A stretch of DNA of 64,000 nt from Rhodohalobacter sp. 614A (GTDB taxonomy: Bacteria; Bacteroidota; Rhodothermia; Balneolales; Balneolaceae), in the NCBI RefSeq assembly GCF_021462415.1, contig NZ_JAKEDS010000001.1:1150273-1214272 (forward strand), given 5' to 3'. The notes beneath the pieces are model-generated. The model saw only the letters and a program-made list of their open reading frames with translations, had not been told where the DNA came from and made no database searches. The position numbers were made by a program, and so were the translations under genes. Positions 1-64,000 of the stretch are shown here, piece by piece (position 1 is the first letter of the stretch; each line of letters starts with the position of its first letter).

Positions 1-360
1 AAACAACTTTCTTCCGGAAGCAGGAAGAAATTGGCATTTTGTGCAGCTATTCTCACCAATCCCAAGCTCCTCTTTTTGGACGAACCGTTTGAAAGTGTGG
101 ATGTCATTTCTATCGGCAGAATGAAGAACGTTATCAGAAGGCTGCGGGATAAAGGCGCGACAATTTTTATCACCAGCCATATCCTGGAAGTTGTCGAAAA
201 TCTTTGTGATGATATCGCTATCCTTCACAAAGGGAAAATTCTTGCCTACCTGGATTCGGAAAGCCGGCGCGATCTCGAGAAAGATTCAAACCTGAATGAA
301 ATATTTGAGCAGTACGTAGAGAGTGATGCAAAAAGCGAAGACCGGCTTAGCTGGCTATAG
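1..360 (+). CDS. ABC transporter ATP-binding protein, C-terminal part (cut by window edge)
   Basis: The reading frame is open from base 1, so the 5' end lies outside the window. The visible part holds the ABC signature (LSSGSRKK, bases 16-27 region), Walker B with catalytic Glu (LFLDEP, about base 70-87), a D-loop (ESVD) and the H-loop His (ITSH, about base 175-180). These are the elements of a nucleotide-binding domain that hydrolyses ATP to drive a membrane partner. The short C-terminal extension after the H-loop resembles ABC-2 type exporter ATPases (CcmA/NatA-like), but the substrate cannot be told. The last 14 bases overlap the stop end of the convergent MFS gene. No membrane partner is visible here; it would be upstream of the window. 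Confidence 0.9.
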   Translation, partial: KQLSSGSRKKLAFCAAILTNPKLLFLDEPFESVDVISIGRMKNVIRRLRDKGATIFITSHILEVVENLCDDIAILHKGKILAYLDSESRRDLEKDSNLNEIFEQYVESDAKSEDRLSWL

Positions 361-1561
361 AGGTTTCGGCATCGGCGGAAGGTATTTCACCGTGCAAGAC
401 TACGAGACTTGTTATCATAAATAAGAAACCCGTCAAAGCCGTAAAATAGAATGTGCCTTCCAGGCTGACGTAGAGATACACCAGTCCGAGTAAATACGGC
501 CCAAGGGCTTGCCCGATTCTCATTACCATCCAGTTTACAGATAAGAAAGCAGCACGAAATTCTTTGGGTGCGTACCCGGTCAGGAGGTTCAAAATACTGG
601 GGATATTCATTCCCTGTGCCACACCAAAAAGAGAAATCGGTATTGCAAAAAACCAGATATTATCGATGGAAGGGATAATGAGAAAGATGAGAAAATAGAG
701 TGTAGCTGCCGTTTTGATCAACGTCTGTTCGTTAAAACGTGCCGTTAATTTCCCGAGTTGGGCAGAGGTGATGGCCGTTACAAGTGAAGAACTGGAGAGG
801 ATAGCCCCGATAGCAAACGAGGTTTTCGCAAATTTCTCATCAAGCAGAATGGTGAAAAATGTAATATACCCACCATACAAAATGATGAAGGTAAAAAACA
901 TGCACAGGAATAATCCCAAGACCGTTTTGGAAAGTAAGGCCGATTTGATCTCTTTCAAGTAGAACTTTATTTCCAACCCGTTTTTTTCCTTTTCATTCTG
1001 CAGGGAAAAGAGTGCGAAGAGTCCAACAGGCAGGGCAATGAGACTCAGGTAAAATGGGTAGGACCAACCAATAATAGCCAAGGCTCCGCCAATTGCGGGA
1101 TAGAGTGCGGTGCCAATACTGAGCACGCTTCCGTTGTAACCCATAACGGTTGCACGGTCGTTGCCAAGGTAAAGATCGCCAATCAATGTCAGGTTTAATA
1201 CTCCGAGCGCCGCGCTCCCGATTCCCTGGAATACGCGGAACATCAGGAGTTCCTGGAATGTATCGGCGAGGGCACAGGCGGTTCCTGCAATCCCAAAAAG
1301 AAAGAGAGAAGGAACCAGAATAATTTTTCGGTTGAAGCGGTCGGCAAGAATCCCAAAAATCGGCGTAAAAATAATTCCCGGAATCGTAAAAAATGTGATG
1401 AGAAGCCCAATTTGGTTGGTGTTTACATCAAGAGCCCGTCCAATGGAAGGAAACGCAGGAGCAATACTTGTGACGCCCATAACCGATGTGAGTGTAACGC
1501 CGAAAATAATGTACAAGTTAATGTCTCTAAAAAGACTGTTTTTTGAGATCTGCAGTTTCAA
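347..1561 (-). CDS. MFS transporter, drug:H+ antiporter type
   Basis: A 404-residue protein with about twelve hydrophobic segments, the normal size for a major facilitator. The loop between TM2 and TM3 carries motif A (GILADRFNRK, residues 70-79), and a glycine-rich TM5-like segment (GPYLLG-type and GGALAI) follows later, as in exporters of the DHA1/Bcr group. It should be an inner-membrane, proton-driven exporter of small molecules; the substrate is unknown. It converges with the ABC gene (14-bp overlap at the 3' ends) and diverges from the acyltransferase gene at 1782 with a 220-bp AT-rich spacer that must hold both promoters. Confidence 0.88.
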   Translation of the reverse strand: MKLQISKNSLFRDINLYIIFGVTLTSVMGVTSIAPAFPSIGRALDVNTNQIGLLITFFTIPGIIFTPIFGILADRFNRKIILVPSLFLFGIAGTACALADTFQELLMFRVFQGIGSAALGVLNLTLIGDLYLGNDRATVMGYNGSVLSIGTALYPAIGGALAIIGWSYPFYLSLIALPVGLFALFSLQNEKEKNGLEIKFYLKEIKSALLSKTVLGLFLCMFFTFIILYGGYITFFTILLDEKFAKTSFAIGAILSSSSLVTAITSAQLGKLTARFNEQTLIKTAATLYFLIFLIIPSIDNIWFFAIPISLFGVAQGMNIPSILNLLTGYAPKEFRAAFLSVNWMVMRIGQALGPYLLGLVYLYVSLEGTFYFTALTGFLFMITSLVVLHGEIPSADAETSIAS

Positions 1562-1781
1562 AAAATTAAGATTATGCCAATTTTTAGAATTTGTGCCTGT
1601 AGAAAGGCTGTAATATAAAGCCCTTTTTTATATTTTTTTTAAATCGATTTCTTTAAAACATTTTATCCAATGATCGTTCGAAATATCTTATTTTAAGATA
1701 TCCAATTCTGCCGACTACAAATTTTTGGCTAAATAATTAATATGCTTTGGGTGCATAATCAATTAAAAAAGGATTTGAGCT

Positions 1782-2537
1782 TTGTTAATTAAGAATCATG
1801 TAATCTCTGATGTCGCAAGCCGCCGATATACAATCAAATTTGCAAAAACAGAAGAGGAGGTAGAAGCTGCTCAACGGCTCCGATATAACATTTTTAAAGA
1901 AGAGCTGGATCGCAAGTTTTTATTTGAAAACGGGGTAGACAGGGATAAATATGATGATCAGGCCCACCACCTGATTGTTGTTCACAATGAAACAGACAGC
2001 ATTATCGGGACATATCGCCTGCAAAGTTACGAACAGGCAATGGCGGGAAATGGATTTACGACATCCGTACGGTTTACGTTAAATCAGCTGCCCGATCACG
2101 TGCTAAAAAATGCTGTGGAAGTAGGCCGTGCATGCATCAGTGAAAAACACCGGAGCGGAAGGGTATTGTTTCTTCTTTGGAAGGGACTTGCGGGTTACCT
2201 GGAACATTTTAAAAAGCGATACCTGTTTGGTTATGCCGCACTCGAAACAAAGAAACCGGAGGTTGCACTTCAAACGCTGGAGTACCTGAAAAAGAACAAT
2301 CATCTGCATCCGGATTATCATATTGAGCCGAGGGAAAACTACCGGTTGAAGGAGATTGACGAGTTGCCGGAAACCGAAGAAATTGATATTCCGCCGCTCT
2401 TTCAAAACTACCTGGATGTCGGCTGTACTGTTTGTGGCGGCCCCTCTTACGACCAAGAGTTAAATCTCTATCATTTCGTTATTTTATTGGATGTTGAAGC
2501 TATAACCGATCAGACAAGAAAAATGTTTTTCGGATAG
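1782..2537 (+). CDS. OlsB/GlsB-like amino-acid N-acyltransferase (GNAT superfamily)
   Basis: The 251-residue protein matches the acetyltransferase fold of OlsB-type N-acyltransferases: an Arg-Tyr pair in QRLRYNIF (residues 31-38), IIGTYRL (74-80), the conserved VGRACI (114-119) and LLWKGLAGYL (131-140). Family members move a 3-hydroxyacyl chain from ACP onto the amino group of ornithine or, in Bacteroides, glycine, the first step to ornithine or glycine lipids. The start is a TTG; an AAAAAAGGA ribosome site (1764-1772) sits 9 bases upstream, which supports it. An O-acyltransferase gene follows 44 bases downstream, completing the expected two-enzyme pathway. The amino acid used cannot be read from the sequence. 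Confidence 0.82.
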   Translation: MLIKNHVISDVASRRYTIKFAKTEEEVEAAQRLRYNIFKEELDRKFLFENGVDRDKYDDQAHHLIVVHNETDSIIGTYRLQSYEQAMAGNGFTTSVRFTLNQLPDHVLKNAVEVGRACISEKHRSGRVLFLLWKGLAGYLEHFKKRYLFGYAALETKKPEVALQTLEYLKKNNHLHPDYHIEPRENYRLKEIDELPETEEIDIPPLFQNYLDVGCTVCGGPSYDQELNLYHFVILLDVEAITDQTRKMFFG

Positions 2538-2581
2538 TACGGTTTCTTTTTTCACTTAAAATAAGATCCAATCAAATCTGA

Positions 2582-3355
2582 ATGAGAAGTGTTCGGGCCT
2601 ATATCAAGATATTCCTGCTGATTTCTTTCACGCTGGTTTCGTATGCGGTTTATCTTTCCGTCTATTTGATTTTACGTCTGTTGCGTCAGCCTTTCGAATC
2701 GTGGCGAAATCTCTATATGCGTACCTGGTCGAAAGTGACGGCACGAATTTTTAATATCAAATTTCATGTCCACGGAACGCCGCCGGAGCCGCCGTTTATT
2801 TTGGTTTCCAACCACCTGAGTTACATTGATATCCTGCCTATGTTCATCAACATGAAGTGTACATTTGTAGCCAAAAAGGAAGTGGAATCCTGGCCGGTTT
2901 TGGGATATATGGTAAAGAAAACGGGCGTTATTTTTGTGGACAGAACGGTGAAGAGGGACGTCACCCGCGTGAATGAATTACTGGAAAAAAGCCTGAATAA
3001 ATATCAGGGAATTGTGCTTTTTCCCGAAGGAACTACAACGGGCGGTGATAAAGTACTTCCATTTCGCTCCTCACTTTTAAATTACCCGGCGTCGGAATCC
3101 ATCCCGGTTTATTATTCAGCTGTACAATACCGCACATCCAAAAATGATCCTCCTGCTGATGAATCCGTATGTTTTTATGGTGCACGGGATCCATTTCACA
3201 AGCATGTTTTTAAACTCGCCGGTAATAAAAGAATAGAGTGCAGGCTCGTGTACAGCAAAGATTCTGTAGTGACAAAGGACCGAAAAGAGCTTGCGGATCA
3301 ACTTCATGACAAGGTGGAGCAGCAAGTTCTTTCTCTTCGAACAGAGATGGCTTGA
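2582..3355 (+). CDS. OlsA/PlsC-like lysophospholipid/lyso-aminolipid O-acyltransferase
   Basis: A 257-residue membrane-anchored acyltransferase. An N-terminal hydrophobic helix (residues 8-34) precedes the PlsC domain, which shows the catalytic H78-x4-D83 (NHLSYID) and the glycerol-phosphate binding block FPEGTTTGG (147-155). The family acylates 1-acyl-glycerol-3-phosphate or, for OlsA/GlsA, the hydroxyl of an N-(3-hydroxyacyl) amino acid. Its position right behind the OlsB-like gene points to the second step of an aminolipid pathway, though a general PlsC role in phosphatidic acid synthesis is also possible. The stop lies 9 bases from the stop of the convergent RND gene and there is no visible terminator between them. 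Confidence 0.85.
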   Translation: MRSVRAYIKIFLLISFTLVSYAVYLSVYLILRLLRQPFESWRNLYMRTWSKVTARIFNIKFHVHGTPPEPPFILVSNHLSYIDILPMFINMKCTFVAKKEVESWPVLGYMVKKTGVIFVDRTVKRDVTRVNELLEKSLNKYQGIVLFPEGTTTGGDKVLPFRSSLLNYPASESIPVYYSAVQYRTSKNDPPADESVCFYGARDPFHKHVFKLAGNKRIECRLVYSKDSVVTKDRKELADQLHDKVEQQVLSLRTEMA

Positions 3356-3364
3356 GTTATATCA

Positions 3365-6300
3365 TCATCCTTCTGATTCTTTCAGCTTGAATGCTTCATT
3401 CACACTCTTCCTTCGTTTCTTGGAAATGGACACAACCACAGCCGGAATCACAAAAAGCGTTAAAATAGTTGAGAAGGCGAGTCCGCCAATAACCGATCGG
3501 GCCAGCGGGCTCCAGGTTTCAGAACCGGCTCCAAATTCGAGAGCAAGTGGAATCATGGAAAAGATCGTTGTAAGAGCTGTTAACAGAATCGGGCGCATCC
3601 TGCGTTTACATGCTTCTAAAAACAGTTCGAGGTAATCGATGTTGTCGTCTTTCCCGCGCGTATTTTGATGGATAAAGTCCACAAGCACAATCCCGTTGTT
3701 TACCACAATACCAATCAACAAAACAATACCGATATACGCCGGAACGCTAAGTGAAGTGGAGGTTATGGACAGAAATACAAGAGATCCAAAAAATGCAAGC
3801 GGCAGGGAAAACATAATAATGAAAGGATCACGAAGATTTTCAAAAATGGAAGCCATTACCATGTACGTGAGAAGAATGGCAAAGATCGCCGCGATCAAAA
3901 TTTCCTGATTGCTTTGCTGTTGATCAAACAGCGAGCCGGTAAATGCATATCTGTAACCGTCTGGCATTACAATGTCATTGTCAAGAGTATTGATGATTTT
4001 TTGCCGATATTCTTCCATATCTCCGCGAACCATCACACTCACATCCAGAAGTGTTTCGCGATCTCGCCGGTTGATCCGGCTCAGGCCTTCTTCAACTTCA
4101 AAGGTGCCGAGAGCCAGAACGGGAATTCTTTGATCTTCGAACTGAGCAAGCTCCAGTGAGAAAAGGTCTTGGCGGCTTTCGAACTGATCCCGGTGCAGTT
4201 GTACCATAATGGGAATTTCCCGGCCTTCATCCCGATAATATCCGGCACGGTTTCCGCGGGTTTGAATACCCAGTTGAGTTGCTACATTGGTGGGTGAAAA
4301 TCCTGCGCGATTGATCCGTTCTTTATTCAGGTCATAAACAAGCTTCGGCTCAGGCCTGGACCGGGGATTACTCACCGACATCACATTCGGATCATCACTG
4401 AGTTCTTCCTCTAATCGAAGGGTTAGTTTTTGAAGAACTTCCATATCCGGCCCAATCAGGCTTACGCGGATACCCATATCTCCCCAGCCGCGCCCCGGAA
4501 CGCCACCGCCGAGGTTGTCAATCTCGACTTTAATTTCGGGATCTTCGAGGTCTCTTTGGAGGCGCGTGGCAATTTCGGTGGTTGTTTCTTCTCTTTGTGA
4601 TTTATCGATAAGCGTGATGCTAAGGCTGCCAACATTGCTTGAGGTACTCCATCCTTGCCTGCCGATATTGTTGATGACAGTTCGAACATTTTGGTCATCA
4701 AGCAGGCGATTGGAAATATCGCGCAAGACCATAGCCGTGGTTGCCAGTTTTGTTCCTGCGGGAAGCTCTACGTCCAGGTCAAAGGTTCCTTGGTCACTTG
4801 CGGGAAAAAACTCTTTTTCAATATTGCTGAAAATGAAATATATGCCGCCAACAATTCCCACAACTACAATCGTGATGACATACTTGTGTTTCAAAATCCA
4901 CTCCAGCAATGAGATATACCGGACTTCCAGCGATCTCATCCAGTTGAGGGTAAAATTTTGTTTCATGAATTGCTCCCGTTTCAGCATAAGAGAAGCGAGA
5001 ACCGGAATCAAAACAATAGAAGCCAGAAATGAAAAACCGATCGCGATGGAGATTGTCAAGGCAAGGTCTTTGGCTACAGATCCGGCAAATCCTGAAACCC
5101 CCAGAATGGGCACAAATACAGCAATGGTTGTTAGGGTTGATCCCATGAGTGCTCCGCCCACCTCTTTGGTTCCCTGCAATGCAGCAGTAAAGCGTGATTC
5201 TCCTGCTTCGAGATAAGAGGCAATGCTTTCGGAAACTACAATGGAGTTGTCCACCAATAAACCAATGGCCAAAGCAAGGCCTGTTATGGAGATGATGTTT
5301 AAGGTGATATCCAGTCCATACATGGCGGCGAAAGTAGCCGTCAGAGAGACAGGGATACTCATGGCAACCACAAACGCAATTCTCCATCCTCCCATAAACA
5401 GCAATAAAATCAAGACAACCACGACGAGGGCAATCAATGCGGATTGAGCAAGATTGGATATGGAATCTTCAATAAACTGGCCTTCGTTATTGAGCACCTG
5501 CATGGTTACGCTGGAGGGGAGATCGGGAGCAAAGTCGCCCATCGTTTCAATCACGGATTGGGTTACATCCAGCGTATTGGCGTCCGATTGTTTTTGGACC
5601 TCAACGGTAACACTATTCCGTCCGTTAATTTCGACAATATTCTCAATTTTTTCGTAGCCATCTTCCACATTGGCAACATCACGTACCCGAATGGGAATGC
5701 CATTTTCAACTGTAATAATTGTCTGGGCTATCCCTTCGATATTCATATACATCGACTCTGCCCGGATGCTGTAACTGGTTCGATTCGCCACGAGATTCCC
5801 GATCGGCACCTGAACATTATTGTTCCGGATGGCATTAAAAACTTCCTGCGGCATCAGGTTATGGCGGGCAAGGGCTTCCTGGTTCAGGTCTACATAAACA
5901 TTTCGGTCCAGTCCGCCACGTGTATCGGCAGAAGCTACACCGGGAATTCGTTCAAGCCGTGGTTCAATAAATTCGACAGAAAGCGTGCGCAGTTCATCAA
6001 GCCCTAAAACATCTGATTCTACACTAATTCGCATAACCGGCGACCGGTCGGGATCAAATTGGAAAATGACGGGTTCGCTTGCTTCGGTGGGCAATTCGGA
6101 TCGGATACGTTCAACAGCCTCACGCACACGCTGTTCAGTAGTCATAATATCCGTGCCGGATTGAAGACGAAGTATCATGAAAGCATTTCCCTGGCTTACG
6201 TTCGATTCAAGTGTTTCCACGCCTTCCACGCCCGATATGGCCGCTTCAATCGGTTTTACAACGAGTTGAAGCATGTCTTCCGGTGCTACATTCGCATAGT

Positions 6301-6457
6301 TCACAGAAACACCCATTACCGGTACGTTGAATGACGGATAGAGAGTTACTTTCAGGTTTGATAACGAAAAGACTCCAAATCCAATGACCAGCAGCGACAT
6401 CATAATTGCCGTGACGGGCCGCTTCAGAATGGTTTCGGTAATGGTAATTTTTTTCAT
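3365..6457 (-). CDS. RND multidrug efflux permease, second copy of the operon
   Basis: A 1030-residue inner-membrane pump of the hydrophobe/amphiphile efflux (AcrB/MdtB/SwrC-like) type, full length for the family: N-terminal TM helix, large periplasmic loop, six TM helices, and the same plan repeated. In TM4 the sequence is GLLVDNSIVV, so the first Asp of the AcrB Asp-Asp proton relay is kept and the second is Asn. In TM10 it reads GIVVNNGIV, with no Lys at the AcrB K940 position. Both variants are typical of the SwrC-like clade as I know it. It is the last gene of a minus-strand operon behind an adaptor and another RND permease, with a 147-bp gap to the latter. Confidence 0.92.
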   Translation of the reverse strand: MKKITITETILKRPVTAIMMSLLVIGFGVFSLSNLKVTLYPSFNVPVMGVSVNYANVAPEDMLQLVVKPIEAAISGVEGVETLESNVSQGNAFMILRLQSGTDIMTTEQRVREAVERIRSELPTEASEPVIFQFDPDRSPVMRISVESDVLGLDELRTLSVEFIEPRLERIPGVASADTRGGLDRNVYVDLNQEALARHNLMPQEVFNAIRNNNVQVPIGNLVANRTSYSIRAESMYMNIEGIAQTIITVENGIPIRVRDVANVEDGYEKIENIVEINGRNSVTVEVQKQSDANTLDVTQSVIETMGDFAPDLPSSVTMQVLNNEGQFIEDSISNLAQSALIALVVVVLILLLFMGGWRIAFVVAMSIPVSLTATFAAMYGLDITLNIISITGLALAIGLLVDNSIVVSESIASYLEAGESRFTAALQGTKEVGGALMGSTLTTIAVFVPILGVSGFAGSVAKDLALTISIAIGFSFLASIVLIPVLASLMLKREQFMKQNFTLNWMRSLEVRYISLLEWILKHKYVITIVVVGIVGGIYFIFSNIEKEFFPASDQGTFDLDVELPAGTKLATTAMVLRDISNRLLDDQNVRTVINNIGRQGWSTSSNVGSLSITLIDKSQREETTTEIATRLQRDLEDPEIKVEIDNLGGGVPGRGWGDMGIRVSLIGPDMEVLQKLTLRLEEELSDDPNVMSVSNPRSRPEPKLVYDLNKERINRAGFSPTNVATQLGIQTRGNRAGYYRDEGREIPIMVQLHRDQFESRQDLFSLELAQFEDQRIPVLALGTFEVEEGLSRINRRDRETLLDVSVMVRGDMEEYRQKIINTLDNDIVMPDGYRYAFTGSLFDQQQSNQEILIAAIFAILLTYMVMASIFENLRDPFIIMFSLPLAFFGSLVFLSITSTSLSVPAYIGIVLLIGIVVNNGIVLVDFIHQNTRGKDDNIDYLELFLEACKRRMRPILLTALTTIFSMIPLALEFGAGSETWSPLARSVIGGLAFSTILTLFVIPAVVVSISKKRRKSVNEAFKLKESEG

Positions 6458-6604
6458 GGATGTCGTGTTAAAGTTTCATGTCCGAGGTTCGGGGAAATAC
6501 CCAGGTTTGTGAACGGTTGAGCGAACTCTTATTTATGTAATTCTATAGTTTTGGATTTCTTTTGATTAACTATTTAAAAACGGAGCTGCAGATCATCTAA
6601 AATG

Positions 6605-9600
6605 CTACTCCTGCAACGGATCTTCTTTGTGAACCGAATCAAAACCAGCTTTTTCCACCCATCCGTTGATGATGTAGTACATGCACGGTACGGCAAATAA
6701 CATCAATACGGTGGACATTGCCAGCCCGCCAATAACGGATCGTGCCATTGGGCTCCACGTTTCAGCGCCGGAGCCAAGTTGCAGGGCAAGCGGAACCATC
6801 GCCAAAATAGTGGTGAAGGCTGTCATCAGAATCGGGCGTAATCTCCGGCTGGCTCCATCCACAATTGCCTTGTGCCGTGAATGTCCGCGAGATTGCAAGA
6901 TTTTGATGTAATCAATCATCACAATTCCATTGTTTACCACAATTCCCGTTAAAAGAACCAGCCCCACCATAGCCGTTACACTCACGGCTGTTGATGTAAT
7001 CCACAGCATTAAAAGAACGCCGGTAATAGCCAGCGGGATCGTCACCAGGATAATCAGTGGCTCAATAAGGCTCTCGAACATTGACGCCATAACCATGTAT
7101 GTGAGAATTCCCGCAATCAGGAAAGCGTAGAGCAGAAACTGAAACGATTCCTGTTGCTCCTGGGCTGATCCCCCCAGTTCATAACGGTATCCCGTTGGCC
7201 ATTCCATGGACTCCAGTTGCTGGCGTGCCTGTTGAGTAGCTGTTTGCAAATCAAGCTCTCCAAGGTTGGCTTCCACTTCAACCATGCGTTCCTGGTTAAT
7301 CCGCAAAATGTTGGATGGCCCGGTATATCGTTGAATATTGGCCAGGTTTTTCAGCGGCATCCATCCGCCGTTGGGTGTCTGAATTTGCAACTCCTGCAGA
7401 TCGGTTGACTGTGCTTTATTGATTGCTGCCGTTTCAACAAGTACCTCAAATTCAATTCCCTGGTCAACAAATGTGGTTGCCACATTTCCCTGGACGGCGT
7501 TACTGAGAGCAGTGGCTACCTGAGACGTCGTCATTCCAACGCGGGATATTCGTTCCCTGTCCATCTCAACGCGCAATTCCGGACGTCCCTGGTCAGCCGA
7601 ACTAAAGACGCTGACAATTCCGTCTATTTCGGTCAGGTTGTTCATAACACCTTGGGCAAGTTGTTCTTTTATATCCTGATCATACCCAAAAATTTGGACG
7701 ATCAAACCGGTTTCTCCATCCGGGCTGAGAGGATCCTCGCGAACTTCACGAATGTTGGCTCCGGGGATGATTCGAAGTTCATCTAAAACGGCATCGGTAA
7801 TTTCCATTTGTGAACGGGATCGGTCTGAAATGGAAGAGAGTTCAATTCGGATCCGTCCGGTATTTCCTCCGGGATTATCTGCTCCTTCAATTCCGGTTTT
7901 ATCTCCATAGTCAGAAACGATCAACCGCGCCTCGGGTACTTCATCCCGAATAATGCTTTCGGCTTGTTGGATAGTTCGCTCAAGTTCCAGAAGGCTTACC
8001 CCGGGCTCGCGCTGCACTTCAAGGATGAGAAAATTTTCATCCACCTGGGGAAAAAATTCACCGCCAAGAAGGTAATAAACCGGTAGTGAAAGGAAGAGGA
8101 GCGCAAAAGCACCGGCAACAACCAAACCGCTTTTTGAAAGAGCTCTGTCCAATTGATTCTTATAAGTATTCTCAAGCCGATCAAGATTTCTGCTTAAAAA
8201 GGGTTCCACCCGATTGCCAAAGAATCCTTTGGACGATTTGCCAATCCACTTCCAGAGTTTTAAAAACGGCCACGCAATGGCATACAGAAGGAAAAGGGGA
8301 ATGGCCGCAATTCGGGTAAAAAGGTTCTTTCGTCTCCATACAAGAATTTTCTTGAGGAGATTATCGGCAGGATCTTTTTTGTCGGCCGTAAATTTGGCTG
8401 TATCAAAAATTCTGGAACTCAATACGGGAATGAGCGTGATGGCCACTAATACCGAAACGATCAGGGCAAATGAAATTGTCAACGCCATGTCGCGGAAGAG
8501 CAATCCCGCAATTCCGGGCACAAAAAGAATCGGCAGAAAGACCACAAGTGTGGTTAATGTAGAAACGATAACAGGAGTGGCCACTTCCTGCGCGCCCGAT
8601 GTAGCCGATTGTTTGCCGTCTACTCCATCTTCCCTGAACCGAAAAATGTTTTCGAGAACGACTACCGCATTATCTACCACCAGCCCAACGGCCAATGTTA
8701 AACCGGACAGTGAAATGATGTTTAAGCTTACATCGGAGACATCCATTATGCTGAAGGTAGCGACGATGGAAATAGGAATCGAAACCGCTACAACCAGGGC
8801 AGACCGGCCGTTTCTCAGGAAAATCAAAAGAATAATTACAACCAGAATAATGGCTTGTAAACCGGTATAAAACAGATTTTGTATGGACATATTGATGAAG
8901 TCAGCACGGTTGGTCAGCACTTCGAGATCTACATCGGATGGGATGACGCTTCGGACTTCATCGAGCGATTCAACAACTCCGCCTGCCGCAGTTACAATGT
9001 TGCTGTCGCTCTGTTTGTAGATGTTGATGATTACTCCCTCATTGCCCTGTACGCGGACATTCCCGATGGGTTGTGCAATGCCGTCTTCCACATCGGCTAC
9101 ATCTTTCAGGTAAACAGGATTGCCACCTTCTGTGACAGTTACAATACTATTTCTGATCTGGTTGATATTTCGAAAATCCCCAATGGTTCGGAGAGAGAAG
9201 ACCGTTTCGCCTTCAATGAGTTCACCAGCCGGTACCTGAACATTTTCTTGCTGGAGACGGCTGGAAATAGCTGCAATATCAATATTATACCGCCGCATTT
9301 GAGCATTGCTCAACCGTACATTTACCTGTCTGTCATACCCTCCGGCCGTTTCTGCTGAAGCAATTCCGTTAATCCGCTCCAGGCGTTGCTCAATCTGTCT
9401 TGTAGAAAGTGTTCGAAGCTCCCGCGGACTGCGTGTATTGGAGGTGAGCGCAAGAACAATCACCGGCTCATCATTCGGATCATAAGAAAAAACGATCGGT
9501 TGATCGACCTCATCCGGAAGAGTACGGCGAATCATATCTAATCGTTTTCGGACTTCTGTTTCTGCCACGAAAAGATCGGTTCCCCAATTAAAATTCAGTT

Positions 9601-9877
9601 TAACAACCGATGATCCCTGGCTGGAAAGTGATCGGACGCGCCGTACCCCGGAAATACTTCCAACCTGTTCCTCGACCGGGCGGGTAATCAGAGCTTCAAT
9701 GTCTTCAGGAGCCACTCCCTCGTAGGTTGTATAAACGGTTATGGTAGGGAAAGATACATCCGGATAAAGATTGAGCCGCAGATTGTTCAAGCCATAAAGG
9801 CCAAATCCAACCAGTATGATACTGATCATCAAAAATGTGACAGGCCGTTCAACCGCTATTTTGGGAAGATTTCTCAT
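6605..9877 (-). CDS. RND multidrug efflux permease, first copy of the operon
   Basis: A 1090-residue HAE1-type RND permease. It has the usual duplicated six-TM plan with two periplasmic domains. The TM4 relay reads GLVVDNAVVV (one Asp, then Asn) and TM10 reads GIVVNNGIVM (no Lys), as in its neighbour. Compared with the second permease it has an extra stretch of about 60 residues between TM6 and the second half, with Lys-rich and hydrophobic parts (for example IAAIPLFLLYAIAWPF), likely a cytoplasmic or membrane-surface insertion. It sits 14 bp downstream of the adaptor gene, so the two are surely co-transcribed. Substrate is unknown; lipophilic drugs, detergents or lipids are typical for the family. 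Confidence 0.92.
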   Translation of the reverse strand: MRNLPKIAVERPVTFLMISIILVGFGLYGLNNLRLNLYPDVSFPTITVYTTYEGVAPEDIEALITRPVEEQVGSISGVRRVRSLSSQGSSVVKLNFNWGTDLFVAETEVRKRLDMIRRTLPDEVDQPIVFSYDPNDEPVIVLALTSNTRSPRELRTLSTRQIEQRLERINGIASAETAGGYDRQVNVRLSNAQMRRYNIDIAAISSRLQQENVQVPAGELIEGETVFSLRTIGDFRNINQIRNSIVTVTEGGNPVYLKDVADVEDGIAQPIGNVRVQGNEGVIINIYKQSDSNIVTAAGGVVESLDEVRSVIPSDVDLEVLTNRADFINMSIQNLFYTGLQAIILVVIILLIFLRNGRSALVVAVSIPISIVATFSIMDVSDVSLNIISLSGLTLAVGLVVDNAVVVLENIFRFREDGVDGKQSATSGAQEVATPVIVSTLTTLVVFLPILFVPGIAGLLFRDMALTISFALIVSVLVAITLIPVLSSRIFDTAKFTADKKDPADNLLKKILVWRRKNLFTRIAAIPLFLLYAIAWPFLKLWKWIGKSSKGFFGNRVEPFLSRNLDRLENTYKNQLDRALSKSGLVVAGAFALLFLSLPVYYLLGGEFFPQVDENFLILEVQREPGVSLLELERTIQQAESIIRDEVPEARLIVSDYGDKTGIEGADNPGGNTGRIRIELSSISDRSRSQMEITDAVLDELRIIPGANIREVREDPLSPDGETGLIVQIFGYDQDIKEQLAQGVMNNLTEIDGIVSVFSSADQGRPELRVEMDRERISRVGMTTSQVATALSNAVQGNVATTFVDQGIEFEVLVETAAINKAQSTDLQELQIQTPNGGWMPLKNLANIQRYTGPSNILRINQERMVEVEANLGELDLQTATQQARQQLESMEWPTGYRYELGGSAQEQQESFQFLLYAFLIAGILTYMVMASMFESLIEPLIILVTIPLAITGVLLMLWITSTAVSVTAMVGLVLLTGIVVNNGIVMIDYIKILQSRGHSRHKAIVDGASRRLRPILMTAFTTILAMVPLALQLGSGAETWSPMARSVIGGLAMSTVLMLFAVPCMYYIINGWVEKAGFDSVHKEDPLQE

Positions 9878-9891
9878 ATCAAACCAATGGA

Positions 9892-11157
9892 TTAATTTTG
9901 TTCGGTTTGGCCGGATGTATCTTGTCTGGCTCCGCCTTGCCTGTTCGGAGGACCTGATCGCCGTATGGTACCCGTTGTATCTGCGCCGCTGGAAAATGCC
10001 GGTGTGCTGCCTGCAACCCGAATGGGCGAGCCATCCTCAAGACTTTCCTGGCCGGTAACCACAAGTTGATCGCCCGGTTGCAGGCCGCTGAGAATTTCTA
10101 TGCGGTCGCCTTGTTCTATTCCTAACTCTAAATCTCTTCGTGTAGCTGCCGTATCACTGCTGGCAATAAATGCTGAGTAAGACCGCTCCAGTTCAATGGT
10201 TCCCGTTTCGGGAGCGATGTAGGTTTCAACTTTTTCAACAAGTGCCGAGCGGGGAATAACCACGACGTCTCGCTTGGTCTGCAGGTTGATTTTGGTTTGA
10301 ACAAGCGCACCCTGATATACTTCTGAAGACGTATTTGTTAAAGCCACAACTACTTCGCCGAGCCCGGTAGTGGGGTCCAGACGCGGGCTTTTTCTTGCAA
10401 CCACACCTTCTGCAACATTTTCACCATCCGTTGAGAGTGACATGTAAACCGCCTGACCAATTTCCACCCGTTCCCAATCATGAATGGGCAGAAAAACCCG
10501 TGTTTCAAAACCAGTCAGGTTGGCAATTTCAAAAATGGTTTGCCCTGTGGTGGCTAAATCGCCTTCGGAAGCGGACCGGCTTAGAACCACTCCATTTACA
10601 GGCGATTCAATCGTTGTATTTTCAAGATCTTCCTCACTTTGAGAAAGGGCAGCCTGGACTGATTCATACTGCGAAAGACTATTCAGGTACGTGGCTCTGG
10701 CATCGTCGAATTCCGACTGACTGATCAGGTCATTCTCCAGCAGTTGTTCCTGTCGGCTTAATTGGGTGCTGTCCCGTTCAAACGTGGCGCGGGCCTGTCT
10801 TACCTGGGCACGAGCCTGCTGGACAGACTCTTGAAATGGAACAGAATAAATTTCAGCCAGCAATTGTCCACGCCGAACATCATCACCAAGATCAACGTGA
10901 ATTTGGGTGATTCTGTTTGAAACCTGCGGCACAATTTCAATGGTCTCCTTAGCCTGTATGTTGCCGAACGCACTTACCTGTTCAGAAATATCAGACGCCC
11001 GAACAGGAATTACTTCAACGCTTATGGCTTCCTGTCCCCTAAAACCCCCGGGACGTTGAAATTGAGTTTGCTGTGAGTCGCCTCCGCCACACGAGGCAAG
11101 AATAAGTAAAATGATAATAGCCGGGATACTTTTATAGATATGTTTCAAGAGATTCAA
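9892..11157 (-). CDS. RND periplasmic adaptor (membrane fusion protein), lipoprotein
   Basis: A 421-residue adaptor of the AcrA/MdtA family. The N-terminus has a hydrophobic stretch and a lipobox ending at LASC (Cys23), so it should be lipid-anchored. Then come a barrel-sandwich half motif, a coiled-coil hairpin rich in Gln/Glu/Arg (about residues 110-185), the second lipoyl half and a beta-barrel domain; the C-terminus is a low-complexity Gly/Ser/Thr/Gln tail. It links the two downstream RND pumps to an outer-membrane channel. Both possible starts are TTG (11157 and 11148); the second puts a Lys directly after the start and gives a more usual signal peptide. No TolC-type gene accompanies this operon. 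Confidence 0.9.
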   Translation of the reverse strand: MNLLKHIYKSIPAIIILLILASCGGGDSQQTQFQRPGGFRGQEAISVEVIPVRASDISEQVSAFGNIQAKETIEIVPQVSNRITQIHVDLGDDVRRGQLLAEIYSVPFQESVQQARAQVRQARATFERDSTQLSRQEQLLENDLISQSEFDDARATYLNSLSQYESVQAALSQSEEDLENTTIESPVNGVVLSRSASEGDLATTGQTIFEIANLTGFETRVFLPIHDWERVEIGQAVYMSLSTDGENVAEGVVARKSPRLDPTTGLGEVVVALTNTSSEVYQGALVQTKINLQTKRDVVVIPRSALVEKVETYIAPETGTIELERSYSAFIASSDTAATRRDLELGIEQGDRIEILSGLQPGDQLVVTGQESLEDGSPIRVAGSTPAFSSGADTTGTIRRSGPPNRQGGARQDTSGQTEQN

Positions 11158-11291
11158 ATTGTTAATGGTTATTCGAGTGGTCTGTTTTGCAGCGCAGAAT
11201 AATACAGAGAATGATTGCCACTATGTATGGTTCTGCGAATATTTCACATCTTCCGAGCTGTTTTTTTAAAAATATTACAAATCCGACCGGT

Positions 11292-11314
11292 TTTTGTTGT
11301 TAGACGCAACAAAA
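11292..11314. promoter_or_regulatory. Inverted repeat upstream of the RND operon
   Basis: TTTTGTTG (11292-11299) and CAACAAAA (11307-11314) are perfect inverted arms with a 7-base spacer. The site lies in the 276-bp gap upstream of the adaptor gene and downstream of the GAF-protein stop. It could be an operator for a repressor of the efflux operon or a weak hairpin; there is no T-tract that would make it a good terminator. Assignment is inference. Confidence 0.3.
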
Positions 11315-11433
11315 GGAGAACCGTTTGATTTTTCAAAAAATCTCTGATCTGTTCTTTCTCAAGAGTATAAAACTGAAAACTGAAGAAAAGCTGAATTTGT
11401 TCAGACGGATTTTTCTGAATTCGGATCGTTTCC

Positions 11434-11889
11434 TCAAAAAATGGGGGTGATTATTTTACAGATTTCTTCACACAGATTTTTGAGCTCCGGAGTGATGGCA
11501 TCTTTCGTGTGAGAATCGATATCAAGTTCACCCAGAAAAATACCATTCTTCATGATGGGAACGACAATCTCTGATTTCACATCGAGGCTGCAGGCCAGAT
11601 AATTATCCGCCTGGCTTACATCCTGTACAACAAATGTATCCAGTGTTTCGGCAGCCTGGCCGCAAATTCCCTTTCCAAAAGGGATACGGATGTGGTCGGT
11701 CGGTTCGCCAACATAAGGTCCTAAAATCAGCATTTTATCTTCCTCCGGAGAAGTGAGGTAAAAGCCCGTCCAATCAAATACGTCAATTTGTTCGTCTAAC
11801 AGTTCACAGATTGCGCGGAGTTTGTCATCGCGTTTTTGATCGGTACTTACAATGGATTCAACCTTGTTGAGAATGGCTTCTTTATTCAT
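11434..11889 (-). CDS. GAF-domain protein, free methionine-(R)-sulfoxide reductase-like
   Basis: A 151-residue single GAF domain closely resembling fRMsr (YebR/MsrC), which reduces free methionine-R-sulfoxide in the cytosol. Two of the three Cys used by the E. coli enzyme are present: Cys76 (GKGICG, E. coli Cys94) and Cys100 (YLACS, E. coli Cys118, the nucleophile). The third, E. coli Cys84, aligns with His66 (TDHIRIP). The conserved WTGFY, LGPYVG and SEIVVP blocks are there. Either the enzyme recycles with the remaining pair or the protein has become a GAF sensor. It is a single gene on the minus strand, diverging from marC. Confidence 0.8.
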   Translation of the reverse strand: MNKEAILNKVESIVSTDQKRDDKLRAICELLDEQIDVFDWTGFYLTSPEEDKMLILGPYVGEPTDHIRIPFGKGICGQAAETLDTFVVQDVSQADNYLACSLDVKSEIVVPIMKNGIFLGELDIDSHTKDAITPELKNLCEEICKIITPIF

Positions 11890-12005
11890 AACGTCTGTTT
11901 GGTAGTCTTGGGATTTTGAAGTGTAAAAGTAACAAATCCATAGATTGTATCATTTATTAAAATTCGGTATTCACAATTGATTTAATCATCTATATCTTTA
12001 AAGAT

Positions 12006-12686
12006 ATGTTTGAAGCAATAACAGAGACGATACCGGAACACACATCTACCATACTCGGAATTGCCGGTTTACTTTTCGCAAGTTTTACCTCGCTTTTTTC
12101 GGTTGTAAATCCTTTGGCTGCAATACCTGTTTTTTTATCACTTACAGGCCGGTTCAGCGATCAGGAAAGAGTTCAGACTGCAAAAAAAGCGAGCTTCTAT
12201 ATGTTCGGAGTACTCATTACATTTCTCTTAATAGGAACATTTATCCTCAGCTTTTTTGGCATATCGCTTGCCGGAATTCGAATAGCGGGGGGATTAATCA
12301 TTATGAGGGCCGCATATTCAATGCTTAATCCGGAAAAAGGGGGAAGAAAACTGACAAAAGAGGATGAGGTTGCAGCTTTGGAAAAAGAGGATATCTCCTT
12401 TAGTCCACTTGCTCTGCCTTTGCTTTCGGGACCCGGTAGTATCGCTGTAGTAATCGGTTTTGCAACCCAGGCCGACGGGCTTACTGATTATTTGATAAAC
12501 AGTGGGTCTATTGTACTGGTGGTATTGGTTACATACGGTATTCTACGCTTAGCACCCATTTCAGCCAAATATATCGGGCCAACAGGTCTCAATATCATGA
12601 CACGACTGATGGGCTTTATTGCGCTTGCAATAGCCGTTCAATTTATTCTGAGCGGAATATCACGTTATTATGGAATCGTAATTTAA
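12006..12686 (+). CDS. MarC family integral membrane protein
   Basis: A 226-residue protein with six hydrophobic segments. It shows the MarC/UPF0056 features: FTSLFSVVNPLAAIPVFLSL near the N-terminus, IAGGLIIMRAAYSML in the middle and PLLSGPGSIAVV in the second half. The family sits in the inner membrane; its function is unsettled despite the old link to antibiotic resistance. It is followed by a DinB-like gene after 17 bp, so the two probably form one transcript. The start is an ATG preceded by an AT-rich promoter-like gap shared with the divergent GAF gene. Confidence 0.88.
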   Translation: MFEAITETIPEHTSTILGIAGLLFASFTSLFSVVNPLAAIPVFLSLTGRFSDQERVQTAKKASFYMFGVLITFLLIGTFILSFFGISLAGIRIAGGLIIMRAAYSMLNPEKGGRKLTKEDEVAALEKEDISFSPLALPLLSGPGSIAVVIGFATQADGLTDYLINSGSIVLVVLVTYGILRLAPISAKYIGPTGLNIMTRLMGFIALAIAVQFILSGISRYYGIVI

Positions 12687-12703
12687 AATGAAGAGATAAA
12701 GCC

Positions 12704-13195
12704 ATGGACTTAAGACAAGAAATGCAGCACCTTTTTCAATTCGATTTATGGTGCACACAAACTTTGGTTGATATAGTTACTGAAAATGCTCCTTTTAAAG
12801 AACAGGAAACCTGCATCTCCCTTCTTTCACATATTGTTAATGCCCAGAAAATTTGGTACCGCAGGGTTATAAAAAGTTCAACCGAAAATGAAGTTGGTAT
12901 TTGGGATGCACATGATCTTGAAATTTTGAAAAGCAAAGCCAGGAAAGCCAATCAAAAATGGATGGATTTTATTGCCGACCATGAAGTTAACATGGATACA
13001 GAAATCCATTATCAAAACTCAAAGGGGATGGATTACAGCAATTCTATCTGGGAAATCTGTAATCATCTGATTATTCACGGACAACACCATCGGGCACAAA
13101 TTTCACTTTTTCTGAGAAATTCAGATATTAAACCGCCAGCGATTGACTATATTCACTACGCAAGGATGGCTAAATCCGCTGAATTCTTAAACTAA
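12704..13195 (+). CDS. DinB family protein (putative metal-dependent four-helix enzyme)
   Basis: A 163-residue protein with the DinB/YfiT four-helix bundle pattern. The likely metal triad is His43 (LLSHIVNAQ), His125 and His129 in the highly typical HGQHHRAQI segment (125-133). Family members bind a divalent metal and many act as thiol-dependent transferases, but no substrate can be assigned here. Start ATG at 12704, 17 bp after marC. The stop at 13193-13195 lies inside the upstream open part of the symporter frame, so translation of the next gene may be coupled to this one. Confidence 0.82.
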   Translation: MDLRQEMQHLFQFDLWCTQTLVDIVTENAPFKEQETCISLLSHIVNAQKIWYRRVIKSSTENEVGIWDAHDLEILKSKARKANQKWMDFIADHEVNMDTEIHYQNSKGMDYSNSIWEICNHLIIHGQHHRAQISLFLRNSDIKPPAIDYIHYARMAKSAEFLN

Positions 13196-13208
13196 AAAAC
13201 CCGATCTC

Positions 13209-14624
13209 CTGGAAACCTTAGAGCAGATTATTGTAACCTTTGCTAACTATGCGTGGGGTACGCCCCTGTTGGTATTATTGGTTGGTGGAGGTGTATTCTT
13301 CTTGTTTTTCAGCCGCTTCATGCCGTATCGAAATTTCAAACATGGTATTGAGGTGCTGACCGGTAAATACGATGATCCCAATGCTCCGGGAGATATCAAT
13401 CATTTCCAGGCCTTGTCGAGTACGATGGCGGCAACCATTGGTATGGGAAATATCAGTGGTGTTGCTATCGCACTCGGCGTGGGCGGCCCCGGCGCCATTT
13501 TTTGGATGTGGGTGACGGCCATCGTGGGCATGGCCACCAAGTTTTTTACATGTACTCTCGCCATTATGTACCGCGGGAAAGATTCCAGTGGAAAGATCCA
13601 GGGCGGGCCGATGTATTACATTACCGAAGGTCTCGGGAAAAAATGGAAACCTCTCGCCATGTTTTTCAGCCTTGCCGGTTTGATAGGATGCGCGCCCATG
13701 TTTCAGGCCAATCAGCTTACCCAGATTATTCGTGATGCACTTCTTGCCGAGAATTCGGTTTTAGGATATGATACAATGATTCTGGCAAATTCAGTTTTTA
13801 CTGTGGAAGGATTTCGCCTCTCGGATATTATTGTCGGATTGATTCTGGTGACACTCGTTTCGCTTGTGATTTTTGGCGGAATCAAACGGATTGGCAGTGT
13901 GGCTTCGCGAGCTGTTCCGTTGATGGTTATCATTTATGTGTTTACGGTGGTCTATATCCTTATCGCAAATATCTCTGAGGTTCCCCAATATTTATGGTTA
14001 ATTGTAACCGATGCTTTTTCCGGCGAGGCGGCCGCAGGTGGTGCGCTTTGGGTGGTGATTTCAAATGGAGTCCGCAGAGGTGCATTCTCAAATGAAGCCG
14101 GGATCGGAACCGAGGCAATGGCGCATGGCGCGGCTAAAACTGTTGAACCCGTACGGGAAGGTTTGGTCGGGATGCTGGAACCGGCTATTGACACACTTCT
14201 TGTTTGCTCAATGACTGCACTGGCCCTTTTAATGACGGGTGCCTGGGTAGATAATTCCGTGGATGGAATTACCATGACAGCCGTAGCATTTGAGACGGCC
14301 ATTCCTTCCGTGGGTGTTTATTTGCTGATTTTTTGCGTCTTTATTTTCAGCATTACCACCATGTTTACCTACTCGTATTACGGAACGAAATGTCTCAATT
14401 TTCTGGCGGGGGCGCATGTACAGCATTATTACAATTATTTTTATGTGTTCACCATTTTCTTCGGATCCATTACTACTATCGATATTGTTGTAAACCTGAT
14501 TGATGGAATGTTTGCCATGATGGCCATTCCTACCATGATCGGAACCTTGTTATTGGCGCCAAGAGTTGTGGATGCAAGCAAGGATTATTTCTTCAGAAAA
14601 AAACGCGGCGATTTCGAACTGTAA
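13209..14624 (+). CDS. Alanine/glycine:cation symporter, AGCS family
   Basis: About 471 residues from a CTG at 13209. The frame is open back to a stop at 13188-13190 and reads like the family N-terminus (ETLEQIIVTFANYAWGTP) before the later TTG at 13269, which would cut off the first helix. No ATG or GTG exists in that stretch, so CTG 13209 is my best choice. Family signs are the glycine-rich AATIGMGNISGVAIALGVGG segment, GGPMYYI, and FSNEAGIGTEAMAHGAA. AGCS proteins import alanine or glycine with Na+ across the inner membrane through about ten to eleven helices. It follows dinB with a 13-bp gap and no terminator. Confidence 0.88.
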   Translation: METLEQIIVTFANYAWGTPLLVLLVGGGVFFLFFSRFMPYRNFKHGIEVLTGKYDDPNAPGDINHFQALSSTMAATIGMGNISGVAIALGVGGPGAIFWMWVTAIVGMATKFFTCTLAIMYRGKDSSGKIQGGPMYYITEGLGKKWKPLAMFFSLAGLIGCAPMFQANQLTQIIRDALLAENSVLGYDTMILANSVFTVEGFRLSDIIVGLILVTLVSLVIFGGIKRIGSVASRAVPLMVIIYVFTVVYILIANISEVPQYLWLIVTDAFSGEAAAGGALWVVISNGVRRGAFSNEAGIGTEAMAHGAAKTVEPVREGLVGMLEPAIDTLLVCSMTALALLMTGAWVDNSVDGITMTAVAFETAIPSVGVYLLIFCVFIFSITTMFTYSYYGTKCLNFLAGAHVQHYYNYFYVFTIFFGSITTIDIVVNLIDGMFAMMAIPTMIGTLLLAPRVVDASKDYFFRKKRGDFEL

Positions 14625-14785
14625 ATTCACGTAAAGCTTTGGCTTGAATCTCCGCTGATTATTTAAAAATCCCGCGAAGATTCCTTACCTTACAGAGCTT
14701 ACAAAACAATAGTAAAATTGAATTTGTTGCGGGACATTAATTCCGACGAATCAATTAATGAATTAACCCAAGAATTTGACTCATC

Positions 14786-16210
14786 ATGGCAAAAGAATTT
14801 GATGTTTGTGTAATTGGAACCGGCCCTGGTGGCTATGTTGCCGCCATCCGTGCCGCACAGTTAGGATTTAAAACGGCAGTTGTAGAAAAACGATTTTTAG
14901 GAGGCGTTTGCCTCAATATTGGCTGTATTCCAACCAAAGCCCTGCTTCGTTCAGCAGAAATCTTTGAATCAATCGCTCACGCTTCTGATTATGGCGTGGA
15001 TGTAAAAGGCTATTCTGCGAATTTTGAAGGAATGATTAAGCGCAGCCGGAATGTAGCCAACAAAATGAGCCGAGGGGTTCAGTTCTTGATGAAGGCTAAC
15101 AAGATTGAAGTATTTGAAGGCACCGGCATTTTCAAATCCAGCAAAGAGCTTTCCGTTCAAAATGATGATGGCAAAGAGCAGGATACGATTAAAGCCAAAC
15201 ATTTTATTGTTGCAACCGGCGCTCGTGCGCGGGAGCTTCCAAATTTGAAGATCGATGGCGAGATGATCATCAGTTCCGAAAAAGCCATGCAGCTTGAGAA
15301 GCAGCCTAAGAAAATGGTGATTATCGGTGCAGGAGCGATCGGTGTTGAGTTTGCCTACTTCTATAATACAATCGGTACAGAAGTTACGTTGGTTGAACTG
15401 ATGGACTCGCTGGTACCTGTTGAGGATGAAGAAGTCGGGAAAGAACTTGGCAAGATTTATAAGAAGAAAGGAATTAACGTCCTTACCAAAAGTTCTGTCG
15501 AAAAAGTAGAGAAAAAAGGCAAAGGCGTAAAAGTGACCATCAAAACCGATGATGGAAACAAAGAAGTAGAAGCCGATGTAGTTCTTTCTGCTGTGGGTGT
15601 GACCGGAAATATCGAAAATATCGGGCTTGAAAAAGCCGGTGTGGAAACCGAAAAAGGCGCGATCAAAGTGGATCGGTCTACGTACAAAACCTCTGTGGAT
15701 GGAATTTATGCCATTGGCGATGTGATTGGCGCTCCATGGCTGGCTCACAAAGCCACTCACGAAGGTGTTGTACTCGCTGAAATGCTTGCAGGAGAAAATC
15801 CCACTCCGGTTAATTACGACAATATTCCGGGCTGTACGTATTGCGAACCTCAAATTGCATCCGTCGGCTATACCGAGAAGCAAGCCAAAGAAGAAGGTTA
15901 CGATGTGATGGTTGGGAAATTTCCATTCTCAGCAAGTGGTAAGGCAACAGGGCTCGGCCACGAAGAAGGATTCGTAAAAGTTGTATTTGATGCGAAATAC
16001 GGTGAATGGCTCGGCTGCCACATGATCGGTTCTCATGTAACAGAATTGATTGCTGAAGCCGTGGTTGCCCGAGATCTTGAAACAACCGGACACGAAATCA
16101 TCAACGCCGTGCATCCACATCCAACCATGAGCGAAGCCGTGATGGAAGCTGTGGCAGAAGCCTATGGCGAAGGTGTTCACCTCGGGTCAAAGCCCAAAAA
16201 GAAGAAATAA
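14786..16210 (+). CDS. lpdA: Dihydrolipoyl dehydrogenase (E3)
   Basis: A 474-residue FAD flavoprotein that reoxidises dihydrolipoamide in 2-oxo acid dehydrogenase complexes and the glycine cleavage system. It has the N-terminal FAD fold (GTGPGGYVAA, residues 11-20), the redox disulfide Cys42/Cys47 (GGVCLNIGCIPTK), an NAD-binding fold (IIGAGAIGVEF), the second FAD motif (YAIGDVIG) and the catalytic His445/Glu450 in HPHPTMSE. The Lys-rich tail KPKKKK is typical of Bacteroidota homologues. It stands alone with a 160-bp leader and a strong terminator directly behind. The lipB-lipA lipoylation genes lie 5 kb downstream but no E1 or E2 gene is in the window. Confidence 0.96.
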   Translation: MAKEFDVCVIGTGPGGYVAAIRAAQLGFKTAVVEKRFLGGVCLNIGCIPTKALLRSAEIFESIAHASDYGVDVKGYSANFEGMIKRSRNVANKMSRGVQFLMKANKIEVFEGTGIFKSSKELSVQNDDGKEQDTIKAKHFIVATGARARELPNLKIDGEMIISSEKAMQLEKQPKKMVIIGAGAIGVEFAYFYNTIGTEVTLVELMDSLVPVEDEEVGKELGKIYKKKGINVLTKSSVEKVEKKGKGVKVTIKTDDGNKEVEADVVLSAVGVTGNIENIGLEKAGVETEKGAIKVDRSTYKTSVDGIYAIGDVIGAPWLAHKATHEGVVLAEMLAGENPTPVNYDNIPGCTYCEPQIASVGYTEKQAKEEGYDVMVGKFPFSASGKATGLGHEEGFVKVVFDAKYGEWLGCHMIGSHVTELIAEAVVARDLETTGHEIINAVHPHPTMSEAVMEAVAEAYGEGVHLGSKPKKKK

Positions 16211-16230
16211 CTGAGAAGAAGTTTAATACT

Positions 16231-16270
16231 CAAAGCCGAAGCATTCATCGTGTTTCGGCTTTGTTTTTTT
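16231..16270 (+). terminator. Rho-independent terminator of lpdA
   Basis: CAAAGCCGAA (16231-16240) pairs perfectly with TTCGGCTTTG (16254-16263), the stem can extend by GCA/TGT inside, and seven T follow (16264-16270). The T-run touches the stop codon of the convergent sulfotransferase gene. Confidence 0.9.
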
Positions 16271-17168
16271 AAGCGTCCTGCAAAACGGATTCATAGTTAT
16301 ATTTCTCCATCACATCTTTCAGCTCCGCTTCAATCGTTCGGGCTTCGTCTGCACTTATGTAATCCGCCCAGTTTTTGGTCTTCTCTTGTATTTTTTTTGA
16401 CAGGTTTGGATTTATTCCCTCAATCTTCAGCGAAGGCTCATCTTCCTTAATAGGTTCTTCCTCAAACGGTTCATGCAGGAATTCACATATTTTTCGAAAT
16501 GAATCTTCCGGTGAGTTTACAAAATCTTCGTAGCGAAGCAAATAAGCCTGTGGTGAATCCCGTAGTTCTTCTGCGGCTTCTGCATAAGTTCGATATCGTT
16601 CTGTGAATTCGTCTACACGAAGTTTTAACCAGTCCATTTCAGGATGCTCCTGAAGACGTTTCCTGTAAGAAGAATATACATCAATGGGATGGCGGAAAAT
16701 GATCAGAATTGATGCTTGTGGAAACGTATGAGTTATCCGGCGATGATTTAAAAGATGAATAGGAGTTTTTTCAACAATCCGTTCACAGCCTCTCGCTTGT
16801 CGGGCAAAAGCAAAATATTTTCTTATCATGGAAGGATTTCCGGACAGCTTCCAGGCACTGAATTCATCCAGGACTTTAAAAGGTATAGAAGCCGTTTTGA
16901 GAATCTTTTGCCAAATCTTTTCTCCCTTTATTGATTGTAAAAATTGGCTGAATATTTTTTCATCATTCAGCATGTATTTTTTTAAAGACTGCCATTCTGA
17001 TTCTTCAGATAATGCAAGTAAAGGTTGACGAAAAATTTTTGTCTCCTCCAGGCAGAGTTCTTTTGGCGCAAAAGAAGAATGTTTTACAAGTGTACGATAC
17101 AAAAGACTCGTTCCGCTTCGTGGATGTGCTGTTATAAAAACAGGATTCAGATGATTTTTTGAACTCAT
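16269..17168 (-). CDS. Sulfotransferase domain protein
   Basis: About 299 residues from the ATG at 17168; the frame stays open to 17219 with another ATG but family similarity begins right after the inner start. The 5'-phosphosulfate loop of PAPS-dependent sulfotransferases is clear (HPRSGTS, residues 15-21), as is a 3'-phosphate block (ILIIFRHPIDVYSSYRKR) and LLRYEDF. It should move a sulfuryl group from PAPS to an unknown acceptor, perhaps a glycolipid or surface sugar. It is cytosolic with no TM helix. It stands alone, convergent with lpdA; no sulfate-activation genes are nearby. Confidence 0.85.
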   Translation of the reverse strand: MSSKNHLNPVFITAHPRSGTSLLYRTLVKHSSFAPKELCLEETKIFRQPLLALSEESEWQSLKKYMLNDEKIFSQFLQSIKGEKIWQKILKTASIPFKVLDEFSAWKLSGNPSMIRKYFAFARQARGCERIVEKTPIHLLNHRRITHTFPQASILIIFRHPIDVYSSYRKRLQEHPEMDWLKLRVDEFTERYRTYAEAAEELRDSPQAYLLRYEDFVNSPEDSFRKICEFLHEPFEEEPIKEDEPSLKIEGINPNLSKKIQEKTKNWADYISADEARTIEAELKDVMEKYNYESVLQDA

Positions 17169-17474
17169 AAAATTGGTGATCAGACCGTTGGGTGACAAAG
17201 GTGAAAGATAACATTTCAATCACGTAGTTTGAACAAATTTAAATAGTGTATTATCTATAAAGTAGTTACATTTAGCGGACTTCATAAGAAGCTCTTAAAA
17301 AATGAAAATTACAGTCAGTCATATACCGGTCATTGTCTTTACGATTCCGCACATCTAAGCGGACAAGACTCCCGTATGCTGTAGCTCTTCTTTTCTGAAG
17401 ACTGACTTTCCGGCCAATCTGGGCCAGCCATTTCTTTTGACTATCCTTTACCTGTTTAATTTTTGCGTGATTGT

Positions 17475-18911
17475 ATGAAAAATCAATTAGACGAATCACT
17501 ATCTGAAAATCTTGAACCATCCAAACAGCAGACTCTCTGGCAAGATATTGTTGGCTCTGTAAAGGGAATGGAATACGATTTTACCTCCGGAAGTACCGGC
17601 AGGGCAATTTTGCTGCTTTCCATCCCAATGGTTCTCGAGATGATGATGGAATCGGTGTTTGCCGTGGCGGATATCTTTTTTGTTTCTAAACTGGGACCGG
17701 AGGCTGTTGCCACAGTCGGTATCACGGAATCTATAATGACCATTTTGTATGCCGTAGCGATGGGTTTAAGTATGGGAACCACGGCCTTGGTCTCCCGAAG
17801 AATCGGCGAGAAAAATAACCGGTCGGCATCCATTGCTGCTGTGCAGTCCGTGTTGATTGGAATCGTTGTATCCATTCCTGTAGCTCTTTTGGGAATTTTT
17901 CTTTCGCATGAACTTCTCGGTTTGATGGGAGCCTCCGAAACCATCATCACCGAAATGTACACCTACACCATGATTATGATGGGAGGTAACATCGTAATTA
18001 TGCTTCTTTTCATTGTAAACGCCGTATTTCGGGGTGCAGGAGATGCGGCAATCTCTATGCGCGTATTATGGTTTGCAAATTTGTTGAACATTATCCTGGA
18101 TCCAATCCTGATATTTGGGCTGGGGCCTGTTCCAGCTTTTGGAATTGCAGGTGCAGCCATTGCAACAACTCTTGCCCGGGGCCTGGGAGTAATTTATCAA
18201 TTCTGGGTTTTGGCCGGTAAAAACTCACGGATAAAAATCGATCGACATGATTTAAAACTGAACCTCGAAGTTATGAGCCGTCTTGTGAAAGTTTCCATGG
18301 GCGGAATTGGCCAGTTCCTGATTTCAACAGCCAGCTGGGTAGGCATGGTGAGAATTATTGCAGAGTTTGGCAGTACGGCACTGGCAGGTTATACAATCGC
18401 TATTCGAATCGTGATGTTTTCGTTATTGCCTTCCTGGGGAATGAGTAATGCTGCGGCTACTCTTGTCGGGCAAAATCTTGGGGCCGGAAAACCAGGTCGC
18501 GCCGAGCGTTCAGCCTGGGTTTGCGGATTTGTGAATACGGGATTTTTGGTTCTTCTTGGGATTTCGTTTTATCTGTTTTCCGATCAGTTGATCCGGTTGT
18601 TTACACCCGAAATAGATGTGATTGCAGTAGGAGCCAAAGCGCTGAAAATCATCGCTATCGGTTATCTTTTTTATGGGATGGGTATGGTGATGGTTCAGGC
18701 TTTTAACGGTGCCGGTGATACGGTTACGCCAACCTGGCTCAACTTCATATGTTTCTGGCTGATAGAGATTCCATTAGCCTGGTTTCTGTCAATGAATATC
18801 GGACTGAATGAAAATGGTGTGTTCTGGTCTATTGTTATAGCAGAATCAACATTTGGCATGATAGCGATGTGGATTTTTACCAAAGGAAAGTGGAAAGGGA
18901 AAGAGGTGTAA
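17475..18911 (+). CDS. MATE family efflux transporter
   Basis: About 478 residues from the ATG at 17475; a TTG four codons earlier is possible but less likely. The protein has a polar N-terminal tail of about 40 residues, then twelve hydrophobic segments in two similar halves, as in NorM/DinF-type pumps. Typical segments are MVLEMMMESVFAVADIFFVS, VFRGAGDAAISM and the repeat-half equivalent MVQAFNGAGDTVTPTW. It exports cationic drugs or metabolites using Na+ or H+; the substrate is unknown. The gene stands alone and its stop is followed by a perfect hairpin shared with the convergent GH18 gene. Confidence 0.92.
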   Translation: MKNQLDESLSENLEPSKQQTLWQDIVGSVKGMEYDFTSGSTGRAILLLSIPMVLEMMMESVFAVADIFFVSKLGPEAVATVGITESIMTILYAVAMGLSMGTTALVSRRIGEKNNRSASIAAVQSVLIGIVVSIPVALLGIFLSHELLGLMGASETIITEMYTYTMIMMGGNIVIMLLFIVNAVFRGAGDAAISMRVLWFANLLNIILDPILIFGLGPVPAFGIAGAAIATTLARGLGVIYQFWVLAGKNSRIKIDRHDLKLNLEVMSRLVKVSMGGIGQFLISTASWVGMVRIIAEFGSTALAGYTIAIRIVMFSLLPSWGMSNAAATLVGQNLGAGKPGRAERSAWVCGFVNTGFLVLLGISFYLFSDQLIRLFTPEIDVIAVGAKALKIIAIGYLFYGMGMVMVQAFNGAGDTVTPTWLNFICFWLIEIPLAWFLSMNIGLNENGVFWSIVIAESTFGMIAMWIFTKGKWKGKEV

Positions 18912-18920
18912 TTTCAATGG

Positions 18921-18949
18921 GATCCGCGAAGTTTAAAACTTCGCGGATC
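18921..18949. terminator. Perfect hairpin between convergent genes
   Basis: GATCCGCGAAGTTT (18921-18934) and AAACTTCGCGGATC (18936-18949) are complementary over 14 bp. The hairpin lies between the stops of the MATE and GH18 genes. It lacks a long T-run on either side, so it is a likely but not certain bidirectional terminator. Confidence 0.65.
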
Positions 18950-18960
18950 TGTATCAACAA

Positions 18961-20001
18961 TTAATAAGAGTAAGCCACTCGGTTAATTGTACTCAAAAGA
19001 GACTTTTCATTTTCAGCATCTCCCAAAAGTTGCCAGATCATAATTCCGGACGCTTCTTCTTTTGCTAAAACGGTTTTCCGGATGATCGTGGGAATTCCAT
19101 TATAATAGATGGTATAATCGCCCGGCAAAGGCCATTCATCCACCCATTCCGAGCCGGGATAGGTGGTGGTTATCTCTTTATAATTCATGCTTCGCGGAGG
19201 ATTGCCAGGGACGGTACTAAAAGCATATCCATAAAAAGGAACGCCAAGCACAATCTTTTCCTTCGGAATATTTCTCTCCGATTTGAAATAATCAAGATCG
19301 TCAACAGCATTTTGAAAAGTAGAATGTGGTCCGGGTTGATCCGGTCGCCATGGACCGGTTCGGTCGTAAACCATGATATTCATAAAATCGTATTGGGCAA
19401 GTGCCTTATCCGTAAGTTGATCTTTATAGTAAACGGCAATTGCAGCAGTCATAAGTTTGTTGTGAGATCGCAGTTTTGTCCCAAGTTCGGTAACGAAAGG
19501 TTCGTAATTTTTATCAATGGCACTCCCTTCAAGATCCACATCCACACCATCGAGATTATACTTCAGTACTTGATCTACAAGATTATCAATCAACCTTGAT
19601 CGGTATTGGTCTGTCAACAGATGTTTGTAATGAGGATAATGCCCGCCTCCGCCGATAGAGAAAAGTACGTTTACATTTTGATCATGAGCTTCATCAACAA
19701 AATCAGATAAACCTGACAGATCCAGATTGTAATTACCAAGAGAATCGGGATTGAAAAACCAGAGATTGACATGGGTAAGTTGGTCAAAAGGCACACTTTG
19801 AGGATCTGCCTCAATCGCTGCCCGGATTGAGTAGTACCCTACAACTCTGAAGGAATTCTTGCTCCGGGATTCATCAAAATTTGACTCTTTTCCTGATTTA
19901 TTTTGAACCGTTGAAGTGCCGGTACAACTCCAAAATAAAAATGGGAGTGAAAAAAGTATTAATACGGCACAGAAAAGGCGGTTTTTTGAAAATTTTTTCA
20001 T
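18961..20001 (-). CDS. GH18 family glycoside hydrolase lipoprotein (chitinase-like)
   Basis: A 346-residue secreted protein. The signal peptide ends in a lipobox (LFWSC, Cys26). The GH18 barrel follows, with the SIGGGG strand (115-120) and the catalytic DGVDVDLEG motif (D151, D154, D156, acid E158), later MNIMVYDRTGPW and a final IMIWQLLGDAE strand. All catalytic residues of the DxxDxDxE motif are present, so it should hydrolyse beta-1,4-GlcNAc links (chitin, peptidoglycan or glycoprotein sugars). It has no carbohydrate-binding module and is short, as in Bacteroidota SusD-less surface GH18 proteins. It stands alone. Confidence 0.88.
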   Translation of the reverse strand: MKKFSKNRLFCAVLILFSLPFLFWSCTGTSTVQNKSGKESNFDESRSKNSFRVVGYYSIRAAIEADPQSVPFDQLTHVNLWFFNPDSLGNYNLDLSGLSDFVDEAHDQNVNVLFSIGGGGHYPHYKHLLTDQYRSRLIDNLVDQVLKYNLDGVDVDLEGSAIDKNYEPFVTELGTKLRSHNKLMTAAIAVYYKDQLTDKALAQYDFMNIMVYDRTGPWRPDQPGPHSTFQNAVDDLDYFKSERNIPKEKIVLGVPFYGYAFSTVPGNPPRSMNYKEITTTYPGSEWVDEWPLPGDYTIYYNGIPTIIRKTVLAKEEASGIMIWQLLGDAENEKSLLSTINRVAYSY

Positions 20002-20149
20002 AGACCAGTTTAAAATTAAAAGCGGTTTTTTTGGAAATAATTAGCGTTTCCACACATAAACTTAACAATGTTAATGTAGATTTATAATAGAGAGAATAAA
20101 GAATCTCCAACTACAAGTATTACCATAAACTACAGAGAGGTGAGAACTC

Positions 20150-20845
20150 ATGGAAGACAGAAGATTAATACCTGACCATAACATTCGCACGAAACCTGAA
20201 AAAAACCTTCGCAACTACTACACCATTTTTCTTGAAGTAGGGCTTATCTTGGCATTGTTGATATTAACCGTTCTCGCAAGAGTCCAATTTACAGCTGAAG
20301 AGGTTGATATTCCGGTTTTGGAAGAACAAGAAGTGATAGAGATGGAAGAAATCGTTCAAACCAAACAAATTGAACGTGTTCCGGCTCCTCCTCGTCCCCC
20401 GGTTCCGGTAGCGGTTCCAAATGATGAAATCATAGAAGATGTAGACATTAATATTAATGCCGAACTGGATTTTAACGCTACACTGGAACTGCCGCCAGCT
20501 CCTCCCGCACAAGCTGAGGAAAAACAGGAAGAAGAAGAGGAAGATTTCTTCGTACTGGTAGAGCAAATGCCTGAATTGATCGGTGGATTGGGATCTCTTC
20601 AACAAGAGATTGTATATCCTGAAAGAGCCATTCGTGCTAATATTGAGGGACGTGTTTACGTACGTTTTATTGTCAACGAACAAGGCCAGGTTGAAAAACC
20701 GGAAGTTGTTCGGGGAATTGGCGGAGGCTGTGATGAAGAAGCACTCCGTGTTGTTAAATTGGCGAAATTCAAACCGGGTTTGCAACGGGGAATTCCGGTT
20801 AGGGTTCAATACAATTTGCCAGTGATATTTAGAATAAAGTCTTAG
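20150..20845 (+). CDS. TonB family energy transducer
   Basis: A 231-residue protein with one N-terminal TM helix (about 24-44), a Glu- and Pro-rich periplasmic linker (APPRPPVPVAVP, then LPPAPPAQ and an EEEEED run) and a C-terminal TonB domain (about 148-231: YPERAIRANIEGRVYVRFIV, GGGCDEEALRVVKLAKFKPG). It links the ExbB/ExbD proton motor to TonB-dependent receptors. No exbB, exbD or receptor gene is adjacent. A Cys inside the TonB domain (GGGCDEEA) is common in Bacteroidota copies. The gene has its own terminator. Confidence 0.92.
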   Translation: MEDRRLIPDHNIRTKPEKNLRNYYTIFLEVGLILALLILTVLARVQFTAEEVDIPVLEEQEVIEMEEIVQTKQIERVPAPPRPPVPVAVPNDEIIEDVDININAELDFNATLELPPAPPAQAEEKQEEEEEDFFVLVEQMPELIGGLGSLQQEIVYPERAIRANIEGRVYVRFIVNEQGQVEKPEVVRGIGGGCDEEALRVVKLAKFKPGLQRGIPVRVQYNLPVIFRIKS

Positions 20846-20895
20846 ATGCCGAAACATTAATAAGTCATCTTAATGTAGTTGAAGGAGATAATCGT

Positions 20896-20930
20896 AAAGT
20901 GGGTTCAGGAATGAACCCACTTTTCCATTT
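20896..20930 (+). terminator. Rho-independent terminator of the tonB gene
   Basis: AAAGTGGGTTCA (20896-20907) pairs perfectly with TGAACCCACTTT (20912-20923) around a GGAA tetraloop; T-rich sequence follows to 20932. The downstream lipB start lies about 20 bp beyond. Confidence 0.93.
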
Positions 20931-20948
20931 TTTGGTTATCTTTTGTAC

Positions 20949-21668
20949 ATGATGAATTCAATTGATGTTTATGATTTGGGTAGCGCCCCATACCGGGCTG
21001 TATGGGACCTCCAAAAACGTGCTCAACAATCTTTGATTAAGCAGAAAAGAGGAGAAAATTCAGACCATAAAGTACTGAATGATATCCTCTTTTTTGTTGA
21101 ACATCCCCATGTGTATACACTTGGCAAAAGCGGTGATTCGACTCATCTTCTAAAAGGCCTTTCCGAACTTTCCAGCATCAATGCAGAATATATTGAAATT
21201 GATCGCGGAGGAGACATAACCTACCACGGACCCGGCCAAATTGTGGGATATCCAATCCTGGATCTTGACCGTCATTTCACCGATATCCACAAATATCTTC
21301 GGTTCCTGGAAGAAGTGATGATTCGAACGTGTGCAGATTTTGGTGTGTCTGCCGGACGAATTAAGGGATTGACGGGTGTTTGGGTCGGCCAGGAAAAAAT
21401 ATGCGCTATGGGAATCCACTGTTCAAGATGGGTTACCATGCACGGTTTTGCGCTGAATGTAAATACCGATTTGAGTTATTTTCAACATATTATTCCATGC
21501 GGAATCAAAGACCGAGAAGTAACCAGTCTTTCAAAATGTGTTGGCCATCCTGTTGATGAAACCGAGGTGAAAGACATCATTATCAAACATTTTGCAGATG
21601 TATTTAATGTAAAGATGAATAAACCCGATTCTGTGCCTGACACCTATTCGCAATTTTCGTACCTTTAG
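20949..21668 (+). CDS. lipB: Lipoyl(octanoyl) transferase
   Basis: About 239 residues from the ATG at 20949 (a TTG two codons upstream and a second ATG next to it are alternatives). LipB moves octanoate from ACP to the lipoyl domains of E2 and GcvH proteins. Residues seen (numbered from 20949): the signature RGGDITYHGPGQ (86-97 region), the catalytic Lys150 (GQEKICAMGIH) and Cys184 (IIPCGIKDREVTS). It is followed by lipA after 38 bp, the normal order for the pathway octanoyl transfer, then sulfur insertion. The tonB terminator upstream suggests that lipB has its own promoter close to the start. Confidence 0.95.
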   Translation: MMNSIDVYDLGSAPYRAVWDLQKRAQQSLIKQKRGENSDHKVLNDILFFVEHPHVYTLGKSGDSTHLLKGLSELSSINAEYIEIDRGGDITYHGPGQIVGYPILDLDRHFTDIHKYLRFLEEVMIRTCADFGVSAGRIKGLTGVWVGQEKICAMGIHCSRWVTMHGFALNVNTDLSYFQHIIPCGIKDREVTSLSKCVGHPVDETEVKDIIIKHFADVFNVKMNKPDSVPDTYSQFSYL

Positions 21669-21706
21669 TTCCTAATAAAGAAGTCGTGTACGGCTTAGGT
21701 TGATTT

Positions 21707-22585
21707 ATGATTAAAGAACTTGATGTTATAGAGAAGTCCGGGCCCGGCCAACGTCGCCCCGATTGGTTGAGAGTAAAACTTCCCTCCGGGCAAAAATTTA
21801 AAGAGGTTTCACAAACCATTAGTGATCATAAGCTGAACACGGTTTGTTCGGAAGCCCGTTGCCCGAATATGGGTGAGTGCTGGGGAGCCGGCACGGCAAC
21901 ATTTATGATTTTAGGTGATGTTTGCACGCGGTCGTGTTCGTTTTGTGCGGTAAAAACCGGCCGCCCGCCTAAAGGTCTTGATTGGGATGAACCCAAACGT
22001 GTAGCCGATGCAGCCCATAAAATGCAACTAAAGCACGTGGTACTTACCTCCGTCAACCGTGATGAACGAAAAGACGGTGGAGCGCCTATATTTGCGGAAT
22101 GCCACAAAGTACTTCGTGAAACGATTGATGGCGTAACCATAGAGTCACTTATTCCCGATTTTCGTGGAGTGTGGGATGCTTTGCAGATTGTTATTGATAC
22201 GCCGCCGGATGTATTGAGCCATAATCTGGAGTCGGTTCCGCGGCTTTATCGAAATGTGCGGCCGCAGGCAAAATACGAGCGGTCGTTAGAGCTGCTGCAG
22301 CGGTGTAAGGATCAGGGACTTCGGACAAAAACAGGTATCATGGTTGGATTGGGAGAAACCCGTGAAGAGGTTATTCAACTCATGCAGGATTGTGTAGATC
22401 ATAATGTGGATGTTCTGACAATCGGACAATATATGCAGCCAACAAAAATGCATCATCCGGTTGTGGAATGGGTTCACCCCAAACAATTTGCCGAGTACAA
22501 AGAAATCGGCGAAACATTGGGCATAGAGCATGTTGAAAGCGGGCCTCTTGTTCGCTCTTCGTATCACGCTGAGCGGCATGTCTGA
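21707..22585 (+). CDS. lipA: Lipoyl synthase
   Basis: A 292-residue radical-SAM enzyme that inserts two sulfurs into protein-bound octanoate. Cys47, Cys52 and Cys58 (CSEARCPNMGEC) bind the auxiliary cluster that gives up sulfur, with the C-terminal Ser of RSSYHAE (283-289) as its extra ligand. Cys73, Cys77 and Cys80 (CTRSCSFC) bind the SAM cluster. The length and all ligands are standard. It lies in a run lipB-lipA-plsY-gpsA on the plus strand; lpdA, which uses lipoate, is 5.5 kb upstream. Confidence 0.97.
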   Translation: MIKELDVIEKSGPGQRRPDWLRVKLPSGQKFKEVSQTISDHKLNTVCSEARCPNMGECWGAGTATFMILGDVCTRSCSFCAVKTGRPPKGLDWDEPKRVADAAHKMQLKHVVLTSVNRDERKDGGAPIFAECHKVLRETIDGVTIESLIPDFRGVWDALQIVIDTPPDVLSHNLESVPRLYRNVRPQAKYERSLELLQRCKDQGLRTKTGIMVGLGETREEVIQLMQDCVDHNVDVLTIGQYMQPTKMHHPVVEWVHPKQFAEYKEIGETLGIEHVESGPLVRSSYHAERHV

Positions 22586-22666
22586 CAAATTTAGTTGATC
22601 AGTTCGGTTCTACTGATTCGTTTTCTTATTTTCGGAAAAAATGAATATTGAACGGAAACGCTTCCA

Positions 22667-23362
22667 ATGCTTGCACTAATCGTTGTAATCATAATTAGTT
22701 ATTTGATCGGTTCAATTCCCAGTTCTCTGTGGACAGGGAGGCTCTTCTTTAAGGTGGATATTCGCGACCATGGAAGTGGAAATGCCGGCGCCACAAATAC
22801 TTTCAGAATTCTGGGATGGAAAGCCGGTGTAGCCGTTCTTCTGTTCGATTTTGGTAAAGGATTGCTGTGTACAACTCTTGTCAGCCGGCTGGCATGGATC
22901 ATTGGCAGCGGACCGGTTCGTATTTATCCCGGTTGGGATGTAGAGCCGATGCTTCTCATTGTATGTGGTGTGGCGGCTGTAATAGGCCATATGTTTCCGG
23001 TATACGCCAACTTTTCCGGCGGTAAAGGTGCCGCCACAGCTTGTGGAATGTTGTATGGAATTGAGCCGATTTCTATCAGTATTTCGCTGGCCGTTTTCCT
23101 GATTTTAATGTTCTCTACGCGGTACGTTTCGGTTGGATCTATAGCAGGTGCCATCGCATACCCGATTACACAACTGATTTTACGGTATGGTTTCGGTTGG
23201 GATATTGACGGAAGCATTTTACTATTCAGCAGCGCACTCGCTATCGGAATCGTTATCAAGCACAAAGGCAATATTAAAAGATTGTTAAACGGTACTGAAA
23301 ACCGAGTTCGTTCGTTTAAACCTGCAAAGGGAAAATTGAATAAAGAGCAGACAGCAGCGTGA
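22667..23362 (+). CDS. plsY: Glycerol-3-phosphate acyltransferase PlsY
   Basis: A 231-residue integral membrane enzyme that acylates glycerol-3-phosphate from acyl-phosphate, the first step of phospholipid synthesis. It has the three PlsY blocks: IPSSLWTGR near the first helix, GSGNAGATNTFR (36-47) and the GGKGAAT loop (about residue 121). About five to six hydrophobic segments. The C-terminus is a basic cytoplasmic tail. The last four bases (GTGA) overlap the GTG start of gpsA, which makes its substrate, so the two are translationally coupled. Confidence 0.95.
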   Translation: MLALIVVIIISYLIGSIPSSLWTGRLFFKVDIRDHGSGNAGATNTFRILGWKAGVAVLLFDFGKGLLCTTLVSRLAWIIGSGPVRIYPGWDVEPMLLIVCGVAAVIGHMFPVYANFSGGKGAATACGMLYGIEPISISISLAVFLILMFSTRYVSVGSIAGAIAYPITQLILRYGFGWDIDGSILLFSSALAIGIVIKHKGNIKRLLNGTENRVRSFKPAKGKLNKEQTAA

Positions 23363-24369
23363 AAAAAATAAGCATTTTAGGAGCGGGAAGTTTTGGAACC
23401 GCAATAGCCGTTGTATTAGGGCAGAGCGGGTATCCAATTACCATTTGGGCCCGGGAACCAGAAGTTGTAGACGGCATCAACGAAACAGGATATAACCCGG
23501 AGTACATTTCGGATGTTGAACTCCCAAAATCTGTAAAGGCAAGCCATTCTATTGAGGATACTTTGAAAGGCGCAGATATGATTGTGTTTGCAACGCCATC
23601 TCACGCTATTCGTGAGGTTGCCAACAAGGCAAAAGAGTTTGTAACGGGTGATGAAATCATTGTTTCTGTTGCAAAAGGTATCGAACAGGATACGTTAATG
23701 ACACCCTCACAAATTTTAGTAGATGTGTTGGAAGGAGCTGTGTTGGAAGATCAGATTGGAATTCTAACCGGACCAACCCATGCCGAGGAGGTAAGCAAAT
23801 TCAAACCAACGGCAATTACGGCCTCTGCATATTCCAAACGGGCAGCGAGAATTATCCAGGAAACGTTTATGACACCGATGTTCCGCGTATACCTGAATCA
23901 TGATATCCTGGGAGCTGAAATTGGCGGTGCACTGAAAAATATTATGGCGATTGCCGCAGGAATTATTGACGGCGCTGAATTAGGCGATAATGCCAAGGCG
24001 GCACTTATGACGCGTGGCCTGCACGAGATGAAGCGGATGGGATGCGTGTTGGGAGGCTCACAGGACACGTTTTCCGGTTTGACAGGAATGGGAGATTTAA
24101 TCGTTACCTGCACAAGTCAGCACAGCCGGAATCGTTATGTAGGATATAACATTGGCCGCGGTTTGTCGTTACAAGAAATTACTTCGGGCATGAACATGAT
24201 TGCCGAAGGTGTAAAAACCACGAAGTCAGTTCATCAATGGTCCCGGCGAAACAATATTGAGATGCCCATAACCGAAGCTGTGTATAAAGTGTTATTTGAG
24301 AAAATGGATCCCAAGGATGCCGTGAATGAGTTGATGACGCGCAATGCCAAAGACGAAATTATGATTTAA
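23359..24369 (+). CDS. gpsA: Glycerol-3-phosphate dehydrogenase [NAD(P)+]
   Basis: A 336-residue cytosolic enzyme reducing dihydroxyacetone phosphate to sn-glycerol-3-phosphate. It has the Rossmann fingerprint ILGAGSFGTA (6-15), VSVAKGIEQ, a GPTHAEEV block, the catalytic Lys in GGALKNIMAIAAGI and the substrate region GLTGMGDLIVTCTS. The start is GTG inside the plsY stop (4-bp overlap). Product and next enzyme are thus encoded together. A 105-bp palindrome-rich spacer follows. Confidence 0.96.
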   Translation: MKKISILGAGSFGTAIAVVLGQSGYPITIWAREPEVVDGINETGYNPEYISDVELPKSVKASHSIEDTLKGADMIVFATPSHAIREVANKAKEFVTGDEIIVSVAKGIEQDTLMTPSQILVDVLEGAVLEDQIGILTGPTHAEEVSKFKPTAITASAYSKRAARIIQETFMTPMFRVYLNHDILGAEIGGALKNIMAIAAGIIDGAELGDNAKAALMTRGLHEMKRMGCVLGGSQDTFSGLTGMGDLIVTCTSQHSRNRYVGYNIGRGLSLQEITSGMNMIAEGVKTTKSVHQWSRRNNIEMPITEAVYKVLFEKMDPKDAVNELMTRNAKDEIMI

Positions 24370-24395
24370 ATTGGTTTCAGACGGTCTGTAAATCT

Positions 24396-24434
24396 TATAA
24401 CTTCATGAAGTTATACATACGGCTCTTCATGAAG
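24396..24434. repeat. Two palindromes with a shared CTTCATGAAG core
   Basis: TATAACTTCATGAAGTTATA (24396-24415) is a perfect 20-bp palindrome. CTTCATGAAG recurs at 24425-24434. They lie in the gpsA/AlbA_2-protein gap. They may be a dimeric operator for the downstream putative regulator or a repeat remnant; AT content and lack of a T-run argue against a terminator. Confidence 0.5.
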
Positions 24435-24474
24435 ACTTCAAATCGAACCCCGACCTTCAATAAAATTCAAAACT

Positions 24475-25152
24475 ATGATGCTTCCCAACGGTGAAATCAT
24501 CATTTCCAGTATGAGTCCGGCGGACCTTCGCAACCTCATTCAAACCGGCGAAGGAATGTATCTCGAGTTTAAGAAAACGACTCCTTCCGTGGAAAAAATT
24601 GCCCGCGAAATTAGTGCATTTGCAAACTCAAAGGGTGGCACGATTCTCATCGGGGTAGATGATCGCAAAAATATTACCGGCATCAGCGCTTATTTCGAAG
24701 AGGAGTATGTGCTACACAAAGCGGCTTATGAATGTTGTGTGCCTGAAGTGCCGATTCAGATTGAACTGGTACACAGCGGGAATCAGGATGTAATGGTTGT
24801 CCGTGTGCCCGAAGCCGAGAAAAAACCCGTTTACAATAAAAGCAAAAAGAAACGGCTTGTGTTTGTACGGCGAGATGACGAAAGTGTGTTGGCAAGTGAT
24901 GAACAGGTGGAGATTCTCAAAAATACGTATGCAGATGAAGGAGTAACATTTGAATATGGCAAGAATGAACAGATGCTCTTTCGTTATTTGAATGAATATG
25001 GAGAAATCACCGTTTTAAAATATTCGCAACTTGTAAATGTAACGACCTATCGGGCTTCAAAAATTCTTATTAATTTAGTAAGTGCTGGTGTTCTGAAACT
25101 TTTTAACCGGTCCGATACCGATTATTATGGATTCTCTCATTCAATGAAGTAA
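24475..25152 (+). CDS. AlbA_2/Schlafen-type ATP-binding domain protein, putative regulator
   Basis: A 225-residue protein. The N-terminal part (about 15-140) is an AlbA_2 domain: GEGMYLEFKKT, IAREISAFANSKGGTILIGVDD and a RVPEAEKKPVYNK stretch are typical of this family of putative DNA-binding/ATPase proteins. The C-terminal 70 residues look like a winged helix (MLFRYLNEYGEITVLKYSQL, then SKILINLVSAGVLKLF). Together they suggest a transcriptional regulator, though some relatives have nuclease-like roles. It is 105 bp behind gpsA and 5 bp ahead of the Fe-S carrier gene. Palindromes upstream could be its own operator. Confidence 0.75.
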   Translation: MMLPNGEIIISSMSPADLRNLIQTGEGMYLEFKKTTPSVEKIAREISAFANSKGGTILIGVDDRKNITGISAYFEEEYVLHKAAYECCVPEVPIQIELVHSGNQDVMVVRVPEAEKKPVYNKSKKKRLVFVRRDDESVLASDEQVEILKNTYADEGVTFEYGKNEQMLFRYLNEYGEITVLKYSQLVNVTTYRASKILINLVSAGVLKLFNRSDTDYYGFSHSMK

Positions 25153-25157
25153 ACAAA

Positions 25158-25595
25158 ATGGCTGCAAAAGAAGAAAATTTAGATGATGTAATTGCCTCGT
25201 TAATTGACGACGATGAAGAAGAAAGTATAACTGGAGAACCGGTTGCTACCTCTCCAAAAGGGAATATGAAGCCGGTAATGCTTACAGAAAGAGCTGCCAG
25301 GCAGGTTCGGGAGATTAAAAAGAGCGAAGATCTTGACGAAGAACTATATCTTCGGGTAGCGGTAGAAGGAGGGGGGTGCTCCGGTTTAAGTTATAAGCTG
25401 GGGTTTGATATCAGAACAGATGAAGATCAAATTGTAGAAAGCCAGGGCCTTGAAATTGTCATTGATCCGAAACACCTGATGTACCTGGAAGGAATCCAGA
25501 TCGACTATCCCGATGGATTGGATGCCCGCGGGTTTACATTTGATAATCCGAACGCCAGCGAATCGTGTGGTTGCGGAACTTCTTTTGCTGTTTAG
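25158..25595 (+). CDS. A-type iron-sulfur cluster carrier (IscA/ErpA family)
   Basis: A 145-residue protein whose last 108 residues form the HesB/IscA domain. The three cluster-binding Cys are present: Cys74 (GGGCSGLSY), Cys137 and Cys139 (ESCGCGTSF). The first 37 residues are an acidic extension (DDDEEES) not found in classical IscA/ErpA. It should deliver 4Fe-4S or 2Fe-2S clusters to targets such as LipA, encoded 3 kb upstream. It starts 5 bp after the regulator gene and its stop nearly meets the convergent next gene. Confidence 0.92.
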   Translation: MAAKEENLDDVIASLIDDDEEESITGEPVATSPKGNMKPVMLTERAARQVREIKKSEDLDEELYLRVAVEGGGCSGLSYKLGFDIRTDEDQIVESQGLEIVIDPKHLMYLEGIQIDYPDGLDARGFTFDNPNASESCGCGTSFAV

Positions 25596-25601
25596 CCTAG
25601 T

Positions 25602-26429
25602 CTATCTCGTTCTGCTTTTAGAGTGAGAGTCGGCTAAATTAGTTTCAGAATCTTCCTCACTATTTTCTGCTATGGAAATGATCTTTTCTTGTGCCGATTT
25701 CTGGTGCTTTAAAGAAGCTTGAGACTGCCGGGTCACAATTGTTTGAAGCTGTTCGGTAAAGTCTTTTAAACTTTCCCGGGCTTTCTCTTTTTTATTCTCC
25801 GTCAGAGAGTGGAACAGTTTGGCAATTCCCCCAAAAATAATAACCCCAACAAGCATGGCGCCTTCGTCAGTACCTCCAGCAAAGAGTGCTCCCAGCATCA
25901 TTGCGGCACTCAATAAGGCTGCATAGGCAGGGTAAAGGATTTTGTTGAAGGTTTTTACACTTTTCTTAATTCGTATTGTAGACCGGTTATTGGATGAAGC
26001 AACTTCAACAACAGGAGATTTTCGCGTATGCAGAAATTTGAAGAATCCGGTAGGCTGCGCCTTCCAAATGATACTGTGAGTACGCCGTTTTACCTTTCCT
26101 GCAGAACCAAAATGAGATTCAATAACCGCGCGGAGCTCTGTCCATGTTTTTTCATCCAGTTCACCACGCGCAAATCCTATCAGCTCAATTTCGTAGTTGT
26201 TTCCGGTATCAAGAAAAAGAGGTTCTTCAACAGGAATTCCTTCATATTCAAGAGCAGCTTCCCTCACAAATTCGGCCGAAACTCCCAGCTCTTCTGCAAT
26301 TTTCTGTATCTCTTCAAAAGAAAGTGTATGATAAGATGAAGATAGCCCCGGGTAGCTTGCGTAGCGTTGTTGCAGTTCGGATGCCCGGTTTAGAATCGCC
26401 TTAATGTCTCTTTCGCTGTATGAGTCCAT
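25602..26429 (-). CDS. Unknown protein with N-terminal helical (HTH-like) domain and two TM helices
   Basis: A 275-residue protein I cannot name. The first 60 residues resemble a helix-turn-helix-like segment (SFEEIQKIAEELGVSAEFVREAALEYEG) found at the N-terminus of several 2TM-type proteins. Residues 80-160 are a basic beta-rich region. Two hydrophobic helices follow (AYAALLSAAMMLGALFAGG and GAMLVGVIIFGGIAKLF), then a charged, likely coiled-coil tail. Seen together it might be a membrane-bound sensor or scaffold, but this is not established. It is the 3' neighbour of NDH-2 with an 79-bp gap, so co-transcription is possible. Confidence 0.7.
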   Translation of the reverse strand: MDSYSERDIKAILNRASELQQRYASYPGLSSSYHTLSFEEIQKIAEELGVSAEFVREAALEYEGIPVEEPLFLDTGNNYEIELIGFARGELDEKTWTELRAVIESHFGSAGKVKRRTHSIIWKAQPTGFFKFLHTRKSPVVEVASSNNRSTIRIKKSVKTFNKILYPAYAALLSAAMMLGALFAGGTDEGAMLVGVIIFGGIAKLFHSLTENKKEKARESLKDFTEQLQTIVTRQSQASLKHQKSAQEKIISIAENSEEDSETNLADSHSKSRTR

Positions 26430-26508
26430 GGAGAGTAAAGAATTTGTTTTGGTTTGTGGAAATTGAGCCCTTCAGATAACATTCATCTACGGGATAAAAC
26501 AAAAGAGG

Positions 26509-27768
26509 TTACTTTTTTGTCACTCTTCCGGTAATTAATCTCACACCTCTTTTAAAGGTTAAGTAATACCAGCTCCACTCCGCAAAAACCCGAAAACGAT
26601 TTCGATAACCAATCAAGAAAAAAATGTGAATGAAACACCAAACGAGCCAGGCAACAAATCCACTGAAAGTAAACCCGCGGATTTTGGCAACAGCTTTTGC
26701 ACGTCCGATCGTTGCCATGGTTCCTTTATCGGTATAGTGGAAGGGGTTAACTTTATCGATTGATTTCCCTTCTTTGATAAGATTTCCGACATATTTACCC
26801 ATTTGCAAAGCTACGGGGGCAAGCCCGGGAAGTGGATTGCCGTCTTCATCCTTTGCATGAGCGGCATCACCAATTACAAAGATATTCCCGGTTCCGGGAA
26901 TAGTGAGATTTTTGGTCACAATAGCCCTGCCCATTTTGTCTATTTCACAATCCAGCGCTTTGATTAACGGAGATGCTTTTACGCCTGCTGCCCAAACCAT
27001 ATTCGGCGTTTCGATGAATTTTCCATCAATCTCAATTCCATTTTCGCGAATATCGGTAACAGGGCTGTCCAGAAGTATTTGAACACCCATTTTTTCAAGA
27101 TCTTTTTGGGCTTTTTTTGAGAGATGTTCAGGATAACCATTCAAAATGCCCGACATTGCCTCCACAAGATAGACTTCGGTTTCTTCGGGTGAGAGTGATT
27201 TGAAATCACGCATCATATTCCGTTTTGCAATTTCGGCAATAGCGCCGGCCATCTCAACGCCGGTGGGGCCGCCTCCAACAATTACATATCGCAAATACGG
27301 TTTGCGCTTTTCCTTATCCGGTATCTGATCCGCCTTTTCTAAAGACACCAATATCTTTTCCCGGACCTCAAGAGCATTAGCAATGGTTTTTAAACCGGGA
27401 GCGTGTTCAGACCAATTATCATTGCCAAAATAATTGTACTGTGCACCGGGGGCCAGGACGAGATAATCATAATTCAGCTTGTTACCCGATTTAAGTACAA
27501 TTGTTTGTGAATTCTTGTCGATTTCAGTCACCTCATCCATCACCGTCCGTACATTGCTATACTTTCCGAAGATTCCACGAATCGGCATAGCAATGTCTCC
27601 CGGTGAAAGAGCGGCTGTTGCCACCTGGTACAACAGGGGCTGAAACAGGTGGTGATTCTTTTTGTCTACAAGAATAACATTAACATTCGCTTTCTTAAGC
27701 TGTTTGGCGACAGAAATTCCTCCGAATCCTCCTCCAACTACCACGACAGTCTTTTTGGATGAATCCAT
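26509..27768 (-). CDS. Type II NADH dehydrogenase-like flavoprotein
   Basis: A 419-residue FAD enzyme of the NDH-2 type, which oxidises NADH and reduces quinone without pumping protons. It has the FAD motif VVVGGGFGGI (9-18), HHLFQPLLYQVATAALSPGDIA (key quinone-site QP and Q), a second nucleotide fold (IVGGGPTGVEMAGA) and NIFVIGDAA. A C-terminal hydrophobic hairpin (FVAWLVWCFIHIFFLIG) anchors it to the membrane, as usual. Its start codon lies directly beside the stop of hslO (zero gap), so the two are one transcription unit, with Hsp33 upstream. Confidence 0.93.
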   Translation of the reverse strand: MDSSKKTVVVVGGGFGGISVAKQLKKANVNVILVDKKNHHLFQPLLYQVATAALSPGDIAMPIRGIFGKYSNVRTVMDEVTEIDKNSQTIVLKSGNKLNYDYLVLAPGAQYNYFGNDNWSEHAPGLKTIANALEVREKILVSLEKADQIPDKEKRKPYLRYVIVGGGPTGVEMAGAIAEIAKRNMMRDFKSLSPEETEVYLVEAMSGILNGYPEHLSKKAQKDLEKMGVQILLDSPVTDIRENGIEIDGKFIETPNMVWAAGVKASPLIKALDCEIDKMGRAIVTKNLTIPGTGNIFVIGDAAHAKDEDGNPLPGLAPVALQMGKYVGNLIKEGKSIDKVNPFHYTDKGTMATIGRAKAVAKIRGFTFSGFVAWLVWCFIHIFFLIGYRNRFRVFAEWSWYYLTFKRGVRLITGRVTKK

Positions 27769-28677
27769 TTAATTAAGTTTAGCTTTAGCGGATTCAACAA
27801 TGGAGTAAATTTCTTTTTCACTTACAATGTGTTTTGTACCGCAATAATGGCAGACCATCTCCTGATCTTCGCCCTTTAGCTCTTTGAGATCTTCATAGCT
27901 AAGCAAAGAAAGAGCGTTTTTAAATTTTTCAGTACTGCATCGGCAGAAGAAGTGAACCGGTTGCCTGTCCAGCTCTTTGACGTTATACGGCTTGGATGCT
28001 TTTTCCATAATGGCATCAATATAATTCCCGTCTTCCAGAAGTTTTGCAACCGGGGGAAGTTTTTCAACGGTTTTTTGCAGCTTTTCCATTACGGATTCAT
28101 CCGCATCGGGCAATCGCTGAATCAGAATACCACCAGCCTGATTTACATCGCCATTGTCTTTCAAGCTGACATCCAGCAAGAAAGCAGATAGCACTTGTTC
28201 GGACTGGGCCATATAATGTGCCATGTCTGATAAAATATCTCCTTCCACAATTTCGATGGTGCTGGTTCGTGGTTCGGCTTCATTATAGAGTGTTTTTTGA
28301 ACGGTGAGAAGGCCAAGTCCCAGGCCATCACTAATGGAAACATCAGGCTCGCTGTAATCCAGCTCTACAGAAGGATGTTGAGAATATCCACGAATTTCAC
28401 CCACACGGTTCGCTTCGGCAACCAGCATTCCTACCGGTCCGTTACCTTCAAGGTGAACTTTGATTCGTTCCTCGCCTTTCAGTTCAGATGCGAGTAGCAT
28501 CGCTGCGGTAAGAGTTCGGCCAAGCAGAACGGTGTTTAGCATAGACAGGCCATGATTTTCCCTGGCGGTTTGAACAACATCTGTCGTTTTTACAACACTG
28601 ATTTTAAACCGCCCCCCGGCTTCTATTCCCTTAATAAGCCGGTCATTAAATTTGAATTTTTCTTTCTTAAGAGACAT
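27769..28677 (-). CDS. hslO: Hsp33 redox-regulated molecular chaperonin
   Basis: A 302-residue Hsp33. The C-terminal zinc redox switch has all four Cys: Cys245 and Cys247 (FCRCS), Cys276 and Cys279 (VCHYCG). Oxidation releases zinc and turns the protein into an ATP-independent holdase for unfolding proteins. The N-terminal fold has the GRTLTAAMLLA and GNGPVGMLVAEA blocks. It is the first gene of an hslO-ndh2 pair. The redox pairing fits: NDH-2 flavin is a source of reactive oxygen, but the functional link is inference. Confidence 0.96.
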   Translation of the reverse strand: MSLKKEKFKFNDRLIKGIEAGGRFKISVVKTTDVVQTARENHGLSMLNTVLLGRTLTAAMLLASELKGEERIKVHLEGNGPVGMLVAEANRVGEIRGYSQHPSVELDYSEPDVSISDGLGLGLLTVQKTLYNEAEPRTSTIEIVEGDILSDMAHYMAQSEQVLSAFLLDVSLKDNGDVNQAGGILIQRLPDADESVMEKLQKTVEKLPPVAKLLEDGNYIDAIMEKASKPYNVKELDRQPVHFFCRCSTEKFKNALSLLSYEDLKELKGEDQEMVCHYCGTKHIVSEKEIYSIVESAKAKLN

Positions 28678-28797
28678 GAATTTGAATCTTTAATTTCTTT
28701 ACAACTTTCGAAGGAGGTATAACAAAGATATCGCCCGAAATCGTTGCAAAGATACGGAGAAAATCAGCGATCAAATAGGGATGTTTCTAAACAGAAT

Positions 28798-28818
28798 CCC
28801 GGACTTTTGAAATCCGGG
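28798..28818 (-). terminator. Possible weak terminator behind the MazG-like gene
   Basis: CCCGGA (28798-28803) pairs with TCCGGG (28813-28818) around a 9-base AT loop. The stem is short and the sequence downstream on the minus strand has only a broken T-run (ATTCTGTTT), so this is weak. Confidence 0.35.
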
Positions 28819-28857
28819 GATCAGTGTAACTATTATAGAAGTTTGGATATATAAATT

Positions 28858-29154
28858 TTATCCATTCAAAAGAAACCGCAAAGCCATTGCAGCAGTTTGT
28901 ATAGCTTCTGTTTCCATGGGTTGTTTTGAAGCGCCTTCAAATTCGTGTTGTAAAGCAGCTCGTATTAATTCACCCGCTTCTTCTTGTACAATTGCCGCTT
29001 GATGAATGGAGTCCTGTGGCCACGAAGGATGAATTTCTTTTGCTCTATGCAGTTCATCGGTGATCTTTTTTAGAATCTCCAATTCACGCAGCGGCAGTTC
29101 AGAAAAGAAATCCACCAAGACCTTTCTTTCGTCATTTTTCTCAGGAAGAGACAT
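28858..29154 (-). CDS. Small MazG-like (all-alpha NTP pyrophosphohydrolase fold) protein
   Basis: A 98-residue, wholly helical protein. It carries an EExxE motif (E58, E59, E62 in VQEEAGELIRAALQ) and a second acidic helix (METEAIQTAAMALRF), as in MazG-like nucleoside triphosphate pyrophosphohydrolases that bind Mg2+ through such residues. The HPSWPQDSIHQAAIVQEEAGEL block is typical of phage and chromosomal minimal members. It might clean up non-canonical nucleotides, but the substrate is unknown. Neighbours: a small membrane protein gene upstream and hslO downstream, all on the minus strand. Confidence 0.65.
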   Translation of the reverse strand: MSLPEKNDERKVLVDFFSELPLRELEILKKITDELHRAKEIHPSWPQDSIHQAAIVQEEAGELIRAALQHEFEGASKQPMETEAIQTAAMALRFLLNG

Positions 29155-29173
29155 GCAAAAAATTTAATCGTTA

Positions 29174-29338
29174 TTAATAAAAAATGGCATAGTAAATCAC
29201 ATAAAACCAGCTGAAAATCCCGTGAATAATTGCCCAAATAATGGATTTGTTAACCGACCAGGATATTGTAACTGCCAACGCAGATCCCAAGGTTATGCCG
29301 CCCCGTACTGATTCTTTTACCTTACCGCCTTTAGCCAT
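29174..29338 (-). CDS. 54-residue small membrane protein
   Basis: An ORF of 54 codons plus stop, ATG at 29338 and tandem TAA stops at 29174/29171. The product begins MAKGGKVKESVRGG and then has two hydrophobic helices (ITLGSALAVTISWSV and IIWAIIHGIFSWFYVIYYAIF). The basic start, the turn with Asn-Lys between helices and aromatic ends give a credible two-pass inner-membrane protein. I recall similar short conserved proteins in Bacteroidota and Firmicutes, with unknown function. It sits between the MazG-like and tricorn-like genes on the same strand. Coding rests on composition and layout only. Confidence 0.6.
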   Translation of the reverse strand: MAKGGKVKESVRGGITLGSALAVTISWSVNKSIIWAIIHGIFSWFYVIYYAIFY

Positions 29339-29419
29339 AATCAAATGATTTATTAAAGTTTATGTATAAAAACTTTACGGTAATTTCAGTACAAAAGTTA
29401 ACGGAATTTTGTTGGTGAT

Positions 29420-32400
29420 TTAGTCCTCAGAAACTTCATTCATCAACGTTTCAATGGCACGTTCAAGTTGTTGATCGCGTCCGTCAGAAATAATCTCTGG
29501 TTGGTTCTTGATCAGGATATCCGGCTCAACCTGGTTGTTTTCCAGCCATTCGCCGGCTTTGTTTTTAGCGCTGACCGGCACCACGCCCCACACTACGCCA
29601 TTTGCCAAGCGTTCCCATCCGGCAAAACTACAAGTTCCCGGAACCGGCATTCCGATAGTTGTACCAATGTCCAGATCCGTATATCCGCTTGCATAACAAT
29701 GCCCGTCGGAATACATGCTTTCGTTGAAGAGAGAGACGGTTGGTTTTGTCCAGCGCGAAGTGGGTTCGCCGCCTACAACTTTGGCTTCTGTAGCATAGGT
29801 GAGAAATCGTTCGCCTGTAAAAAACATCGCGAGATCTGCAACCAGATCGCCTCCGCCATTGAAACGGGTATCCACAATGACTCCATCCGTTTCTAAATAT
29901 TTTCCAAGCATTTCTTCAAAAACTACCCGATACGGTCCGTCGCTCATGCCCGGAATATGTACATATCCAAGCCGACCACCACTTTTTTCTTCCACCTCTT
30001 TTTCGTTGATTCGGACGAAGCGGTCATATAATAAATTATTTTCCTGGCCAAGAGTAATCGGTTTTACGGTGATTTGTTGAGGCTCATCCAAATCAGGAGT
30101 TTGAATTTCAAGAAGTACAAAATCTCCGGATTTGCGATTGAGATAACTGGCTACATCCTGATCACCAGAAAGCGTATCTCCGTCAATTGCAGTGATGATG
30201 CTACCGGGTTCAATCTCGAAATCTGCTTTATCGAGCGGGCCACCGGTGATAATCTCATCGATTTTGATTCCGTCTCCCTCATAATCCCAATCCATAAAAA
30301 TTCCGAGTGAGGCGGTTTCATCTCCATTTTCCATGCTGCTGCTGAAACGTCCACCTGCATGTGACACATTCAACTCGCCCAGCAATTCCGAAACCATTTC
30401 CGCAAACTCATGCTCGTTGCTTATATGAGGGAGATATTTTTGATATTCGTTATAAAGCATGTCCCAATCCTTTCCATGAAAAGTAGGCTCATAAAAAATA
30501 TTCTTGGTTCTCAGGTAGATGTGATCGAGTAAGTGTGCACGTTCTTTTTCTTCATCATATTTCATCTCTCCGGCGATAGCCACTCGTTCACTACTGTTTC
30601 CGGACAGATCGATCTTTGAAATATTTCCACGGCTGAGCAGATAGAGATTTTCCTGTTCCTTATCCCAGGTTAATTCTCCGGAACTGGTGTTCAACTGAAT
30701 AGCCATTTTGGTTTCTTTGGTCCTGAGGTTGGTTTCCCACAAATTATATTCATCCTCAAACCGGGAAAGGTAATAGAGTTTTTCGCCATCTTTGGAAAGA
30801 ACGGCATCACTTAAAAAACTGGAGTGAATGGTAAATTTGGCTGTTCGGTCTTTCATTCGATCGAAATCAAACTCAAGATCTTCAACCTCATTTTCTTCAG
30901 AACTTTCTTCATCATCAGACTCTTCGTCATTCTCATTCGCCTTTTTGATCTCTTCCATGAGTTCAAAATCCTCTTTGCTCATGTTGTATTTATCCCAGGA
31001 TTCTTCGGTAAAAAACATAGAATAAACATCCATTTCTGATCGGCCGCTGGTGGCATAACTTCTCAGACCGTCCCGGTTACTGAACCAGATCATTTGCTCT
31101 CCGCCGTTTACCCATTTGGGAGACTCATCATAATACCCGCTTTCTGTAAGGTTGATACGCTGGCTGCCATCTGCGGCGAGCAGAAGGATTTCGCTATTGT
31201 TGAGCAGCTTATTCCAGCTGACCAGAAGCCAGTTACTGTCCGGACTCCAGCGAAAATATTTGTCGCCGTCGCTCATGTGGAAAAGGTCTTCCGGCGTCAG
31301 TAAATCCGTGGTTTCTTCCGATTCAAGATTCAGGATTCGAAGCGTCCGGCGCCCGGAGATATATGCCAGTTTTTCTCCGTCGGGTGAGTAATGCGGCATA
31401 TAATTGTCGAGAGTATCACTAACTAATTCGTTCTCCTCTAACAATGTGGATGCATAGAAAAACGGCTCAGAATCTCGTGTTTTTTCCGTTTTGAAAATGC
31501 TCCATCGGCCATCTCTTTCTGCGGCATATGCTACACTTTTTCCATCAGGAGAGAACGTTACAAAGTGTTCCTGCTCAGGTGTATTGGTGATGCGTTTGGT
31601 CAGCGAACCATCGGCAGACGTCACGAACACTTCACCGCGTGCGATAAAAGCAATCTCTTTTCCATTGGGGGAAATAGACATTTCATCCACGCCGCCGTTA
31701 ATACTGATGAACTGATCCGGATTGGATTTATCCTGCGTGCGAATGTTAACATCAACTTTTTGCGGTTCTTCGCCTTCATTCATTGTGTAGAGTTCGCCGT
31801 CATACCCAAATGCCAGAGTGCCATTTCCAACACTTAAAAACCGAATTGGGTGCGTATCAAATTCTGTAAGCTGTGTAGTTTGATCCGGGTTTGAAAGAGA
31901 CAGTTTATGAATATTAAAATTCCCGCTTTCTTCACTCAGGTAGTACAAAGATTCCTCACTGTTATCGAATACGGGCTGACGATCTTCTCCTTCAAAATCA
32001 GTAAGCTTTGTGTGTGAGCTATCTGCCATATTGTAGATCCAAATATCTCGTGTAATTGCTGAGGTATGATGTTTTCGCCACGTATCTTCATACCCTTTTT
32101 TATCATGATAAATCAGGGTCTGACCGTTGCCGCTTACCTGAACATATTCAGCCGGAATGGTAAACACTTGATCCACCCGGCCGCCATTTGTGGGCACGGA
32201 ATAAAGCTCTGGCTGTGCGGATGTAGGGTATTGCCGATGTTCTGCCCGATCCTGGCGAACGGCTCCAAAAACAACCGAACTGTCATTCTGCGCAAAAGAG
32301 TACGGATGTTCATCGTTCGAGTGAAACGTGAGACGTGTAGCAGGTCCGCCAAGAGCATCCATCACATAAATGTCGAAATTTCCATATCGGTCGGAGGCAA

Positions 32401-32644
32401 ATGCAATCTGCTGGCTGTCGCTGCTCCAAACGGGCATAAAATCATGGGCATCATGAAAGGTTAATTGACGGGCTTCTCCGCCTTTTGTCGGCACGGTATA
32501 AAGATCTCCCATATAGGTAAAAGCAATGGATTCCCCGTCCGGAGAAATACTTTGATAGCGAATCCATTGAGGAGTTGTTTGTGCAAGTGTCAGGTGAGAG
32601 GCAAAGAAAAAAGCGATTGTAGTTAGCAGGAATTTCATGTTCAT
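29420..32644 (-). CDS. Tricorn-type S41 peptidase, secreted
   Basis: A 1074-residue protein with a signal peptide (cleavage near TLAQT; the second ATG at 32638 may be the true start). Residues 25-560 carry many WD40-like PD40 beta-propeller blades (for example SPDGESIAFTYMGDLY, FSPDGKSVAYAAERDG). An acidic insertion (about 560-590) follows, then a C1 domain with the Ser761-His762 pair (NVSHAGG), a PDZ domain (about 785-865) and an S41 core with nucleophile Ser979-Asp980 (MYSDGH) and VEPDI near the end. These match Ser745/His746/Ser965/Asp966 of tricorn. It should trim peptides in the periplasm or outside. It stands alone. Confidence 0.9.
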   Translation of the reverse strand: MNMKFLLTTIAFFFASHLTLAQTTPQWIRYQSISPDGESIAFTYMGDLYTVPTKGGEARQLTFHDAHDFMPVWSSDSQQIAFASDRYGNFDIYVMDALGGPATRLTFHSNDEHPYSFAQNDSSVVFGAVRQDRAEHRQYPTSAQPELYSVPTNGGRVDQVFTIPAEYVQVSGNGQTLIYHDKKGYEDTWRKHHTSAITRDIWIYNMADSSHTKLTDFEGEDRQPVFDNSEESLYYLSEESGNFNIHKLSLSNPDQTTQLTEFDTHPIRFLSVGNGTLAFGYDGELYTMNEGEEPQKVDVNIRTQDKSNPDQFISINGGVDEMSISPNGKEIAFIARGEVFVTSADGSLTKRITNTPEQEHFVTFSPDGKSVAYAAERDGRWSIFKTEKTRDSEPFFYASTLLEENELVSDTLDNYMPHYSPDGEKLAYISGRRTLRILNLESEETTDLLTPEDLFHMSDGDKYFRWSPDSNWLLVSWNKLLNNSEILLLAADGSQRINLTESGYYDESPKWVNGGEQMIWFSNRDGLRSYATSGRSEMDVYSMFFTEESWDKYNMSKEDFELMEEIKKANENDEESDDEESSEENEVEDLEFDFDRMKDRTAKFTIHSSFLSDAVLSKDGEKLYYLSRFEDEYNLWETNLRTKETKMAIQLNTSSGELTWDKEQENLYLLSRGNISKIDLSGNSSERVAIAGEMKYDEEKERAHLLDHIYLRTKNIFYEPTFHGKDWDMLYNEYQKYLPHISNEHEFAEMVSELLGELNVSHAGGRFSSSMENGDETASLGIFMDWDYEGDGIKIDEIITGGPLDKADFEIEPGSIITAIDGDTLSGDQDVASYLNRKSGDFVLLEIQTPDLDEPQQITVKPITLGQENNLLYDRFVRINEKEVEEKSGGRLGYVHIPGMSDGPYRVVFEEMLGKYLETDGVIVDTRFNGGGDLVADLAMFFTGERFLTYATEAKVVGGEPTSRWTKPTVSLFNESMYSDGHCYASGYTDLDIGTTIGMPVPGTCSFAGWERLANGVVWGVVPVSAKNKAGEWLENNQVEPDILIKNQPEIISDGRDQQLERAIETLMNEVSED

Positions 32645-32740
32645 TTTTTATCAGGGATTAAAAAATTGACCAACAGAATATAAAGTGTAGAGTTCAAACA
32701 AATATGAAGAATAGCGAATGAAAAAGGTACTTCATCGAAC

Positions 32741-32771
32741 AAAAAAAAAGCAACCCGTTTTACCGGGCTGC
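32741..32771 (-). terminator. Rho-independent terminator of the leucine dehydrogenase gene
   Basis: On the minus strand GCAGCCCG and CGGGTTGC form an 8-bp stem (one G-T pair) with a GTAAAA loop, followed by nine T (plus-strand A-run 32741-32749). It lies 35 bp past the stop. Confidence 0.92.
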
Positions 32772-32805
32772 CTTGTATGGTGAGCTATGGGTAAAATCAT
32801 AATCT

Positions 32806-33969
32806 TCAGCGGCGATATATTTCACCTTGTCTGTTAGAAAAATTACTTTCTGATGAGTAAATCGTTTTAATGCTGCCGACACTTTTGATTCGCTCTTCAG
32901 CCAGAATATTCGATGCTTCGACCGGGGTAAGATTGTGGTTTTCAGAATATTCGAAAACATTGAGAAGCGTATCATAAATCTGCGATGTTTTCTCCATTGC
33001 CAGCTTTTCATTATAGCCTTGCATTTCACTGGAAATATTGATGATTCCGCCGGCATTGATCACATAATCCGGCGCAAAGAGAATGCCGCGATTTTGAAGC
33101 TCAAGGCTGTGTTTTTTTTCATCATCTAAAATGTTGTTCGCTCCGCCGGCAATGATATCGCAGGAGATGTGACTGATCGTATCATCATTAATAACAGAGC
33201 CAAGTGCGCATGGACTGAAAATGTGGAGATCCAATGTATAGATTTCATCCGGGGATACAACTTCGGCACCGGTTTCTCTTGCCAAATGATTCGCTTTCTC
33301 TTCAAAAATATCCGTGATAAAAAGTTTGGCATTCTCTTTTGCCAGATATCTTGCAAGATAAGTGGCAACCGAACCAGCTCCCTGAATGGCAATTCTTTTG
33401 TTCGATAAAGAGTCACTGCCGTATGCCTTTTTTGCAGCTGCTTTCATACCCATGTAAACGCCATATGCCGTAACAGGGGATGGATCGCCACTACCACCCA
33501 ACGATTTTGGAATGCCGGTTACATATTTGGTTTCGGAATAGATCCAGCTCATTTCGCGCTCTGTCATTCCAACATCTTCTGCTGTGAGATAACGGCCGGC
33601 CAGTCCTTCGATAAATTTCCCGAAGGCACGGAACATGGCTTCGGTTTTGTCGGTTCTGGAGTCACCGATAATCACGGCCTTTCCCCCGCCGAAATTGAGT
33701 CCGGAAATGGCTGCTTTATACGTCATTCCGCGGGACAATCGAAGTGCGTCTCTTATGGCCTGATTTTCGGAGGAATATTTCCACATCCGAACGCCGCCTA
33801 AAGCAGGGCCTAATGTGGTATCGTGGATAGCAACGATTGCTTTGAGTCCCACTTCAGGACGTGAACAAAAAACAAGCTGCTCATGGTTCATATTTACAAG
33901 TTGGCTAAAAAGCGAATAGTCGTTCTCTGACAATATTTTATTATCTGAAACAGCAACTGAATCATTCAT
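32806..33969 (-). CDS. Leucine dehydrogenase (Glu/Leu/Phe/Val dehydrogenase family)
   Basis: 387 residues from the ATG at 33969; an upstream TTG adds two residues. The family reaction is NAD+-dependent oxidative deamination of branched-chain amino acids. Signature: LKAIVAIHDTTLGPALGGVRMW (residues 42-63), Lys85 (TYKAAI) and catalytic Lys97 in NFGGGKAVI, then the NAD fold IAIQGAGSVATYLARYL and GGANNIL. The short size and DTTLGPALGG block fit leucine rather than glutamate dehydrogenase. It has its own terminator. Note that a decayed gdhA fragment lies at 54634-54785; any compensation is speculative. Confidence 0.93.
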   Translation of the reverse strand: MNDSVAVSDNKILSENDYSLFSQLVNMNHEQLVFCSRPEVGLKAIVAIHDTTLGPALGGVRMWKYSSENQAIRDALRLSRGMTYKAAISGLNFGGGKAVIIGDSRTDKTEAMFRAFGKFIEGLAGRYLTAEDVGMTEREMSWIYSETKYVTGIPKSLGGSGDPSPVTAYGVYMGMKAAAKKAYGSDSLSNKRIAIQGAGSVATYLARYLAKENAKLFITDIFEEKANHLARETGAEVVSPDEIYTLDLHIFSPCALGSVINDDTISHISCDIIAGGANNILDDEKKHSLELQNRGILFAPDYVINAGGIINISSEMQGYNEKLAMEKTSQIYDTLLNVFEYSENHNLTPVEASNILAEERIKSVGSIKTIYSSESNFSNRQGEIYRR

Positions 33970-34027
33970 TTTCAAAAACCTTCATCCTCAACATTAAAAT
34001 ATTTTTATGGTAGCGCTTCCAAATATA

Positions 34028-34044
34028 TAAACTTTACAAGTTTA
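34028..34044. promoter_or_regulatory. Possible operator between divergent genes
   Basis: TAAACTT (34028-34034) and AAGTTTA (34038-34044) are perfect inverted arms around a TAC spacer, in the 237-bp gap between the divergent leucine dehydrogenase and AsmA-like genes. The role is inference. Confidence 0.35.
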
Positions 34045-34206
34045 TTGGTAATAAAGTCGGAATAAATGTTTCTTCATTAAGCTATTGTGTTTATTGAGGA
34101 AAAAGCGTTTAATATTGAACTAATTTGAGAAGATTATTGTGACAGTTGCAGGGTAGATTAGAAACATTCATACAGGAAGAAGATTTAAACGAGAAAATCT
34201 AAAATC

Positions 34207-34890
34207 ATGAAACATAAAGGACTAAAAATATTTGGCGGCCTTTTGGTCGTTTTGATAGCAGCCTTCATCATTCTGAATTTTTCGTTGGATGGCATCGTCA
34301 AGTCGGCGATAGAGGAAAATGGAACGGAGCTTCTGCAAACAGAAGTAAATATTGGAAATGTGAACGTTTCTCTTTTTGACGGCTCGGGAGTGATTTATGG
34401 ATTCACCGTCGCAAACCCTGAAGGATTCAGTGATGAAAAAGCTATTGTTATCGATGAAATGAGTTTAAAAATAGATCTGGCCACCATTTTCTCGGATACG
34501 ATTGTGGTTGAAAACATCCATATTCAAAATCCCGAGCTCTTTTTTGAACAGATAGGATTGGGAATCAATCTCAGAAAGCTGAACGAGAATATGGATGTGG
34601 CAGAAGATACGGAGGGGCCGTCTATGGTCATCAATCATCTTCTTATGGAGGATGGAACCGTTCGCGTTAGCAGTACCATTGAAAGAGAGCGAACGGCTGA
34701 AGCCAGCATTGAGGAGTTTGAGCTTACCAATATAGGCCAGTCGGGAAGCAATACAATGAAGCAAAGCATTCGGGAAATAATGGATCCGTTAATAGAACGT
34801 GCCATCCAGGAAGCAGTATCAAGAGGATTGCTGGAACAGCTTGAAAACAAAGTTCAGGATTTGCTTGGAGTGGACGATGATGAAGAGTGA
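34207..34890 (+). CDS. AsmA/DUF748-like membrane-anchored protein
   Basis: A 227-residue protein with one N-terminal TM helix (about 7-26) and a periplasmic part. The beta-strand pattern (TEVNIGNVNVSLFDGSGVIYGFTVANPEGF, then IHIQNPELFFEQ) resembles the N-terminal repeat of AsmA-family proteins that span or face the periplasm and act in lipid transport or envelope assembly. The last 60 residues are Glu/Gln-rich and helical. It is far shorter than AsmA. It ends flush with the convergent ZIP gene. A longer protein with similar plan lies at 51345-52958. Confidence 0.7.
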   Translation: MKHKGLKIFGGLLVVLIAAFIILNFSLDGIVKSAIEENGTELLQTEVNIGNVNVSLFDGSGVIYGFTVANPEGFSDEKAIVIDEMSLKIDLATIFSDTIVVENIHIQNPELFFEQIGLGINLRKLNENMDVAEDTEGPSMVINHLLMEDGTVRVSSTIERERTAEASIEEFELTNIGQSGSNTMKQSIREIMDPLIERAIQEAVSRGLLEQLENKVQDLLGVDDDEE

Positions 34891-35769
34891 TTATGTTTCA
34901 ATAAGTAGCTGAAATATAATCATAGCGATAGCTGTGACGGCGGTTAAGGCATAGACATTTTTCCTGCTGAGCTCTTTTAAAGCATCCGGAATCAGTTCAC
35001 GGAAAACCATCCAAAACATAGCGCCTGCTGCCACTCCCAAACCGACGGGCAGATACGTTTTAAAAGCGAGGACAAAAAGGAATGCGGGAACAGCCATAAT
35101 TGGTTGTGGAAGACTGCTGAAAATACTCCAGAGTGTAGAATTACGGACCGATGTTCCCCGGGGAATAAGCACAAGGCTGATTGCCAATCCTTCAGGAATG
35201 TTATGAATGGCAATCGCGATGGAAATGAAGGATCCGAATGAGGCACTGTCTCCAAAGGAAACGCCGACTCCAATTCCTTCCGCAAATGAGTGAACGGTCA
35301 TAATTCCTACGATCATCAGCATTTTAACGGCGTTTGCACCTGTCACTTGTCCGATGGAATAGTCCTTATCCGTTCTTTCCAAGAAATAGTGAGATAAAAG
35401 GACCAGAATTCCTCCCAAAAGCAAACCGGCAATCACTTTCATGATTCTCATTTCAACATTTTCCAGATAAACGCCTTCGTACACCAACCCGATACTTGCA
35501 CCAAGCATGAGTCCTGCAGCGATAGAATTTCCAATTCCCAGCCATTTGTTATCAAAGTTTTTGACGAACAAGAAAGGGATTGCACCAAAACCGGTTGCAA
35601 TAGCTGTAATAAGAGCAGCAATAAAAACATGAAAGATGGTGATGCCATCAGCCATGTCATTTACAACCCAAAAAGAAATGATTACGACAAGAATCAACAG
35701 GATCGCTGCAAAGATTCCATTCAGGAAATTGCTCTCCTTAGACTTCTTAAAGGTCCGTTCCTTACTCAT
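34891..35769 (-). CDS. ZIP family metal transporter
   Basis: A 292-residue protein with about eight hydrophobic segments. The ZIP signatures HSFAEGIGVG (TM4) and HNIPEGLAIS (TM5) carry the His and Glu residues that coordinate Zn2+ or other divalent metal in the pore. A short charged N-terminus precedes TM1. ZIP proteins take metal into the cytosol, so it is the counterpart of the CDF and Czc exporters at 55-62 kb. It begins right at the stop of the convergent AsmA-like gene, with no spacer for a terminator. Confidence 0.93.
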   Translation of the reverse strand: MSKERTFKKSKESNFLNGIFAAILLILVVIISFWVVNDMADGITIFHVFIAALITAIATGFGAIPFLFVKNFDNKWLGIGNSIAAGLMLGASIGLVYEGVYLENVEMRIMKVIAGLLLGGILVLLSHYFLERTDKDYSIGQVTGANAVKMLMIVGIMTVHSFAEGIGVGVSFGDSASFGSFISIAIAIHNIPEGLAISLVLIPRGTSVRNSTLWSIFSSLPQPIMAVPAFLFVLAFKTYLPVGLGVAAGAMFWMVFRELIPDALKELSRKNVYALTAVTAIAMIIFQLLIET

Positions 35770-35871
35770 GAATTTGTTTCAAACACGAAATGAAATGAAT
35801 ACCAAAAAAGCAGGATACGGATTAGGAAGAGTGGATAAAATATAAATTACCCCTGCGAATCAAATAAAAAT

Positions 35872-36231
35872 TCAGTCTTTATTCTTCAGTTTCTGTTGAT
35901 CTTTTTTCGGAAGGTTGGCAACTACCAGATTGTAGGAATCAGTAACCCATTCCTCAATCAATTTGTTTGAAAGATGGTTATCCATCATCACGGTATTCCA
36001 GTGTTTTTTGTTCATATGATAACCAGGAAGTACAGTGCCTGGATGTTCTTCACGAAGCTGAATGGCATGAACAGGTTCACACTTCAGGTTGATACTTTCA
36101 AATTCATCCACATCGCAAAGAGCAAACATTTTGCCCATCACTTTGAAAACCAGCGTATTATTATCAAACGGAAATTCTTCGGTAACGCCGTTAAACGAGA
36201 GACAGAAATCCCGAAACTCTTCAATATTCAT
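35872..36231 (-). CDS. MmcQ/YjbR family protein
   Basis: A 119-residue protein with the CyaY-like alpha/beta fold: FPFDNNTLVFKVMGKMFAL, then INLKCEP, and PGYHMNKKHWNTV with the conserved His-Trp stretch. The family is described as DNA-binding or of unknown function; no partner is visible here. Follows a signal-peptide protein gene on the same strand with 12 bp between. Confidence 0.88.
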   Translation of the reverse strand: MNIEEFRDFCLSFNGVTEEFPFDNNTLVFKVMGKMFALCDVDEFESINLKCEPVHAIQLREEHPGTVLPGYHMNKKHWNTVMMDNHLSNKLIEEWVTDSYNLVVANLPKKDQQKLKNKD

Positions 36232-36243
36232 AAATCGAGAAAA

Positions 36244-36783
36244 TTAATAATCGTAATTGGCACGCTGATAATCCTCAATAAATTCGGCGACAAGGCTATT
36301 TGCCGCTTCGTTAATTAACGGTAGCCGGTCCAGCGAAACGATACCGACCATTCCAGAATCCCACGTGCTCGCCGAGGTTTGTAAATCCCGGTTCAGCGAA
36401 AGCTTAACCGGTTGAAAAAGTTTGAGTTGAATGGAAAAGGGGATTAGCCCGTTATCCAATTGCATGGTATTAATGTGCATGTATAAAAAAGGGATATCGG
36501 CGGAAGATTCCACTTCTTCATCCGATACAAACCGAAGGCCGGCCTCAACAATTTGATTGATCGCTTGCTGACGTATCACCGATGGAGTCAGCGTATCGCT
36601 GGAGGTGACGGTTTGGCTGCCTTCAATGTTAGCCGTAAACCCAAATTCCTGTAAACCCTGGAGAGAAATTCTGGCTCGTTCAATTTCGTTTTGGGCAAAG
36701 ATTGAGGACGGGAGAAGGCTGAGAACAAATAATGATGTAAGCAGTATAATCTTCAGGTGTGATGAGAGTCTTGAAAGTACCAT
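36244..36783 (-). CDS. Exported protein of unknown function
   Basis: About 179 residues from the ATG at 36783. An upstream open frame to 36849 would overlap the divergent ExoD gene and is not needed, since the stretch starting at 36783 forms a good signal peptide (LKIILLTSLFVLSLLPSSIFAQ). The mature part is beta-rich with no Cys and no recognised domain; GIVSLDRLPLINEAANSLV is at the end. It may be a periplasmic or outer-membrane-linked protein. It precedes the YjbR gene by 12 bp and may share its mRNA. Confidence 0.7.
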   Translation of the reverse strand: MVLSRLSSHLKIILLTSLFVLSLLPSSIFAQNEIERARISLQGLQEFGFTANIEGSQTVTSSDTLTPSVIRQQAINQIVEAGLRFVSDEEVESSADIPFLYMHINTMQLDNGLIPFSIQLKLFQPVKLSLNRDLQTSASTWDSGMVGIVSLDRLPLINEAANSLVAEFIEDYQRANYDY

Positions 36784-36830
36784 AGCTGACAAGTAAGAGA
36801 TTAAAAAAAGTCTGTAATCAACAATATAAT

Positions 36831-37418
36831 ATGAGTAAAGAACTTTCAAATCTCGAAGATTTAATTGTAAAAATTAAAAATGCAGACGGGGATGGAAACA
36901 AGGTTTCTTTTGATGACATTTTAGACAAAATCGGACGCCGATCGTTTGCGCCACTTTTACTTCTGGCGGGAATCATAACACTCGCTCCACTCATTGGAGA
37001 TATTCCCGGCGTTCCGACCATTATGGGTATTTTTGTGATCTTGACAACCGGACAGCTTCTGTTCGGACGAGAACAGTTTTGGCTGCCAAACTGGATCTTG
37101 AAACGCTCTGCTGAAAAGAAAAAGATCAACAAGGGGATGGAGTGGCTGAAGAAACCGGCGACGTTCATCGACAAATGGTCAAAACCCAGATTAACAGTTT
37201 TTACAAAAGGTGCCGGCCATTATGTAATCGCAGCCGTCTGTTTTCTGATTGCGTTAGCGATGCCTGTGATGGAAGTCATCCCTTTTAGCGCGAATGTGGC
37301 GGGAATCGCATTTGCGCTATTCGGGTTATCACTCATTACCCACGATGGAATTCTTGCCATTCTTGCTTTGCTATTTGCGCTCGGTACATTTGGTATCGTG
37401 ATTTACGGGATTTTATAA
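36831..37418 (+). CDS. ExoD family membrane protein
   Basis: A 195-residue protein with the ExoD pattern: an N-terminal cytosolic piece (DILDKIGRRSFAPLLLLAGIITLAPLIGDIPGVPT) and several hydrophobic segments, with LPNWILKRSA in the loop and two late helices. ExoD was found as a gene affecting exopolysaccharide in Rhizobium; the biochemical role is unknown. It is divergent from the exported-protein gene with a 47-bp gap and is followed by an SDR gene after 103 bp. Confidence 0.87.
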   Translation: MSKELSNLEDLIVKIKNADGDGNKVSFDDILDKIGRRSFAPLLLLAGIITLAPLIGDIPGVPTIMGIFVILTTGQLLFGREQFWLPNWILKRSAEKKKINKGMEWLKKPATFIDKWSKPRLTVFTKGAGHYVIAAVCFLIALAMPVMEVIPFSANVAGIAFALFGLSLITHDGILAILALLFALGTFGIVIYGIL

Positions 37419-37521
37419 ATATCTGAGGTAAGAGTGCCAAAGGAGGAACTTTAAAAAGATCCGACTGTTACAATTAGGAAGAGAGTATGTACGAATAAAG
37501 TGTAATCAATTTGATAAATCT

Positions 37522-38382
37522 ATGAGTCAGGATATCAAGAAGGACTTTCCAAAACAACAGCAGACATTACCCGGTAAAGAATCTGAAATGATTCCCGAGC
37601 CTGAAATTATCAGGGACAGCTATAAAGGCAGCGCCAAGCTTAAAGGTAAAATTGCTCTGATTACGGGCGGAGACTCCGGAATTGGCCGGGCGGTTGCCGT
37701 GCATTATGCAAGAGAAGGAGCAAGAGTTGCCGTCATTTATTTAGAAGAAGATGAAGATGCTCAAAAAACCCAAAAAATGGTTGAAGCCGAAGGCGGCGAA
37801 TGTCTCGTTATAAAGGGAGATATCAAGAAAAGACAATTTTGTTTTGATGCGGTTCAAAAAGTGATCGAAACTTTTGGTGATTTAAATATTCTGGTAAATA
37901 ACGCCGGAGAACAGCACGTCCGCCAGGGAATGGAAGAACTGGATCTGGACCTGACAGAGAAGACGTTTCAAACAAATATAATTTCGATGTTTTACCTAAC
38001 GAAGGCTGCTGTAAAACACTTGAAAGCAGGTGATTGCGTGATTAATACAACGAGCGTTGTCGCCTTCCAGGGGAGAGAATATTTGATTGATTATGGCGCT
38101 ACAAAAGGAGCTATTCTCAGTTTTACACGATCGTTGAATGATGATTTGGCACCGAAGGGAATTCGGGTAAATGCCGTGGCGCCCGGCCCCATCTGGACGC
38201 CGCTCATTCCCGCTTCTTTTGATCCCGAGCATGTGAAGAATTTTGGAAAATCAACGCACCTTGGCAGGCCTGGTCAGCCTTCGGAAGTTGCTCCGGCGTA
38301 TGTGTTTCTTGCATCAGAAGACGCGTCATACATTTCAGGGCAAACCATTCATGTGAATGGTGGTGAGCCAGTTGGCGGGTGA
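37522..38382 (+). CDS. SDR family oxidoreductase (YdaD/YhdF general-stress type)
   Basis: A 286-residue dehydrogenase. About 50 residues (Gln/Pro/Lys-rich, ending near KGSAKLKGK) precede the Rossmann fold, as in the YhdF/YghA group that is linked to glycerol or salt stress. Seen: GGDSGIGRAVA, the NNAG motif, catalytic Ser (NTTSVVAF), and Tyr and Lys in YGATK, and GQTIHVNGG at the end. The oxidised substrate is not known. A long inverted repeat (38405-38469) lies between its stop and the convergent ATPase gene. Confidence 0.9.
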   Translation: MSQDIKKDFPKQQQTLPGKESEMIPEPEIIRDSYKGSAKLKGKIALITGGDSGIGRAVAVHYAREGARVAVIYLEEDEDAQKTQKMVEAEGGECLVIKGDIKKRQFCFDAVQKVIETFGDLNILVNNAGEQHVRQGMEELDLDLTEKTFQTNIISMFYLTKAAVKHLKAGDCVINTTSVVAFQGREYLIDYGATKGAILSFTRSLNDDLAPKGIRVNAVAPGPIWTPLIPASFDPEHVKNFGKSTHLGRPGQPSEVAPAYVFLASEDASYISGQTIHVNGGEPVGG

Positions 38383-38404
38383 TTGATTAGCTCGGTGTCT
38401 TTAG

Positions 38405-38469
38405 GAGATTGCTTCGTTTCACTCGTAATGACGACATTCAAGTCATTGCGAACGTAGTGAAGCAATCTC
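38405..38469. repeat. Long inverted repeat of the GAGATTGCTTC...GTCATTGC type
   Basis: Two 28-base arms (38405-38432 and 38442-38469) are inverted copies that match well at both ends (GAGATTGCTTC ... TAATGAC against GTCATTGC ... GAAGCAATCTC), with a variable middle and a 9-base loop. It sits between two convergent genes. Similar copies lie at 54795-54866 and 58201-58280. It looks like a REP/MITE-type mobile palindromic element; it may also stop transcription from both sides. Confidence 0.85.
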
Positions 38470-38533
38470 ATTATTTGTAAATCTCAAACAGCTTCATTTT
38501 TTAAAGCTTTAAAGATCTTTTAAGGATTACTCT

Positions 38534-41269
38534 CTAAAAAGTAATCTTCATATCCTTTGTAATCTCCTTGAGGCTTTGGATCGTAAATACCGGGAGCAGG
38601 CTGGTAATCCCTATTAAAATCCATACTTTCAAATCAAGAGATTGATAGGAGAGGATATTGTTTATCTGCGGGATGAAATAAGAGGCAATGATGACGACCA
38701 CGCAAAAGATTACAGCTCCCCAAACATACTTATTCCTTGTTACCTGGTTGTTGAATATAGGTTCTTCCGCTTCCCGCATATCAAACACATGCCATAACTG
38801 TGCAAAAGCCAGGCTGAAAAATGCGACGTTATTACAGACCTCTTCAGAAAGCCCCCAATAAAGAAAAGCGAAGAAATAAGAGCCGGTTACAAATATTGTC
38901 AGAATGAGTCCATGCATTCCAATCATCATCCAATTTTGCTTGTTGATTATCGGTTCTTCCGGATCTTTGGGATCATGCTTCATCACTTCCGGGCTTCCCT
39001 GGCCAATCCCTAAAGCAAGGGCGGGGAACACATCCGACAGTAAATTCAGAAACAATAACTGCAACGGAAGCAGTGGGAGTGCAAAAACCGTAAAGCTGAT
39101 CAGCGCAATAATCAAAATTTCAGACAGGTGATAGGAGAGCTGGTACATAATAAACTTCCGGATATTGCCGAAGATAATTCGCCCTTCCCGAACCGCTTCA
39201 ACAATCGATGAAAACGCATCATTTTTCAGAACCATGTCGGAAACTTCCTGTGCAACCTGTGTGCCGCGTTCTCCCATAGCAATGCCAATATCTGCTTTTT
39301 TTAGTGCGGGCGCGTCATTCACACCATCACCGGTCATCGCTACGATATCCCCGTTATTCTGGTAATATTCGATAAGTTTCAGCTTTTGTTCGGGATCTAC
39401 GCGGGCAAAGATCCGGGTGTTCACAACCTCTTCCTGGTCATGTTCTTCCACATCTTCCCGTAGATCACTCCCGTGCAGGGCTTTGTCATTCTCTTCATCA
39501 GCAACATTTACTTCGCGTGCGATATTTCTGGCTGTTCCGGGGTGGTCTCCCGTGACCATCTCAACTTTAATTCCCGCCTTCTTGCACGTTGCTACCGACT
39601 CTTTCACCTCTTCACGGGGAGGATCGATAAAACCTGTCAGGCAGAGAAACGTCAGGTCGTGCATGAGATCTCCTTCAACATCGGCATCATCAGATGGTTT
39701 TTGATCCAGTTCCTTAAATGCGAATGCAATCACCCTCAGGCCATCTTCAGAGAGTTCCTCATTTCGTTCAATCCATTTATTCTTACCATCTTCATTCAAA
39801 TCAGACGATCCATCTGCTGTAAACGTATTGGAACACCTTTCTACAATGGCTTCGGCTGCGCCTTTGCAGAGCAACATGATTTGGCCGTCAATTTCATAAA
39901 CGGTTCCCATTACCATATCATCTGAGTCGAAAGGCTCTTCATTGAGGCGGTTGGATTCCCGCAACTTCTCGTATCTCTCCGAGTCGAAAACATTGCCAAA
40001 TTCCAGAAGTGAAACATCCAGCGGATCTCCGGCTCCGTTCTCCTCACCATTTTTTTTCTTCTTCAACTCCGCATCATTACAGAGAACGGCAATTTCGAAG
40101 AATCTTTTGAGACGTTCGTCCTCTTTATCAAAACCATGACCAGATTCATCATTACTTACAATCTCAGCGTTACTATTGTTATCGCTCCATTTGATATCAG
40201 CTCTCCGTTCTTCAAATTCCATCATTTGAAGAGTCAGGCGATTTTCCGTGAGGGTTCCCGTTTTATCGGTAAAGATGACGGTGGTTTCGCCAAGAGTCTC
40301 CACGGCTGCGAGCTGTTTCACAATCACATTATGGTCTGCCAGCCGCAGCATTCCTTTGGCGAGGGCGATGCTGGCTACAATCGGCAGGCCTTCCGGAATG
40401 GCGGCAATAGTCCAGGCAATCGAAGTTTGTACGAGTTGATAGATCTCTTTTCCAGTAGCCCACCCAACCACAAAAAAAGCGGCGGCAAGAGCAAGAGTTA
40501 CCCAGATCAGTTTTTTCGTAAGGTCTTCAAGCTTCCTGTTGAGAGGGATCTGTTCTTTGTCAGCCTCGCTAACCATTTCGGAGATCGAACCAATTTCAGT
40601 CTCCATTCCTGTTGTAACGACGACCGCTTTTCCCCGGCCGTTTGTTACTGCGGTTCCTTTGAAAATCATATTTTTTTGATCGGCTACCTGAGTGTCTTCT
40701 TCAATCGGTTCCACTTCTTTCGAAACCGGAACGGATTCACCTGTTAAGGGAGCCTCGTCAATGGATAGTTCTGCTAATTCAATGAGGCGTGCATCGGCGG
40801 GGACCAAATCACCGGCTGCCAGGTTGATGACATCTCCCGGCACTAATTGCTCGGCATCAACCTCTTTTTCTTCTCCATTGCGAATCACATGCGCCATTAC
40901 TTTGTCCATTTCCTGCAAGGCATTCATGCTTTTTCGTGCCTGAAATTCCATCCAAAAACCGATGATGGTATTCAATACCAAAACAACGATGATGGCAATT
41001 CCCTCGGGGACATCACCAAATACAAATGCGAGAACAGCCGCAGCTGTCAACAGGTAAACAATGGGGTTGTTGATTTGGTCGATGAGAATTTGAAGAAGAC
41101 TTTTCTCATCATGTTCTTCGAGCTGATTCGGTCCGTAGGATTCAAGCCGTTTTTTAGCTTCTTCTTCCGAAAGGCCACTCTCCTGATTGGTTTCAAGTTG
41201 TTTAACAATTTCCTCAGCAGATTTCGAATGAGGATGATCAATTTCCGGCTCTTTATTCGATGAATTCAT
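38534..41269 (-). CDS. Cation-translocating P-type ATPase, type II (Ca2+-ATPase-like)
   Basis: 911 residues from the ATG at 41269; the frame upstream to 41371 is not conserved-looking. The cation_ATPase N-terminal domain (about 15-80) precedes TM1-TM2; the phosphatase loop TGES is followed by TM4 (IAAIPEGLPIVASIALA), the phosphorylated Asp335 in TDKTGTLTENR, MTGDGVNDAPALKKADIGIAMG and late helices with NLLSDVFPALALGIG. The PEGLP and late NxxxD residues fit the Ca2+/Na+/Mn2+ SERCA/PMR1 group. It pumps cations out of the cytosol. Neighbours give no hint to the ion. It stands alone. Confidence 0.92.
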   Translation of the reverse strand: MNSSNKEPEIDHPHSKSAEEIVKQLETNQESGLSEEEAKKRLESYGPNQLEEHDEKSLLQILIDQINNPIVYLLTAAAVLAFVFGDVPEGIAIIVVLVLNTIIGFWMEFQARKSMNALQEMDKVMAHVIRNGEEKEVDAEQLVPGDVINLAAGDLVPADARLIELAELSIDEAPLTGESVPVSKEVEPIEEDTQVADQKNMIFKGTAVTNGRGKAVVVTTGMETEIGSISEMVSEADKEQIPLNRKLEDLTKKLIWVTLALAAAFFVVGWATGKEIYQLVQTSIAWTIAAIPEGLPIVASIALAKGMLRLADHNVIVKQLAAVETLGETTVIFTDKTGTLTENRLTLQMMEFEERRADIKWSDNNSNAEIVSNDESGHGFDKEDERLKRFFEIAVLCNDAELKKKKNGEENGAGDPLDVSLLEFGNVFDSERYEKLRESNRLNEEPFDSDDMVMGTVYEIDGQIMLLCKGAAEAIVERCSNTFTADGSSDLNEDGKNKWIERNEELSEDGLRVIAFAFKELDQKPSDDADVEGDLMHDLTFLCLTGFIDPPREEVKESVATCKKAGIKVEMVTGDHPGTARNIAREVNVADEENDKALHGSDLREDVEEHDQEEVVNTRIFARVDPEQKLKLIEYYQNNGDIVAMTGDGVNDAPALKKADIGIAMGERGTQVAQEVSDMVLKNDAFSSIVEAVREGRIIFGNIRKFIMYQLSYHLSEILIIALISFTVFALPLLPLQLLFLNLLSDVFPALALGIGQGSPEVMKHDPKDPEEPIINKQNWMMIGMHGLILTIFVTGSYFFAFLYWGLSEEVCNNVAFFSLAFAQLWHVFDMREAEEPIFNNQVTRNKYVWGAVIFCVVVIIASYFIPQINNILSYQSLDLKVWILIGITSLLPVFTIQSLKEITKDMKITF

Positions 41270-41554
41270 TAGAGGTGTAAAAATTAAAAATTTTGATGAA
41301 TCGCACGACTCGTTACCTGACGCCAATAAAACGAAGCTAATGAGAACATGATTCCGATTGTTCAACACCATTCGATGATCAAGAATGTAGATTCATCCCT
41401 TGGTTTTCTCTCTATAGATTTAGAGCTGAATTGAGATGAGAAGTTCCTTCAGAATCTGCAAGAGGTTAAGACACGTTATTTTGGTTGAAATTGGATGAGC
41501 TGTCGACCCAATTGGCGTACATTCTTAATGTATCACGAGCAGAAAGGGAATATA

Positions 41555-44179
41555 TTATTCAACTAAAACCTCATCCATAAACATCCAGGAATGGGTTCCG
41601 GTAAACAGGTATCCGTCAGGAATTTCGCCAAATGTAGAAACAGTGAATTTTATAAATCGTGCTTTTGCAGGCTCAAGTTCTACCTCAAATGGAACCAGAT
41701 AAGGTTCACCCCGTTTTGAAATGGCATTGTTTTTTCTTTCACCGGATAATGTATAACTGTCTCCATCAAGAGAAGTATAAACTTTAACTTCATCGGGGAT
41801 GAATATGCCGCTGTTCGGATCACAGAGAAAATTCAACATAACAGAGTTTACATCGGCTATTTCTTGCATATCTACGGTAAAAGTAACTTCATCGTCCAGG
41901 TAGCCCAGCCAGTTTCCATCCCGGAAAGAGGTGGATCCCATTACCCCATTGGTAAGGCTTGAATCACCCTGTGCGGTATACTTGGAATTGTAAGGCGTCT
42001 CAAAATGAACCGGCTTTCCTAAAGCTGAATTTACAGGAATGAATTTTTTACTCTCGATAATTTTTTGTCCGTCTTCAAACAACATAGCGTTAATAGTGGC
42101 GGCTCTTTTAATAACAAATGGTTGGTTATAATCCAGTGCCTTTCCTTCAGACGAACTGTTCATTGATGAATACCTGACATCTGCAGTCGGTGTGGATGTT
42201 GAAATCGTGACGGTGGCGGTTTGATCGTCATTAATGACGTAATCAATAACAGGGTCAGGAGAAATCTGGAACAGGTCGAACCAAGCCGTTCCCTGGTTTG
42301 GCATATCAAGTTCCACGATAGCATTTGTACTGGTTGAATCGGCAGTAAATGCAAATGAATACAGTTTCCATTCAGAAGTTAGTTGAAAGGTTTCTTCTTG
42401 GTTGGCGGCATTGATGACGATCCGAAAGTTCGGCATATTCGCTTGTTGTTTTGCCTTCGCCCAAATAGATACATTGTATGAATTTCCTTTGATGAGGATG
42501 TTCGGGATAAAACGGACTTTCTTGCCGGCCTGATCTGTCGGTGTAATCATCCGCATACTGAACAAGCCGTCCACACTTTGGCGGGAATCTGCAAAAACGG
42601 TGCCTCCGTGATCGGCATCTTCATACGAAGTAAAGGTAAGATTGTGTCCCGCTGACAACCCGGGGCTTGCAACAATTTCAAAACTTGGATTGTAGACAAT
42701 ATTTCCGGAATTCATTTTAGTGGAATTCTGATCTTCTTTCCGGATTCTGTACACTCGTGTACCAAACCCATCAATGATATCTTCGAGCACATTTCCTTCA
42801 AATTCTAATCTGCGATTTTCAAACCAGGCATCAATCCTGTAGCCGGGAGGAATGGGTTCTCTTAACTGAATCGAGTAATTTTTTGGGGTATTGGATTTAT
42901 TCACTGCAACCAGCAGTTTCTCTCCGTTGTGAGAAAATGATCGAACGAAGATATCCGGATCGCCGGTCTCCAGCCAATACGAAGGCTCGGCTGAAAGAAG
43001 AAAGGGAGTCATTTGTGTGACTTCAACAGCCATGTTACTGGTTTCCGACCACGCAGATACGGCTTGCGGATTAAGGTTGTTGAACGAGCGAATAAAGTAT
43101 TGAATGCCTTTCACGTTATTGATAATCCCTAAATAAGTCATTACCCGAATTTCACTGGCAGTGGGTTCCCTATTCCACATCTCTTGTCCGCCAAAAGCCT
43201 GTGGGACCAGCCAAACTGATTTTTCATACTTCAGAACATCTCCAATCTCTTTCACATAGCTTTGAATATCTACACTGCTGTTGGGGATGGGATATGGATC
43301 AGTCATGGCGATATCCATCGTATTTCGAAATTCACCAATTTTGGATGGCAGCATAAATACAATAGAGATGGGATGATACGGATCCAGTTCATGGATGAAA
43401 TCATAAGCCTTTTCAAGCAGTTCCGGCGGACGCCCCTGGCCATCAGGTTCGTCATTAATATACCATGATAAAAGCGCGGGATGATTTCTAAATGCCAGAA
43501 CTTCGCTTTTCAGCAATTCCCAAACTTCTTCTTCGGACATTCCCGGGCCTTCCGTGCTGTTGTGCCGGGTTCCGATGAGGGAGTTAAGCCCATATTGCAC
43601 TTTGATTCCCAATTCAGCTGCACGATCCATATAGGCTTTGCGTTCCTCAAGTCCTTCCGGGAGGTTCCCCTGGTAAGGACCGATTGTATTGAATCCATTG
43701 ACAACCTCACGCTCAGGAATTTCACCGACCCTGCCGAGGTAAAATCCAAATGGGAAGAATGGCAATCCATCCACAATCAGTCCGCCTGTTTCTTGATCAA
43801 TTTTTACTTCATTGGAGACGGGTTCCAGGTATTCAAATTCGATAATTCGTTCGTCAATCAATTCTTCACCAGAGAAAATATTGGCCTGTATTTGATTCCG
43901 GCCGATCTCAAAATTTTCAATTGGAATAGAAACAAGTGTGCGTGAGGAATCCAGTTGAATAGTCGTTATAGGTTGAGAAGTTTTATCATTTAAAACCACT
44001 TTATATGCATCATGATTTTTCTCTTCAGAAAGAATAGAAACAATGATTACGTTCGATTCAGAAGTGTAATAATTAAGTTTGCTGAAAAGATGAATGCCAT
44101 GTTGGGATTGAGCAAAAAGAGATGATGCACCGGAAAACAGGATTGCTCCAGAAAACAGGAGCCAGCTACACTTTTTCAT
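41555..44179 (-). CDS. Large secreted glycoside hydrolase-like protein with CBM domains
   Basis: An 874-residue protein with a signal peptide (MKKCSWLL...SLFAQ). Domains as I read them: beta-sandwich (about 30-125); a TIM-barrel starting GGLIVDGLPFFPFGFYLG and bearing the putative acid/base Glu244 in YINDEPDG, with catalytic partner not identified; a small beta domain (about 405-480); a CenC-like sandwich (about 490-640); a chitobiase C-terminal type domain (about 650-715: TISTSTPTADVRYSS); and an F5/8-like sandwich (about 720-874). It resembles Bacteroidota GH-A clan enzymes (GH5/GH42-like) but I cannot fix the family. It likely attacks a plant or algal polysaccharide. No SusC/D partner is near. 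Confidence 0.82.
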   Translation of the reverse strand: MKKCSWLLFSGAILFSGASSLFAQSQHGIHLFSKLNYYTSESNVIIVSILSEEKNHDAYKVVLNDKTSQPITTIQLDSSRTLVSIPIENFEIGRNQIQANIFSGEELIDERIIEFEYLEPVSNEVKIDQETGGLIVDGLPFFPFGFYLGRVGEIPEREVVNGFNTIGPYQGNLPEGLEERKAYMDRAAELGIKVQYGLNSLIGTRHNSTEGPGMSEEEVWELLKSEVLAFRNHPALLSWYINDEPDGQGRPPELLEKAYDFIHELDPYHPISIVFMLPSKIGEFRNTMDIAMTDPYPIPNSSVDIQSYVKEIGDVLKYEKSVWLVPQAFGGQEMWNREPTASEIRVMTYLGIINNVKGIQYFIRSFNNLNPQAVSAWSETSNMAVEVTQMTPFLLSAEPSYWLETGDPDIFVRSFSHNGEKLLVAVNKSNTPKNYSIQLREPIPPGYRIDAWFENRRLEFEGNVLEDIIDGFGTRVYRIRKEDQNSTKMNSGNIVYNPSFEIVASPGLSAGHNLTFTSYEDADHGGTVFADSRQSVDGLFSMRMITPTDQAGKKVRFIPNILIKGNSYNVSIWAKAKQQANMPNFRIVINAANQEETFQLTSEWKLYSFAFTADSTSTNAIVELDMPNQGTAWFDLFQISPDPVIDYVINDDQTATVTISTSTPTADVRYSSMNSSSEGKALDYNQPFVIKRAATINAMLFEDGQKIIESKKFIPVNSALGKPVHFETPYNSKYTAQGDSSLTNGVMGSTSFRDGNWLGYLDDEVTFTVDMQEIADVNSVMLNFLCDPNSGIFIPDEVKVYTSLDGDSYTLSGERKNNAISKRGEPYLVPFEVELEPAKARFIKFTVSTFGEIPDGYLFTGTHSWMFMDEVLVE

Positions 44180-44301
44180 AGAATAGTTCAGTACGATTAG
44201 TCAAAGATTTCATACTGAATATTACCTATATCTGAAATGAAGAGAAAGGAATACTGCCAACGTCAGGTGCAGGTCTTAATTACGAATGTATTTTGTATTT
44301 A

Positions 44302-44685
44302 TCAGCCAACGATCACATATTTTCCACTTATCGTCAGGAAAACCAGGTTTGCACAAAGCAGGATCAGGTCATAATGCCACCCGAACCCTTCATCGCTGTA
44401 AAACCCGATGTTCCAGGAGAAAATCTTTTTTGAGATGGCGCCGAGCATCACTCCAATTAGAAGTAGAGCTCCAATTTGGATATAAATCCCCAAAGCTATG
44501 GAAACCGCTCCGACCATTTCAACAATACCCAAAACAAGTGTTGAGGTTTTGGACATTCCAATCGATTTGCTTCTTTCCTCCGGCTGCATGAAATGACTTT
44601 TTCCGCTGGAGAAAAAAATGATGGCAACTACAATTCTCAGGGCAAGGAGCGCGAAATCAAAAACAGGTTCGGTATTAAAAATCAT
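44302..44685 (-). CDS. DoxX family membrane protein
   Basis: A 127-residue protein with four hydrophobic segments, LALRIVVAIIFFSSGKSHF being the typical first helix. DoxX-like proteins sit in the inner membrane and are tied to redox and oxidative-stress systems in some bacteria; the function of this one is unknown. Its ATG overlaps the stop of the LigD polymerase gene by 4 bp (44682-44685), so the two are translated together. A second DoxX is at 46856. Confidence 0.83.
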   Translation of the reverse strand: MIFNTEPVFDFALLALRIVVAIIFFSSGKSHFMQPEERSKSIGMSKTSTLVLGIVEMVGAVSIALGIYIQIGALLLIGVMLGAISKKIFSWNIGFYSDEGFGWHYDLILLCANLVFLTISGKYVIVG

Positions 44686-45593
44686 TGAGTATCCTCCACA
44701 ACTTTTCTGAGTTTTTCGATACTGTTTTCAAGTTTTGTGGCCTTCTCATTAAACGAATTCCAGGGATCGTCTTTATGGCTTAATCGTCTAAATATATTCT
44801 TAATTGTATATGTTTGTGAGTGGAGGCCGTCTTTGTCTAGCTCATCCCATCCAAGCGGAGTGGCAACCGGGGCACCCTCTCTTGCCCGGACAGAATATGG
44901 AGGAATGGATGTCTGAGCGTAGGCGTTTCGCAAGTAATCAATAAAAAGCCTTCCTTTTCTTTGATCTTTCCTGGTTTCCACAGTAAAAGTGTCCGGATCT
45001 TTTTCTGCCAGAAAATTAGCTACTTGTTTGGCGAAATCCCGGACGTATTCAAACTTATTTTCCGGTTTGATGGGACACGCCACATGCAACCCTTTTGAAC
45101 CTGTGGTCATCAAAAAAGCGTTTAAACCCAATTTTTCATCCAGGAGTGTGCGAAGATTTTTCGCTCCTTTTATTACAATTTCAAAATTACCCTGGGGTGG
45201 ATCGAGGTCAAACACAAGTTTGTCGGGCTTCTGAAGATCGTGAGTTGTGGACAGCCATGGATGAAAACTTACGGTTCCCTGGTTTGCCAGGTAAATCAGT
45301 GTTGCTGTATTATTACAAACGATTTGTGTGTTCGTGTCTCCTTCCTTCTTTTCTATTTCAACCGTATCCATCCAGTCCGGGAAATAATCCGGTACCTGTT
45401 TTTGATAAAAACCTTCGGCAGTAATTCCATCCGGAAACCGGTTCAGGGAAAGTGGCCTGTTTTTCAAAAAGGGAAGAAATAAATCGGCAATTTTCTCATA
45501 ATAGTCGATTAAATCTCCTTTAGTAATTTTTTCCACAGGAAAGAAAACTTTGCCTCTGTTCTTAACTTTCACACTGGGGGATTCAATTTTCAT
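44682..45593 (-). CDS. Stand-alone LigD-type polymerase/primase domain
   Basis: A 303-residue protein equal to the polymerase (PolDom) part of bacterial LigD used in non-homologous end joining. Motifs seen: VFDLDPP with the metal-binding Asp129 and Asp131, the TTGSKGLH block (163-170), and GRLFIDYLRN with the third Asp (219). It can add ribo- or deoxynucleotides at DNA breaks. No ligase or 3'-phosphoesterase domain is fused, and neither Ku nor a ligase is in the window. The downstream gene is DoxX with a 4-bp overlap. Confidence 0.93.
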   Translation of the reverse strand: MKIESPSVKVKNRGKVFFPVEKITKGDLIDYYEKIADLFLPFLKNRPLSLNRFPDGITAEGFYQKQVPDYFPDWMDTVEIEKKEGDTNTQIVCNNTATLIYLANQGTVSFHPWLSTTHDLQKPDKLVFDLDPPQGNFEIVIKGAKNLRTLLDEKLGLNAFLMTTGSKGLHVACPIKPENKFEYVRDFAKQVANFLAEKDPDTFTVETRKDQRKGRLFIDYLRNAYAQTSIPPYSVRAREGAPVATPLGWDELDKDGLHSQTYTIKNIFRRLSHKDDPWNSFNEKATKLENSIEKLRKVVEDTQ

Positions 45594-45680
45594 AGTTTTT
45601 AAACTTTTCCTGGTGAATATTATTCGGTTTTATATTTCGGAGTCTGTATCCAATCTCTCTTCTTTTTTAAACGAAGAATT

Positions 45681-45723
45681 AAAAAAGCCCCGGCTCGTAA
45701 TCAGATATCACAATGCCGGGGCT
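45681..45723 (-). terminator. Rho-independent terminator of the first csbD gene
   Basis: On the minus strand AGCCCCGGC (45723-45715) pairs with GCCGGGGCT (45694-45686) with a 20-base loop, followed by a T-run (A-run 45681-45686 on the plus strand). Confidence 0.88.
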
Positions 45724-45797
45724 CTATGTTTATCTTCTCCATCAGCTACATCAGGAAATGGGATCGCGAAGATAAAACCTCTTGATTTGTTAAAAAA

Positions 45798-45983
45798 TCA
45801 GGCTTTGCGGATCAGTTCCTGAACTTCTTCTTTGGATTTACCGAGGCGTTTTTGGATACGTCCTACCAGTTCCTCCTCTTTACCTTCAATAAAAAGAAGG
45901 TCGTCATCAGTAAGTTTTGAGAACTGCTGTTTCAATTTTCCTTTCTTTTCATTCCAGTTACCTTTGATGCTTAGCTTATTCAT
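45798..45983 (-). CDS. CsbD family stress-response protein
   Basis: A 61-residue protein with the CsbD pattern ([45 protein letters not shown]). CsbD-like proteins are abundant under stress in many bacteria; the biochemical role is unknown. An AAAAAAGGAG ribosome site lies a few bases ahead of the start. The paralogue at 49864 is close in sequence and also ends in an AGCCCCG-stem terminator. Confidence 0.9.
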
Positions 45984-46114
45984 AAGTCTCCTTTTTTAAG
46001 TCATGATAGAATTCAGGAAATCAATGTACATCAACTGTTTGGTTTCCTGTTATTTTAGACCACCGCAGGAGAGAAAAGTTTCCGGGCTGAAAAAAATATG
46101 TGAACAGCGTAAAA

Positions 46115-46705
46115 TTATTTATGCCTGATGATATGGATGATGTAGGAGAGGATTATGAAACCAAATACAGCATAACTTACAGGGTCGAGATATTCGCTGA
46201 CTTTGTCATAGTTTTGTCCAAGTATGCTCCCGAGATACGTTAATAATCCAACCCAGATTAATGTGCCGCTGACAGAGAGAATCAGAAAATATCCAAGATT
46301 CATTTTCTTGATTCCTGCAGGAACCGATATGAGTGTACGAATTCCGGGTATCAAACGGCAGAAGAAAACGGCGGCAGCATCATGGCGATCAAACCAGCCT
46401 TGAGCCCGTTCTATATCACTTGAGGAAAGCATGAGCCACTTGCCGTGTTTGTCAGCCCATCGCTTGAGCCGGTCTTCGCCGATTTTATGCCCCAGATAAT
46501 AGAAGGGAAGTGTGCCCACTACGGAACCGAAGGTGCCGGCAGCCACAACGCCATAAAAATTGAGTTCGCCCTGTTCTGTAACAAAACCTGCAAACGGCAT
46601 AATAATTTCAGATGGAATTGGCGGAAAAATATTCTCGACAATCATCAAAAAAGCAATGCCGGGATACCCGATACTTTGAATGACGGTTTTAATCCAGTCT
46701 AACAT
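46115..46705 (-). CDS. DedA family membrane protein
   Basis: A 196-residue protein of the SNARE-associated/DedA family with about five to six hydrophobic segments. Typical blocks are PPIPSEIIMPFAGF, GSVVGTLPFYYLGHKIG, FFCRLIPGIRTLISVPAGI. Current work links DedA proteins to undecaprenyl-phosphate and phospholipid recycling across the inner membrane. It is divergent from the DoxX gene at 46856 with a 150-bp gap. Confidence 0.92.
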   Translation of the reverse strand: MLDWIKTVIQSIGYPGIAFLMIVENIFPPIPSEIIMPFAGFVTEQGELNFYGVVAAGTFGSVVGTLPFYYLGHKIGEDRLKRWADKHGKWLMLSSSDIERAQGWFDRHDAAAVFFCRLIPGIRTLISVPAGIKKMNLGYFLILSVSGTLIWVGLLTYLGSILGQNYDKVSEYLDPVSYAVFGFIILSYIIHIIRHK

Positions 46706-46855
46706 AGAAGTTTAACGAATAAAAAAGAATGAATAGATGGTATGTGATGAATGAACGGCTAAAATATTAGGATTGTTCCCTCAACAGTACTCGAACATCG
46801 AAACTTTCTTAAAAGAGAGAGTAAAGCGAAAGATTCACTAAAAAAATAAAAAGAG

Positions 46856-47251
46856 ATGGGACTTTTAATTCTTCTTGCCCGAATTTTGTTCTCAATAATT
46901 TTCATTAATTCAGGGATTGGCCACATTACCAATACGGCCCAGATGGCTCAATATGCCGGCAGTAAAAATGTGCCTATGCCGAAAGCAGCTGTATTTATCA
47001 GCGGAGTGATGATACTACTCGGCGGACTGAGTATTCTTTTGGGTTTTTGGGTGAATATCGGTGCCTGGCTTCTCATTATTTTCTTAATACCCTCCGCAAT
47101 TATGATGCATGATTTCTGGAATGCCGAGGATCCGATGGACCGCCAGAACGAAATGATTCACTTCCTGAAAGATCTCAGTCTTGCAGGTGCAGCATTTATG
47201 ATCTGGTATCTGTATGCATCTGTTGGGAATGTGCCGTGGAGCCTTGGGTAA
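46856..47251 (+). CDS. DoxX family membrane protein, second copy
   Basis: A 131-residue four-helix membrane protein. The first helix is LLARILFSIIFINSGIGHI with the conserved Gly-His pair, as in the DoxX/SURF4-like family; INIGAWLLIIFLIPSAIMMHDFW marks the second pair of helices. It converges with the Cys-rich copper protein gene; the two stops abut (47251/47252). Confidence 0.87.
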   Translation: MGLLILLARILFSIIFINSGIGHITNTAQMAQYAGSKNVPMPKAAVFISGVMILLGGLSILLGFWVNIGAWLLIIFLIPSAIMMHDFWNAEDPMDRQNEMIHFLKDLSLAGAAFMIWYLYASVGNVPWSLG

Positions 47252-47641
47252 TTAAGTGTTCATGGCCGCTTGCCTGACATTGTCGAGATATATTTTGCAG
47301 ATTTCTTCGCAGTTTCGGCAGGCTTCAGCACATTTTTGGCAGTGATCGTGATCATGTTTTTCACATTCTTCGGCACACTTTGCGCAAATATCTGCGCAAA
47401 GCCCGATGATGGATTGCGAAATATCCGAATCGCGTGAGAGAAACTGAACGGCAAGCCTGCACATTTCAGCACAGTCTCTGTCTAGCTTTATACACTCGGT
47501 CATTTCTTCAACATGATCTTCTTCCAGGCAAGCTGCGAAACATGTTTCACAGGCAGTTATACATTCACTTAATGCGCTTATAATCTCTTCATAATTATTC
47601 ATGGGAGGTAGAGTTAAGGCTTGATGATTTTTATTACTCAT
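47252..47641 (-). CDS. Cys-rich four-helix copper-binding protein (Csp-like)
   Basis: A 129-residue protein with 16 Cys, spaced mostly as CxxC/CxxxC on helices (CITACETCFAACL, CADICAKCAEECEK, HCQKCAEACRNCEEICK). This is the pattern of Csp proteins that store many Cu(I) ions in a four-helix bundle. There is no signal peptide, so it should be cytosolic like Csp3. Possible starts: ATG at 47641 region or inner ATG 13 codons later. A His-Asp stretch (EKHDHDHC) adds a metal-binding loop. It lies near other stress genes; a copper link to the efflux cluster at 55 kb is inference. Confidence 0.87.
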   Translation of the reverse strand: MSNKNHQALTLPPMNNYEEIISALSECITACETCFAACLEEDHVEEMTECIKLDRDCAEMCRLAVQFLSRDSDISQSIIGLCADICAKCAEECEKHDHDHCQKCAEACRNCEEICKIYLDNVRQAAMNT

Positions 47642-47757
47642 TTCAACACGCTGAAATTTAGATTGTTCCTTTTTCAGGAAGACAAAGACGAAACAGATTT
47701 AATCAAATTGGATTAGAATAATTCGAGAACGTTACCTGTTAATCAAATCAAAAATCA

Positions 47758-48282
47758 ATGGATTCATCCTGGATTGTTACCACATTTAGTTCTGTCATCA
47801 TGGTTGTTATATCAACTTTCGGAATTTACTTTGCACTCATTCTATTCACGAGAATTGCCGGTGTCAGAACGTTTTCAAAAATGTCGAGCTTCGATTTTGC
47901 TGTAACGGTGGCTATCGGTTCGTTAATTGCTTCTACCGTGCTCACAAAAAATCCGCCTCTCTTTCAGTCGATTGCAGCTATGGGCACCCTTTTTATCATT
48001 CAAATTACCATTGCCGGTTTTCGGGAAACATCACTGGTAAGAAATGTAGTTGATAATAAACCCATTTTGCTGATGAAGGGCACACGGATGCTTGAAGGGA
48101 ATATGAGAAAAGCAAAGGTTACACGAAATGATCTGCTCGGAAAACTGCGTGAGGCAAATGTCACCCAATTCAACCAGATAAAAGCAGTTGTGATGGAGAC
48201 TACGGGCGATATTTCAGTTTTACATCACAATGATGAAGCACATGAATTAGAAATGGGACTTCTGGATGATGTGCGAAAATAA
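47758..48282 (+). CDS. DUF421 domain membrane protein
   Basis: A 174-residue protein with three hydrophobic helices (residues 8-30, 35-60, 65-90) and a cytosolic C-terminal DUF421 domain (LMKGTRMLEGNMRKAKVTRNDLLGKLREANV). The FTRIAGVRTFSKMSSFDFAVTVAIGSL block is standard for the YetF-type family. Function is not settled; some relatives matter in spore or stress physiology. It precedes the small Rho-N protein gene by about 95 bp. Confidence 0.88.
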   Translation: MDSSWIVTTFSSVIMVVISTFGIYFALILFTRIAGVRTFSKMSSFDFAVTVAIGSLIASTVLTKNPPLFQSIAAMGTLFIIQITIAGFRETSLVRNVVDNKPILLMKGTRMLEGNMRKAKVTRNDLLGKLREANVTQFNQIKAVVMETTGDISVLHHNDEAHELEMGLLDDVRK

Positions 48283-48378
48283 AAAGACTGGTTTCTGAAG
48301 ATCAGAAAGAAGGAAACATTTTAGGCAAGAATTGCCTTTATAAAGTAAGAGATGAAAGAGAAACAAGGAGAAAAAGAT

Positions 48379-48618
48379 ATGCCAGATAATCGAATCAAGA
48401 ACGAAGAACAGTACGAAGAATTGAGAGACCAGGGAATGAGCAAAGAGAAAGCTGCCCGAATTGCCAACTCTGAAAACGCATCAAAAAAAGGTGGTAAACA
48501 AAAAAAATATGAAAAGTGGACCAAAGAGGAACTCTACAAAAAGGCGCAGGAAGTAGGGATTGAAGGGAGATCAGATATGAATAAGGAAGAACTGATCGAG
48601 GCCCTCCGAAATCATTAA
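48379..48618 (+). CDS. Small DUF7218/Rho-N domain protein
   Basis: 79 residues from ATG 48379, chosen because AAGGAG (48365-48370) lies 8 bases upstream; an ATG at 48352 adds nine residues without such a site. The N-terminal half (KNEEQYEELRDQGMSKEKAARIAN) resembles DUF7218; the C-terminal half (WTKEELYKKAQEVGIEGRSDMNKEELIEALR) is a SAP-like Rho termination factor N-terminal motif that binds nucleic acid. Strongly charged and probably cytosolic or nucleoid-associated. Similar proteins are stress-linked in other phyla; function here is unknown. Confidence 0.78.
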   Translation: MPDNRIKNEEQYEELRDQGMSKEKAARIANSENASKKGGKQKKYEKWTKEELYKKAQEVGIEGRSDMNKEELIEALRNH

Positions 48619-48643
48619 AAATAACGTTTAAATATTTTGTTAA

Positions 48644-49774
48644 ATGGTCGATAAGACCAACCCGGAATCAGATTCCGAAGAAAATTCAACATACTCATTT
48701 ATAAAGAAAGTACTGATTTCCGTAGTGGTGGCAGCTACGATTACCCTTCTGGTACTTTTTGTAGGGTACGCCGTAAATATTTTACTTCTTGTTTTTTTAG
48801 GGGTTTTGCTGGGCATTGTTTTTAGAAGCCTCCGGGATATAATTAGTGATTATACCGGGATGCCAACAACGCTTTCGCTGGCAGTGGTTGTCGTGTTTTT
48901 GTTTGGCTTGTTTATTGGATCGGGATATTTGCTTGTACCAAAAATCTATCAACAGGCGGAGATGATGTATGATCAGGCTCCCGAAGAGTGGAATAAAATC
49001 AAGCAAAAGCTTTGGCAATACGAATGGGGAAAGGAGATCGCACGGGAGAATCCCAATCCCAAAGACTTTCTTGAAAATGAACAGGGTACTGCCGGAGAAG
49101 ATAACGACATGACTCAGGGAGTATTGGATCTGTTTACCGTAACTGCGGGAGCCATTGCAAGTACCGTGTTGGTTATTGTAATTGCTATCTATATTGCTGC
49201 GGAGCCCGAAGTATATACAAGCGGGTTTTTGAGACTTTTCCCCACCGATAAGCGCTTGCTGGTTACAAACATTATGGACGAAACGGCATTGACTATCCAG
49301 TGGTGGCTGGTGGGTCAATTGGTGTCTATGTTGATTTTGGGAATCATAACCACCCTGGGTTTGTGGTTGTTGGGAATGCCCTATTCCCTGGTTCTTGGAA
49401 TTTTTACAGCACTCATGACTTTTATCCCCAATCTCGGACCAATTTTAGCGGGCATACCCACACTTTTAGTAGCGTTAACACAAAGCCCAACAATGGTTCT
49501 TTATGTGGGCATATTTTACATCTTTATTCAAAGTGTTGAGGGATATTTTATAACTCCCATGATTCACAGAGAAGCGATAAATGTACCGCCTGTTCTCATT
49601 ATTACAATTCAATTCCTGTTGTATTATCTGATTGGTTTTATAGGTGTATTTGTAGCGATGCCGTTGGTTGCCTGCCTGATGATACTCATACAAAGAGTGT
49701 ACATAGAAGAGATTTTGGGAGATTCTATGGATCGGGAAGTAGATATCGAATATAAAGGGAAAACCATCGTCTAA
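48644..49774 (+). CDS. AI-2E family transporter (PerM-like), first copy
   Basis: A 376-residue protein with about eight hydrophobic segments. It shows the two-helix start, a large loop with a Trp/Lys-rich stretch, MPYSLVLGIFTALMTFIPNLGPILAGIPTLLVAL (the family's glycine/proline-rich centre) and FVQMPLVACLMILIQ-like final helix. Members include Na+(Li+)/H+ antiporters and putative AI-2 exporters; the name alone does not prove transport of AI-2. It starts 26 bp after the Rho-N gene. A close relative lies at 50113 on the other strand. Confidence 0.9.
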   Translation: MVDKTNPESDSEENSTYSFIKKVLISVVVAATITLLVLFVGYAVNILLLVFLGVLLGIVFRSLRDIISDYTGMPTTLSLAVVVVFLFGLFIGSGYLLVPKIYQQAEMMYDQAPEEWNKIKQKLWQYEWGKEIARENPNPKDFLENEQGTAGEDNDMTQGVLDLFTVTAGAIASTVLVIVIAIYIAAEPEVYTSGFLRLFPTDKRLLVTNIMDETALTIQWWLVGQLVSMLILGIITTLGLWLLGMPYSLVLGIFTALMTFIPNLGPILAGIPTLLVALTQSPTMVLYVGIFYIFIQSVEGYFITPMIHREAINVPPVLIITIQFLLYYLIGFIGVFVAMPLVACLMILIQRVYIEEILGDSMDREVDIEYKGKTIV

Positions 49775-49863
49775 ATGTAAGAATGGAACATTTTTGTGTT
49801 TAGAAACTATATATAAATAGTATTTGACGAGACAATAGAATTACCAATAAAGCGACTATCATT

Positions 49864-50049
49864 ATGAATGATTTAGAATTAAAAGGGAACTGGAACGAAA
49901 TAAAAGGCAAGCTAAAAGAGCAATATGCTGTATTAACTGATAATGATCTGGCGTATGAAGAAGGCCAGGAAGATCAGTTAATTGGTCATCTCCAGCAAAA
50001 GCTTGGAAAGACCAAAAAAGAAGTGAAAGATATCCTGCGAGATATTTAA
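49864..50049 (+). CDS. CsbD family stress-response protein, second copy
   Basis: A 61-residue CsbD protein (ELKGNWNEIKGKLKEQY, EDQLIGHLQQKLGKTKKEVKDIL). It is a paralogue of 45798-45983; the two match through the KGNWNE-KGKLK and LGKxKxEV blocks. A strong terminator follows, so the gene is its own transcript or the end of the AI-2E transcript. Confidence 0.9.
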   Translation: MNDLELKGNWNEIKGKLKEQYAVLTDNDLAYEEGQEDQLIGHLQQKLGKTKKEVKDILRDI

Positions 50050-50081
50050 GAGAGCAGCAGCAGTTAAAGCTGAGTGAGGAT

Positions 50082-50115
50082 AGCCCCGGTTGATAAAACA
50101 ATCGGGGCTTTTTTA
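50082..50115 (+). terminator. Rho-independent terminator of the second csbD gene
   Basis: AGCCCCGGTTG (50082-50092) pairs with CAATCGGGGCT (50099-50109) (one G-T pair) around an ATAAAA loop, followed by a T-run to 50115. It is very similar in stem sequence to the terminator of the other csbD gene. Confidence 0.92.
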
Positions 50116-51240
50116 TTTGTCGCTACTTGACTGGAAAAAGTTAAAATGGATAGTATGCCGTTCTGTACCACGCGTTCCCAGCAGATATCCAATGGGTTTA
50201 AGGCTTTCAATATTTTCGCAGACAATTTTCATCATGGCGAGGTAGGGAATTACCATAAACATGCCCGGTAACCCCCAGATCATTCCTCCGGCAATTAAAG
50301 AGAATATTGTAACGAGTGGATTGATTTTCACATAAGAACCCGTAATGTTAGGGGTAAGAATATTGTTTTCGATAAACTGAACAATAAAGAATTGTATAAG
50401 TACAGCCACAGCAGTACTTGGGGATTGAGTGGCCAGCACAAAAATAAACGCCAGTCCGTAGCCAAGTACAGTTCCCAGGTATGGAATCAAATTGAAAATG
50501 GCGGCAAGAATTCCAAAAAGAATGGCATATTTCACCCCGATCAAATAAAACCCAAGAGAGTTAAGAGCCATCAATATGAAACAAACCACAAAAAGCCCCT
50601 TCATATATTTTGGAACAACTTCCGATGCCTGGGTAATAATATTTTCTGCAATGCTCTCTTCATCAGCCGGTACCAAAAGCCGTAGAAATTTTTTGAACTT
50701 ATCTCTGTAGAAAAGCAGTAGAAATGTGTAAACCGGGATGAGGCCGATTGCTAAAATTGAGTTTGCCGTAGCCGTAAAAAGGGTTTTGAAAAATTGCCCG
50801 GTATTCCCCAGGGCACTGTTGATCATGCTATCCTGCTGACTCTCCGGCACTCCAATCCAACTGCTTATTGTTCCTTGAACCCGGTCTATATTTCGTCGGA
50901 ATTGTTCATGTATTTCAGGAAGATCACCCGTGAAGGTGGTTATTAAAACAGCCATTCCATATACCGTTCCGGCCACAAAAGCTGCCGTGCCGAGTATGAT
51001 GATAAAATTCGTTGCTATCCGTGGCACTCCTTTATCTTCAAGCTTGTCTGCTGCAGGATACAGGAGATAAGCTAAAAGCACGGCGAATCCCAGTGGAACG
51101 AGCAGGGTTTTGGTGAAAATGAGGGCAGCTATAATCAGAAAAGTGAGCATTAACCGAATTAAAACTCTTACTACAAGAGGATAATCATCTGTGGTGTGTG
51201 GCGTCGTGATAGTGTTCTCCTTTTTAGAATGTATTGGCAA
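50113..51240 (-). CDS. AI-2E family transporter (PerM-like), second copy
   Basis: A 375-residue relative of the protein at 48644, with the same eight-helix plan and the NLIPYLGTVLGYGLAFIFVLA centre. The start is TTG at 51240: the codon just upstream is a stop (TAG), and no ATG or GTG lies before the first helix. An internal AAGGAG lies inside the coding start and may be a chance match. It converges with the second csbD gene (its stop lies within the csbD terminator). Confidence 0.88.
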   Translation of the reverse strand: MPIHSKKENTITTPHTTDDYPLVVRVLIRLMLTFLIIAALIFTKTLLVPLGFAVLLAYLLYPAADKLEDKGVPRIATNFIIILGTAAFVAGTVYGMAVLITTFTGDLPEIHEQFRRNIDRVQGTISSWIGVPESQQDSMINSALGNTGQFFKTLFTATANSILAIGLIPVYTFLLLFYRDKFKKFLRLLVPADEESIAENIITQASEVVPKYMKGLFVVCFILMALNSLGFYLIGVKYAILFGILAAIFNLIPYLGTVLGYGLAFIFVLATQSPSTAVAVLIQFFIVQFIENNILTPNITGSYVKINPLVTIFSLIAGGMIWGLPGMFMVIPYLAMMKIVCENIESLKPIGYLLGTRGTERHTIHFNFFQSSSDK

Positions 51241-51344
51241 CTATATTTATATGATTTTTATAGAGTTATGTTCCTGTATAATTCCTGTTTCGCGGACCTG
51301 TAATATGCAAAACAAGCTGTTTTACAGGCTGTCGATTACTCTCG

Positions 51345-52958
51345 TTAGATCCCCACACTCTCTTTTAATCCGGTTGAAAGGGATTTCCACCAATAACTGA
51401 ATATGGATTTTTGTTCATCTCGTTCAAAAGAAACTTCCCCTCTGCGGTAGGGCACTTCGTTATTACTTCCTTTGATTTTTAAAATGTTGGCGAGAAAGGT
51501 TTTTAGCCGGTTTCTTCCTCCGTCATCTACATCGTCAGAATTAAGAACCTGTATTCTCAAATCACTGTAAATAAGTTGCACCCAACCTGTGGCTTCGTCA
51601 TCCCCCAAATCCATCAGGAATTGAAGAGAATGGAGGGTTCCCCTGCTTGCACGGACTAATCCAACCGGTTCAAGGATAGGATTGAGATCCTCTGCCTGCA
51701 TACTTTGTAATGTTCCCCGAGTCATGTGGCTTCCATCAAGGTGCATGGGAAATTCAAAATGGGCATCCAGCGTTGCTTCGCCCATCACTTCGGATGTTAC
51801 ATCCAGAACAATGGTGTGCTCCCGGCTGATGACGGTTGAATCGTTGGTTACATCGGTAAAGGTTGCATTGGTATTTAAAAATGAAACGGTGCCCGGTCGG
51901 GATACTTCTGCGAGGTGTTCTGTATAACGAATATCCGCCTGATGAATGGCAAGTGTATCTATCGTTATGGGAAACGGCAGATTTTTGAAAGCTATATGAG
52001 GGTATGTCTTGTTACTTTTCGGCCCCGGAGGCATCATTTTTGCGTGAAATACTTCAAGATCAGCATTTTGAATCGTAAATTTTTTAGCGTCAATTTCCCC
52101 GAAATTGAGTTTCTCAATATCAGTATTCTCAAGCAGAAGTCGTTCAACCGTTAAAGTGATTCGGTCTAATTGATGGCCTTTGTGTTGGGCAAACTCATAC
52201 TTTGGATACTGTGGAAGCAACTTTAGCGAGTCGACGGAGAAGGCCCCTTCGGATGTTGAAAAATCAATTCCGTTGCTTTCCATGGCATAAAAATCACTCA
52301 TTTCATATCGAATCTTACCAGATCGGGTTTGGATCGCACTAAAGTTGAAAAAGGGTGGTTTGGCCAGGGTGGTGGAATCCACACGAATGTTCAGGATTTC
52401 AAGATTAAAATCGTGAAGTTCGCCGAGGCTGTCGCTTTGTTCCTGATTCAGAAGAGCAAAAACCCCTTCATTGATTTCAAACCGATCCACTTCAATATCC
52501 GGCGGATTTTTATTGGATGAGGATGACGATCTGTCTGAGGATTGAAGAAAATTCAGGGAATCCGGACTATTTTTTGTGAGGGTAACCACAGGTTTGGAAA
52601 ACCGAACCTGGCCTGTATAAATATTTCCCCCAAAGAGGTATGGCAGAAACTGTATGCCGGAAATGGAAAGTTGATCCATCTGGATACGCGGAGCTGTAGA
52701 TGCTGTGTCTGTCGGACTCAGCCGAAGGCTGTCAATCTGAAACTCTTTTCCCCAAACTCTCAGATCAAGAGCGCTCATCTCAAGTTGGTATTGTCCAAGG
52801 GTTTGCTCAGAAACGGCAGTTTTGAGTCGTTTCTCAACATAACTGTCCAGGTAGAAGCTCAAGAAAAGCTGGATCCCTGTAAGCACCACAAAAATGATTA
52901 CAAGGACAATCAGGCCGATCCTTAAAATTTTTCGTTTTGAATTCTCTTTGTTCATCAA
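51345..52958 (-). CDS. Large AsmA/DUF748-like protein
   Basis: A 537-residue protein: basic start, one TM helix (about 12-34) and a long periplasmic beta-rich region. It has AsmA/DUF748-like strands (LRVWGKEFQIDSLRLSP, GRVQLIYSDLRIQVL near the end) and a serine/asparagine-rich low-complexity run near residues 145-155 (SSDRSSSSSNKN). Such proteins take part in envelope lipid traffic. A shorter one is at 34207-34890. It is preceded by a 383-bp spacer with hairpins. Confidence 0.75.
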   Translation of the reverse strand: MMNKENSKRKILRIGLIVLVIIFVVLTGIQLFLSFYLDSYVEKRLKTAVSEQTLGQYQLEMSALDLRVWGKEFQIDSLRLSPTDTASTAPRIQMDQLSISGIQFLPYLFGGNIYTGQVRFSKPVVTLTKNSPDSLNFLQSSDRSSSSSNKNPPDIEVDRFEINEGVFALLNQEQSDSLGELHDFNLEILNIRVDSTTLAKPPFFNFSAIQTRSGKIRYEMSDFYAMESNGIDFSTSEGAFSVDSLKLLPQYPKYEFAQHKGHQLDRITLTVERLLLENTDIEKLNFGEIDAKKFTIQNADLEVFHAKMMPPGPKSNKTYPHIAFKNLPFPITIDTLAIHQADIRYTEHLAEVSRPGTVSFLNTNATFTDVTNDSTVISREHTIVLDVTSEVMGEATLDAHFEFPMHLDGSHMTRGTLQSMQAEDLNPILEPVGLVRASRGTLHSLQFLMDLGDDEATGWVQLIYSDLRIQVLNSDDVDDGGRNRLKTFLANILKIKGSNNEVPYRRGEVSFERDEQKSIFSYWWKSLSTGLKESVGI

Positions 52959-53341
52959 TGCTTATTCACTAATTGAATATCATTCTTTGCAACAGGTCTG
53001 AAAAATCGGTTCTTAAAATGCCGCAAAGACAAACCGGGATCGGTTGATTGTAACTTCCATAGTAATAAAAAATTTGGAAGAAGTGCTTTATTTCTTCTGA
53101 TGATTTTTCTGAGTCTTGATTTTCGTTCTATTCATTTATATACACATGGAAAGGCGGGAAAACGTTCCAATCTTATCTATCTGTAATAGCAAGTCTCCCA
53201 AAAATCTGCCGTAGTTTTACGGGGAAAAATCTGGACACCGGCTCCTGACTGATGCCCGATTTTAAGGCGTCAGGATGCGAACAATTTCAGAAGTAGAAAT
53301 CAGATCACATATCGAAACTCACACACGTTAACCGTATCTCT
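52959..53341. other. Gene-free stretch with two hairpins
   Basis: No credible gene seen. It contains a 5-bp hairpin CCGTAGTTTTACGG (53209-53222) and an imperfect hairpin with arms CCTGAC (53244-53249) and GTCAGG (53269-53274) that also pairs GCC/GGC inside. The region is upstream of the AsmA-like gene on the minus strand and downstream of DUF423, so it should hold the promoter for the first. Confidence 0.5.
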
Positions 53342-53716
53342 CTAATTTTTTGTCACACCAACAAAAAGAAAAATCCAACCAAGAATAAAAGCCACACCGC
53401 CAATCGGAGTAATAGCGCCCAGCCATCCAATATCCAATAGGGTTAGCAGATAAAGGCTGCCGGAAAAAATGAGCGTACCTGCGATGAGCGAGTAGCCGCT
53501 CCATTTCATCCATTTGTTCTGGATATGAAAACCGGCTGCTCCAATAATCAATAGTCCAAGAGCGTGATAAAAATGGTATTGAACGGCAGTTCGGTAAACG
53601 TCAAAACGGTCCGGAGTGAGAAAGCCCTCGACAATGTGAGCGCCAAATGCGCCGAAAGCTACAGCGAGAGCCATTAATAATGCACCGATTTTCAGGAAGT
53701 TTTTTGGGGAAAACAT
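53342..53716 (-). CDS. DUF423 family membrane protein
   Basis: About 124 residues from the ATG at 53716 (start of the usual FKIGALLMALAV pattern); the frame is open further to 53752 but adds a non-hydrophobic tail. Four hydrophobic segments with GAFGAHIVEGFL after TM1 and FSGSLYLLTL, matching DUF423 (YwdK-like). Function unknown. The gene stands alone on the minus strand. Confidence 0.88.
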   Translation of the reverse strand: MFSPKNFLKIGALLMALAVAFGAFGAHIVEGFLTPDRFDVYRTAVQYHFYHALGLLIIGAAGFHIQNKWMKWSGYSLIAGTLIFSGSLYLLTLLDIGWLGAITPIGGVAFILGWIFLFVGVTKN

Positions 53717-53845
53717 GGTAGTTCTAATTGTGTCGGAAGTATGAATTGTCAAACGAGGTTAAGATCATCATAATTTATGAAAGACAGGAAAAGAAAACAC
53801 AGCAAAGCCTGGCAAGGTTCTATAAATCAGAGTTTTGGAATAAAT

Positions 53846-54502
53846 TTAGTCAGCAGTAAAACCGATGTTCTTATGTGTTCCATCACAAAAGGGTTTATTC
53901 GATGAACCTCCGCATCTGCAAAGTGCAATTCCTTTTGAAGATGTTATCTCTCCAATTTTGGAGGATTCCAACGTATAGGTTCCTTCCAATAGAACCGGAC
54001 CATTTTTCATTAGTTTGATTAAAAGTTTGTCTTGGTTCTCTTCAAGTGCTTCATCCATATCTGAAGTGTCGGCATCAACATTTGCCTTCCATTCCAGCTT
54101 TTTATGAGAGTTATCGCAGGCCGGTTTATTATCTGATCCTCCACAACGGCACATTGCGAAACGGGTATCCTGAAGAACCGTATTTCCCTCAGCATCCTGA
54201 ACTTCCAGATCTCCAAAGAAATAAACCGGACCATTTTCCTGGAGTTTAATTCGATTTTTTGATGAAGCGGATTCCGACCGATCTCCTTTTTTAATTTCAT
54301 AATGCAGGGCACCGGTCGGGCATCGTTCAATTACATCGGCAATTTCGTTAGCCGTTCTCTTTTCAGGTTGAATCCATGGCTTCTGATTGGGATTAAACAC
54401 ATCACTCAAACCGTGAACACACTCCTCTGCATGGATGCATCTTTTGAGGTTCCAGGTAATTTTAATGTCGTCATTTTCATAGGAATAAATTCGATCCTTC
54501 AT
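53846..54502 (-). CDS. CDGSH iron-sulfur protein with N-terminal 4Fe-4S-like domain
   Basis: A 218-residue protein with three cluster domains. Residues 1-70 are a Fer4_19-type divergent 4Fe-4S domain (Cys22, Cys28, Cys61; RCIHAEEC and CPTGAL). Two CDGSH domains follow: Cys118, Cys120, Cys129, His133 and Cys195, Cys197, Cys206, His210, each the normal three-Cys/one-His 2Fe-2S ligand set. Such proteins are thought to act in redox or Fe-S transfer, location cytosolic. It stands alone near the metal-resistance region. Confidence 0.92.
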   Translation of the reverse strand: MKDRIYSYENDDIKITWNLKRCIHAEECVHGLSDVFNPNQKPWIQPEKRTANEIADVIERCPTGALHYEIKKGDRSESASSKNRIKLQENGPVYFFGDLEVQDAEGNTVLQDTRFAMCRCGGSDNKPACDNSHKKLEWKANVDADTSDMDEALEENQDKLLIKLMKNGPVLLEGTYTLESSKIGEITSSKGIALCRCGGSSNKPFCDGTHKNIGFTAD

Positions 54503-54633
54503 AACAGAAGAGATTTAAGTTTTATAGTTGTGATTCTTTTGAAGGTCAATCAGAACTTTCCAGTAAACATTCCTGAATTAGTTTTTCTGGTTGCAACTAC
54601 ATTTTACAAATCAACGCAAAATAAATCATGTAA

Positions 54634-54785
54634 ATATCTGTGTACATGATTGATGAGGCTATGGAGCAGGTAAAAAACCATAATCCGGGAGAAAAGAAGG
54701 TTAAAAACATCGATTATGTGAAAGGAGCGAACATAGCCGGTTCAAAAAAGTAGCGGATGCAATGCTGGCATTTGGTCCGGTTTAG
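54634..54785 (+). pseudogene. Remnant of glutamate dehydrogenase (gdhA) C-terminus
   Basis: An orphan coding tail. From ATG 54646 the frame gives IDEAMEQVK, then IDYVKGANIAG, but a base is missing after GGT (54739-54741), so the next codons read SKK then a stop at 54751. In the other frame the text continues FKKVADAMLAFGPV and stops at 54783-54785. This matches the conserved end of NADP-glutamate dehydrogenase (NYVxGANIAGFxKVADAML). Upstream of 54634 the frame has a stop and no further enzyme. So it is a decayed 3' end, with one deletion of a T. It marks a past loss or rearrangement. Confidence 0.85.
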
Positions 54786-54794
54786 AAAAGGTTT

Positions 54795-54866
54795 GTCACT
54801 CAGAGGGAGCGAAGCGACCGAGGAATCTCATTGTTAAAGAGAATCTCTGAGAATGAGATTCTTCAC
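54795..54866. repeat. Inverted repeat element GTCACTC...GGAATCTCATT / AATGAGATTC
   Basis: GAATCTCATT (54823-54832) and AATGAGATTC (54852-54861) are perfect inverted arms within a larger GTCACTC...GAAGCGACC...GGAATCTC block. The whole resembles the repeat family at 38405 and 58201. It lies between the gdhA remnant and the start of the metal region. Confidence 0.8.
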
Positions 54867-54995
54867 AATAAACAGGTATAAAAATCCATTCATAATGTGC
54901 GGAGTAGCATCCGTTCAACCAACATTTGCATCCCGCATTCCTGAATGCTTACCTTATAAATCTTGATTCGAAAGAAAAATATATCAACATTTCTG

Positions 54996-55262
54996 ATGAA
55001 ACCGATCGCATACCTTTTGCTGATCGTGCTCAATCTGCATGCACTCAGTATTCATACTTTTGCAGAAAATTTGGTGTATTGTTTTGAAGAAAATGGAGAT
55101 GTGAATGTGGAGTCAACCGTTGATTTAGGAATCGGGATGAGCTCTGCTAATGAGGTTCATGAACAAGAGAGTCATGAACACAAAGATTCCGTTTTTCATC
55201 AGGAGGAAGATTCACACAAAGATGTGCCCGTTACGCTTTTATGCTCCAAAGATGACCTGTGA
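54996..55262 (+). CDS. Small secreted protein at the head of the metal-efflux operon (5' part)
   Basis: 88 residues from ATG 54996; the frame is open 11 codons further up from a TTG. It has a signal peptide (PIAYLLLIVLNLHALSIHTFA) and a His/Glu/Asp-rich mature part (HEQESHEHKDSVFHQEEDSHKD). It stops at 55262. The -1 frame right after (55259-55426) stays open and its ending looks like a natural protein tail, so this may be a frameshifted ~143-residue protein. His- and acid-rich secreted proteins at the head of Czc/Cus operons are often metal-binding. Function unproven. Confidence 0.55.
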   Translation: MKPIAYLLLIVLNLHALSIHTFAENLVYCFEENGDVNVESTVDLGIGMSSANEVHEQESHEHKDSVFHQEEDSHKDVPVTLLCSKDDL

Positions 55263-55426
55263 ATCGGTTTAATCAGAAAAGAGTTGTTACAGATCTTCAC
55301 CAAGCTATTTATCTGAGAAGTGAAATCACTGCAACCTCACGGTTTATACAAAAACACACCTTTATTCCACCTGATATAGAAGATCAGGAGACTGCTAATC
55401 GGCAAACCGTTGTACTTCTGAATTAG
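55259..55426 (+). pseudogene. Frameshifted C-terminal part of the small secreted protein
   Basis: A 55-codon open stretch starting at GTG 55259, four bases inside the previous ORF, in the -1 frame. It reads NRFNQKRVVTDLHQAIYLRS and ends ANRQTVVLLN, the sort of hydrophobic end I know from small metal-operon proteins of Bacteroidota. A single inserted base near 55257-55260 would fuse it to the upstream ORF. Alternatives are an independent small ORF or programmed frameshifting. Confidence 0.45.
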
Positions 55427-55549
55427 GTCGTTCCAGCCACTCTTTTCCTAATTCACTCTGAGTAAAAACGTGCGATCTCTGCGGAAAGAATGTGCAGATC
55501 GTGTATTGCTCAGCCAATCAAAACCGCCTAAAACGGCTGAAATACCTAT

Positions 55550-56923
55550 ATGTCAACATCTATAAAACTGATGCTGGCTGCCGGTTTACTTTTTTTAGCG
55601 TCCGGATGTGCCAGCGAACAGAGGGTGATTGAACCGCCATCTGCAAGCAACGAACGTATTGAAACTGTCGGGAAGAATCCGGCGATATTGAATCTAAACT
55701 CTGTACCTCAGATCGAAACCATTCAGGTTGGAGATACACTGAGTTATGAAGAAGCCCTTGCCAAGGCTCTTCTTGAAAATCCACAATTGGAAAGTTTTGC
55801 CTGGCAAATTCGGGTGAAAGAAGCGGAGCGAATTCAGTCTTCACTGTTACCCAATCCGGAAGTTGAAGCCGAAATGGAAAATTTTGGCGGAACGGGTCCT
55901 TTTGAAGGAATGAAGTCGAGGGAAACCACCATCCGTCTGAGCCAGAAAATACTGTTGGGTGCCGACCGGATGAAACGTAAGCGCGTGGCCGGACTCAATC
56001 AGAAATTGGCTGGATGGGACTATGAAATCCAACGCCTGAATGTGCTTTTTGAAGTGACCAAAGCGTACATCACAGCACTGGAAGCGATGCAGCAATTTCA
56101 ACAACAGCAGGATTTGCTGGAAGTTTCGCAGCAGTTTGCAGAGACGGTTTCGTCGCAAGTAGAAGCTGGAAAAGTCTCAGGCTTGGAGCAAACGAAGGCA
56201 GAAGTTGAATTGTCTCAGGCTCGTATCCAAACTGAAAAAATGCGAACCAGGATGGAAGCTGCATTTGGCAATTTGGCATCCTTCTGGAATAGTCAGTCGC
56301 CGGCATTTAAAACTCTGGACGGGATTTTAAACGAACCGGATCAGGAGATTCCGGGGTATGAATTTCTGCTCGGGTTGATCAACCAGAACCCGGACGTTGC
56401 AAGATGGGCAACGGAAATTCAGCAACGGGAAGCATCTCTTTCTTTGGAGCGGGCAAAAGGTTTACCTGACCTGAAGATTAGTGGAGGTTACAAACGGGTT
56501 GAAGATGTAAATGCCGGAGCCGCGATTGTAGGTATATCGATTCCGCTTCCATTTTTTGATCGCAACCAAGGGAATGTAAAAGCAGCCCGATATAATCTGA
56601 ACAAGGCGGAAGCTCAGCGCGAATCGAAAGAAACGGAAGTGGTCCGGGCGCTTCAGGAAAGTTACCAGACATTAGAGGCCGCGTGGTACGAAGTAAATCA
56701 ATTGAAAAAGAATGTCCTCCCCGGCGCGGAAAAAGCTTATGAAGCCGCGCAAACAGGCTATCGCGAGGGGAAATTTGATTTGTTGGATGTATTGGATGCC
56801 CAACGAACTCTCTTTTCAAGCCGCACCAGTTATATCGAAGCTCTTGCGGATTACCACCGGGCTGTAGCGGATGTCGAACGGCTAATCGGCCAACCTCTCA
56901 ATGAAATTTCTCCCACCGAATGA
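55550..56923 (+). CDS. Outer-membrane efflux protein, CzcC/TolC-like lipoprotein
   Basis: A 457-residue protein with a lipobox ending LASGC (Cys20). The mature part has two OEP domains of repeated helices and strands (YEEALAKALLENPQLESF, later YEEAQTGYREGKFDLLDVLDAQRTLFSSR). This is the outer-membrane channel of a tripartite heavy-metal pump. It overlaps the adaptor gene by 4 bp (ATGA at 56920), so the two are coupled. Metal type is not visible, but the His-rich region of the following protein suggests Co/Zn/Cd. Confidence 0.93.
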   Translation: MSTSIKLMLAAGLLFLASGCASEQRVIEPPSASNERIETVGKNPAILNLNSVPQIETIQVGDTLSYEEALAKALLENPQLESFAWQIRVKEAERIQSSLLPNPEVEAEMENFGGTGPFEGMKSRETTIRLSQKILLGADRMKRKRVAGLNQKLAGWDYEIQRLNVLFEVTKAYITALEAMQQFQQQQDLLEVSQQFAETVSSQVEAGKVSGLEQTKAEVELSQARIQTEKMRTRMEAAFGNLASFWNSQSPAFKTLDGILNEPDQEIPGYEFLLGLINQNPDVARWATEIQQREASLSLERAKGLPDLKISGGYKRVEDVNAGAAIVGISIPLPFFDRNQGNVKAARYNLNKAEAQRESKETEVVRALQESYQTLEAAWYEVNQLKKNVLPGAEKAYEAAQTGYREGKFDLLDVLDAQRTLFSSRTSYIEALADYHRAVADVERLIGQPLNEISPTE

Positions 56924-58191
56924 TTTTTATGAAACGAATAATCAACACTATGAAAACGATAAAATTACTCACAATCTGGATCGCTCTTTGCACCGGGATT
57001 TTCCTTGGCGGATGCGGCTCAGAAAGTGAGCCAAATCAGATAGAGAATCAGGATGGAAGGGCAATTCATGAATTGCCCCAACAAGATATCGAAGAACATT
57101 CTGAAGCAGATGAAGAACACACTCAGGAAGTGCATCTCACAAATCAGCAACTTGCAGGATTAAATATAGTGGTTGATACACTTCGTTCAGGAAGTACCCG
57201 ATCTGTGATTGAACGACCCGCGACTGTAACGTATGATCTCGACCGAATTGCCAAAGTAGGTCCGCGAATTGAGGCAAAAGTGGTCTGCGTTCTGAAAGAT
57301 CTGGGCGAGTATGTTGAGGAAGGCGAGCCCATTGTGCAAATGAGTAGCGTAGAGCTGGGGAAAATCAAAGCCGATTATATTCGGCTGAAAGCGGCTTTGA
57401 AAAAAGAAGAAGCTCATTACGGCCGGGAACAAAATCTGTATAATCAGGAGATTTCGAGTCAGGCCGAGTTGCTTCAGGCTGAGCTGGAATATGAACAGGC
57501 CCAGGCCGACCTCAATGCCATTTCTGAAGCGTTGCGATTGTATGGTCTCTCTGAACAATCGATCGAAAATATTAAAGCCGGAAACGAAACACCGCTTTCT
57601 TATTTCTATCTGAGCAGCCCTTTAAGCGGGACCATTCAACATCGTGAACTCTCTCCCGGCCAAACCGTTACGCCAGATGAAACGCCCATTCATGTAGCTG
57701 ATCTGTCAGAAGTGTGGGTGATGATTGACGCGTATGAGCAAGACATTTCATTCCTGGAAACCGATCAGTCCATCGAACTGACGGTACGAAGTATTCCCAA
57801 AAAATCATTTGAAGGAACTCTTAACTGGATCTCCTATGGTCTCGAAGAAGAAACCCGAACCATGCCGGCGAGAGCAAAAGTCAACAATTCGAATGGAGAG
57901 TTAAGAGCAGGCATGTTTGGCACAGTACGAATTCATACGAATCGTGAACAAAAAACCACCATCATTCCGGTGGATGCCATTCAGCAGATGAATGGCGAGA
58001 ATCACGTCTTTGTGCCCGGAGATGAAGAGGGAAGTTTTCGTTCGGTACAGGTAACGCTTGGCAATGAAAATGCAGGGTATGTGGAAGTTCTGGCCGGCCT
58101 CGCACCGGGAAGTGAAGTTGTGGTAGCCGGTGCATTCGATCTTAAATCAGCTTTAACGGCGGGTAGCCGAAGTGCTTCACATAGCCATTGA
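56920..58191 (+). CDS. Heavy-metal efflux RND periplasmic adaptor (CzcB/CusB-like)
   Basis: A 423-residue lipoprotein (LGGCG, Cys32) of the metal-efflux adaptor group. The N-terminal linker is rich in Glu/His (EEHSEADEEHTQEVHLT). Lipoyl, alpha-hairpin (about 150-205) and beta-barrel domains follow. Bases 57059-57078 form a perfect 20-bp palindrome that lies in-frame and encodes RAIHELPQ. It connects the CzcA pump to the CzcC channel. The start is the ATGA overlap with czcC; two later ATGs (56929, 56950) are possible. The 119-bp gap to the next gene contains a repeat element. Confidence 0.92.
   Translation: MIFMKRIINTMKTIKLLTIWIALCTGIFLGGCGSESEPNQIENQDGRAIHELPQQDIEEHSEADEEHTQEVHLTNQQLAGLNIVVDTLRSGSTRSVIERPATVTYDLDRIAKVGPRIEAKVVCVLKDLGEYVEEGEPIVQMSSVELGKIKADYIRLKAALKKEEAHYGREQNLYNQEISSQAELLQAELEYEQAQADLNAISEALRLYGLSEQSIENIKAGNETPLSYFYLSSPLSGTIQHRELSPGQTVTPDETPIHVADLSEVWVMIDAYEQDISFLETDQSIELTVRSIPKKSFEGTLNWISYGLEEETRTMPARAKVNNSNGELRAGMFGTVRIHTNREQKTTIIPVDAIQQMNGENHVFVPGDEEGSFRSVQVTLGNENAGYVEVLAGLAPGSEVVVAGAFDLKSALTAGSRSASHSH
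57059..57078. repeat. Perfect 20-bp palindrome inside the adaptor gene
   Basis: GGGCAATTCATGAATTGCCC, identical to the cores at 62404-62423 and 63741-63760. It lies in frame and encodes residues about 47-53 of the adaptor, in its flexible N-terminal linker. Confidence 0.9.
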
Positions 58192-58200
58192 TATAAAAAC

Positions 58201-58280
58201 GTCATTGCAGATGGGGCTTTAGTAAACCAAGCAATCTCTTCTTTTGGAATATCAGATTGCTTCGCTCTGCTCGCAATGAT
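58201..58280. repeat. Inverted repeat element between adaptor and pump genes
   Basis: GTCATTGC...CAAGCAATCT (58201-58237) and AGATTGCTTC...GCAATGAT (58254-58280) form an imperfect long hairpin, of the same kind as 38405-38469. It sits inside the metal-efflux operon. Confidence 0.8.
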
Positions 58281-58309
58281 CCATTTTTAATTGATAAAAA
58301 TTTTAAACG

Positions 58310-61300
58310 ATGCTTGAACAAATTATTGAACGGGTTTTAAAAAACCGTATTACGATTTTGGTTTTGGTCGCAGCCATTGCGCTGTATGGATATTTTTCGT
58401 TTCGGGATGTTCCTGTTGATTCATTTCCGGACGTATCACCCCCAATGGTACAGGTTTTTACATCCAGTCCGGGACTTTCTCCGGTTGATGTAGAGACACA
58501 AATTAGTTATCCCATTGAGATTTCGATGTACGGATTACCACAACTCGACCGGGTTCAAAGTACGTCGATTTTCGGCCTGTCGAGAGTAAATATTTATTTT
58601 GAGGAGGGGACGGATATTTACTTCGCCCGCCGATTAGTAAATGAGCGATTATCACAGGTGAGAAGTGAAATTCCCGACGGATTGGGAGATCCGCAACTTG
58701 GCCCTATTACCACCGGATTGGGAACAGTCATGATGTACGAACTGAAAAACCGTGAAGGATTCAATCATTCGTTAATGGACCTTCGAACCGCCCAGGACTG
58801 GATCGTAAAACCTCAACTGCGAACCGTTCCGGGTGTAACCGGAGTGCTTTCCATCGGGGGAGATGTACGCCAGTTCCAGGTCAATGCAGACGTGAATGCA
58901 CTAGTGTCTCGCGGATTAACGCTCGGTGATCTTCAACGAGCCCTGAATCAAAACAACCGGAATGTTGGAGCTTCATTTCTCGAACGTGGCGGGGAAGAGT
59001 ATTTGGTTCGCGGCTATGGCTGGATTCAGCCGGATGAACAAGGGATTGCTGACATCGGAAATATCATCGTTGCAAACCGTGAGGGCACACCCGTTTATGT
59101 GAAGGATGTGGCTGATATAGAGTTTGGGTCCGAAATTAAACGGGGAACGTTAGTTGCAAATCAACAGGAGGGAGTCGGGGGATTTGTACTCAAACTGATT
59201 GGCGAAAATACGCAGGATCTGTTGGCAGAGGTGGATCAAAAAGTTGACGCCATCAATAAGTCACTGCCGGAGGGAATGATCATGGAAACATTCTACTCGC
59301 AGGCAGAATTGGTTGAAAAAGCGGTCGGAACGGTGACAAATGCTTTGATCATCGGAGCTATACTGGTTCTGGTTGTGCTTTACTTTTTTATGGGTGATAT
59401 CCGGTCCACATTGATCATCATTTCTACTGTTCCCATTGCATTTTTGATCGCATTCATCGGAATGAAATTTCTCGGAATTTCGGCAAACCTGATGAGCCTC
59501 GGAGGATTGGCCATCAGCATCGGGATGATTGGCGATAGTGCCACTGTCATTGTAGAGAATACCTACAGATTATTGGAAAAACGAAAAGAAAGAAATGTAC
59601 CTCTGACCAGAATTGTAAGTGAAGCAGCACGCGAGGTGATTCGTCCGGTTTTTTTCGCTACAAGTATTATCATCATCGTATTTCTGCCGTTGTTTTCTTT
59701 GGAGGGAGTGGAGGGCAAAATGTTCAAACCGCTGGCCTACACTATTACGTTTGCGTTGATCGGTGCGATCTTTCTGGCAGTCACATATATCCCAATTATT
59801 TCCAGTTATATTTTGCCGCAACAAGAGATGGATAAAGAGCCTTGGTTGGTACGAAATATAAAAGCCCACACCGAGCCATGGATCGAGAAACTGTCTCATT
59901 ATCCCAAAATGGTTTTTGGTGCTGCATTGTTTTTGTTCGCTGTAAGTATGGCTGTTTTTCCTTTTTTGGGAACCGAATTTCAGCCGACACTTCGTGAAGG
60001 GACGTTTGCTGTTCGGTCGGTGCTTCCGCCCGGTGCCAATTTGCCCACGACAACGGAATATGCCAATCGCATACAGAAGGCGATGCGAACTTTTCCTGAG
60101 GTTGAAGGTGTTTATTCGCGAGTAGGGCGGGCAGAAGTTGGCGGTGATCCCGAGCCGGTAAATGTCGTTTTTAATGTAGTCAATTTAAAACCGCTCGATG
60201 AATGGAAGTGGGGCCGTGATTATGAAGAACTTCAAACCGCAATGGCGGAAAAACTGTCAGAAGATCTGCCCGGCGTTTCATCGAACTTTTCCCAGCCTAT
60301 TCAGTTGCGGACCGATGAATTGCTGAGTGGCGTTCGGGCCCAGGTGGTGGTCAGTTTATATGGTGATGACCTGGACGTCTTATCTGAAAAAGCTAGAGAA
60401 ATTCAGGAGATAGCCCAGAAAGTGGAAGGAGCGGTAGATGTCAGAGCTCAACAACAGGGAGGAAAGCCGCAGATTTTGGTCCGACCCGATCGAGGGCAAT
60501 TAGCGCGTCTTGGGATCAGCATGGATGATTTTCTAAGCACCGTAGAAACAGGAATTGGCGGTTCTGAAGAAGGACAAGTATTCGAGGGAATCCGTCGGTT
60601 TGATATTTTTCTTCGCCTGCATCAAGATCAGCGGAAGCAGATTAATCAGATCGAAGAGTTGCCGATTCGTACGGCTGACGGAGCGTTGGTTCCGTTGTCT
60701 CAAATTGCAGATGTGGACGTGTTTATCGGGCCAAAACAAATTTCCCGGAATAAAGCCCATCGCAGAACCTATGTTCAGCTGAATGTTCGGGGACGAGATA
60801 TGGGAAGTGTCGTTAATGAAATTCAGCAAAAAGTGGCTGATCAGGTGGAGCTGCCACCGGGTTATTTTACCGAATATGGCGGGCAGTTTGAAAATCAACA
60901 GCGGGCGATGAGTCGTCTTTATCTCGTGGTTCCGATTACACTCGGACTCATTTTCTTTATGCTTTTTTCCACTTTTGGAAGCTGGAGATATGCGGTTCTC
61001 ATCTTTCTGAATATTCCCTTCGCAACGATCGGAGGCATTTTTGCTCTTTGGATATCCGGTCTGTATTTGTCCGTACCGGCAGCCGTTGGGTTTATCGCCA
61101 TTTTTGGGATTGCCGTTTTAAACGGGGTTGTCTTGGTGTCGTACATCAATCAGCTCAGAGAAGAAGGTTTTGAAACGCATAAAGCGGTGGTTCAGGCCGC
61201 TCTGCTACGTCTGCGTCCCGTGTTAATGACGGCCCTGACGACCGGCCTCGGACTCATTCCCCTGCTCCTTGCAAATGATATCGGCTCAAACGTACAGCGA

Positions 61301-61420
61301 CCACTTGCGGCTGTTGTTGTGGGAGGATTGGTGACATCAACGCTGTTAACGCTGGTAGTTTTGCCAACTATTTATACATGGTTTGCTGAGCCGGTTGAGC
61401 ATGTCGAGACAATCAAATAA
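58310..61420 (+). CDS. Heavy-metal efflux RND pump, CzcA/CusA family
   Basis: A 1036-residue pump. It keeps the full RND plan: TM1 (ITILVLVAAIALYGYF), two large periplasmic domains and 12 helices. The TM4 relay reads SIGMIGDSATVIVENTYRLLEK, with Asp and Glu spaced as in the HME-RND metal pumps rather than in drug pumps. The proton-driven pump moves metal from the periplasm or cytosol out via CzcB and CzcC. I cannot tell monovalent from divalent metal; CusA-type Met triad residues were not found by eye, which slightly favours Zn/Co/Cd. It is the third gene of the operon. Confidence 0.93.
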   Translation: MLEQIIERVLKNRITILVLVAAIALYGYFSFRDVPVDSFPDVSPPMVQVFTSSPGLSPVDVETQISYPIEISMYGLPQLDRVQSTSIFGLSRVNIYFEEGTDIYFARRLVNERLSQVRSEIPDGLGDPQLGPITTGLGTVMMYELKNREGFNHSLMDLRTAQDWIVKPQLRTVPGVTGVLSIGGDVRQFQVNADVNALVSRGLTLGDLQRALNQNNRNVGASFLERGGEEYLVRGYGWIQPDEQGIADIGNIIVANREGTPVYVKDVADIEFGSEIKRGTLVANQQEGVGGFVLKLIGENTQDLLAEVDQKVDAINKSLPEGMIMETFYSQAELVEKAVGTVTNALIIGAILVLVVLYFFMGDIRSTLIIISTVPIAFLIAFIGMKFLGISANLMSLGGLAISIGMIGDSATVIVENTYRLLEKRKERNVPLTRIVSEAAREVIRPVFFATSIIIIVFLPLFSLEGVEGKMFKPLAYTITFALIGAIFLAVTYIPIISSYILPQQEMDKEPWLVRNIKAHTEPWIEKLSHYPKMVFGAALFLFAVSMAVFPFLGTEFQPTLREGTFAVRSVLPPGANLPTTTEYANRIQKAMRTFPEVEGVYSRVGRAEVGGDPEPVNVVFNVVNLKPLDEWKWGRDYEELQTAMAEKLSEDLPGVSSNFSQPIQLRTDELLSGVRAQVVVSLYGDDLDVLSEKAREIQEIAQKVEGAVDVRAQQQGGKPQILVRPDRGQLARLGISMDDFLSTVETGIGGSEEGQVFEGIRRFDIFLRLHQDQRKQINQIEELPIRTADGALVPLSQIADVDVFIGPKQISRNKAHRRTYVQLNVRGRDMGSVVNEIQQKVADQVELPPGYFTEYGGQFENQQRAMSRLYLVVPITLGLIFFMLFSTFGSWRYAVLIFLNIPFATIGGIFALWISGLYLSVPAAVGFIAIFGIAVLNGVVLVSYINQLREEGFETHKAVVQAALLRLRPVLMTALTTGLGLIPLLLANDIGSNVQRPLAAVVVGGLVTSTLLTLVVLPTIYTWFAEPVEHVETIK

Positions 61421-61487
61421 TCATTGAAATCTGTCAGATCATTCAAAAAGACATATATTTAAATGATACATAAAATCATGAGGTGCT

Positions 61488-62387
61488 ATGGCACATAATC
61501 ATTCCCATTCACACGATCATTCTCATGCGCAAACGTACGGAAAAGCATTTGCGATTGGGATTGGCCTGAATGTAGCCTATGTAATTGTTGAGGTTGCGTA
61601 CGGATTGATGATCGATTCGTCAGCACTTTTAGCTGATGCCGGTCACAATATAAGTGATGTATTCAGCCTGATTTTTGCCTGGTTTGCGATGGCGGTTGCA
61701 CAAAAACGTCCTGCAAAGAAGTTTACCTATGGGCTGAGAAGAAGTACCATTTTAGTGTCTATCCTAAATGCGCTGCTTCTGTTTGGAGCTGCCGGAGTGA
61801 TTGGCTGGGAAGCGTATCAAAAACTATTGGAACCGGTTGAAGTGGCCGGAACCAAGATGATGATCGTAGCCGGAATCGGAATTGTGATTAACACCGCAAC
61901 GGCTCTTCTCTTTATGAAAGGCCAAAAAGAGGATCTGAATATCAAAGGAGCGTTTCTGCATATGGCAGCAGACGCCGGAGTTTCTTTAGGTGTGGTCGTT
62001 TCCGGTTTACTGATTAATATGACCGGCGCCATGTGGATTGATCCCGCAGCCAGTTTTTTGATTTTGATTGTCATTGTTTACGGTACATGGGGATTATTTA
62101 TCGATTCTATTAATCTTGCGTTGGATGCCGTTCCAAAAGATATTGATTACGAAGAAGTGGAACAGTTTTTCCAAAATCATGAAAAGATCGAATCCATCCA
62201 TGATCTGCATATCTGGGCGATGAGTACGACCGAGAATGCCCTATCCGTTCACATTATTTTAAATTGTGATAGTTCGGATGATTTCCTGAAAGAACTAAAA
62301 GAAGAGCTGAAAGATCATTTCAAGATCCATCATTCTACGATTCAAATAGAGGTTTCGGATTTGAAGGATAGTTTGATGGATGAATGA
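61488..62387 (+). CDS. Cation diffusion facilitator, zinc type (CzcD/ZitB-like)
   Basis: A 299-residue CDF protein. It starts with a His-rich tail (MAHNHSHSHDHSHAQT). Six TM helices contain the transport site: Asp50, His53 and Asp57 in TM2 (LLADAGHNISDVF) and His158 and Asp162 in TM5 (HMAADAGVSL), the HD/HD set of Zn2+ exporters. A C-terminal cytosolic domain (about 210-299) ends in the dimer region. It exports zinc (or Co/Cd) from the cytosol to the periplasm, where CzcCBA can take over. Starts 67 bp behind czcA. Confidence 0.93.
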   Translation: MAHNHSHSHDHSHAQTYGKAFAIGIGLNVAYVIVEVAYGLMIDSSALLADAGHNISDVFSLIFAWFAMAVAQKRPAKKFTYGLRRSTILVSILNALLLFGAAGVIGWEAYQKLLEPVEVAGTKMMIVAGIGIVINTATALLFMKGQKEDLNIKGAFLHMAADAGVSLGVVVSGLLINMTGAMWIDPAASFLILIVIVYGTWGLFIDSINLALDAVPKDIDYEEVEQFFQNHEKIESIHDLHIWAMSTTENALSVHIILNCDSSDDFLKELKEELKDHFKIHHSTIQIEVSDLKDSLMDE

Positions 62388-62399
62388 TTTTTATCAAGA

Positions 62400-62427
62400 G
62401 TAAGGGCAATTCATGAATTGCCCTTAC
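62400..62427. repeat. 28-bp perfect palindrome with GGGCAATTCATGAATTGCCC core
   Basis: The 20-bp core is at 62404-62423; four flanking bases on each side (GTAA/TTAC) extend the perfect palindrome to 28 bp. Together with 57059-57078 and 63741-63760 it forms a repeat family. It lies between the CDF and DUF302 genes, where it may also help to end transcription. Confidence 0.9.
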
Positions 62428-62459
62428 AGATCGCAATGAATATTTCGGCAACGGGGTTG

Positions 62460-62521
62460 AGTCATCGGATGAGTATTCTGTTTTGAACGTAAACACAAGG
62501 CGGTTCACTCAGCCGATGACT
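62460..62521. repeat. Inverted repeat with long loop
   Basis: AGTCATCGG (62460-62468) and CCGATGACT (62513-62521) are perfect inverted arms, with GAGT/ACTC further in. It stands between the CDF and DUF302 stops. Possible bidirectional transcription stop. Confidence 0.45.
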
Positions 62522-62527
62522 TTTCGG

Positions 62528-62914
62528 TCAAATTGCTTGAATAACCTTCTCCAATTTAGACTTCACCTCACCGGCAATGTTTCCCAGGTTTGAGTTCTCT
62601 ACCGCCTGCATAGACGCAATCGGATTTACTGCAGAAATCTCCACGGTACCATCATCATGCTCTTCCACAATGACGTTGCAGGGTAACATGGTCCCGATTT
62701 TATCCTCTGCCTGAAGAGCTTTGTGTGCAAAACCAGGATTGCAGGCACCCAGTATTTTGTACTTTTTGAAATCAACATCCAGCTTCTTCTTGAGTGTTTC
62801 TTTCACATCAATTTCTGTCAGCACGCCAAAGCCTTCTTTCTTGAGTTCTTCAGTCGTTTTAGCGATCGCTTCATCAAATGATCCTTTAAATGTTGTGGAT
62901 ACGTAGTAACTCAT
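62528..62914 (-). CDS. DUF302 domain protein
   Basis: A 128-residue protein with the DUF302 fold (FDEAIAKTTEELKKEGFGVLTEIDVKETLKKKLDVDFKKYKILGACNPGFAHKAL). It has a conserved Cys (GACNPG) and a second Cys in LPCNVIVEE. DUF302 proteins often appear beside metal-resistance genes and sometimes in sulfur metabolism, with unknown activity. No signal peptide, so probably cytosolic. It converges with the CDF gene and diverges from the following unknown gene. Confidence 0.88.
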   Translation of the reverse strand: MSYYVSTTFKGSFDEAIAKTTEELKKEGFGVLTEIDVKETLKKKLDVDFKKYKILGACNPGFAHKALQAEDKIGTMLPCNVIVEEHDDGTVEISAVNPIASMQAVENSNLGNIAGEVKSKLEKVIQAI

Positions 62915-63072
62915 ATATCTCCTGTTTTAATTGAAATAACTTTTTATAAAATAATAACATTTATGATCAGAATATGATTTTAGTAAATCGTTATTTCCAA
63001 TCTATAGTATTGTTTACGATTATAAATCATCAAGAAATCATTTTACTCAAACCCGTTTTAAATGATTGATAT

Positions 63073-63735
63073 ATGCTGAAGAAGATCAAAGCTATTTTGA
63101 AAAAAGCCACCCGGAACTCGCCTTCTTTTGATCCGGCAAAATTTAATGACGATGTAGCGATGAAAACGGAATGGAGTCCGTTAAAGGGCGGCGGATCCAA
63201 TTTTCAAACTCATAAACTTGTCCCTGTTGATTACACACGAATGGAATTCAAAGCAACATGGGGTGCCAAGATTTTTAGCCTGATCTTTTTTATGGCTGGT
63301 CTTGCCGTTCCGGTGATATTCCGGATCAATAATAGTCAGGTATTCGGCGGGATTTTCGGATCGGGATTTTTATTCATCGTACTGTTCGGAGCGATTTTTA
63401 TGGTAGCCGGTGGCTGGATGTTTTACAGTTTTGCAAAACCGGTTGTTTTCGATAAAACGAAAGGCATGTACTGGAAAGATTGGAAAGCGCCAACCCGATA
63501 CCTAGCTGAAGGTGATGAAGATGACAGCAGCAGAATAAGCAATATCTATGCCCTTCAAATTATACCCGAATTGGTACGGAGTGATAATAAAAGCTACGTG
63601 AGTTATGAACTCAACCTGATTCTGCGAGATGGCTCCCGGATGAATGTAGTGGATCACGGAAATCCAGTTCAAATGCAGGAGGACGCCCAAAAACTTTCAG
63701 AATTTCTGGGCGTCCCCGTTTGGGATGTAGTCTGA
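63073..63735 (+). CDS. Unknown membrane protein with two TM helices
   Basis: A 220-residue protein I do not recognise. The first 60 residues are basic and polar, two hydrophobic helices follow (about 65-87 FSLIFFMAGLAVPVIF and 95-122 GFLFIVLFGAIFMVAGGWMFY), and a 95-residue C-terminal part has a WKDWKAPTRYL motif and beta-strand pattern ending in VPVWDVV. It could be a membrane-anchored regulatory or structural protein. It is followed by the third palindrome and then the DUF305 gene on the other strand. Codon and base use looks like its neighbours. Confidence 0.68.
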   Translation: MLKKIKAILKKATRNSPSFDPAKFNDDVAMKTEWSPLKGGGSNFQTHKLVPVDYTRMEFKATWGAKIFSLIFFMAGLAVPVIFRINNSQVFGGIFGSGFLFIVLFGAIFMVAGGWMFYSFAKPVVFDKTKGMYWKDWKAPTRYLAEGDEDDSSRISNIYALQIIPELVRSDNKSYVSYELNLILRDGSRMNVVDHGNPVQMQEDAQKLSEFLGVPVWDVV

Positions 63736-63740
63736 AGCGG

Positions 63741-63760
63741 GGGCAATTCATGAATTGCCC
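63741..63760. repeat. Third copy of the 20-bp palindrome
   Basis: GGGCAATTCATGAATTGCCC, identical to the core at 57059-57078 and 62404-62423. It lies between the unknown protein stop and the end of the DUF305 gene. Confidence 0.9.
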
Positions 63761-63790
63761 TTACGAGATGTAGATGAATATTTTCTATAC

Positions 63791-64000
63791 TTATTCCGGT
63801 GTTGGAGCAAATTTCGGTACCGGTCTTGACTCTGCTTCTGCCTGCGTCTCAGCAATTCCGTTTTCTCTGATATCCTTAATCAGCCATTCCATCTCTTTGA
63901 TCTCTTTTCGCTGAGCATCCATAATTTGTTTGGCCAGTTTTTGAACTCTTAGATCTTCAATACCGGCTCGTTCACTGGTCAGAATTGCAATGGAATGATG
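63791..64000 (-). CDS. DUF305 family protein, C-terminal part (cut by window edge)
   Basis: 70 codons including the TAA stop, open to the window end, so the start lies outside. The visible part begins HHSIAIL and continues LAKQIMDAQRKEIKEMEWLI, the conserved DUF305 C-terminal helices with their His-His pair. A proline-rich tail (RPVPKFAPTPE) ends it. DUF305 proteins are often exported and found near copper or metal-resistance genes. A ferritin-like four-helix fold is known for the family. Confidence 0.87.
   Translation of the reverse strand, partial: HHSIAILTSERAGIEDLRVQKLAKQIMDAQRKEIKEMEWLIKDIRENGIAETQAEAESRPVPKFAPTPE

Follow-up and report, generated by a model that had tools for sequence, protein, structure and literature searches.

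The stretch of DNA analysed here (the window: 64,000 nt of the genome of Rhodohalobacter sp. 614A) carries an ordinary pseudogene, a glutamate dehydrogenase gene (gdhA) at a recent stage of decay. In the reading that we favour, to which we assign a probability of about 0.9, gdhA has remained in its original place and was inactivated by an internal deletion and the loss of one base, the neighbouring czc metal-efflux operon being a separate matter. Its sequence identifies the fragment as part of an NADP-type gdhA, and it holds both ends of the gene, the first ~20 codons as well as the 3′ end, the latter being one base short. About nine-tenths of gdhA, the middle, is lost, and only the first and last few codons are left. 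The features of the region are collected in Table 1.

Table 1. Coordinates of the gdhA relic and of the features around it in the window.
Feature	Position	Strand	Remarks	Evidence
CDGSH / Fer4_19 protein gene	53846..54502	-	divergent neighbour, also in G027	Pfam and synteny
gdhA relic, 5′ part	54640..54699	+	begins with GTG; about 20 codons retained, VYMIDEAMEQVKNHNPGEKK	N-terminal profile and G027 alignment
Deletion-junction zone	54688..54705	+	gdhA shorter here by a net 1191 nt (397 codons); frame open throughout	
gdhA relic, 3′ part	54706..54785	+	last 26-27 codons and TAG; base missing near 54739	C-terminal profile
REP-like hairpin	54793..54865	+	just 3′ of the gdhA stop	
Small His-rich ORF	54963..55262	+	before czcC in related modules	
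czcC-czcB-czcA type RND metal efflux operon	55550..61420	+		Pfam
CDF cation efflux gene	61488..62387	+	immediately 3′ of gdhA in G027	Pfam and synteny
DUF302 gene	62528..62914	-	neighbour common to window and G027	Pfam and synteny
Membrane protein gene, no Pfam match	63073..63735	+	neighbour common to window and G027	

The relic spans positions 54640-54785. Its GTG-started frame, open to 54753, reads VYMIDEAMEQVKNHNPGEKKVKNIDYVKGANIAGSKK-stop and contains YVKGANIAG in the frame of 54640, and the neighbouring frame, 54741-54785, reads FKKVADAMLAFGPV-stop; in the alignment with the gdhA of a congener, G027, the relic has one base fewer between these two parts of the signature. The C-terminal signature of NADP-specific GdhA, YxKGANIAGFxKVADAM, is therefore present across two frames with one base missing, as the initial annotation had it, and so is the N-terminal start segment of this protein (..NPxExEF). 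Ungapped profiles built on 29 GdhA sequences from the family were scored at all six-frame positions of the window. With the profile of residues 420-433, position 54706 ranked first of 127,918 (38.1 bits, the next position reaching 10.1), and with that of residues 1-20, position 54640 ranked first of 127,882 (21.9 bits, the next 9.6). The latter result corrects the earlier description of the fragment as a 3′ end with nothing upstream, since the start of gdhA lies at 54640-54699.

One finding speaks against this assignment of the upstream residues: the NCBIfam and local HMM alignments extend them into the C-terminal region (models 402/403-432/434). The reading in which these residues belong to the C-terminal region (HMM model 402-432) was rejected, as the separate profiles clearly favour the N-terminus. 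Indeed, the N-terminal profile ranks the site first, whereas the profile of residues 398-417, scored over the window, does not place it among its top five positions, all of which fall below zero. An NCBIfam search with the 35-residue peptide from 54646 gave GdhA models as its two best matches, with E-values (0.015 and 0.064) that are weak for the peptide length, and a phmmer search of the same peptide against PDB returned no GdhA.

Compared with NADP-specific GdhA (NF006929 / PRK09414), as represented by the G027 copy, the relic shares the start, the end, the place in the genome and the 3′ flank; it measures 146 nt against 1338 nt, that is, 1192 nt fewer, or 397 codons plus one base, so that both domains of the enzyme, dimerisation and nucleotide-binding, are essentially gone. 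The reading frame is uninterrupted at the joint of the two ends. Since the two ends of the gene and its 3′ flank are preserved, the loss is an internal deletion that does not reach the efflux operon. Synteny with G027 shows that an intact NADP-type gdhA once stood between the CDGSH and CDF genes. With the gene of that genome taken as a stand-in for the lost ancestral sequence, the deletion joined codon ~20 in frame to codon ~418, and the one-base loss, earlier or later than the deletion, put the final codons out of frame. A likely mechanism is that short repeats recombined by slippage or end-joining, the motif GGAGA occurring in the G027 gene near both places that match the joint. Bacterial pseudogenes that arise by internal deletion retain their ends, lose the middle and carry a frameshift; the relic matches them in all three traits, with no notable difference.

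The genomic context supports the same history. The order in G027 is CDGSH gene, divergent gdhA, CDF transporter, DUF302 and membrane protein, and that in the window is CDGSH, relic, small ORF-czcC-czcB-czcA, CDF, DUF302 and membrane protein. The orthologue in G027 (contig C50, copy at L033:6678-8015) is intact and syntenic, and it is the only intact gdhA found at the relic's place in a congener, so that the expectation of a full gdhA beside the CDGSH gene in relatives held for this one genome. The CDF-DUF302-membrane protein backbone is present in G026 too, where it encloses a different RND pump and where the CDGSH and CDF genes stand about 14 kb apart, with other genes in between. At 13 other congener CDGSH loci (L035-L047) no gdhA lies nearby, and DUF423 is found within about 1.5 kb of CDGSH; this wide comparison leaves out G006, G010 and G021, whose CDGSH matches are weak. 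In turn, neither the CDGSH nor the CDF gene occurs at any of the gdhA loci retrieved from other congeners.

A match over the NF006929 cut-off of 536 bits is present in 22 of the 28 genomes of the genus. The window genome (G000), which is 99.3% complete in 10 contigs, has no gene over this threshold, so the locus is a relic and not a GdhA; G001 and G002, near complete like G000, have none either, and the remaining genomes without such a match are G025, which is incomplete, and G013 and G016, where the match is truncated. Of the earlier wording, a gene lost or relocated, the first half thus stands and the second does not. Nor is there a full NADP-type gdhA elsewhere in the genome, as had been thought possible, only two other GDH-like genes of 435 and 467 residues, both under the NF006929 cut-off and of types that occur across the genus; their retention probably made the loss of gdhA tolerable. 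The relic records a single case in which NADP-type glutamate dehydrogenase was recently lost, in a genus most of whose members keep the gene. The window also encodes a 391-residue ELFV dehydrogenase (32809-33981, - strand), whose nearest NCBIfam model is tryptophan dehydrogenase ScyB, below cut-off (413.6 vs 600 bits).

As for the age of the loss, the 3′ part of the relic matches G027 at 63 of 72 nt, the affected codon being omitted, which makes it the closest of the compared loci, followed by G062 with 56 of 72; eight of 28 loci were comparable at this end, the others having been removed by the motif and length filter. Over the 78 positions compared, nine differ from G027, eight of them synonymously as we read the codons. 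As nearly all of these differences are synonymous, gdhA probably died recently; most of the divergence would have arisen while the gene was still under selection, and its death would be recent relative to the split from G027. The 5′ part matches the G027 start at 36 of 60 nt in an ungapped comparison, mostly in its second half. Furthermore, the 3′ flanks of the relic and of the G027 gene align with a score of 42 (shuffled mean 23.0, sd 4.2), equalled by 1 of 2000 shuffles and by 2 of 3000 random 60-mers of the window, and the 60 nt 5′ of the start have no similarity to their G027 counterpart (score 24, shuffled mean 26.4).

The position of the relic beside the czc operon, which the initial annotation had recognized, led there to the proposal that the metal cluster replaced gdhA. 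That the arrival of the operon destroyed the gene, leaving its 3′ end only, appears quite improbable. The operon does separate the relic from the CDF gene, gdhA and CDF being adjacent in G027, and the window czcA has closer counterparts in other genera than in any other genome of its own genus; nevertheless, the start of gdhA and its 3′ flank are both retained and the operon begins downstream of them, so that neither border of the loss touches it. Moreover, the CDF gene, whose close relatives are confined to 7 of 92 genomes of the family, is preceded by a czcCBA with czcA of the window type in three of the four relatives outside the genus that have it (G091, G043 and G038, not G044), and the operon may therefore predate the loss of gdhA. 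It may have adjoined CDF before gdhA died and then been lost from G027. The small ORF and czcCBA, located in the window 3′ of the relic and 5′ of CDF, recur together as a unit in other genera, and from this recurrence the unit may have been either gained in the window lineage or lost in G027. From the borders we infer that the presence of the operon and the deletion in gdhA are separate events. The lesson is that a relic adjoining an acquired-looking operon was not necessarily destroyed by it.

It is very hard to believe that the 48-codon in-frame joint product, or a peptide of 35-37 residues, is a functional small protein, even though the two ends are joined in frame within an open ORF. A DNA search of the 28 genus genomes found no relic-like short ORF in relatives, and hence no conserved small ORF of the kind that would speak against a decayed gene; at the locus in the 27 congeners it met no equivalent, only full gdhA genes, the matches to the relic parts outside G000 being those of G004, G007, G012 and G027. 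In addition, the relic frame is lost ahead of the natural stop, and the sequence 5′ of 54640 holds no clear ribosome site. Equally hard to credit is the idea that the joined ends constitute a new short peptide, expressed with some role, e.g., as a leader of the efflux operon. An assembly or sequencing error is likewise extremely unlikely: the single-base loss falls in a GG run, where such an error could be suspected, but an internal loss of 1.2 kb would be unusual as a base-calling error, and no second copy of the relic sequence was found in this nearly complete assembly. The preferred reading thus remains that of a gdhA pseudogene still in situ.

Several observations concern the efflux genes themselves. 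The ORF at 54963-55262 encodes 99 residues, is His-rich and stands regularly 5′ of czcC in related units; it has no Pfam or NCBIfam match. In a czcA tree of 24 rows the window copy has a long branch and is placed next to the genus-g4 clade (support 89/96), a tentative position that gives no date for the arrival of the operon. The window genome has a second small ORF-czcCBA unit (contig C6:58000-77000, L258), whose czcA falls inside the genus g4 clade, which probably reflects a recent transfer. G026 encodes, at L253:8272-12630, a 1452-residue RND metal pump with czcA- and czcC-like parts in one open frame.

Finally, the inverted repeat that had been noted next to the relic is real (54820-54864, 81% complementary). 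The hairpin that contains it (z -4.1) has a diverged counterpart 3′ of the intact gdhA of G027, too diverged for the REP-like search pattern. At three mismatches or fewer this pattern finds the element in 3 of the 28 genomes: a single copy each in the window genome, G026 and G027, the G027 copy lying on another contig. With a single copy in the window genome, its interpretation as a dispersed repeat was rejected, as was that of a gdhA-site marker in all three genomes, the G026 copy following a different gene. Three Y1 transposase matches in the window genome exceed the cut-off.
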